The notes beneath the pieces were generated by a model, which did not search any database, was not told where the DNA came from, and saw nothing but the letters and a program-made list of their open reading frames with translations. DNA of 36,092 nt from the NCBI GenBank assembly GCA_030696505.1, contig JAUYSD010000198.1, positions 1 to 36,092 on the forward strand, written 5' to 3'. Shown here in pieces: positions 1-36,092 of the stretch (positions are counted from its first letter, which is position 1; each line of letters opens with the position of its first letter). The stretch comes from Sulfuritalea sp. (lineage in GTDB: Bacteria > Pseudomonadota > Gammaproteobacteria > Burkholderiales > Rhodocyclaceae). The position numbers and the translations under genes are program-made.

Positions 1-90
1 GCCGCCACCAACGAATTTGCGGCGCGCCGCATGAACCAGAGCGTGCAGCGCGCGCTCTCCGGCCGGAATGTTGATCAGATATCCCTATGA
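1..90 (+). CDS. hscA: C-terminal end of HscA (Fe-S cluster chaperone), truncated by window start
   Basis: Frame 1 reads AATNEFAARRMNQSVQRALSGRNVDQISL*, like the HscA C-terminus; stop overlaps the fdx start (ATGA). Confidence 0.75.
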   Translation, partial: AATNEFAARRMNQSVQRALSGRNVDQISL

Positions 91-434
91 CGCAGATAAT
101 TGTTCTTCCCCATGTCGAGTTGTGTCCTGATGGTGCGGTGATCGAGGCCGCGCCGGGGACGTCAGTCTGCGATGCGCTGCTTGGTAACGATATCGAGATC
201 GAACATGCCTGCGAGAAGTCCTGTGCCTGCACCACCTGCCATGTCGTGGTGCGCGAAGGTTTCGAATCGCTCGCCGAGGCCGAGGACATCGAGGAGGATC
301 TGCTCGACAAGGCCTGGGGTCTGGAACCCAACTCGCGGCTTTCCTGTCAGGCGCTGGTCGGCAAGGTACCCTTGGTGATAGAAATCCCGAAATACACCAT
401 CAACATGGTCAAGGAAGGGCATTCCAAGAAATGA
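87..434 (+). CDS. fdx: ISC-type [2Fe-2S] ferredoxin
   Basis: 115 aa with CEKSCACTTCHV and LSCQA cysteine pattern; follows hscA and precedes iscX. Confidence 0.93.
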   Translation: MTQIIVLPHVELCPDGAVIEAAPGTSVCDALLGNDIEIEHACEKSCACTTCHVVVREGFESLAEAEDIEEDLLDKAWGLEPNSRLSCQALVGKVPLVIEIPKYTINMVKEGHSKK

Positions 435-625
435 AGTGGACCGACAGCCTCGACGTTGCCATTGCCCTTGTAGAAGCCCACCCGGAAGTCGATCCGACGC
501 GCATCAATTTTGTCGATCTGATGCGCTGGGTCATGGCGCTGCCCGGTTTCGAGGAAAACGAGACCCACTGCGGCGAAAAGAAGCTCGAAGCAATCCAGCA
601 GGCGTGGATCGACGAAGTCGAATGA
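431..625 (+). CDS. iscX: IscX/YfhJ family Fe-S cluster assembly protein
   Basis: 64 aa MKWTDSLDVAIALVEAHPEVDPTRINFVDLMRWV...; canonical position after fdx. Confidence 0.93.
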   Translation: MKWTDSLDVAIALVEAHPEVDPTRINFVDLMRWVMALPGFEENETHCGEKKLEAIQQAWIDEVE

Positions 626-637
626 GGTGTTTGCTTC

Positions 638-1411
638 ATGCTGGTCGATACCCATTGTCATCTCGATGCAGCCGAGTTCGATGCCGACCGCATCGCGGTG
701 GCGGCAGCGGCGATACAGGCCGGTGTCGGGCTGATCGTGGTGCCGGCGGTGGAGCGGGCCAATTTCGGTGCGGTGGCTTCGGTCTGTCGTGAGCATGCCG
801 GCTGCGGTGCGGCCTATGGCATTCATCCCATGTATGTGCAGCGGGCCCGCGAAGTCGATCTCGACGTCCTGCGCGAAACGGTTTTGCGCGAGCATCCCCT
901 GGCGGTCGGCGAAATCGGCCTCGATCGTTTCGTCGAGCCGCGCGACGATGCGCAGCAGGAGTTCTACTTCAATGCACAACTGAGGATTGCGCGCGACGCC
1001 AGCCTGCCGGTGCTGTTGCATGTGCGTCGCGCGATCGACCCGATACTCAAGCAATTGCGGCTTTGCCCGGTGATCGGCGGTATCGCGCATGCCTTCAACG
1101 GCAGTCGGCAACAGGCCGACGAATTCATCAAGCTGGGCTTCAAGCTGGGCTTCGGCGGCGCGATGACCTTCCCTCGCGCCAGCCGTATCCGGGAACTCGC
1201 CGCCACCTTGCCGCTCGATGCCATCGTCCTCGAAACCGACGCGCCGGACATTCCGCCGGAGTGGAAGGCCGGTGCCCGCAATACGCCGGATCAACTGCCG
1301 CGCATCGCGCAAACCCTGGCCAGCCTGCGCGGCATCGCCGTGGAGGAAGTGGCCGCGGCGACCACGGCCAATGCTGTCGCGGTGCTTCCCGGTCTGGCGC
1401 GGATACATTAG
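638..1411 (+). CDS. TatD family metal-dependent hydrolase
   Basis: MLVDTHCHLD start, GEIGLDRF, ETDAPDIPP motifs. Confidence 0.92.
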   Translation: MLVDTHCHLDAAEFDADRIAVAAAAIQAGVGLIVVPAVERANFGAVASVCREHAGCGAAYGIHPMYVQRAREVDLDVLRETVLREHPLAVGEIGLDRFVEPRDDAQQEFYFNAQLRIARDASLPVLLHVRRAIDPILKQLRLCPVIGGIAHAFNGSRQQADEFIKLGFKLGFGGAMTFPRASRIRELAATLPLDAIVLETDAPDIPPEWKAGARNTPDQLPRIAQTLASLRGIAVEEVAAATTANAVAVLPGLARIH

Positions 1412-1456
1412 ACTATTTCCTTTACCCCTAAACCAACGCAAAAACAGGAGCGACCC

Positions 1457-1960
1457 ATGAGTACAACCATAACCCTGCGCGGCACCCCGGTCCGAGTCGA
1501 AGGCGATCTTCCCGCCGCCGGCGCGAAGGCGCCCGACTTCAAACTCACCAGCGCCACGCTGGCAGACGTTTCACTCAAGGACTTTGCCGGCAAGCGCAAG
1601 GTCCTGAACATTTTCCCGAGCATCGACACGCCGACCTGCGCCACCTCGACGCGCAAGTTCAACGAGGCCGCGAGCGAGCTGGCCAACACCGTCGTACTCT
1701 GCGTTTCCGGAGATCTGCCCTTTGCCGCCAAGCGTTTTTGCGAACTGGAAGGCCTGAAGAACGTCGCTCACTTGTCGACTTTCCGCCATCCTGAATTCCT
1801 CAAGCAATGGGGAGTGGGCTTTGCCGAAGGTCCGATGGTCGGCCTCACGGTTCGTGCCGTGGTAGTGCTGGACGAGAACGACAAGGTGATCCACGCCCAG
1901 ATGGTGCCGGAGATCGCCCAGGAGCCGAACTACGCGGATGCGCTGAAGGCGCTGAGCTAG
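1457..1960 (+). CDS. tpx: Thiol peroxidase (atypical 2-Cys peroxiredoxin)
   Basis: 167 aa with [17 protein letters not shown] peroxidatic motif and second Cys in RFCELEG. Confidence 0.95.
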
Positions 1961-1969
1961 GCCGGGATC

Positions 1970-1994
1970 GGCGTATCGCCAGCGCCAACTCTTG
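1970..1994 (+). repeat. Dispersed 25-bp repeat copy A (tpx/typA gap)
   Basis: GGCGTATCGCCAGCGCCAACTCTTG. Confidence 0.8.
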
Positions 1995-2000
1995 AATAGA

Positions 2001-2026
2001 AAACGGGAGCCGCGGCTCCCGTTTTT

Positions 2027-2028
<2 letters not shown>
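2001..2028. terminator. Rho-independent terminator between convergent tpx and typA
   Basis: ACGGGAGCCGCGGCTCCCGT perfect palindrome flanked by A-run and T7 (AAAACGGGAGCCGCGGCTCCCGTTTTTTT). Confidence 0.9.
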
Positions 2029-3841
<1,813 letters not shown>

Positions 3842-3932
3842 AGGGGCGTATTGGCGTTGTTGCGATGCGGAAAAGCCGAATATTTTACCACGCCCACGCT
3901 CTTGTTCCGATTGAATTTTCAGGGGATTTTTT

Positions 3933-4670
3933 ATGCTCGGCATCATAGGCGGCAGCGGCTTGACCCAGCTGGCGAATCTGGACGTATCGCACCGCGAGAT
4001 AGTGCGCACGCCTTATGGCGAGCCCTCCGGCCCGCTGACCTTCGGCCGCGTCGGCTGCCAGGACGTGGTATTTCTCGCGCGCCACGGTTACGGGCATACC
4101 ATCCCGCCGCACTTGGTGAATTACCGCGCCAACATGCATGCCCTGGAGGCGTCCGGCGTGACGCAGGTCGTTTCGGTGGCATCGGTGGGCAGCATACGCA
4201 GCGATTTCGGCCCCGGCTCCCTGGTGGTGCCGCATCAGATCATCGACTACACCTGGGGCCGCGAGATGACCTTTCAGTCAGGCAACGACGGCCCGGTGGT
4301 GCATGTCGACTTCACCGAGCCCTACGATGCGGCGGTGCGCAAGCTGTTGCTCGACGTGGCGCTGCGGGTCGGCGAAAAAATATTCGACAGTGCGGTGTAT
4401 GCGACGACCCAGGGGCCGCGGCTGGAAACCGCGGCGGAAATCGATCGCTTGGAGCGTGACGGTGCCGACATCGTGGGCATGACCGGCATGCCGGAAGCCG
4501 GGCTGGCGCGCGAACTGGACATGCCCTACGCGGCGCTGTGCGTGGTATCCAACTGGGCGGCCGGACGCGCGGATTCCGCACACGGCATCAAGTTCGACAG
4601 CCTCGAAGCCGTGCTGCATCTGGCCATGGCGCGGGTGCGCCGGATCATCGAGGGGATTTGCGAGGCATGA
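3933..4670 (+). CDS. MTAP/PNP-family phosphorylase, probably S-methyl-5'-thioinosine phosphorylase
   Basis: [61 protein letters not shown]. Confidence 0.85.
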
Positions 4671-5194
4671 TTCGAGAAGTCCTGCGCATGGGCGATCCGC
4701 GCCTGCTGCGCGTGGCGCAGCCGGTAACGGACTTCGCTGCTGCGGAGCTTCACGAGTTGCTGCAGGATATGCGCGACACCATGGCGCATCTTGACGGCGC
4801 CGGGCTTGCCGCGCCGCAGATCGGCGTCGATCTGCGCGTGGTGATTTTCGGCGGCATGGCAAATCCCCGCTATCCGGATGCGCCGGCCGTTCCCGATACG
4901 GTGCTGATCAACCCGCAGCTCGATCCGCTTTCCGACGAAGAGGAGGGGGGCTGGGAAGGCTGCCTCTCGGTTCCCGGCCTGCGCGGCTGGGTGCCGCGCT
5001 GGAGCAAGCTGCGCTACGCCGGCTTTGATGAGGCCGGCCGGCATTTCGAACGCACGGTGGATGGTTTCCATGCGCGCGTCGTGCAGCACGAATGCGACCA
5101 TCTGGATGGCATTTTATACCCGATGCGGGTGCGCGACTTCCGCCGCTTTGGCTTTACCGACGTGCTGAACCTTCCCGGCGTCGTCGAGGACTAG
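4667..5194 (+). CDS. def: Peptide deformylase
   Basis: [28 protein letters not shown] motifs; ATG at 4667 overlaps previous stop. Confidence 0.95.
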
Positions 5195-5211
5195 CCCGCT
5201 GCGCTTTGGCT

Positions 5212-5234
5212 GCTGGCGCCGCTGTGGCGCCAGC
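5212..5234. terminator. Hairpin in the convergent def/thioesterase gap
   Basis: GCTGGCGCC-gctgt-GGCGCCAGC, 9-bp perfect stem, no clear T-tract; possible terminator. Confidence 0.45.
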
Positions 5235-5245
5235 GTCAACTCTTG
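5221..5245 (+). repeat. Dispersed 25-bp repeat copy B (def/thioesterase gap)
   Basis: GCTGTGGCGCCAGCGTCAACTCTTG; overlaps the right arm of a hairpin. Confidence 0.7.
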
Positions 5246-5264
5246 CCTGCCGCTCAGGCGGCGA

Positions 5265-5666
5265 TCAACCGGCCTTGGCGCGCTTGGCCTGCAGGCGCTG
5301 TGCAGTCTTCTCGATGCCGACGATGAAGCGGTTGTGTTTGCCGCGGGCCACTTCTTCCACGGCGTCGCGCGCGGTGAAGTCGAAGGAAACGGCGCCGCCG
5401 TTGACTTCGGTCAGCGTCACGGTGATCTCGACCCACATGCCCATCAGCGTGGCGCCGACATGGTCCAGCTCGACGCGGGTGCCGACCGAATCCTTGCCCG
5501 CTTCGATGTTTGCCAGCAGAAGATCGCGGCAGGCCATTTCGATGTCGTAGAGCAGGTTCGGCGTCGAGTAGACGCGGCAGTCGTCGCCCATGAAACTGAT
5601 GGTGCGATCGCGGTCGATTTCGACGCGGCGGGTGGCGGTGAGGCCGGCTTTCAGGGTATCGCTCAT
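5265..5666 (-). CDS. Hot-dog fold thioesterase, fluoroacetyl-CoA thioesterase (FlK)-like
   Basis: 133 aa; YSTPNLLYDIEMACR and VELDHVGATLMG align by eye with the FlK Thr/Glu/His catalytic positions. Confidence 0.75.
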   Translation of the reverse strand: MSDTLKAGLTATRRVEIDRDRTISFMGDDCRVYSTPNLLYDIEMACRDLLLANIEAGKDSVGTRVELDHVGATLMGMWVEITVTLTEVNGGAVSFDFTARDAVEEVARGKHNRFIVGIEKTAQRLQAKRAKAG

Positions 5667-5713
5667 GCTGTGTCACTCCAGTGGTAATTCGTTTGTCGGT
5701 TTTGCCGGTGTGT

Positions 5714-7798
5714 TCAGTTGCGGGTTCTCAGGGCGTCGGCATACAGGCGCGCCTCGACATAGCGCACCAGTGCCTTGGTGCCGCGCGCGCAGTTGCGGAA
5801 GATGCAGACGCCCTGGTCCATCAGGCGCGCCGACATGGCGTCGTACAGTTGCCCGCCATCGACGATGCCGATCACCGGCTTGTCGTTGCGCGCGACCAGC
5901 GGCGGCATCAGATGCACGGTGCTCTTCGGGTCCGTGATGTCGAAGCCGGGGCGCAGCTTGCTCGATTCGAGGGCGCGCACCGAAGGCGCGGTGGGGTCGA
6001 GGCCGACCACGACCGCGTCGATCTCCGGATCCTGCAGGAAGGCCTCGACGATCTGCAGGTGGGCCTCGTCATCCGCACCGGGATTGATGTCGATCGGATT
6101 CCTGACCTCGACCAGCGCGTTGAGTTTCTTCGCCAGCAGGATTTCTTCGAGCTGGGTGACGGTGCCGGCTTGCAGCGCACCCATTTCCATCGCGAAGGTA
6201 TCCGACTCGATGAAGTCGGCCATGCCGACCGCCTCGAAACCCGCGCCGCTGATCGCGCCCAGTCGGTTGCCGCCGATTTTCTTGGAATGCAGCGCGCCGG
6301 CGATGTAGAACAGGTCGTCGAAGCTGTTGAAGTCCTCGGCGACGATGGCGCCCGCCTGCCTCACCACGGATTCGAACAGGATCGGGCCGCCGGCGATCGA
6401 CGCCGTGTGGCCCATCACGCCGCCCATGCCGGGCGCCGTCTTGCCGGATTTGTAAACCACCACCTGCTTGCCCTTGACCACGGCCTTGCGCACCGCCCTG
6501 GCGAAGTCGAGTCCGTCCAGGTCCTTGAAGCCCTCGATGTAGATGCCGATGGTCTCGATTTCGGGCAGCTCGGCAAAATAGCTGAGCATGTCGCCGTGGG
6601 TCAGGTCGGTCTGGTTGCCCAGCGCCAGCATGTAGCGCGGGTCGAGCCACGGATTCTGGCTGATGCGGGTGATCATGAAGGCGCCGCTCTGGCTCAGCAT
6701 CACCGAGTTGCGCTCGGCCTTCTTCTGCGGCTTGGGCAGGCGCTCCAGCGGGATGAACCAGGAGTCGTAGGAACCCGGATGCGAGACCACGCCGAGGCAG
6801 TTGGCGCCGAGGAACACCGGGCCGCCGCCCGGCTTGCCGTGGGCGGCATTGATGCGTTCCGCCAGCGCGGCGGCCGGCTCGCGGCTGGCCTTGGTTTCGC
6901 CGAGGCTGCCGGGGATCAGCATGACCGATTCGACCGAGTCGGTCTCGATGATTTCGTCGACCAGTTCATAGACCGCGCTGGCGGCCACGGCGACGATCAG
7001 CAGATCCAGTTTGTGATCGAGTGCCTTGAGGCTTTCGACGCATTTGACGCCGTCGATCTCGGTTTCGCCGGGACGGATGATGCACATGCGTTCCTTGGCG
7101 TAGCCGCTGCCCATCAGGTTCTTCAGGATGATGCGGCCGAAGTTCATATTGGTGGACGAGACCCCGATGATGCCGATCGACTGCGGATGGATCAGCTTTT
7201 CGATCTTCCCGATCGGTCGCGGCAGGCGGACGGCACGAGCGGCACCGAACTCGCATTGCGCCTGGCGCACGATCAGCCGGTCGCCGGCATGCGCCGGATT
7301 CAGTTCCAGGTTGCGCAGCACGAAGGGAGCGTTGGGCTTGCCCGGCGCATAAGTGGCGGCCAGCGCGAGCAGGGCCTCGAAACAGGCCGCGAGTTGCCGC
7401 TCCGGCAGCGGCAGGCCATCGCGCCTGGCGATCGCGGCCAGCCTTTGCCAGGCCAGCGTGCGCTTGAACAGGCCGAGGAAGTCGGCGGCATTCGTCAGCT
7501 CGGTCGCGGCGTAAACCGATGCGCGGTCCTTCCTGAAATTGCCCTCGTCCAGATCGGCATCCTGGCCGCCCATGCCGGCGCTGATGACCATGCCGAATTC
7601 GCGGGTGTTGTTCAGGCTGATGCGCAGATCGACGGCGGATGGCCGCAATTCTGCTGTGGGCTCCGCGGCGAAGGCAATACCCAGGCTGGTGAGCAGGGCA
7701 TTCAGCTCTGTGCTGTCCAGCGTTCCGCGTCCCGCAGCGGCGGCCTGGCGAAAGAGGGTCGCGGCGACGTCGCTCGCGGACTGTGGCGATTGGTGCAT
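5714..7798 (-). CDS. Fused ADP-forming acyl-CoA synthetase-like protein (N-terminal shortened ATP-grasp, then CoA-binding and ligase domains)
   Basis: CoA-binding Rossmann GIIGVSSTNMNFG; phospho-His-type motif VMGHTASIAGG; N-terminal segment EFGMVISAGMGG resembles the C-terminal half of ATP-grasp_5. Confidence 0.8.
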   Translation of the reverse strand: MHQSPQSASDVAATLFRQAAAAGRGTLDSTELNALLTSLGIAFAAEPTAELRPSAVDLRISLNNTREFGMVISAGMGGQDADLDEGNFRKDRASVYAATELTNAADFLGLFKRTLAWQRLAAIARRDGLPLPERQLAACFEALLALAATYAPGKPNAPFVLRNLELNPAHAGDRLIVRQAQCEFGAARAVRLPRPIGKIEKLIHPQSIGIIGVSSTNMNFGRIILKNLMGSGYAKERMCIIRPGETEIDGVKCVESLKALDHKLDLLIVAVAASAVYELVDEIIETDSVESVMLIPGSLGETKASREPAAALAERINAAHGKPGGGPVFLGANCLGVVSHPGSYDSWFIPLERLPKPQKKAERNSVMLSQSGAFMITRISQNPWLDPRYMLALGNQTDLTHGDMLSYFAELPEIETIGIYIEGFKDLDGLDFARAVRKAVVKGKQVVVYKSGKTAPGMGGVMGHTASIAGGPILFESVVRQAGAIVAEDFNSFDDLFYIAGALHSKKIGGNRLGAISGAGFEAVGMADFIESDTFAMEMGALQAGTVTQLEEILLAKKLNALVEVRNPIDINPGADDEAHLQIVEAFLQDPEIDAVVVGLDPTAPSVRALESSKLRPGFDITDPKSTVHLMPPLVARNDKPVIGIVDGGQLYDAMSARLMDQGVCIFRNCARGTKALVRYVEARLYADALRTRN

Positions 7799-7857
7799 GG
7801 CAAGACTCCCCTGGTGCGGCGTGGTCGGCAGGATGATACCGGGGGCTAACTATAACA

Positions 7858-7895
7858 GATACAGAATAATCAATAAAATTAACTAAAAATGTATC
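7858..7895. promoter_or_regulatory. Putative PaaX-type operator upstream of the acyl-CoA synthetase-like gene
   Basis: GATACAGAATAAT...AAAAATGTATCGG: GATACA-N26-TGTATC inverted pair in an AT-rich upstream region; resembles the site at 8999-9037. Confidence 0.5.
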
Positions 7896-7929
7896 GGTTG
7901 AGGTCCAACAATTTTAAGCTTGATCTTAA

Positions 7930-8871
7930 TCAGGGGGCGGTATCGGGCAGCTTGAGGCCGCCGAAGCGCTCGTAGAAATACGGCGCGGCCGGCGGCAGCG
8001 GGCCGTTGGCGGTCTCGCAAACCGAGAGCAGGTGCTGCTGGGCGAGCGGATAGGTCAGGCTGTAGAGGTCGTGGCACAACTGGCGGGCGATGCCGCCGCT
8101 CCAGTTGGCGGGCAGCAACTGTGCCGGCAGCTGCGGATCGTGCAGCAGCGCCCGGCGGAAGTCGTGCATCAGCAGCGTCTGCACCATGAAGCACTGCTCC
8201 GGATCGAGCTTGCCGGCGGCGCGCATGGTACGCAGCACCGGCCTGAAAAGTTCGATGAAGTCGAGGTACCTGGCTGCCAGGGTATCCAGGTTCCAGCACT
8301 CGCGGACCAGTTCCTGCAGCGGCTTGCTGGTCAATGCGCTGATGTTCTGCGCTTTCATGGCCACCACTTTGTCGTGGGCGCCGTTCTCCTGCAGGATATC
8401 CAGCAGCGCTTCAGTGTCGGCCGAAGGATGCGCCAGAATGCCCGATGCCAGCGTGCCGTAGCCGGCCCAGGCCAGATCCTTGCGCAGGGCATCGCGTGGC
8501 GTACCGCCCAGCGATCCGGGAATCAGCACCAGTTGCCACTCTCCGGCCCAGGTGTCCTGCGGCGCGAAGTAGATCCGGCGATAGGCGTGTTCGAAGCGAC
8601 GGCGGCCCGAGGTGGTGAGGCTGTAATAGCTCTTGCGCCCGAGTTGTTCGGATACCAGCCATTTTTCCTGAGACAGCCGATAGACGCTGGTGCGCACCAT
8701 GCGTTCGTTGAGGCCGAGCGGTTGCACCAGGCGGATGAAGCTGCCGAGCCAGACCGTGCCGCCGTGCGGGGCGATGAAGTCGCCGTAGATCGTGATGATC
8801 AGGGAGTTGGCGCGGCTTGGATGCTTGTCCAGGAAATCCTTGATCCACTGGCTGATGTGTCGACTCTTCAC
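7930..8871 (-). CDS. paaX: PaaX-family transcriptional regulator (phenylacetate degradation repressor type)
   Basis: SLIITIYGDFIAPHGGTVWLGSFIRLVQPLGLNERMVRTSVYRLSQEKWLVSEQLGRKSYYSLTTSGRRRFEHAYRRIY is a typical PaaX N-terminal wHTH. Confidence 0.9.
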   Translation of the reverse strand: MKSRHISQWIKDFLDKHPSRANSLIITIYGDFIAPHGGTVWLGSFIRLVQPLGLNERMVRTSVYRLSQEKWLVSEQLGRKSYYSLTTSGRRRFEHAYRRIYFAPQDTWAGEWQLVLIPGSLGGTPRDALRKDLAWAGYGTLASGILAHPSADTEALLDILQENGAHDKVVAMKAQNISALTSKPLQELVRECWNLDTLAARYLDFIELFRPVLRTMRAAGKLDPEQCFMVQTLLMHDFRRALLHDPQLPAQLLPANWSGGIARQLCHDLYSLTYPLAQQHLLSVCETANGPLPPAAPYFYERFGGLKLPDTAP

Positions 8872-8998
8872 ATTTTTTCCATTCGACGTTTGTGTGGGTT
8901 GCGGCTCGATCCGGTGTCCGTGGCAGCGTGTTTTTGCCGGCCGGCCATTGTATTGGATGCGTATGTATCCCGTATGCAGTATAAGGTAATTCTAATGT

Positions 8999-9037
8999 GA
9001 TACAGAATTATTGATTTCATTCCGGCAAAAGTGTATC
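8999..9037. promoter_or_regulatory. Putative PaaX-type operator in the paaX/fdhD divergent region
   Basis: TGATACAGAATTATTGAT...AAAAGTGTATCG: GATACA-N27-TGTATC; extra TGTATC half-site at 8964-8969. Confidence 0.55.
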
Positions 9038-9088
9038 GTATTGCCAGTGGGGGCAAGTTTGCTCCTGCACCACGTGACGGGGCGGGCA

Positions 9089-9904
9089 ATGCAATCAGAG
9101 GCGGGTCCAGGCATCGAGGCACATAACAGCTACGGCGCGCAGCGCTGGGTGGATGGCGCTGCCATGCCTTGCGCGGAAACCGTGGCGGAAGAGGTGCCCG
9201 TGGCGCTGGTCTATAACGGCATCTCGCATGCCGTGATGCTGGCCACGCCAACCGACCTGGAAGACTTTGCGCTGGGCTTCAGCCTCAGCGAATGCATCGT
9301 CGGACGTCCGGGCGAAATTCACGATCTGGAAATCTTCGAGCGATCCAACGGCATCGAAGTGCACATGCAGCTGTCCGCCGAGCGCGCCCATGTGCTCAAG
9401 CAACATCGCCGGACCCTGGCCGGGCGCACCGGCTGCGGCCTGTGCGGCACCGAAAGTCTCGACCAGTTGGCGAAGCGCGCCGCTACGGTTCGCTCCTCGG
9501 CCGTGCTGGGCGCCGGCGCCTTGCCGCGCGCCTTGTCGCGCCTGCAGGAGATGCAGCACCTGTTTCAGCTGACGGGTGCGGTGCATGCCGCCGCCTGGTG
9601 CGACTTCAACGGCGGCGTAGCCCTGGTGCGCGAGGACGTCGGCCGCCACAACGCGCTGGACAAGCTGATCGGCGCCCTGGCGGCGCAGCGCAGGGGCTTC
9701 GATGGCGGCTTCGTACTCATGACCAGTCGCGCCAGTTACGAAATTGTGCAGAAGGCGGCCGCCGTAGGCATTGCCGTGGTCGCGGCGGTTTCAGCCCCTA
9801 CGGGTATGGCGGTCAGGGTGGCGATCGACTCGGGGGTGACGCTGGTCGGCTTTGTCCGCGGCGAACGCCACTGCGTCTATTCGCATCCGGAACGCGTTCA
9901 TTAA
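9089..9904 (+). CDS. fdhD: FdhD-type sulfurtransferase for molybdenum cofactor sulfuration
   Basis: CGLCG motif (TGCGLCGTESL), VREDVGRHNALDKLIG, TSRASYEIVQKAA; start chosen at MQSEAG downstream of the putative operator (ORF opens at 9011). Confidence 0.9.
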   Translation: MQSEAGPGIEAHNSYGAQRWVDGAAMPCAETVAEEVPVALVYNGISHAVMLATPTDLEDFALGFSLSECIVGRPGEIHDLEIFERSNGIEVHMQLSAERAHVLKQHRRTLAGRTGCGLCGTESLDQLAKRAATVRSSAVLGAGALPRALSRLQEMQHLFQLTGAVHAAAWCDFNGGVALVREDVGRHNALDKLIGALAAQRRGFDGGFVLMTSRASYEIVQKAAAVGIAVVAAVSAPTGMAVRVAIDSGVTLVGFVRGERHCVYSHPERVH

Positions 9905-9926
9905 GTCGAGGAAACAGGTGAGCAAA

Positions 9927-12686
9927 ATGAGCATGGAAGCAGCCCAGCCGAAATCCGTGAAACACGTTCCGACCTTATGCTACAACTGCGTCTCAGGTCC
10001 GGATTTCATGTGCGTCAAGGTGGTCGATGGCGTCGCCACCGAAATCGAGCCGAATTTCGCCGCCGCGGATATCCATCCGGCCAAGGGCAAGGTCTGCGTC
10101 AAGGCCTATGGCCTGGTGCAGAAGACCTATAACCCGAACCGCATCCTGACGCCGATGAAGCGGACCAACCCGAAGAAGGGCCGCAACGAGGACCCCGGCT
10201 TCGTGCCGATCTCCTGGGACGAGGCGCTCGATCTGGTCGCGGGAAAACTCAACGCCGTGCGCGCCAAGGGTCTGGTCGACGCGGCCGGGCTGCCGCGGGT
10301 CGCCGTCAGCCTCGGCCACGGCGGCACGCCGTCGAATTACATGGGCACCTTCCCGGCCTTTCTGGCCGCCTGGGGCGAGGTCGATTTCAGCTTCGGCTCG
10401 GGCCAGGGCGTCAAGTGCGTGCATTCCGAGCACCTCTACGGCGAGTTCTGGCATCGCGGCTTCACCGTCGCTTCCGACACGCCGAACGCCCGCTACGTGA
10501 TCGCCGTCGGCGCCAACGTCGATGTCACGGGCGGCCCCTGCGCCGTGATCCGCCACGCCGACGCCCGGGTGCGCGGCTACAAGCGCGTCCAGGTGGAGCC
10601 GAGCCTGACAGCTACCGGCGCCTGCTCCGCCGAATGGGTGCCGATCCGGCCCAAGACCGATCCGGCCTTTCTGTTCGCGCTGATCCACGTCCTGGTGCGC
10701 GAGAACGGCCTGGCCAAGCTCGACATTCCCTTCCTGCGCGACCGCACCGCCTCGCCCTATCTGGTGGCGCCGGACGGCCTTTACCTGCGCGATCCGCAAA
10801 GCGGTAAGCCGTTGGTCTGGGACGAAGTGTCCGCTACCGCCGTGCCGCACGACGCAGTCGGCGCGCGCCCCGCGGTGGCCGGCAGCTATCGACTGGCTCA
10901 CGCCGTGGTGGTCGATGCCGACAAGGAGCGCCGCGAATATTCCGACGTCGAAGGCAAGACCGCCTACGAAATGCTGTCGCAGCACATCGACAAGTACACG
11001 CCGGAGTGGGCCGAGACCATCTGCGACGTGAAGGCCGAAACCATACGTCGCATCGCCAACGAATACCTCGAAGCCGCGAGTATCGGCGAAACCATCGTGA
11101 TCGACGGCCAGACCTTGCCGCTGCGGCCGGTCGCCGTGACGCTGGGCAAGTCGGTGAACAACGGCTGGGGCGCTTTCGAGTGCTGCTGGGCGCGCACCGT
11201 ACTGGCGGCCCTGGTCGGCGCGCTGGAGAATCCCGGCGGGCTGGTCGGCACCACGGTGCGACTCAACAAGTCGCGCGACAACCGCCATCTTTCCGTGAAG
11301 CCCGGCGAAGACGGTTTCATGGTGCAGTACTTCAATCCGACCACCAAGGAGGAATGGCAGTCGGCGCCGTCGACGCGCAATCTGCACCAGACCCTGGTGC
11401 CCATCGTCGGCCACAACGGCGCCTGGAGCCAGGCGCTCGGCCCGACGCAACTGGCCTGGATGTTCCAGGGCGAGCGCCCCGACGACTGGTCGATGCCGAT
11501 GCCGACGCTGCCCGACGTGTGGCTGGTGTATCGCTCGAATCCCTCGATCTCCTTCTGGGACACGAAGCATCTGGCGGAGGTCGCGGCAAAGTTTCCGTTC
11601 ATGGCCTGCGTCGCCTACACGGTGGACGAGACCAACTATATGGCCGACGTGCTGCTGCCGGAGGCGACCGATCTCGAATCGACGCAGATGATCCGCATGG
11701 GCGGCACCAAGTACATGGAGCAGTTCTGGGATTACAAGGGCGTGGTGCTGCGGCAGAAGGCCGTCGAGCCGCAGGGCGAGGCGCGCGACTTCACCTGGAT
11801 CACCACCGAACTGGCCAAGCGTACCGGTTTGCTCGAACCGTATTTCGGCGCGATCAACAAGGGCGTCTCGGGTGTTTCGCCGCTCAAGGGCAAGGGCTAC
11901 GACTTCAGCCTCGATCCGGCCAGCGAACCGGGCTCCGAGCAGATATGGGATGCGGTCTGCCGCGCCGCCACGGTCACGCTTTCGGAAGGCCGCGAGGAGC
12001 ACGACCTGGAATGGTTCCGCGAGCATGGCTTCTATGCCGTGCCGATGTCGCGCCTGGAGTGGTATCTGACGCCGACCATGGAAAAGCTCGGTCTGCGCTA
12101 TGAACTGCCCTACCAGGAGCGCCTGCTGCGCACCGGCCGCGAACTCGGCCGTCGCCTGCACGAGCAGAAGATGAACTGGTGGGACGAGCAGCTTTCCGAA
12201 TACACGGCGCTGCCGGAATGGCACGACGTGCCGGGGCGCTGGATCCGCAACCTGGAAAAATCGGGCGCCAGGATCGAGGACTTCCCGTTCTGGCTGCTGA
12301 CCACCAAGAGCATGCAGTACCACGCCGGTGGCAATGCCGCGATCGAGGTGATGCACGAAGTGGCGCAGAACCTGCGCGGCCACGCCGGGGTGATCATGAA
12401 CGCGAAGACCGCGGCGGGCCTCGGCATTGCCGAGGGCGATCGCGTCGAGGTGCGCAGCCACATCGGCGCCACCTACGGCAAGGCCTCGCTGATGCAGGGC
12501 ATCCGCCCGGATACCCTGGTGATCATCGGCCAGTTCGACCACTGGGCGACGCCCTTCGCCAAGACCATCGGGGCGCCGAGTCTCAATACCATCGCGCCGA
12601 TGTCGATCGATCTCACGGATGCAACGGGTTCCGGTGCCGACATCGTGCGGGTCGGTGTGCGCAAGGTGGAAGGAGTGGCAGCATGA
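9927..12686 (+). CDS. padB: Phenylacetyl-CoA:acceptor oxidoreductase, molybdopterin subunit PadB
   Basis: Mo-bisMGD oxidoreductase family: N-terminal Cys cluster CYNCVSGPDFMC...VCVKAYG, NPNRILTPMKR; followed by padC/padD-like subunits and a phenylglyoxylate oxidoreductase operon. ATG preceded by GAGGAAACAGG. Confidence 0.88.
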   Translation: MSMEAAQPKSVKHVPTLCYNCVSGPDFMCVKVVDGVATEIEPNFAAADIHPAKGKVCVKAYGLVQKTYNPNRILTPMKRTNPKKGRNEDPGFVPISWDEALDLVAGKLNAVRAKGLVDAAGLPRVAVSLGHGGTPSNYMGTFPAFLAAWGEVDFSFGSGQGVKCVHSEHLYGEFWHRGFTVASDTPNARYVIAVGANVDVTGGPCAVIRHADARVRGYKRVQVEPSLTATGACSAEWVPIRPKTDPAFLFALIHVLVRENGLAKLDIPFLRDRTASPYLVAPDGLYLRDPQSGKPLVWDEVSATAVPHDAVGARPAVAGSYRLAHAVVVDADKERREYSDVEGKTAYEMLSQHIDKYTPEWAETICDVKAETIRRIANEYLEAASIGETIVIDGQTLPLRPVAVTLGKSVNNGWGAFECCWARTVLAALVGALENPGGLVGTTVRLNKSRDNRHLSVKPGEDGFMVQYFNPTTKEEWQSAPSTRNLHQTLVPIVGHNGAWSQALGPTQLAWMFQGERPDDWSMPMPTLPDVWLVYRSNPSISFWDTKHLAEVAAKFPFMACVAYTVDETNYMADVLLPEATDLESTQMIRMGGTKYMEQFWDYKGVVLRQKAVEPQGEARDFTWITTELAKRTGLLEPYFGAINKGVSGVSPLKGKGYDFSLDPASEPGSEQIWDAVCRAATVTLSEGREEHDLEWFREHGFYAVPMSRLEWYLTPTMEKLGLRYELPYQERLLRTGRELGRRLHEQKMNWWDEQLSEYTALPEWHDVPGRWIRNLEKSGARIEDFPFWLLTTKSMQYHAGGNAAIEVMHEVAQNLRGHAGVIMNAKTAAGLGIAEGDRVEVRSHIGATYGKASLMQGIRPDTLVIIGQFDHWATPFAKTIGAPSLNTIAPMSIDLTDATGSGADIVRVGVRKVEGVAA

Positions 12687-13330
12687 CGCGCTATGTGATG
12701 AGCATCGACCTGCGCCGCTGCGTCGGCTGCCAGACCTGCACCGCGGCCTGCAAGGGCGCCAACGCGACGCCGCCCGGCATCCAGTGGCGGCGCGTGCTCG
12801 ATATCGAGAGCGGGGAGTTCCCCGACGTGCGCCGCACTTTCCTGCCGGTGGCCTGCATGCATTGCGCCAACCCGCCCTGCGAGGCGGTGTGCCCGACCCG
12901 GGCCACCACCAAGCGCGCCGACGGCCTGGTGGCGATCGACTACGATCTCTGCATCGGCTGCGCCAACTGCGTCATGGCCTGTCCCTACGATGCCCGTTCC
13001 ATCGTCCATGAATCGCATTTCGCCTACGGCGACATGCCGATGGCTTCCGAGGCCAAGCGCTTCGATCCGGATCGGATCGGCGTCTCGATGAAATGCACGT
13101 TCTGCGTGGATCGTATCGATCTGGCCGCGATCACCGGACAGATTCCGGGCGTTGATCCCGAGGTGACGCCGGCCTGCGTGAATTCCTGCATTTCGGGCGC
13201 GATGCAGTTCGGCGACATCGAGGACCCGCAAAGCAGCGTCAGCCGCCTGCTGCAAGAGACGCAGCACTACCGCATGCACGAGGAACTGGGCACCGAGCCG
13301 GGCGTGTACTACATCTGGGATCAGTCATGA
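12683..13330 (+). CDS. padC: Phenylacetyl-CoA:acceptor oxidoreductase, multi-[4Fe-4S] ferredoxin subunit PadC
   Basis: CVGCQTCTAACKGAN, CMHCANPPCEAVCP, CIGCANCVMACPYDAR; ATGA overlap with padB. Confidence 0.9.
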   Translation: MTRYVMSIDLRRCVGCQTCTAACKGANATPPGIQWRRVLDIESGEFPDVRRTFLPVACMHCANPPCEAVCPTRATTKRADGLVAIDYDLCIGCANCVMACPYDARSIVHESHFAYGDMPMASEAKRFDPDRIGVSMKCTFCVDRIDLAAITGQIPGVDPEVTPACVNSCISGAMQFGDIEDPQSSVSRLLQETQHYRMHEELGTEPGVYYIWDQS

Positions 13331-14262
13331 AAAATCCTATCCTTCGCGCCGCCAATCTGGCGTCCCCCAAACAGCAGCGCAACTGGGACTGGCGTGCGGC
13401 GAGCAATTTCATCGCCGGCGGTGCCGGCGGCGGCCTGTTGCTGCTAACTTCGCTAGCTACCTCGCTCGCTGCCGGCTTCGCGCCGGAGGTCACCCGCAGC
13501 GCAATCCTGTTGGGCCTGATGCTGATCGGCGGCGGCCTGACCTGCGTCTGGTTCGAGATCGGGCGGCCGTGGCGTGCATTGAACGTCTATCGGCATTTCT
13601 CCACCTCGTGGATGACGCGCGAGGCGGTGGTGGCGCTGGTGCTGTTCAGCTTCGGCGCCCTGGCGCTGCTGACGCTGCACCCGGTGTTCGTCGTGGCGGC
13701 CGGTATTCTTGGGCTGGGCTTTCTCTATAGCCAGGCGCGGATTCTGGCGGCCAACAAGGGCATACCGGCGTGGCGGCATCCGCGCAGCATTGCGCTGATG
13801 GTGGCCACCGGTCTGGCCGAGGGCGGCGGCTTCCTGGCCTGCGTGGTTTCGATTTCCTCCGCCGCGCTCGCCGCGCCGGCCTTGCTTGCGCTGATTGCGC
13901 TGATCGCCATCCGCGTCTGGTTCTGGAAGGCCTATCTGGGCGGACTGGTGGCCGACGGCGCACCCGACGGCGCGTTGCGGGTGCTGAGCGGGCTCGATGC
14001 GCGGTTTGTGGTGCTGGGCCACGTGCTGCCGGCACTTGCCGTTGCCGCGGCACTGGCCGGAATGCCGGGGCGGGCCGGGTTGGCCTTTGCAGCCGGGATC
14101 ATGGTGGTTGCCAGCGGCTGGTTCCTCAAGTATACCTTGGTCAGGCGTGCGGCTTTTACCCAGGGGCTGGCGCTGTCGCGCCTGCCGGTGCGCGGACGCG
14201 GGCCGGCCGGTGCGGCCACCAAGCCCGGCTGGAAGGTCACTCCGGGTACCAAAACGGGATAA
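13327..14262 (+). CDS. padD: Phenylacetyl-CoA:acceptor oxidoreductase membrane anchor PadD (DmsC-like)
   Basis: Multiple hydrophobic helices, GRPWRALNVYRHFSTSWMTREA typical of DmsC-like anchors; ATGA overlap with padC. Confidence 0.85.
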   Translation: MKNPILRAANLASPKQQRNWDWRAASNFIAGGAGGGLLLLTSLATSLAAGFAPEVTRSAILLGLMLIGGGLTCVWFEIGRPWRALNVYRHFSTSWMTREAVVALVLFSFGALALLTLHPVFVVAAGILGLGFLYSQARILAANKGIPAWRHPRSIALMVATGLAEGGGFLACVVSISSAALAAPALLALIALIAIRVWFWKAYLGGLVADGAPDGALRVLSGLDARFVVLGHVLPALAVAAALAGMPGRAGLAFAAGIMVVASGWFLKYTLVRRAAFTQGLALSRLPVRGRGPAGAATKPGWKVTPGTKTG

Positions 14263-14325
14263 TCGGTTTCAGGGAAGCAGACAAGAGGCGGGACCAAGCA
14301 GTCACGCCGAATTGGAGGAGACAGG

Positions 14326-14898
14326 ATGTACGAAGTACGCTTTCATGGCCGCGGCGGTCAGGGTGCCGTCACGGCGGCCTCGATGCTCGCGGCGGCATTG
14401 CTGGAGGAGGGGAAGTACGCGGTCTCGATCCCATCCTTCGGTTTCGAGCGGCGCGGCGCACCGGTGGTTTCCTTCCTGCGCTGCAGTGATCGCGAGATCC
14501 GTCAACTGACCAATATCTATACGCCCGATTGCCTGATCTGCGTCGATCCGACGCTGGCGAAGTCGGTCGATATTTTCAGCGGCCTCAAGCCCGGCGGCAC
14601 GCTGGTGCAGGCCACGCACAAGCCGCTGGCGGAGGTGGTCCTGGCCGACACGGTGGGTGTGGTCGGTCTGTGCGACGCGATCGGGATTGCGCTCGAAGTG
14701 TTCAAGCGCCCCATTACCAATACGCTGATGCTCGGCGCCTTCGCCAAGACGACCGGCATCGTTTCGCTGGCCGCCTTGCAGCGCTCGCTGGAAGATTCCG
14801 ACTTCCGCGATGCCGGCCTCAAGCAGAACATGGTCGCGGTGGAACGCGGCTATAACGAGACGACCGTGTACAGCATAGAGCGGAGGGTTGCAGCATGA
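14326..14898 (+). CDS. padE: Phenylglyoxylate:acceptor oxidoreductase gamma subunit PadE
   Basis: MYEVRFHGRGGQGAVTAASMLAAAL...: 2-oxoacid:acceptor oxidoreductase gamma domain. Confidence 0.9.
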   Translation: MYEVRFHGRGGQGAVTAASMLAAALLEEGKYAVSIPSFGFERRGAPVVSFLRCSDREIRQLTNIYTPDCLICVDPTLAKSVDIFSGLKPGGTLVQATHKPLAEVVLADTVGVVGLCDAIGIALEVFKRPITNTLMLGAFAKTTGIVSLAALQRSLEDSDFRDAGLKQNMVAVERGYNETTVYSIERRVAA

Positions 14899-15194
14899 GC
14901 CGGCATGACAGCTATCCGCTGTTCGACATGAAACAGGCCAACGTGCCGGACGACCTGTGCCCGGTGGCCACCGAGGTCAGCCCGATGCTGCCCGGCGACT
15001 GGCGCAGCATGCGTCCGGTGGTGAATCGCGACAAGTGCGTCAAGTGCGCCGTGTGCTGGCTGTATTGCCCGGTGCAATGCGTCGAGGAAAAGGCGGCCTG
15101 GTTCGACTTCAACCTGAAAACCTGCAAGGGTTGCGGCATCTGCGCCAATGAATGTCCGCAGCGCGCGATCACCATGATCCCGGAGGCCACATGA
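14895..15194 (+). CDS. padF: Phenylglyoxylate:acceptor oxidoreductase delta (2x[4Fe-4S]) subunit PadF
   Basis: CVKCAVCWLYCPVQCV and CKGCGICANECPQRAI; overlaps padE stop. Confidence 0.9.
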   Translation: MSRHDSYPLFDMKQANVPDDLCPVATEVSPMLPGDWRSMRPVVNRDKCVKCAVCWLYCPVQCVEEKAAWFDFNLKTCKGCGICANECPQRAITMIPEAT

Positions 15195-15203
15195 GCCTGA
15201 ATC

Positions 15204-15228
15204 GCCGTCCCGCCAGCGCCAACTCTTA
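15204..15228 (+). repeat. Dispersed 25-bp repeat copy C (padF-padG spacer)
   Basis: GCCGTCCCGCCAGCGCCAACTCTTA. Confidence 0.75.
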
Positions 15229-15243
15229 CGCTTCGGAGGCCGC

Positions 15244-16491
15244 ATGACTACCGCCATCCTCGAAACACCGAGCCAGACCAAGCCGGCCAAGCAGAAGGTC
15301 ATGCTGGTCGAAGGCAACGAAGCCGCAGCGCTGGGCGTCGCGCTGGCGCGCCCGGACATGGTCGCCGTGTATCCGATCACGCCGCAGTCGTCCTTGGTCG
15401 AGCACGTCGCCAAACTGATCGCCGACGGCAAGATGGATGCCGACATTGTCGATGCCGAAGGCGAGCATTCGGTGCTGTCGGTGCTGCAGGGCGGCGCACT
15501 GGCCGGCGCGCGGACTTATACCGCGACCTGTGGTCCCGGCCTGGCTTTCATGTTCGAACCGTATTTCCGCACCTCCGGCATGCGCCTGCCGATCGTGATG
15601 TCCATCGTCACGCGCGACGGCATCACGCCGCAGTCGGTCTGGGGCGGGCATCAGGATGCGATGACGGTGCGCGAGGTGGGCTGGGTGCAGGTGTATTGCG
15701 AGACCGTGCAGGAAGTGCTCGACACCACGATCATGGCCTTCAAGATTGCCGAACATCACGATGTCATGCTGCCGGTGAATGTCTGCCTCGACGGCAACTA
15801 TCTTTCCTACGGCACCTCGCGCGTCGAGTTGCCGGACCAGGCTGAGGTCGACGCCTTCATGGGCGTCAAGGACGTGAACTGGCACGTCGCGCTGGATCCG
15901 CTGCGGCCGATGGCGGTCGATCCGCTGACCGGCGGTTCGGGCGGCAAGGGGCCTTCGACTTTCGTTCGCTATCGCAAGGGCCAGTGCAAGGGCATGCAGA
16001 ACTCGCTGCGCGTGATCGAGGAAGTGCACGCCGAGTGGGCGCAGCGCTTCGGCCGTTCCTTCGCACCGCTGGTCGAGGAGTACCGGCTCGAAGGTGCCGA
16101 CTACGCGATCATGACCCTGGGCAGCATGACCGGCGCCGCCAAGGATGCGATCGACGAGGCGCGCGACGCCGGCAAGAAGGTTGGTCTGATCAAGATCAAG
16201 ACTTTCAGCCCCTTCCCGGTGGACGCGCTGATGAAGTCGCTGGACAAGGTGCAGGCCGTCGGCGTGGTCGATCGTTCGGTCGGCTTCCGCTGGAACTGCG
16301 GTCCGATGTACCAGGAGACCATGGGCGTGCTGTATCGCCTCGGGCGCCATATTCCGTCGATGAGTTTCATCGGCGGCCTGGCAGGTGCCGACATCACGGT
16401 CGGCCATTTCCATCGCGTCATCGAGGCGACGGAAAAGCTGCTGAGCGCTCCCGCACCGATCGAACCCGTTTGGCTCAACGAGAAAGACTGA
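15244..16491 (+). CDS. padG: Phenylglyoxylate:acceptor oxidoreductase alpha subunit PadG
   Basis: EGNEAAALGVALARPDMVAVYPITPQSSLVEH, DAEGEHSVLSVLQGGALAGARTYTATCGPGL: POR/KOR alpha domain. Confidence 0.9.
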   Translation: MTTAILETPSQTKPAKQKVMLVEGNEAAALGVALARPDMVAVYPITPQSSLVEHVAKLIADGKMDADIVDAEGEHSVLSVLQGGALAGARTYTATCGPGLAFMFEPYFRTSGMRLPIVMSIVTRDGITPQSVWGGHQDAMTVREVGWVQVYCETVQEVLDTTIMAFKIAEHHDVMLPVNVCLDGNYLSYGTSRVELPDQAEVDAFMGVKDVNWHVALDPLRPMAVDPLTGGSGGKGPSTFVRYRKGQCKGMQNSLRVIEEVHAEWAQRFGRSFAPLVEEYRLEGADYAIMTLGSMTGAAKDAIDEARDAGKKVGLIKIKTFSPFPVDALMKSLDKVQAVGVVDRSVGFRWNCGPMYQETMGVLYRLGRHIPSMSFIGGLAGADITVGHFHRVIEATEKLLSAPAPIEPVWLNEKD

Positions 16492-16499
16492 GGGACCAA

Positions 16500-17759
16500 G
16501 TGACGGAACATACCAAATACCTCGTGGTCGGCAGCAGCCACGCCGCACTCGAAGCCGTGACGGCAATCCGCATGCACGATGCGGAAGGCAGCCTGACGCT
16601 GCTGACGCGCGACCCGCATCTGCCGTATTCGCCGACCGTCCTGCCCTATGTCGTCTCGGGCCGTTTCGCGCCCGATGGCATTTTCCTGCGCGACGAAAAA
16701 TTCTTCGCCAGGCTTGGCGTACAACTCAAGCGCGGCACGGCGCTGAAGGCGCTGCATGCCGAGCGCAATGCGGCCGAACTCGCTGACGGCAGCGAAATCG
16801 CCTACGAGAAGATCCTGCTCGCCACCGGCGCCTCGCCGGCCATCCCGCCGATTCCCGGCCTCGACCAGGTTTCCTATCACGTGCTGCGCACCCTGGACGA
16901 TGCGACGAAACTCAATGCCGCGATCAAGAACTCGAAGCAGGCCGTGGTGCTCGGCGCGGGTCTTGTGGGCATGCATGCCGCCGAGAACCTGGTCAAGGCC
17001 GGCGCCAAGGTGACCATCGTCGAAATGGCCAAGCAATTGACCGACGGTTACTTCGATGCGATCGCAGCCGGGCTGATCGAAAAGGCCTTCACCGACAACG
17101 GTGCGACCATCCTCACCGGCAGCCGCGTGGTCAAGCTCGCGCCGTCTGCCGTCGGTGCGATGCTGACGCTGGAAAACGGCACGACGCTGGAAGCCGACCT
17201 GCTGCTGGTCGCCACCGGCGTGCGGCCGAACATGGACTACCTCGCCGGCAGCGCCGTCGAGCATGACCGCGGCATCCTGGTCAGCGACAGCATGCAGACC
17301 AGCGTGCCCAACGTCTGGTCCGCCGGCGACTGCGCCCAGGCCAAGGGTTTCTTTACCGACGACAAAGTGATGAACGCGATCCTGCCCGACGCCACCGAAC
17401 AGGGTCGCATCGCCGGCATGGCGATGGCCGGCGATCCGGGCCTCAAGCAGTATCCGGGCGGCGTGCCGCTCAACACCTATCACTTCTTCGGCCGTCACGC
17501 GATTTCGGTCGGCTCGAGCCGTGTGCCCGAAGGCGGTGAGATGGTGACCCGTTTCGATGAAGCCAGCGGCCGTTACCTGAAGGCGATCTTCAGTGCCGAC
17601 AACCGGCTGACCGGAATTTACGGCGTCAATGAGTTCTTCGATGGCGGCGTGATGTGCCAGCTGATCCTGCGGCGGATCGACCTGTCGCCGGTGAAGCAAC
17701 GCTTCCTCGCCGAACCGATGAAAGTCGGCCGCGAAATCATGTCGAAGACGTGGAGATAA
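16500..17759 (+). CDS. padH: FAD/NAD(P)-dependent oxidoreductase subunit PadH
   Basis: GTG start; VVGSSHAALEA, VVLGAGLVGMHAAENLVKAG, NVWSAGDCAQ motifs; position between padG and padI. Confidence 0.88.
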   Translation: MTEHTKYLVVGSSHAALEAVTAIRMHDAEGSLTLLTRDPHLPYSPTVLPYVVSGRFAPDGIFLRDEKFFARLGVQLKRGTALKALHAERNAAELADGSEIAYEKILLATGASPAIPPIPGLDQVSYHVLRTLDDATKLNAAIKNSKQAVVLGAGLVGMHAAENLVKAGAKVTIVEMAKQLTDGYFDAIAAGLIEKAFTDNGATILTGSRVVKLAPSAVGAMLTLENGTTLEADLLLVATGVRPNMDYLAGSAVEHDRGILVSDSMQTSVPNVWSAGDCAQAKGFFTDDKVMNAILPDATEQGRIAGMAMAGDPGLKQYPGGVPLNTYHFFGRHAISVGSSRVPEGGEMVTRFDEASGRYLKAIFSADNRLTGIYGVNEFFDGGVMCQLILRRIDLSPVKQRFLAEPMKVGREIMSKTWR

Positions 17760-17761
17760 GC

Positions 17762-19114
17762 ATGGCGAATTTTGGAGGGGCCTACAACACCATTGCCTTT
17801 GATGCCAACAAGTGCGACGGTTGCGGCGATTGCATGACGGCCTGCGCCACGGCGAAAGTTGGCGTTGGCGACACGGCGCGATCGCGCATCCAGATCGTCG
17901 GCAGCGCCGATGACGGCTTCGAACTTGCGCTCTGTCGCCAGTGCGCCGATCCGAAGTGCGTCACCGTCTGCCCGGCCGCGGCGCTGACCAAGAACTACGC
18001 CAGCGGCGTCATCGACTGGAACGGCGACAAGTGCGTCGACTGCCTGCTATGCACCGTCGGCTGCGCCTATGCCGGCATCGCGCTCGACGCCGGCACCGGT
18101 CACGTTGCCAAGTGCGATACCTGTGACGGCGCACCGGCCTGCGTGCCGGCCTGCCCGCACGACGCGCTGACCTATGTCACCACCTCGCGCATCTACAACG
18201 AGGTGGGCGACTGGGAAGATCTGTTTGCCCCCGGTCTGGCGGGCTGCCAGGGCTGCAACACCGAGCTGCTGATGCGCCATACCCTGCGCCGCGTCGGCCC
18301 GGAGACGGTGCTGGCGACGCCGCCCGGCTGCGTGCCCGGCATGGGTTCGGTCGGTTTCAACGGCACCACCGGCACCAAGATCCCGGTGTTCCATCCGCTG
18401 CTGACCAATACCGCGGCCATGCTGGCCGGCATCAAGCGTCAGTACAAGCGGGTCGGCCGCGAGGTCAATGCGTTGGCGATCGCCGGCGACGGCGGTGCCT
18501 CGGACGTCGGCTTCCAGTCCCTGTCGGGTGCGGCCGAACGCAACGAGCAGATCCTGTTCATGGTGGTCGACAACGAGGGCTACATGAACACCGGCATGCA
18601 GCGTTCCAGCTGCACGCCCTATGGCGCCTGGACGTCGACCACGCCGATCGGCAAGGGCTCGGGCGGCATGCCCGCGCAGGGCAAGACGCAGGACGCCAAG
18701 AATCTGCCGCTGATCATGGTCAATCACCGCTGCGAGTATGTCGCGACGGCGTCCACCGCCTATATGGAAGACCTCTACGACAAGCTCGACCGCGCAATCC
18801 AGGCCTCCAAGCGCGGCTTTGCCTACCTGCATGTGTATTCGCCCTGCACCACGGGCTGGCGTTTCCCGACCGACCAGAACATGGAAGTCGCGCGCAAGGC
18901 GGTCGAGACCAATTTCGTGATGTTGTGGGAGTACAACCGGACCGACGGCCTGCGTTTCACCCGGCCGGTCGATGATCCGCTGCCGGTGACCGAGTATCTG
19001 AAGGCCATGGGGCGCTTCCGTCACCTGAGTCCCGATCAGATTTCACACATTCAGGCCAAGGTCGTGGAAAATCTCGCATTCGTAAAACAGATGGCGCATC
19101 GACAGAGCGCTTAG
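17762..19114 (+). CDS. padI: Phenylglyoxylate:acceptor oxidoreductase beta/TPP subunit with ferredoxin domain PadI
   Basis: CDGCGDCMTACATAK, CVDCLLCTVGCAY, then TPP domain GDGGASDVGFQSL...NEGYMNTGMQRSSCTPYGA. Confidence 0.9.
   Translation: MANFGGAYNTIAFDANKCDGCGDCMTACATAKVGVGDTARSRIQIVGSADDGFELALCRQCADPKCVTVCPAAALTKNYASGVIDWNGDKCVDCLLCTVGCAYAGIALDAGTGHVAKCDTCDGAPACVPACPHDALTYVTTSRIYNEVGDWEDLFAPGLAGCQGCNTELLMRHTLRRVGPETVLATPPGCVPGMGSVGFNGTTGTKIPVFHPLLTNTAAMLAGIKRQYKRVGREVNALAIAGDGGASDVGFQSLSGAAERNEQILFMVVDNEGYMNTGMQRSSCTPYGAWTSTTPIGKGSGGMPAQGKTQDAKNLPLIMVNHRCEYVATASTAYMEDLYDKLDRAIQASKRGFAYLHVYSPCTTGWRFPTDQNMEVARKAVETNFVMLWEYNRTDGLRFTRPVDDPLPVTEYLKAMGRFRHLSPDQISHIQAKVVENLAFVKQMAHRQSA
17853..17877 (-). 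repeat. Probable dispersed repeat copy F inside padI
   Basis: CGAAAGTTGGCGTTGGCGACACGGC, 22/25 identical to copy D; encodes KVGVGDTA. Confidence 0.5.
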
Positions 19115-19125
19115 GGGGAAGAACA

Positions 19126-20445
19126 ATGAGCAAGCAGGATTTGGCGGGCAGCGGCCTGGAACCGATTGAGAAGGCAAGCCGGGACGAACTGCAGGCACTG
19201 CAGTTGCAGCGCATGCAGTGGTCGCTCAAGCACGCCTACGACAACGTACCGCACTATCGCAAGAAGTACGACGCCGCCGGGGTGCACCCGAACGACCTCA
19301 AGCAGTTGTCGGACCTGGCGAAGTTTCCCTTCACCACCAAGCTCGACCTGCGCGACACCTATCCTTACGGCATGTTCGCGACACCGATGAGGGACGTGGT
19401 GCGCGTGCACGCCTCGTCCGGCACCACCGGCAAGCCGACGGTGGTCGGCTACACCGCGCAGGACATCGCGATGTGGGCGCAACTGATGGCGCGTTCGCTG
19501 CGTGCCGCCGGATGTTCGGCCGACGACATCATCCTCAACTCATACGGCTACGGCCTGTTCACCGGCGGTCTCGGCGCGCATTATGGCGGCGAGTGCCTGG
19601 GGGCGACGGTGATCCCGATGTCCGGCGGGCAGACCGAAAAACAGGTGCAGTTGATTCAGGACTTCAAGCCCACCGTGATCATGGCGACGCCCTCCTATGT
19701 GCTGACGATCGCCGACGAGATGATCAAGCAGGGGCTCAATCCCAGGGAAACCAGCCTGCGCGTCGGCGTCTTCGGCGCCGAGCCGTGGACCAACGAAATG
19801 CGGCGCGAGATCGAGGAGCGCCTCAACATCCAGGCCATCGACATCTACGGCCTGTCCGAAGTCATGGGTCCGGGCGTGGCCTGCGAGTGTGCCGAAACCA
19901 AGGACGGTCCGACGATCTGGGAAGACCATTTCTATCCGGAAATCATCAATCCGGAAACCGGCGAGGTGCTGCCCGACGGTGAAATGGGCGAACTGGTGTT
20001 CACCTCCCTGTCGAAGCAAGCCCTGCCCATCCTGCGCTATCGCACGCGCGACCTGACCCGGCTGTTGCCGGGCACGGCCCGCACCATGCGCCGCATGGAG
20101 AAGATCACCGGCCGCAGCGACGACATGCTGATCATCCGTGGCGTGAACGTGTTTCCGACGCAGATCGAGGAAATCCTGCTCAAGAACCCCAATCTTTGCG
20201 CCCAGTATCAGTTGCAGGTGTCGCGCGAAGGCCACCTCGACCAGCTGGACGTCTATGTCGAGGTCCGTGCCGACCTTTCCGACTCGATCGGCGAGGCCAG
20301 GCGTCGGGAAATCGGCGCCGACGTGAAACACCATATCAAGGCGCTGGTCGGCGTCTCTGCGGATGTCCATGTCGTGGAAACCGATAAGGTCGAAAGAACC
20401 TTGGTAGGAAAGGCCCGCCGGGTGATCGATCGGCGGCCCAAATAG
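19126..20445 (+). CDS. padJ: Phenylacetate-CoA ligase (AMP-forming)
   Basis: VRVHASSGTTGKPTVVGYT, YGLSEVMGPGVACEC, YRTRDLTRLLPG, GRSDDMLIIRGVNVFPTQIEE. Confidence 0.93.
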   Translation: MSKQDLAGSGLEPIEKASRDELQALQLQRMQWSLKHAYDNVPHYRKKYDAAGVHPNDLKQLSDLAKFPFTTKLDLRDTYPYGMFATPMRDVVRVHASSGTTGKPTVVGYTAQDIAMWAQLMARSLRAAGCSADDIILNSYGYGLFTGGLGAHYGGECLGATVIPMSGGQTEKQVQLIQDFKPTVIMATPSYVLTIADEMIKQGLNPRETSLRVGVFGAEPWTNEMRREIEERLNIQAIDIYGLSEVMGPGVACECAETKDGPTIWEDHFYPEIINPETGEVLPDGEMGELVFTSLSKQALPILRYRTRDLTRLLPGTARTMRRMEKITGRSDDMLIIRGVNVFPTQIEEILLKNPNLCAQYQLQVSREGHLDQLDVYVEVRADLSDSIGEARRREIGADVKHHIKALVGVSADVHVVETDKVERTLVGKARRVIDRRPK

Positions 20446-20511
20446 CCGCTTTCAGTCTATTATCCCCAGCGCAATTGATGTATTATTCTTCGCGACGCAC
20501 CGGGGCAACGA

Positions 20512-20525
20512 TGCACTATAGTGCG
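20512..20525. promoter_or_regulatory. Putative BoxR/BzdR operator upstream of TRAP operon
   Basis: TGCACTATAGTGCG; central 12-bp perfect palindrome GCACTATAGTGC; one mismatch from TGCA-N6-TGCA. Confidence 0.6.
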
Positions 20526-20677
20526 TATTTGTGCCAAATGGATTCAGGAAGCTTATTTCTCGATAGGGGAGATCGATAGGCTTCGGCAACATTCGGCATA
20601 AGGGATGTTTGGTTTTTTTGTAGTACCCATGTTATTTCAATAAGGCGTTTTGTTAGCCAACCAAAGAGGAGATGCAG

Positions 20678-21709
20678 ATGAAGAAGCTACTGGCAAAAAC
20701 CCTGGTCGCCGCATCGATTGCCGGCACCGCGCTGGCAGTCCAGGCCCAGGAAGTCACACTGAAGGTGCATCACTTTCTTTCGCCGACGACGTTTATCCAG
20801 GTAGGCGTATTCGAGCCCTGGTGCGCAAAGTTGGCCAAGGAATCCAACAACCGGATCAAGTGCCAGATCTACCCGGCGATGCAACTCGGCGGCACCCCGC
20901 CGCAACTCTTCGACCAGGCCAAGGATGGCGTCGCCGACGTGGTGTGGACGGTGCTCGGCTACTCCGCGAATCGCTTCCCGATGTCGGAAGTGTTCGAACT
21001 GCCCTTCATGATGACCAATGCCGAGGCTACCAGCCGCGCTGCATGGGACTTCTATCAACAGTATTCCAAGCATGAGTTCAAGGACGTTCATCTGCTTGCC
21101 ATGCATGTCCATGGCCCCGGCTATTTGTTCACCACCAAGAAGCAGATGAAGGTCATGGGCGATTTCAAGGGCATGAAGTTCCGTGCACCGACGCGCCTGA
21201 CCAACAAGATGCTCGCCATGCTGGGTGCCACGCCGGTCGGCATGCCGGTGCCGGCGGTTCCCGAGGCGCTGTCCAAGGGCGTGATCGAAGGCGCCGTGAT
21301 TCCTTACCAGGTCGTGCCCAGCATCAAGGTCAACGAGCTGGCCAAGTTCGCGGCCGAGACCGATCCGAAGTACAACGCGCTCTACACGACGGTGTTCGCC
21401 ATCGCCATGAACAAGGCCAAGTACGACTCGTTGCCGGCTGACCTGAAGAAGGTCATCGACAATAATTCGGGTCAGGAGTTCTCTGCCATGGCTGGCCGCG
21501 TGCAGGAAGCCGACGACGGCCCGGGACGCGAAAAGGTCAAGGCCTCCGGCGTCACGATCAACGTGATCCCCGCCGCGGAACTCGACAAGTGGAAGAAGGC
21601 GACCGACAGCCTTGACGACGAATGGGCCGCCAACGTCACCAAGCTGGGTCACGACGGTCCGAAGACGCTGCAAGCCGCCCGCGACCTGATCAAGAAGTAC
21701 ACCAAGTAA
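20678..21709 (+). CDS. dctP: TRAP transporter periplasmic solute-binding protein DctP family
   Basis: Signal peptide MKKLLAKTLVAASIAGTALAVQAQ, GVADVVWTVLGY, FRAPTRLTNKML; AGAGGA RBS. Confidence 0.92.
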   Translation: MKKLLAKTLVAASIAGTALAVQAQEVTLKVHHFLSPTTFIQVGVFEPWCAKLAKESNNRIKCQIYPAMQLGGTPPQLFDQAKDGVADVVWTVLGYSANRFPMSEVFELPFMMTNAEATSRAAWDFYQQYSKHEFKDVHLLAMHVHGPGYLFTTKKQMKVMGDFKGMKFRAPTRLTNKMLAMLGATPVGMPVPAVPEALSKGVIEGAVIPYQVVPSIKVNELAKFAAETDPKYNALYTTVFAIAMNKAKYDSLPADLKKVIDNNSGQEFSAMAGRVQEADDGPGREKVKASGVTINVIPAAELDKWKKATDSLDDEWAANVTKLGHDGPKTLQAARDLIKKYTK

Positions 21710-21811
21710 AGATAGACGCGGTCCTGCCGGGTGCCGACCTGTGTCGGCGCCCGGCATTCTCGCCAGCGGATTTGCATCGCTGGTGATGTTTTCCCAAACC
21801 AGGAGAAAGTA

Positions 21812-22336
21812 ATGGCGGACGCCATTTTTGTTGACTCCGATGCGCGCCCTAAGGCCCTTGTCGGCAGGGTTTTGAATGCGTGCTGTCGCTTCTTTGCGAT
21901 CTGCGCCGGCATCATGCTGATTTTGATGGCACTGATGTCGCTGACCAGCATCGTCGGTCGCTCGCTGTTCGACAAGCCCATCCTCGGCGACTACGAGCTG
22001 GTACAGATGATGTCGGCCGTTGCCGTGACGATGTCGCTGCCCTTTTGCCAAATGATCCGCGGTCACATCATTGTCGATTTCTTCACCGTCAGCCTGCCGG
22101 CCAAGGTCAATAGGGTATTCGACGTGATTGCTTCCCTGATATTGGCCGTTGCCGCATTTGTCTTTGCCTGGCGCATCAGCCTGGGCATGCTCGAACTGCG
22201 CGAAAACGGCGATGCTTCGATGTTGTTGAATCTGCCGACCTGGTGGGGTTACGCGCCTATGGTGCCGTCCTTCTTCCTGCTTGGCTGCGCCGCACTGTAC
22301 ACGGCCTGGATCGATCTGACGGGAGCGCGTGCATGA
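21812..22336 (+). CDS. dctQ: TRAP transporter small permease DctQ
   Basis: Four hydrophobic helices, GRSLFDKPILGDYELVQM; between dctP and dctM. Confidence 0.9.
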   Translation: MADAIFVDSDARPKALVGRVLNACCRFFAICAGIMLILMALMSLTSIVGRSLFDKPILGDYELVQMMSAVAVTMSLPFCQMIRGHIIVDFFTVSLPAKVNRVFDVIASLILAVAAFVFAWRISLGMLELRENGDASMLLNLPTWWGYAPMVPSFFLLGCAALYTAWIDLTGARA

Positions 22337-23649
22337 CCGGCATCGAACAGGGAATGGTGATCGGTGGCCTGATGCTGCTGTTGATGGCCTTGCGCGTGCA
22401 CATCGCGATGGCCATGCTGCTGGCGGGTTCCGTCGGTTACATGTGGATCGCCGGCCCGGCAACCCTGCTGAACTACATGAAGACGGCGGCCTGGGCGCGT
22501 TACTCGATCTACGATCTTTCGGTGGTGCCGCTGTTCCTGCTGATGGGGCAGTTTGCAACTCACGGCGGACTTTCCAAGGCCCTGTTTCGCGCCGGCAATG
22601 CCTTTATCGGCCACTGGCGTGGCGGCATGGCCATGGCTGCGGTCGGTGCCTGCGCCGGCTTCGGCGCCATCTGCGGTTCCTCGCTGGCGACCGCCGCGAC
22701 CATGGGCCAGGTGGCATTGCCCGAACTGCGCAACCACAAGTACTCGGGACGTCTGGCGACGGCAGCCCTGGCCGCCGGCGGTACGCTGGGCATCCTGATC
22801 CCGCCGTCGGTGCCGCTGGTGATCTACGCCATCCTGACCGAACAGAATATCGCCAAGCTGTTCGTCGCCGCCGTGATTCCCGGCCTCATCGCAATGGCCG
22901 GCTACATGCTGGTGATCGCGATTTCCGCGCGCGTGGATCCGACCGCCGCGCCCGCCGGGGAGCGGTCCACCTGGGCGGAAAGACTGGTCGCGCTGATTGA
23001 AACCTGGCCGGTTCTCGTGATCTTCGCGGCCGTGATCGGCGGCATTTACGGCGGCTTCTTCACGCCCACCGAGGCGGCGTCGATAGGCGCATTGGCCACC
23101 GGCTACGTCGCCTGGAAATCCGGCGGCTTGCGCAAGCACGGATTCCTCGAATGCGTTTACGGCACTGCGCAGGCCACCGCCATGATTTTCCTGATCCTGC
23201 TCGGCGCGGACATCATGAACGTGTTCCTGGCGCTGACGCAGATGCCGGCCGAACTCTCCAAGTGGGTCGTCGGCCTGGGTTACTCGCCGTTGCTGATCCT
23301 GCTGGTCATCATCTGCATCTACATCCTGCTCGGCTGCATCATGGACAGCCTTTCGATGATCCTGCTCACCGTGCCAATCTTCTTTCCCATCGTCATGGGT
23401 CTGGACTACTGGGGCATGGACATGGAGTCCAAGGCGATCTGGTTCGGCATCCTTTCCCTGATGGCGGTCGAAATAGGCATGATCACCCCGCCGGTGGGCC
23501 TCAACGTGTTCATCATCAGCAGCATGGCCAAGGACACGTCGATGAAAGAGACTTTCAAGGGTATCGTGCCCTTTCTTTTGTCCGATCTGATGCGAATCGC
23601 GTTGCTGGTCTTTGTGCCGGCAGTCGCATTGATTGCGCTGAAGTTCTAG
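22333..23649 (+). CDS. dctM: TRAP transporter large permease DctM
   Basis: GFGAICGSSLATAATMGQVALPELR, LGILIPPSVPLVIYAILTEQ, GGFFTPTEAASIGAL; ATGA overlap with dctQ. Confidence 0.95.
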   Translation: MTGIEQGMVIGGLMLLLMALRVHIAMAMLLAGSVGYMWIAGPATLLNYMKTAAWARYSIYDLSVVPLFLLMGQFATHGGLSKALFRAGNAFIGHWRGGMAMAAVGACAGFGAICGSSLATAATMGQVALPELRNHKYSGRLATAALAAGGTLGILIPPSVPLVIYAILTEQNIAKLFVAAVIPGLIAMAGYMLVIAISARVDPTAAPAGERSTWAERLVALIETWPVLVIFAAVIGGIYGGFFTPTEAASIGALATGYVAWKSGGLRKHGFLECVYGTAQATAMIFLILLGADIMNVFLALTQMPAELSKWVVGLGYSPLLILLVIICIYILLGCIMDSLSMILLTVPIFFPIVMGLDYWGMDMESKAIWFGILSLMAVEIGMITPPVGLNVFIISSMAKDTSMKETFKGIVPFLLSDLMRIALLVFVPAVALIALKF

Positions 23650-23672
23650 AGAGTTGGCGCTGGCGACACGGC
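23648..23672 (-). repeat. Dispersed 25-bp repeat copy D (at dctM stop)
   Basis: Reverse complement is GCCGTGTCGCCAGCGCCAACTCTCT. Confidence 0.8.
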
Positions 23673-23696
23673 GTCTGCGCGGATTGCGGACGCCGT
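23668..23696. terminator. Hairpin downstream of dctM
   Basis: ACGGCGTCTGC-gcggatt-GCGGACGCCGT, 11-bp stem with one G-T pair, no T-run. Confidence 0.5.
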
Positions 23697-23812
23697 AGTG
23701 AATCACGGGCGTTGCGGGTCGGCACGGTGCCATGTCGCGGTGGGCTTTGCGACGCTTCTGCTTGCCGGGGTGCCCGGCAGGCCAACGAGATAACGATTTT
23801 GTGGGGTGAAAC

Positions 23813-25846
23813 ATGCTGATTTTTGGACCCGCCAAGGCGATCATGGATCGCCTGCCGTACAAGCAGAAGTTCGCCTTGATGGGCGGCCTCAGTGCGATCG
23901 CGATCGCCCTCCTGCTGGTGCGCCTGATCGCCATGACCAACACCACCATCGGCCAGGCGACCAATGAACTGACCGGATTGAAGCTGCTGAAGCCGGCACT
24001 CGAAGCCAAGCAACTTATCGAGCAGCATCGCGCGCTGACCACACTGGCACTGGCTAGCAAGGAGTCGGCCGATGCGTCGGCAAAGCAGGCCGTGGCGATC
24101 GAAGCCGAGGTTGCGGACAAGCTGCAGAAGCTGGAGGTCGCGGTCGCCGGCGAGGCAAGCAAGCTGAAACTCGACAAGGCGCTGGAGCAGGTCAAGATCA
24201 CCTGGACGGCGGCAGCGGGTCCGAACTGGAAAGACAAGCCGCCCACGCTGAACCTGAATACCCACGCCGCCGCTCTTGCCGCGATCAACCAACTGATACG
24301 AGACACCGCGGACGAAAGCCAACTGGTGGCAGATTCCTCGCTCGATACGCTGTATATCGTGTCGGCGTCGGTGCTGCAGTTGCCGGCCATGCTCGACCAG
24401 CTTTCGCGCATCCGCGACGTCGGCACCGAAGTGTTGTTGCGCGGCAAGCCCAACGATGGCGAGCGCGCCCAGTTCTCGAAATGGATGGGGGCCGTCGAGG
24501 AGACCCGCAACAGCGTCCTCATCAGCCTGAAGCGGGCGGCGCAGAACAACCCGGACATCGTCCAGGAACTGAAGGGAGTCGAGGCCAATGTCGACAAGAA
24601 CTTCGGCATCATCACGGCCATGGCCGAGGGCAACCTGCTGGCCGATCCCTATGTCACGGGCGATGCCCTTTCCGAATCCGGACAGGAAGCCACCAGCGGG
24701 CTGTTCGCCGAGCTGACCAAGACCATGCTGCCGCTGGCCGAACGCCTGGTGGAAAAGCGCCTGGCCAGTTTGCGCATCGGCATCTACCTCAGCATGAGCG
24801 TGGTTGCGGTCGCCGTGCTGTTGTACCTCTATCTCAGCGTGGGTGCCTATCTCGCGGTGATGGGCGGGGTGCGTTCATTGTCGGCAACGGTGCTGCGCAT
24901 CGGCGAAGGCGATCTGAGCGGCAGCGCAAACCTGGAGTCCAGGGACGAACTGGCGGCCGTGGCAGTCAGTGTCAACAAAATGATTTCGCAGATGCGCGAG
25001 CTGATCCACGGCATCAAGGATACGGCGGACCGCGTCAAGCAGTCGGCGCAGGCGCTGCTTGCGTCCTCGCAACATCTGGCCACGGCGACCGGCGAACAGA
25101 ACGATGCCACCGCCAGCATGGCGGCAACCATGGAAGAAACCACCACCAGCATCGCCGAGATCAGCCGTGGCACCCGTGAGGCGCTTGCCGTGTCGGCCGA
25201 TTCGGGGAAATTGTCGGTTCGCGGCGGCGAGGTTATATCGCAGACCGTGATCGAGATCGAAGCGATTTCGGGCGCGGTAACCAGCTCGGCGCAGGCGGTC
25301 GACGAACTTGGGCAACTGTCGTCGAGGATCACGGGCATCGTCCAGGTCATACGCGAGATTGCCGACCAGACCAACCTGCTGGCCCTGAATGCGGCCATCG
25401 AGGCAGCGCGGGCGGGCGACAGCGGTCGCGGTTTTGCCGTGGTCGCCGATGAAGTGCGCAAGCTCGCCGAGCGGACCGCCAACTCGACCCAGGAAATTGC
25501 CACCATGGTCAGCGCCATCCAGAGCGGAACCCAGGGTGCCGTGGAACGCATGGAGTCCGGCGTCAAGCGCGTCCAGCATGGGGTCGAGCTGACGCGCGAG
25601 GCCGGTCAGACCATGGCGCGGATTCAGGAAGGCGCCACGCGTGTGGCCCAGCGTATCAACGAGATTTCCCTGGCCATGAACGAGCAGGACAGCGCCAGCC
25701 AGGAGATCGCCCGCAACGTCGAGCTCATCGCCCAGCGTGCCGGCGAGAATTCCATGGTGGTCAACGAGGCCACCGCGACCGCCGGTCAGCTGGACAATCT
25801 CGCCGGCCAGCTCAGTGCCATGGTCAGCCGCTTCCGGCTTTCCTGA
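23813..25846 (+). CDS. Methyl-accepting chemotaxis protein with large helical periplasmic sensor domain
   Basis: Two TM segments, HAMP-like region, [49 protein letters not shown] signalling hairpin. Confidence 0.95.
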
Positions 25847-25894
25847 TCGGTCGCGACGAAACCGGCCGAACTGCTGCCAGGCGATTCAGGCGCG

Positions 25895-25922
25895 GCGGCC
25901 GGCGCGGTTTGCCGCCGGCCGC
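25895..25922. terminator. Hairpin in the convergent MCP/boxA gap
   Basis: GCGGCCGGCG-cggtttgc-CGCCGGCCGC, 10-bp perfect stem. Confidence 0.5.
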
Positions 25923-25931
25923 GCGCAACGC

Positions 25932-27182
25932 TCAATAGGTTTCGACGTGGTAGCGGCCCTGCTGCAACAGCGCTGCCTGCAGGGTTTTCCAGGCTAGCCC
26001 GTGGTTGCCGCAGACCTCGCTGATGGCGGCGTCGACGCCTTGCTCCATGCCCTTGAGGCCGCATAGATACAAGTAGGTGTTCTCGTCCTGCAGCAGGCGC
26101 ACGACTTCGTCGGCGCGGGCGCGAATCAGGTCCTGGACGTACTGCCGGGGCCGGTCGGGGACGCGCGAAAACGCCAGGTTGATGTCGATGAAGTCCTTCG
26201 GCAGCCGCGTCAGCGGACCGAAATAGGGCAGTTCGTCGGGCGTGCGGGCACCGAAGAACAGCATCAGCTTGCCGTCCTCGGCCGGGACCGATTTCCGCCG
26301 CCGGCGTTCGGTCATTGCGCGCATCGGCGCGGAACCGGTGCCGGTGCAGATCATCAGCAGATTGCTGCCCGCGTGATTCGGCATCAGGAAGCTGGTGCCG
26401 TAGGGGCCGACGACATTGACCTGGTCGCCCTTCTTCAGGTCGCAGAGGAAATTCGATGCCACGCCGCGCACCGCGGCGCCTTCGTGGTCGGCGGTGACCC
26501 GCTTCACCGTCAGCGACAGGTTGTTGTAGCGCGGCCTTTCGCCGTCGCGCGGGCTGGCCACCGAATAAAGGCGCACGTGATGCGGTCGGCCGTTGGCATC
26601 GAGCCCCGGCGCCAGGATGCCGATGGTCTGGCCTTCGAGCACCGGAAACGAGGCATTGCCGAAGTCGAGCACGATGTGACGGATGTCGCTCGACGCGTCC
26701 TCGGCCGTCAGGCGGAAGTTGCCGCTGACCGTGGCCACCGCGGGCTTCTGGATCGAGTAGAGATTGACGTAGGGGTGGGCGGCCGACCACGGCGGCGGCG
26801 CGATGCCGCCCTGTCCCGCGGTAGAGGCCGCGGCGATCTTCGCCACGTCGTCGGGCAGCGCCGCCGTATCGCCAGCACCAACTCCTGTGCTCTCGTCGAG
26901 CGCGACCTGGGCGGGCAGGGTGTCCCACAGCAGTTGCTCGGCGATCGGGTAGGCCAGGTCGGCGCGCATGTTGCGCCAGCTGTCGATGGCGCCGGTCGGG
27001 CAGGGCGAGATGCAGTCGTAGCAGTAATTGCACTTCGCCGCGTCGACCACGTAGTTGCGCGAGTCGTGGCTGATCGCATCGACCGGACAGGTTTCCTCGC
27101 AGGTGTTGCAGCGGATGCAGATTTCGGGATCGATCAGGTGCTGGCGCATGATCGTCACCGGCGTTGTCGAAGCCGTGCTCAT
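25932..27182 (-). CDS. boxA: BoxA, reductase component of benzoyl-CoA 2,3-epoxidase
   Basis: Ferredoxin [16 protein letters not shown] and [16 protein letters not shown], then FNR-type FAD/NAD domain ([36 protein letters not shown]). Confidence 0.93.
26863..26887 (+). repeat. Dispersed 25-bp repeat copy E inside boxA
   Basis: GCCGTATCGCCAGCACCAACTCCTG; in boxA frame encodes GVGAGDTA in the inter-domain linker. Confidence 0.65.
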
Positions 27183-27284
27183 AGGGATTCCCTTCGTTCA
27201 GTCCGCTTCGTCAGTTGACGGAGAACCGTCGCGCGCGGAGCGCAAGCCGCTGCGGCCCGCACGCGAAAGATTAGCGCAAATCGA

Positions 27285-28709
<1,425 letters not shown>

Positions 28710-28741
28710 GGCATTCTCCTGTGTGATTTCCGATGGGCGCG

Positions 28742-30412
<1,671 letters not shown>

Positions 30413-30440
30413 TCGCTTCTCCTTGATTTTAAGTGGCTGT

Positions 30441-30467
30441 TTCAGGTGATTCGGGTGATTCAGGTGG
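30441..30467. repeat. Three tandem 9-bp repeats spanning the boxR stop codon
   Basis: TTCAGGTGA TTCGGGTGA TTCAGGTGG. Confidence 0.75.
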
Positions 30468-31428
30468 TAATGGCTTGGTGCAACTGGACGAGACAGTCTT
30501 CCGGCCTCCGACCGGTGGTGTCGAGTGTGAAATCGGCTTTGGAGTACAGCGGCTCGCGCGCGACGAGGATGCGGCGCATGTCTTCCATTGCCTCGGTATT
30601 GCCTTCCATGGGACGGAAATCGCCCTGGGCGACGACGCGCGACATGTGTTCTTCCGGCGTCGCTTTCACCCAGACGGTGAAACAATTCATCAGCAGCAGA
30701 TTGAAGGTTTCGGCTTCGGAAACAATGCCGCCGCCGACGGTGATGACGGCACTTTCGTGCTGGGCGATGAAACTCTCGAGACAGCGCCGCTCCAGGCGGC
30801 GAAACCCGGGCTGGCCGTAGAGCATGAACACTTCGTTGAGGCTCATGCCGGCCTCGGCCTCGATGGCGCTGTTGAGTTCGACGAAGGGCAGGGCAAGTTC
30901 GCTGGCGAGCGCACGGCCAAGCGTCGACTTGCCGGCACCGCGCAAGCCGACCAGGGCAATGCGCTTGCGGCGCGAGGCGTCTTCGTTGCCGAAATCGCGC
31001 ATCAGGCGCAGCAAGGCCTCTTCGAGGCGATTGGGCGAGAGTTGTTCGAGGAAGCGCGAAATCAGCCGGTACTCCGGCGAACTCTGCTGCGGCTCCAGCA
31101 GCTCGACCAGGGATATTCCAAGGGCATGGGCGACATGGCGCAGGACCATGATCGAGGGGTTGGTTTCGCCGCTCTCCACCTGCGCCAGATAACGCTCCGA
31201 GACATTCGAGCTCTGCGCCAGCGACTTGCGCGACATGCCGCGCCGCGCGCGCGACTCGCGGACGCGGATTCCCAGCGATTGTATGAACTCTGTGTCCGCC
31301 GCCTCATCAAAGAAGCGCATGGCGCCAAGCATTTCGGTCTTATCGGTCGATTGCATCTTTGTCAGCCCAGTGATTTCGGTCTGGTGAACACGAAGCGGAT
31401 TCTCGAGGGCAGCAAACGCCTGCTTCAT
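30460..31428 (-). CDS. boxR: BoxR/BzdR-family regulator: XRE-type HTH fused to shikimate kinase-like domain
   Basis: HTH RVRESRARRGMSRKSLAQSSNVSERYLAQVESGETNPS; Walker A GLRGAGKSTLG in shikimate-kinase-like C-terminal domain. A start at MQSTDK or further in is possible. Confidence 0.93.
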   Translation of the reverse strand: MKQAFAALENPLRVHQTEITGLTKMQSTDKTEMLGAMRFFDEAADTEFIQSLGIRVRESRARRGMSRKSLAQSSNVSERYLAQVESGETNPSIMVLRHVAHALGISLVELLEPQQSSPEYRLISRFLEQLSPNRLEEALLRLMRDFGNEDASRRKRIALVGLRGAGKSTLGRALASELALPFVELNSAIEAEAGMSLNEVFMLYGQPGFRRLERRCLESFIAQHESAVITVGGGIVSEAETFNLLLMNCFTVWVKATPEEHMSRVVAQGDFRPMEGNTEAMEDMRRILVAREPLYSKADFTLDTTGRRPEDCLVQLHQAITT

Positions 31429-31472
31429 TGGCGTTACCGCAGAGGCCGCAGCCGGAACAACGTTCAGGTAGG

Positions 31473-31486
31473 TGCACTATAGTACA
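31473..31486. promoter_or_regulatory. Putative BoxR/BzdR operator in boxR/bzdN divergent region
   Basis: TGCACTATAGTACA; shares an 11-nt core (TGCACTATAGT) with the site upstream of dctP. Confidence 0.65.
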
Positions 31487-31615
31487 TACTCCAGGGCAAT
31501 GTAAAAATAATTTTTTAAACCTAATGTAAAAGCAGGTAATAAAGTTTTACAAGGTATTGAAAATAAAGGACAGACACTCTGTTCTGAGGAGTAGGAAAAA
31601 TATTGCATGGGGCTA

Positions 31616-31644
31616 TTGACGAGATGGTCTTTTTATCTCATACT
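31616..31644 (+). promoter_or_regulatory. Candidate sigma70-like promoter for bzdN
   Basis: TTGACG-N17-CATACT. Confidence 0.4.
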
Positions 31645-31657
31645 CCGCTCCGGAATG

Positions 31658-31671
31658 TGCAGTATGGTTCA
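31658..31671. promoter_or_regulatory. Weaker BoxR/BzdR-like site near predicted +1 of bzdN
   Basis: TGCA-GTATGG-TTCA, just after the candidate -10. Confidence 0.35.
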
Positions 31672-31754
31672 GTGATGGAACAATAGTTCCAAATCCACTA
31701 ATAGAACGGCGCGTCCGGAGCACGATGTGATGGATCGCCAAAAAGGAGGCACAA

Positions 31755-32894
31755 ATGGCTGATGGTTTGTTCGACCAGTTCAAGGGCTGGTATGAGAATC
31801 GCCACGACTACGCACGCGACTGGAAGCAGCGCACCGGTGGGCAGGTTGTGGCTACGATGTGTACCTATACTGCGGAGGAATTGCTGATCGCTTGCGGCAT
31901 GCTGCCGGTGCGCGTACTCGGTGCACATGAACCGCAAAACGTGACCGAGCCGCATATCTTCGGCATGTTCTGTCCCTTCTGCCGCGATTCGCTGGCCCAG
32001 GGCCTGCTCGGCCGCTACGATTACTGCCAGGGCGTTACCCTGACGCAGTCCTGCATCCAGTATCGGCAGACCTTCAGTTCCTGGCGCAGCAATGTGCCGA
32101 CCGTGGAATGGGACTACTACGTGGCGATGCCCAACGAAGTCCAGTCGGCGCATGCACGCAAGGCTCACTACAACGAACTCCAGTCCTTCCGCACTTTCCT
32201 CCAGGCCCTGACCGGCAAGGAGCTGACCGACGACATGCTCAGGGAAGCATTGGCCGTGGTCGACGAAAACCGCCGCCTGTTGCGCGAGCTGTTCGAGTAC
32301 CGCAAGGTCGCCAATCCGCAGGTGACCGGCTGCGAAGCGCTCTACGCCTCGATTACCGCGCAGTTTGTGGACAAGCGCGAGCATAACGAGATGTTGAAGA
32401 AGGTCCTTGCCGCACTGCCTACCCGTCAGTTGAATCGTCCCGAAGGCGTGCGTTTCATGACCATCGGTTCGGAAAACGACGACCTCGCTTTCATGAACAT
32501 GGTCGAGTCGGTCGGATCGACCATCGTGATCGACGATCAGTGTTCCGGCACCCGCTACTTCTGGAACGAGTCGAAGCCCGAGGACGATGTGATCAAGGCG
32601 ATCGCCGATCGCTACTGCGACCGTCCGGCCTGCCCGACCAAGGATTACCCGGCCCACACGCGCTTCGACCATGTGCTGGGTCTGGCCAAGGATTACAACG
32701 CGCGCGCCGCGATCTTCCTGCAGCAGAAGTTCTGCGATCCGCACGAGGGCGACTATCCTGACCTGAAGGCGCACCTTGAGAGCAACGGTATCCCGACGCT
32801 GTTCCTGGAATTCGACATTACCAATCCGATCGGCCCCTTCCGCATCCGTATCGAGGCATTCCTCGAGACGATGAGCGACGAAGAGCTGTTCTAG
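31755..32894 (+). CDS. bzdN: Benzoyl-CoA reductase subunit BzdN (BcrC-like, 2-hydroxyacyl-CoA dehydratase family)
   Basis: 379 aa [56 protein letters not shown]...; RBS AAAAAGGAGG. Confidence 0.93.
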
Positions 32895-32910
32895 ACCAAG
32901 GGGGAAGCAG

Positions 32911-34221
32911 ATGAATGCACCGAACAAGTATCCGACCGAATCCCTCAAGCTGTGGGGCAAGGCCAAGCAACTGCGCGAGCAGTACTACCAGAACTATGCG
33001 CGCGCCAAGGACAACGGCGGCCTGCGCTGGTCGGGCTCGGCCTGGGCGCTGGATGCCCTGCCGGCCGGCCTCGGCGACGACGTCTATTCGCTGACCGGCG
33101 AGCCCTACGCGGCGGCTGTCGCGCACGACAAGAAGTTCGCCAAGGAATGCATGGACGCCGCCGAGTCGGTGGGCTTTGCCCGCGACCTGTGCTCCTACAT
33201 GCGTATCTACTGGGGCGGCATGCACCTCGACAAATACCTGTATGGCGGCAAGTTCCCCAAGCCCGACTTCATTTTCCAGACGCAGATCTGCTGTTCCCAC
33301 TCCAAGTGGTACCAGCACGTCGCCAAGGAAGAGCAGGTGCCGCAGTTCTACGTCGACGTCGGCGTCGGTCCCTACAAGGACATGAACGCGGCGCGCCTCG
33401 ACTACGTCACCAATCAGTTGCACGACAGCATCGAGTTCATGGAAAAGGCCACGGGCCGCAAGTTCGACGATGAGAAGTTCATCAAGGCGGTCAAGAACGA
33501 AATGCGCTCGACCAGCCGCTGGGCCGATATCTGCGCCCTGAACAAGGTCAAGCCGGCGCCGCTCGACGAAAAGACCATGTACTCGCTGTATGTATTGGCG
33601 ACCTTGTCGAAGTCCTCGCAGTGGTGTGCCGACTTCTACGACGAGCTCTACGACGAGGTCAAGGATCGCGTCGCGCGCGGCATCGCCGCCGTGCCGAATG
33701 AGAAGTGCCGCATGATGTCGGACACGCAGCCGCCCTGGTCCTTCCTCAAGATCTTCCGCTATCTGGAAACCTACGGCGCGGTGTCGATCGGTTCCTTGTA
33801 CACCTTCGCCCTCGAAGGCATCTGGGAAGACAAGCCGGACGGCAGCTGGGGCGGCCGCTCCCTGCCCTGGGAAAACGGTGTCGAAATGAATGACCGCGAC
33901 ACGGTGCTGCGCCTCTACGCCGACTGGAATCTGTCCAAGCCGCAGTGGCAGCACTTCTTCGATCCGCGCCTGAAGACCGCCATGATGCTGCGCATCATCA
34001 AGGAATGGCAGGTCGACGGCGTCATGCTGCACCTGAATCGCGGCTGCGAAGGCCTCAGCCTGGGCATCATGGAAAACCGCGGCGGCATCGCCAAGGCCGG
34101 CGTGCCGATCATGACCTTCGAAGGCAACATGGGTGACGAGCGCGAGTTCGACGAAGTGCGCACGCAGGCACGGGTCGACGCCTTCATGGAACAGCTCGGT
34201 CTGCGTCGCCAGGCTGCCTGA
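32911..34221 (+). CDS. bzdO: Benzoyl-CoA reductase subunit BzdO (BcrB-like)
   Basis: 436 aa [55 protein letters not shown]... Confidence 0.93.
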
Positions 34222-34251
34222 TCTAATCGAGAGCAAAAAGGAGGAATTACG

Positions 34252-35061
34252 ATGATTACCGCTGGAATCGATATGGGCTCGCGCAGCATCAAGGTGGTGC
34301 TGCTTGAGGAACTCAAGGTGGACGGTGCGCCGCAACTCAAATACGGCGTGAAGAAGGTGCACATCATGATGCCGGGCGACCTGGATCAGGACGTGGCGGC
34401 CGACAAGGCCTACGACGAGACCCTGGCTGCCGCCGGGCTAAAGCGTGACGATGTCAAGGTGGTGTTCGCCACCGGCGCCGGACGCAAGCAGGTGGGTTTC
34501 GCCACCGAAGGCATCACGGAAATGACCGCCGGGGCCAAGGGCGCGGTATTCATGTACCCGCAGGCGCGCACCGTGGTCGATGTCGGTGCCGAAGAGGGCC
34601 GTGGCATGAAGACCGACGCCGAAGGCCGCGCGATCGACTTTGCCGGCAACGAGAAATGTGCCGCCGGTGCCGGGTCTTTTGCCGAAGCCATGTCGCGTGC
34701 GCTGCAAATGACGCTCAAGGAATTCGGCGAGGCCAGTCTGCAGTCCGACAAGTCGATCCCGATGAACGCCCAATGCACGGTGTTCGCCGAGTCCGAAGTG
34801 GTCTCGCTGATCCATTCCTCGACGCCGAAGAACGACATCGCCAAGGCCGTGCTCGATGCCGTCGCCAGCCGCGTCTGCGCCATGGTGCGCCGTGTCGGCA
34901 TCGAAGGTGAAGTGGTGCTGATCGGCGGCATGGTGCATAACGCCGGCTTCGTCCAGTCGCTGAAGGTGGCGATGGGCGTCGATGCGATTTCCCTGCCTGA
35001 CATGCCCGAGTACATCAGCGCGCTGGGTTGCGCGATGATTGCCGCCGAGCGTCAGCACTGA
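34252..35061 (+). CDS. bzdP: Benzoyl-CoA reductase ATPase subunit BzdP (BadF/BadG/BcrA/D family)
   Basis: GIDMGSRSIKVVLLEE phosphate loop, NEKCAAGAGSF, IGGMVHNAG. Confidence 0.92.
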   Translation: MITAGIDMGSRSIKVVLLEELKVDGAPQLKYGVKKVHIMMPGDLDQDVAADKAYDETLAAAGLKRDDVKVVFATGAGRKQVGFATEGITEMTAGAKGAVFMYPQARTVVDVGAEEGRGMKTDAEGRAIDFAGNEKCAAGAGSFAEAMSRALQMTLKEFGEASLQSDKSIPMNAQCTVFAESEVVSLIHSSTPKNDIAKAVLDAVASRVCAMVRRVGIEGEVVLIGGMVHNAGFVQSLKVAMGVDAISLPDMPEYISALGCAMIAAERQH

Positions 35062-35072
35062 TGAAACCCCTG

Positions 35073-35115
35073 CGTAGCGGGCGGGCCAGCAAGAGACGCT
35101 GACCTCGCCGCTACG
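35073..35115. other. Intercistronic stem-loop between bzdP and bzdQ
   Basis: CGTAGCGG-gcg-GGcCAGC-aagagac-GCTGaCC-tcg-CCGCTACG; long imperfect hairpin. Confidence 0.55.
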
Positions 35116-35145
35116 GATGAACCCATACGGACAAGGAGCGAGAAC

Positions 35146-36066
35146 ATGAATGCAGAAGTGACAGCAGCCCCCGCGGTTGCCGAAACGGTCCCGGAGAAGA
35201 AGGAATTCTGGCGTTGGCAGGAAAATACCTGGGTCGATGAGACCAAGGACTGGAAGACGGCCAAGATCATCACCTGCGGTATCGATGTCGGTTCGGTATC
35301 GTCGCAGGCGGTGCTGGTGGTCGACGGCGAACTCTACGGCTTCAACAGCATGCGCACCGGCAACAATTCGCCGGATTCCGCCACCAATGCGCTGCAAGGC
35401 GTGATGGACAAGTGCGGCATGAAGCTCGAAGACATCCACTACGTGGTCGGCACCGGCTACGGCCGGGTCAACGTGCCCTTCGCCCACAAGGCCATCACCG
35501 AGATCGCCTGCCATGCCCGCGGCGCCAACTACATGGGCGGCAACGGCGTGCGCACCATTCTCGACATGGGCGGCCAGGACTGCAAGGCCATCCACTGCGA
35601 TGAAAAAGGCAAGGTCACCAACTTCCTGATGAACGACAAGTGCGCGGCTGGCACCGGTCGCGGCATGGAAGTGATTTCCGACCTGATGCAGATCCCGATC
35701 GCCGAACTCGGTCCGCGTTCCTTCGACGTCGATGTCGAGCCGGCCGCCGTTTCGTCGGTCTGCGTGGTGTTCGCCAAGTCCGAGGCGCTGGGCCTGCTCA
35801 AGGCCGGCTACACCAAGAACAAGGTGATCGCGGCGTATTGCCAGGCGATGGCCGAGCGCGTAGTGTCCCTGCTGGAGCGCATCGGCGTCGAGGAAGGCTT
35901 CTTCATCACCGGCGGCATCGCCAAGAACCCGGGCGTCGTCAAGCGCATCGAAAGGATCCTCGGCATCAAGGCGATGGAGACCAAGGTCGACAGCCAGATC
36001 GCCGGCGCCCTGGGCGCCGCGCTGTTCGGTTACACGCTGATGTCGAAGAAGGCTGCTGCGGCCTGA
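35146..36066 (+). CDS. bzdQ: Benzoyl-CoA reductase ATPase subunit BzdQ (BadF/BadG/BcrA/D family)
   Basis: CGIDVGSVSSQAVLVVDGEL, LDMGGQDCKAI, NDKCAAGTGRGMEVI, TGGIAKNPGVV. Confidence 0.93.
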   Translation: MNAEVTAAPAVAETVPEKKEFWRWQENTWVDETKDWKTAKIITCGIDVGSVSSQAVLVVDGELYGFNSMRTGNNSPDSATNALQGVMDKCGMKLEDIHYVVGTGYGRVNVPFAHKAITEIACHARGANYMGGNGVRTILDMGGQDCKAIHCDEKGKVTNFLMNDKCAAGTGRGMEVISDLMQIPIAELGPRSFDVDVEPAAVSSVCVVFAKSEALGLLKAGYTKNKVIAAYCQAMAERVVSLLERIGVEEGFFITGGIAKNPGVVKRIERILGIKAMETKVDSQIAGALGAALFGYTLMSKKAAAA

Positions 36067-36092
36067 TAGCCTCTTGCGGCGGCCGGCGTTCT

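Follow-up and report, generated by a model that had tools for sequence, protein, structure and literature searches.

In a Sulfuritalea sp. genome (assembly GCA_030696505.1) the TRAP transporter operon dctPQM stands between genes for the degradation of phenylacetate and of benzoyl-CoA, which raises two questions: which regulator controls it, and which acid does it carry? The window, i.e. the whole stretch of DNA analysed (36,092 nucleotides), holds from left to right paaX (minus strand), fdhD, the pad cluster (headed by paaX) and dctPQM, then a gene for a methyl-accepting chemotaxis protein, boxA, boxB, boxC and boxR (all on the minus strand), and finally bzdNOPQ. The pad cluster includes padEFGHI, for the phenylglyoxylate dehydrogenase subunits, and ends with the phenylacetate-CoA ligase gene padJ/paaK (19126–20445, plus strand; TIGR02155 over cut-off). 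boxA, boxB and boxC (25932–30430, minus strand; TIGR03224, TIGR03225 and TIGR03222 over cut-off) specify the aerobic benzoyl-CoA epoxidase pathway, and bzdNOPQ (31755–36066, plus strand; TIGR03190, TIGR03191, CoA_E_activ and TIGR03192 over cut-off) the benzoyl-CoA reductase. The methyl-accepting chemotaxis protein (23813–25846) occupies the dctM-boxA interval, as in loci L008–L010, and none was detected at this position in L011–L031; it may be a sensor of the transported acid.

The gap between padJ (end 20445) and dctP (start 20672) is 226 bp long and contains a palindrome, O1 (ATGCACTATAGTGCGT, 20511–20526), with a single mismatch to the published BoxR/BzdR consensus ATGCACTATAGTGCAT. Its 14-mer TGCACTATAGTGCG (20512–20525, plus strand) lies 146 bp 5' of the dctP ATG at 20672, and positions 20513–20524 form the perfect 12-bp palindrome GCACTATAGTGC already pointed out in a sequence-only reading of this DNA. 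That reading had named a TGCA-N6-TGCA pattern for the BoxR/BzdR family. The pattern agrees with the motif obtained through phylogenetic footprinting by Suvorova and Gelfand in 2019, whose sites are usually multiple (PMC6449761); O1 matches this motif at 15 of 16 bases, its half-sites being TGCA and TGCG. An O1-type site with two mismatches to the consensus (GTGCACTATAGTACAT, 31472–31487) lies between boxR and bzdN, its 14-mer TGCACTATAGTACA at 31473–31486. The two sites are identical over their first 11 bases, in line with the earlier claim.

A search of the 4.45-Mb genome with at most one mismatch to TGCACTATAGTRCR returns O1 and the boxR/bzdN site and nothing else, the reversed-pattern control giving 0, although a few operator sites could be absent from this count because the assembly is 90% complete and divided into 398 contigs. 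The same two sites, and no other, appear with up to two mismatches to the 16-bp consensus. This is well above the level of chance.

The putative regulator is encoded by boxR (30460–31356, minus strand), placed between boxC and bzdN, an arrangement conserved in congeners. The open frame reaches 31428 but is over-extended, since aligned homologues start at about Met25, i.e. at 31356. The protein carries an N-terminal XRE helix-turn-helix and a C-terminal shikimate-kinase-like domain (HTH_3 and SKI), the domain order of BoxR/BzdR, and scores 402 bits, over cut-off, against PRK08154 (“anaerobic benzoate catabolism transcriptional regulator”). It is the sole full-length member of its family in the genome, and BoxR is present in 28 of 31 congeneric genomes. 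In Azoarcus, repression by BzdR and BoxR is lifted by benzoyl-CoA (PMC4424350). In genomes G003 and G178 (loci L170 and L203) a second, divergent BoxR paralogue (55% identity) adjoins boxC; it lies some 2 kb away from the first and is preceded by several motif-like sites.

The boxR-bzdN gap has further conserved elements. Behind a bzdN promoter, TTGACG-17-CATACT, come GTGCAGTATGGTTCAG and then a perfect palindrome, GGAACAATAGTTCC (31613–31690 in all). These last two, candidate bzdN operators at 31657–31690, are conserved in congeners and have five mismatches to the consensus; they may be BoxR sites of lower strength or belong to another regulator. An FNR-like sequence, TTTGATnnnnGTCAA, is kept in this gap in many relatives (L105, L106, L099, L101, L107, L014 and L031) and is degenerate in the window, near 31488–31502.

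Is O1 maintained in front of dctP in other genomes? A dctP orthologue occurs in 19 of the 31 genomes of the genus, and in 16 of these 19 O1 is found, with at most three mismatches, 53–220 bp before dctP; it was not found upstream of the other three orthologues (L154, L155 and L160). A weight matrix built solely from the boxR sites of congeners also recovered O1 at dctP in those 16 (p≤0.0011 against shuffles), 15 of these matches being at the p floor of 0.0003. When the upstream regions are aligned, conservation peaks at O1 and at a second element, O2, while the remaining intergenic sequence drifts. The best-kept part of O1 is its dctP-proximal half, TATAGTGCA; against its conservation, several relatives show variation in the left half. 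In the closed congeneric genome G095 there are just two sites, one at boxR and one, a perfect consensus, in front of dctP, and the gene order is that of the window (paaX-pad-dctPQM-box-boxR-bzd).

For a wider upstream comparison, 80 dctP homologues were taken from genome contigs. O1 precedes the closest orthologues, most of which bear the label Sulfuritalea or Rhodocyclales; it was not found in front of the distant homologues among these 80. Nor was it found directly upstream of two close orthologues outside the genus, L024 and L026, which stand in a bzd and a bclA setting respectively. The 26 related genomes scanned, which hold dctP relatives, contain 24 sites with at most two mismatches, against a single one for the reversed pattern, and 19 of the 24 are at boxR (11) or at dctP (8).

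O2 (ATGTATTATTCTTC, 20478–20491, plus strand) starts 33 bp upstream of O1. A block of the form ATGnAnTATTnTTC is kept in most congeners, where it starts 33–34 bp (in one case 29) upstream of O1, and a similar block is conserved in their boxR-bzdN gaps; in the window the latter is ATGCAATATTTTTC (31595–31608, minus strand). The pattern has exactly two copies in the genome, at these two places, but since it was defined after both had been seen, this count is supportive rather than independent. A cleaner test is given by a matrix trained on the boxR-side copies of O2 only, which yields p values of mostly 0.0003–0.0034 at dctP. BoxR/BzdR operators usually occur as several sites, a number of helical turns apart. 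O2 itself, with 7 mismatches in the window, is a poor fit to the BoxR palindrome; it may serve BoxR as an auxiliary site or else be a promoter element.

Could O1 nevertheless be a chance palindrome, or the site of a regulator unrelated to BoxR? It contains TATAGT, which resembles a -10 box, and in 151 genomes of the family the forward motif with at most two mismatches occurs 37 times against 12 for the reversed control, not far above background, so that outside this setting the motif alone is no proof. Such an origin is very improbable all the same in view of the restriction of O1 to two loci in the genome, its maintenance upstream of dctP in congeners, its co-occurrence with O2 and its agreement with an independently published motif. 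We are therefore confident that O1 is a genuine operator of the genome's single BoxR/BzdR-type repressor; the motif match, the exclusiveness in the genome, the pairing with O2 and the conservation, all read from DNA sequence, together make control of dctPQM by BoxR very likely.

From which promoter would the operon be transcribed? In the padJ-dctP gap of the window, a consensus sigma-70 promoter for dctP was looked for and not found; no terminator was found there either, so that read-through from padJ is possible. At L027 O2 is preceded, at a distance of about 70 bp, by the end of a GC hairpin with a T run that looks like a terminator; the dctPQM transcript of that locus must thus start downstream of the hairpin, near O2 and O1, i.e. 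from a promoter of its own. The dctP leader is conserved (20635–20671 in the window: AATAAGGC, a short loop, GCC, then AACCAAAGAGGAGA). It resembles a small hairpin immediately ahead of the ribosome-binding site, and some of the differences between congeners are paired.

The operon encodes the complete set of TRAP subunits: the solute-binding protein DctP, of the aromatic-acid type (20672–21709, plus strand; Pfam DctP, 3e-45), the small permease DctQ (21731–22336, plus strand; Pfam DctQ, 3e-21) and the large permease DctM (open frame 22243–23649, plus strand; TIGR00786 over cut-off), whose true start is probably near the end of dctQ. The AlphaFold model of DctP is confident (mean pLDDT 89). 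The nearest structures are 5IM2 (Rfer_2570), its best PDB match (53% identity) and one that may contain benzoate, then metagenome proteins titled “specific for aromatic acid ligands”, then TarP, with coumarate, cinnamate, caffeate, ferulate and 4-hydroxyphenylacetate as ligands. The model lies within 1.0–1.7 Å rmsd of the nearest aromatic-acid proteins, at 38–53% identity. As DctP is closest to solved TRAP proteins that bind aromatic acids, an aromatic monocarboxylate is its likely substrate, and going by sequence and model dctPQM very probably carries aromatic acids. The best-matched proteins bind several such acids, however, so the specificity of DctP cannot be read from them. The earlier proposal that the system imports benzoate or a related aromatic acid is thus supported in part: an aromatic acid is likely, and benzoate and phenylacetate are both candidates.

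The sequence-only reading had also presented the TRAP system as taking the place of an ABC or MFS transporter. This part has to be given up. On contig C211 of the same genome, bclA stands next to a branched-chain-type ABC cassette, a type for which benzoate is the substrate usually suggested (PMC6449761). The TRAP system thus comes on top of it. In close relatives the bclA-type cassette belongs to the bzd operon, where it follows the bzd genes and bclA in the same orientation. An AAHS-type MFS transporter over cut-off was not found in the genome. In the congeners L027 (88–5429) and L023 (1–4219) the place of pad directly upstream of dctP is taken by another ABC transporter of the branched-chain type, distinct from the bclA-type cassette and equipped with a binding protein of its own, which may be a further aromatic-acid importer. 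L023 had been considered as a case of dctP beside the bclA-type cassette, an assignment dropped as its ABC genes are only about 30–35% identical to that cassette.

The neighbourhoods of dctP point to two acids: phenylacetate within the genus, benzoate at L024 and L026. dctPQM follows the pad cluster in 17 of 19 congeners, and of the 24 closest loci retrieved 15 have padJ in front of it, which suggests that it could carry phenylacetate, or phenylglyoxylate, for the pad enzymes. Its transcription would then come from two sources: read-through of the pad operon, which PaaX and phenylacetyl-CoA probably control, and a BoxR-controlled internal promoter sensing the end product of the pathway. The padJ-dctP gap of the window, in which no terminator was found, suits this scheme, as do the binding of 4-hydroxyphenylacetate by TarP_Rhp and the presence of an ABC system that may already serve benzoate. 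It is also favoured by the pad promoter itself, which paaX adjoins and which has no BoxR site in six congeners; control of that promoter by BoxR was rejected on this ground.

The reading of dctPQM as a phenylacetate importer meets difficulties outside the genus, where orthologues of 82–84% identity lie behind bzd genes (L024) or beside bclA (L026), with no pad genes on the same stretch, and at L027, which keeps the operator and dctPQM though pad is not adjacent; nor do the broad ligand ranges of the nearest solved proteins single out phenylacetate. We hold it as a tentative reading, well worth considering but short of probable. The same loci speak for benzoate, of which dctPQM would be a second, high-affinity importer beside the ABC system, and so do the predicted control by BoxR and the lack of an AAHS-type transporter. 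On the other side, bclA is already accompanied by its ABC cassette and pad is the usual neighbour of dctPQM within the genus. Import of benzoate is accordingly a possibility that we take seriously without regarding it as the probable answer.

Returning to control by BoxR, which we prefer whichever acid is carried, the following sequence of events can be proposed. BoxR, whose gene stands between the box and bzd operons at a distance of 11 kb, would in its ligand-free form bind the palindrome O1 and thereby repress dctPQM; O2, some three helical turns upstream, would probably assist the binding. Benzoyl-CoA, to which both the activation of benzoate and the pad pathway from phenylacetate lead, would release BoxR, if the ligand known from the Azoarcus work applies here, and dctPQM would be switched on together with box and bzd. 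The TRAP system would then import an aromatic monocarboxylate (benzoate, phenylacetate or both), adding to the ABC transporter beside bclA; read-through from the pad operon may bring extra transcription.

PaaX responds to phenylacetyl-CoA (PMC4424350), and a split control can be imagined in which the pad enzymes follow phenylacetyl-CoA via PaaX while the adjacent transporter follows benzoyl-CoA via BoxR. We regard this as rather doubtful. If true, the uptake of phenylacetate would be licensed by the flux through the downstream benzoyl-CoA pathway, aerobic or anaerobic.

The predicted control would tie aromatic-acid uptake to the benzoyl-CoA signal in Sulfuritalea-like bacteria of groundwater and sediment, which keep an aerobic route (box) next to anaerobic ones (bzd, pad), all under a single regulator. 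The locus also offers a well-defined promoter and a binding protein for direct tests.

How does this locus compare with known systems? It shares with the betaproteobacterial BoxR/BzdR regulons the motif and the boxR-boxCBA layout. Those regulons usually have more than one site, and an ABC transporter or benK is often co-regulated (PMC6449761); here, by contrast, a TRAP operon beside a pad cluster has its own predicted operator. The word “TRAP” is absent from the text of that 32-genome study (PMC6449761), relative to which this class of transporter would be new to the BoxR regulon. Like BzdR at the PN promoter of Azoarcus sp. CIB, where an XRE and shikimate-kinase-like repressor acts on bzdN with benzoyl-CoA as inducer (PMC4424350), the regulator described here has a place next to bzdN. 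Azoarcus/Aromatoleum, however, have BoxR and BzdR as two separate regulators, while here a single one stands between box and bzd, with dctPQM as an additional predicted target. Lastly, the DctP model closely resembles the binding proteins of TarPQM-type TRAP systems (7NR2, 7NRA, 7NSW, 7NQG; 5I5P/5I7I; 5IM2), but its setting is benzoyl-CoA and pad metabolism, while that of Rhodopseudomonas palustris is a lignin-monomer cluster.
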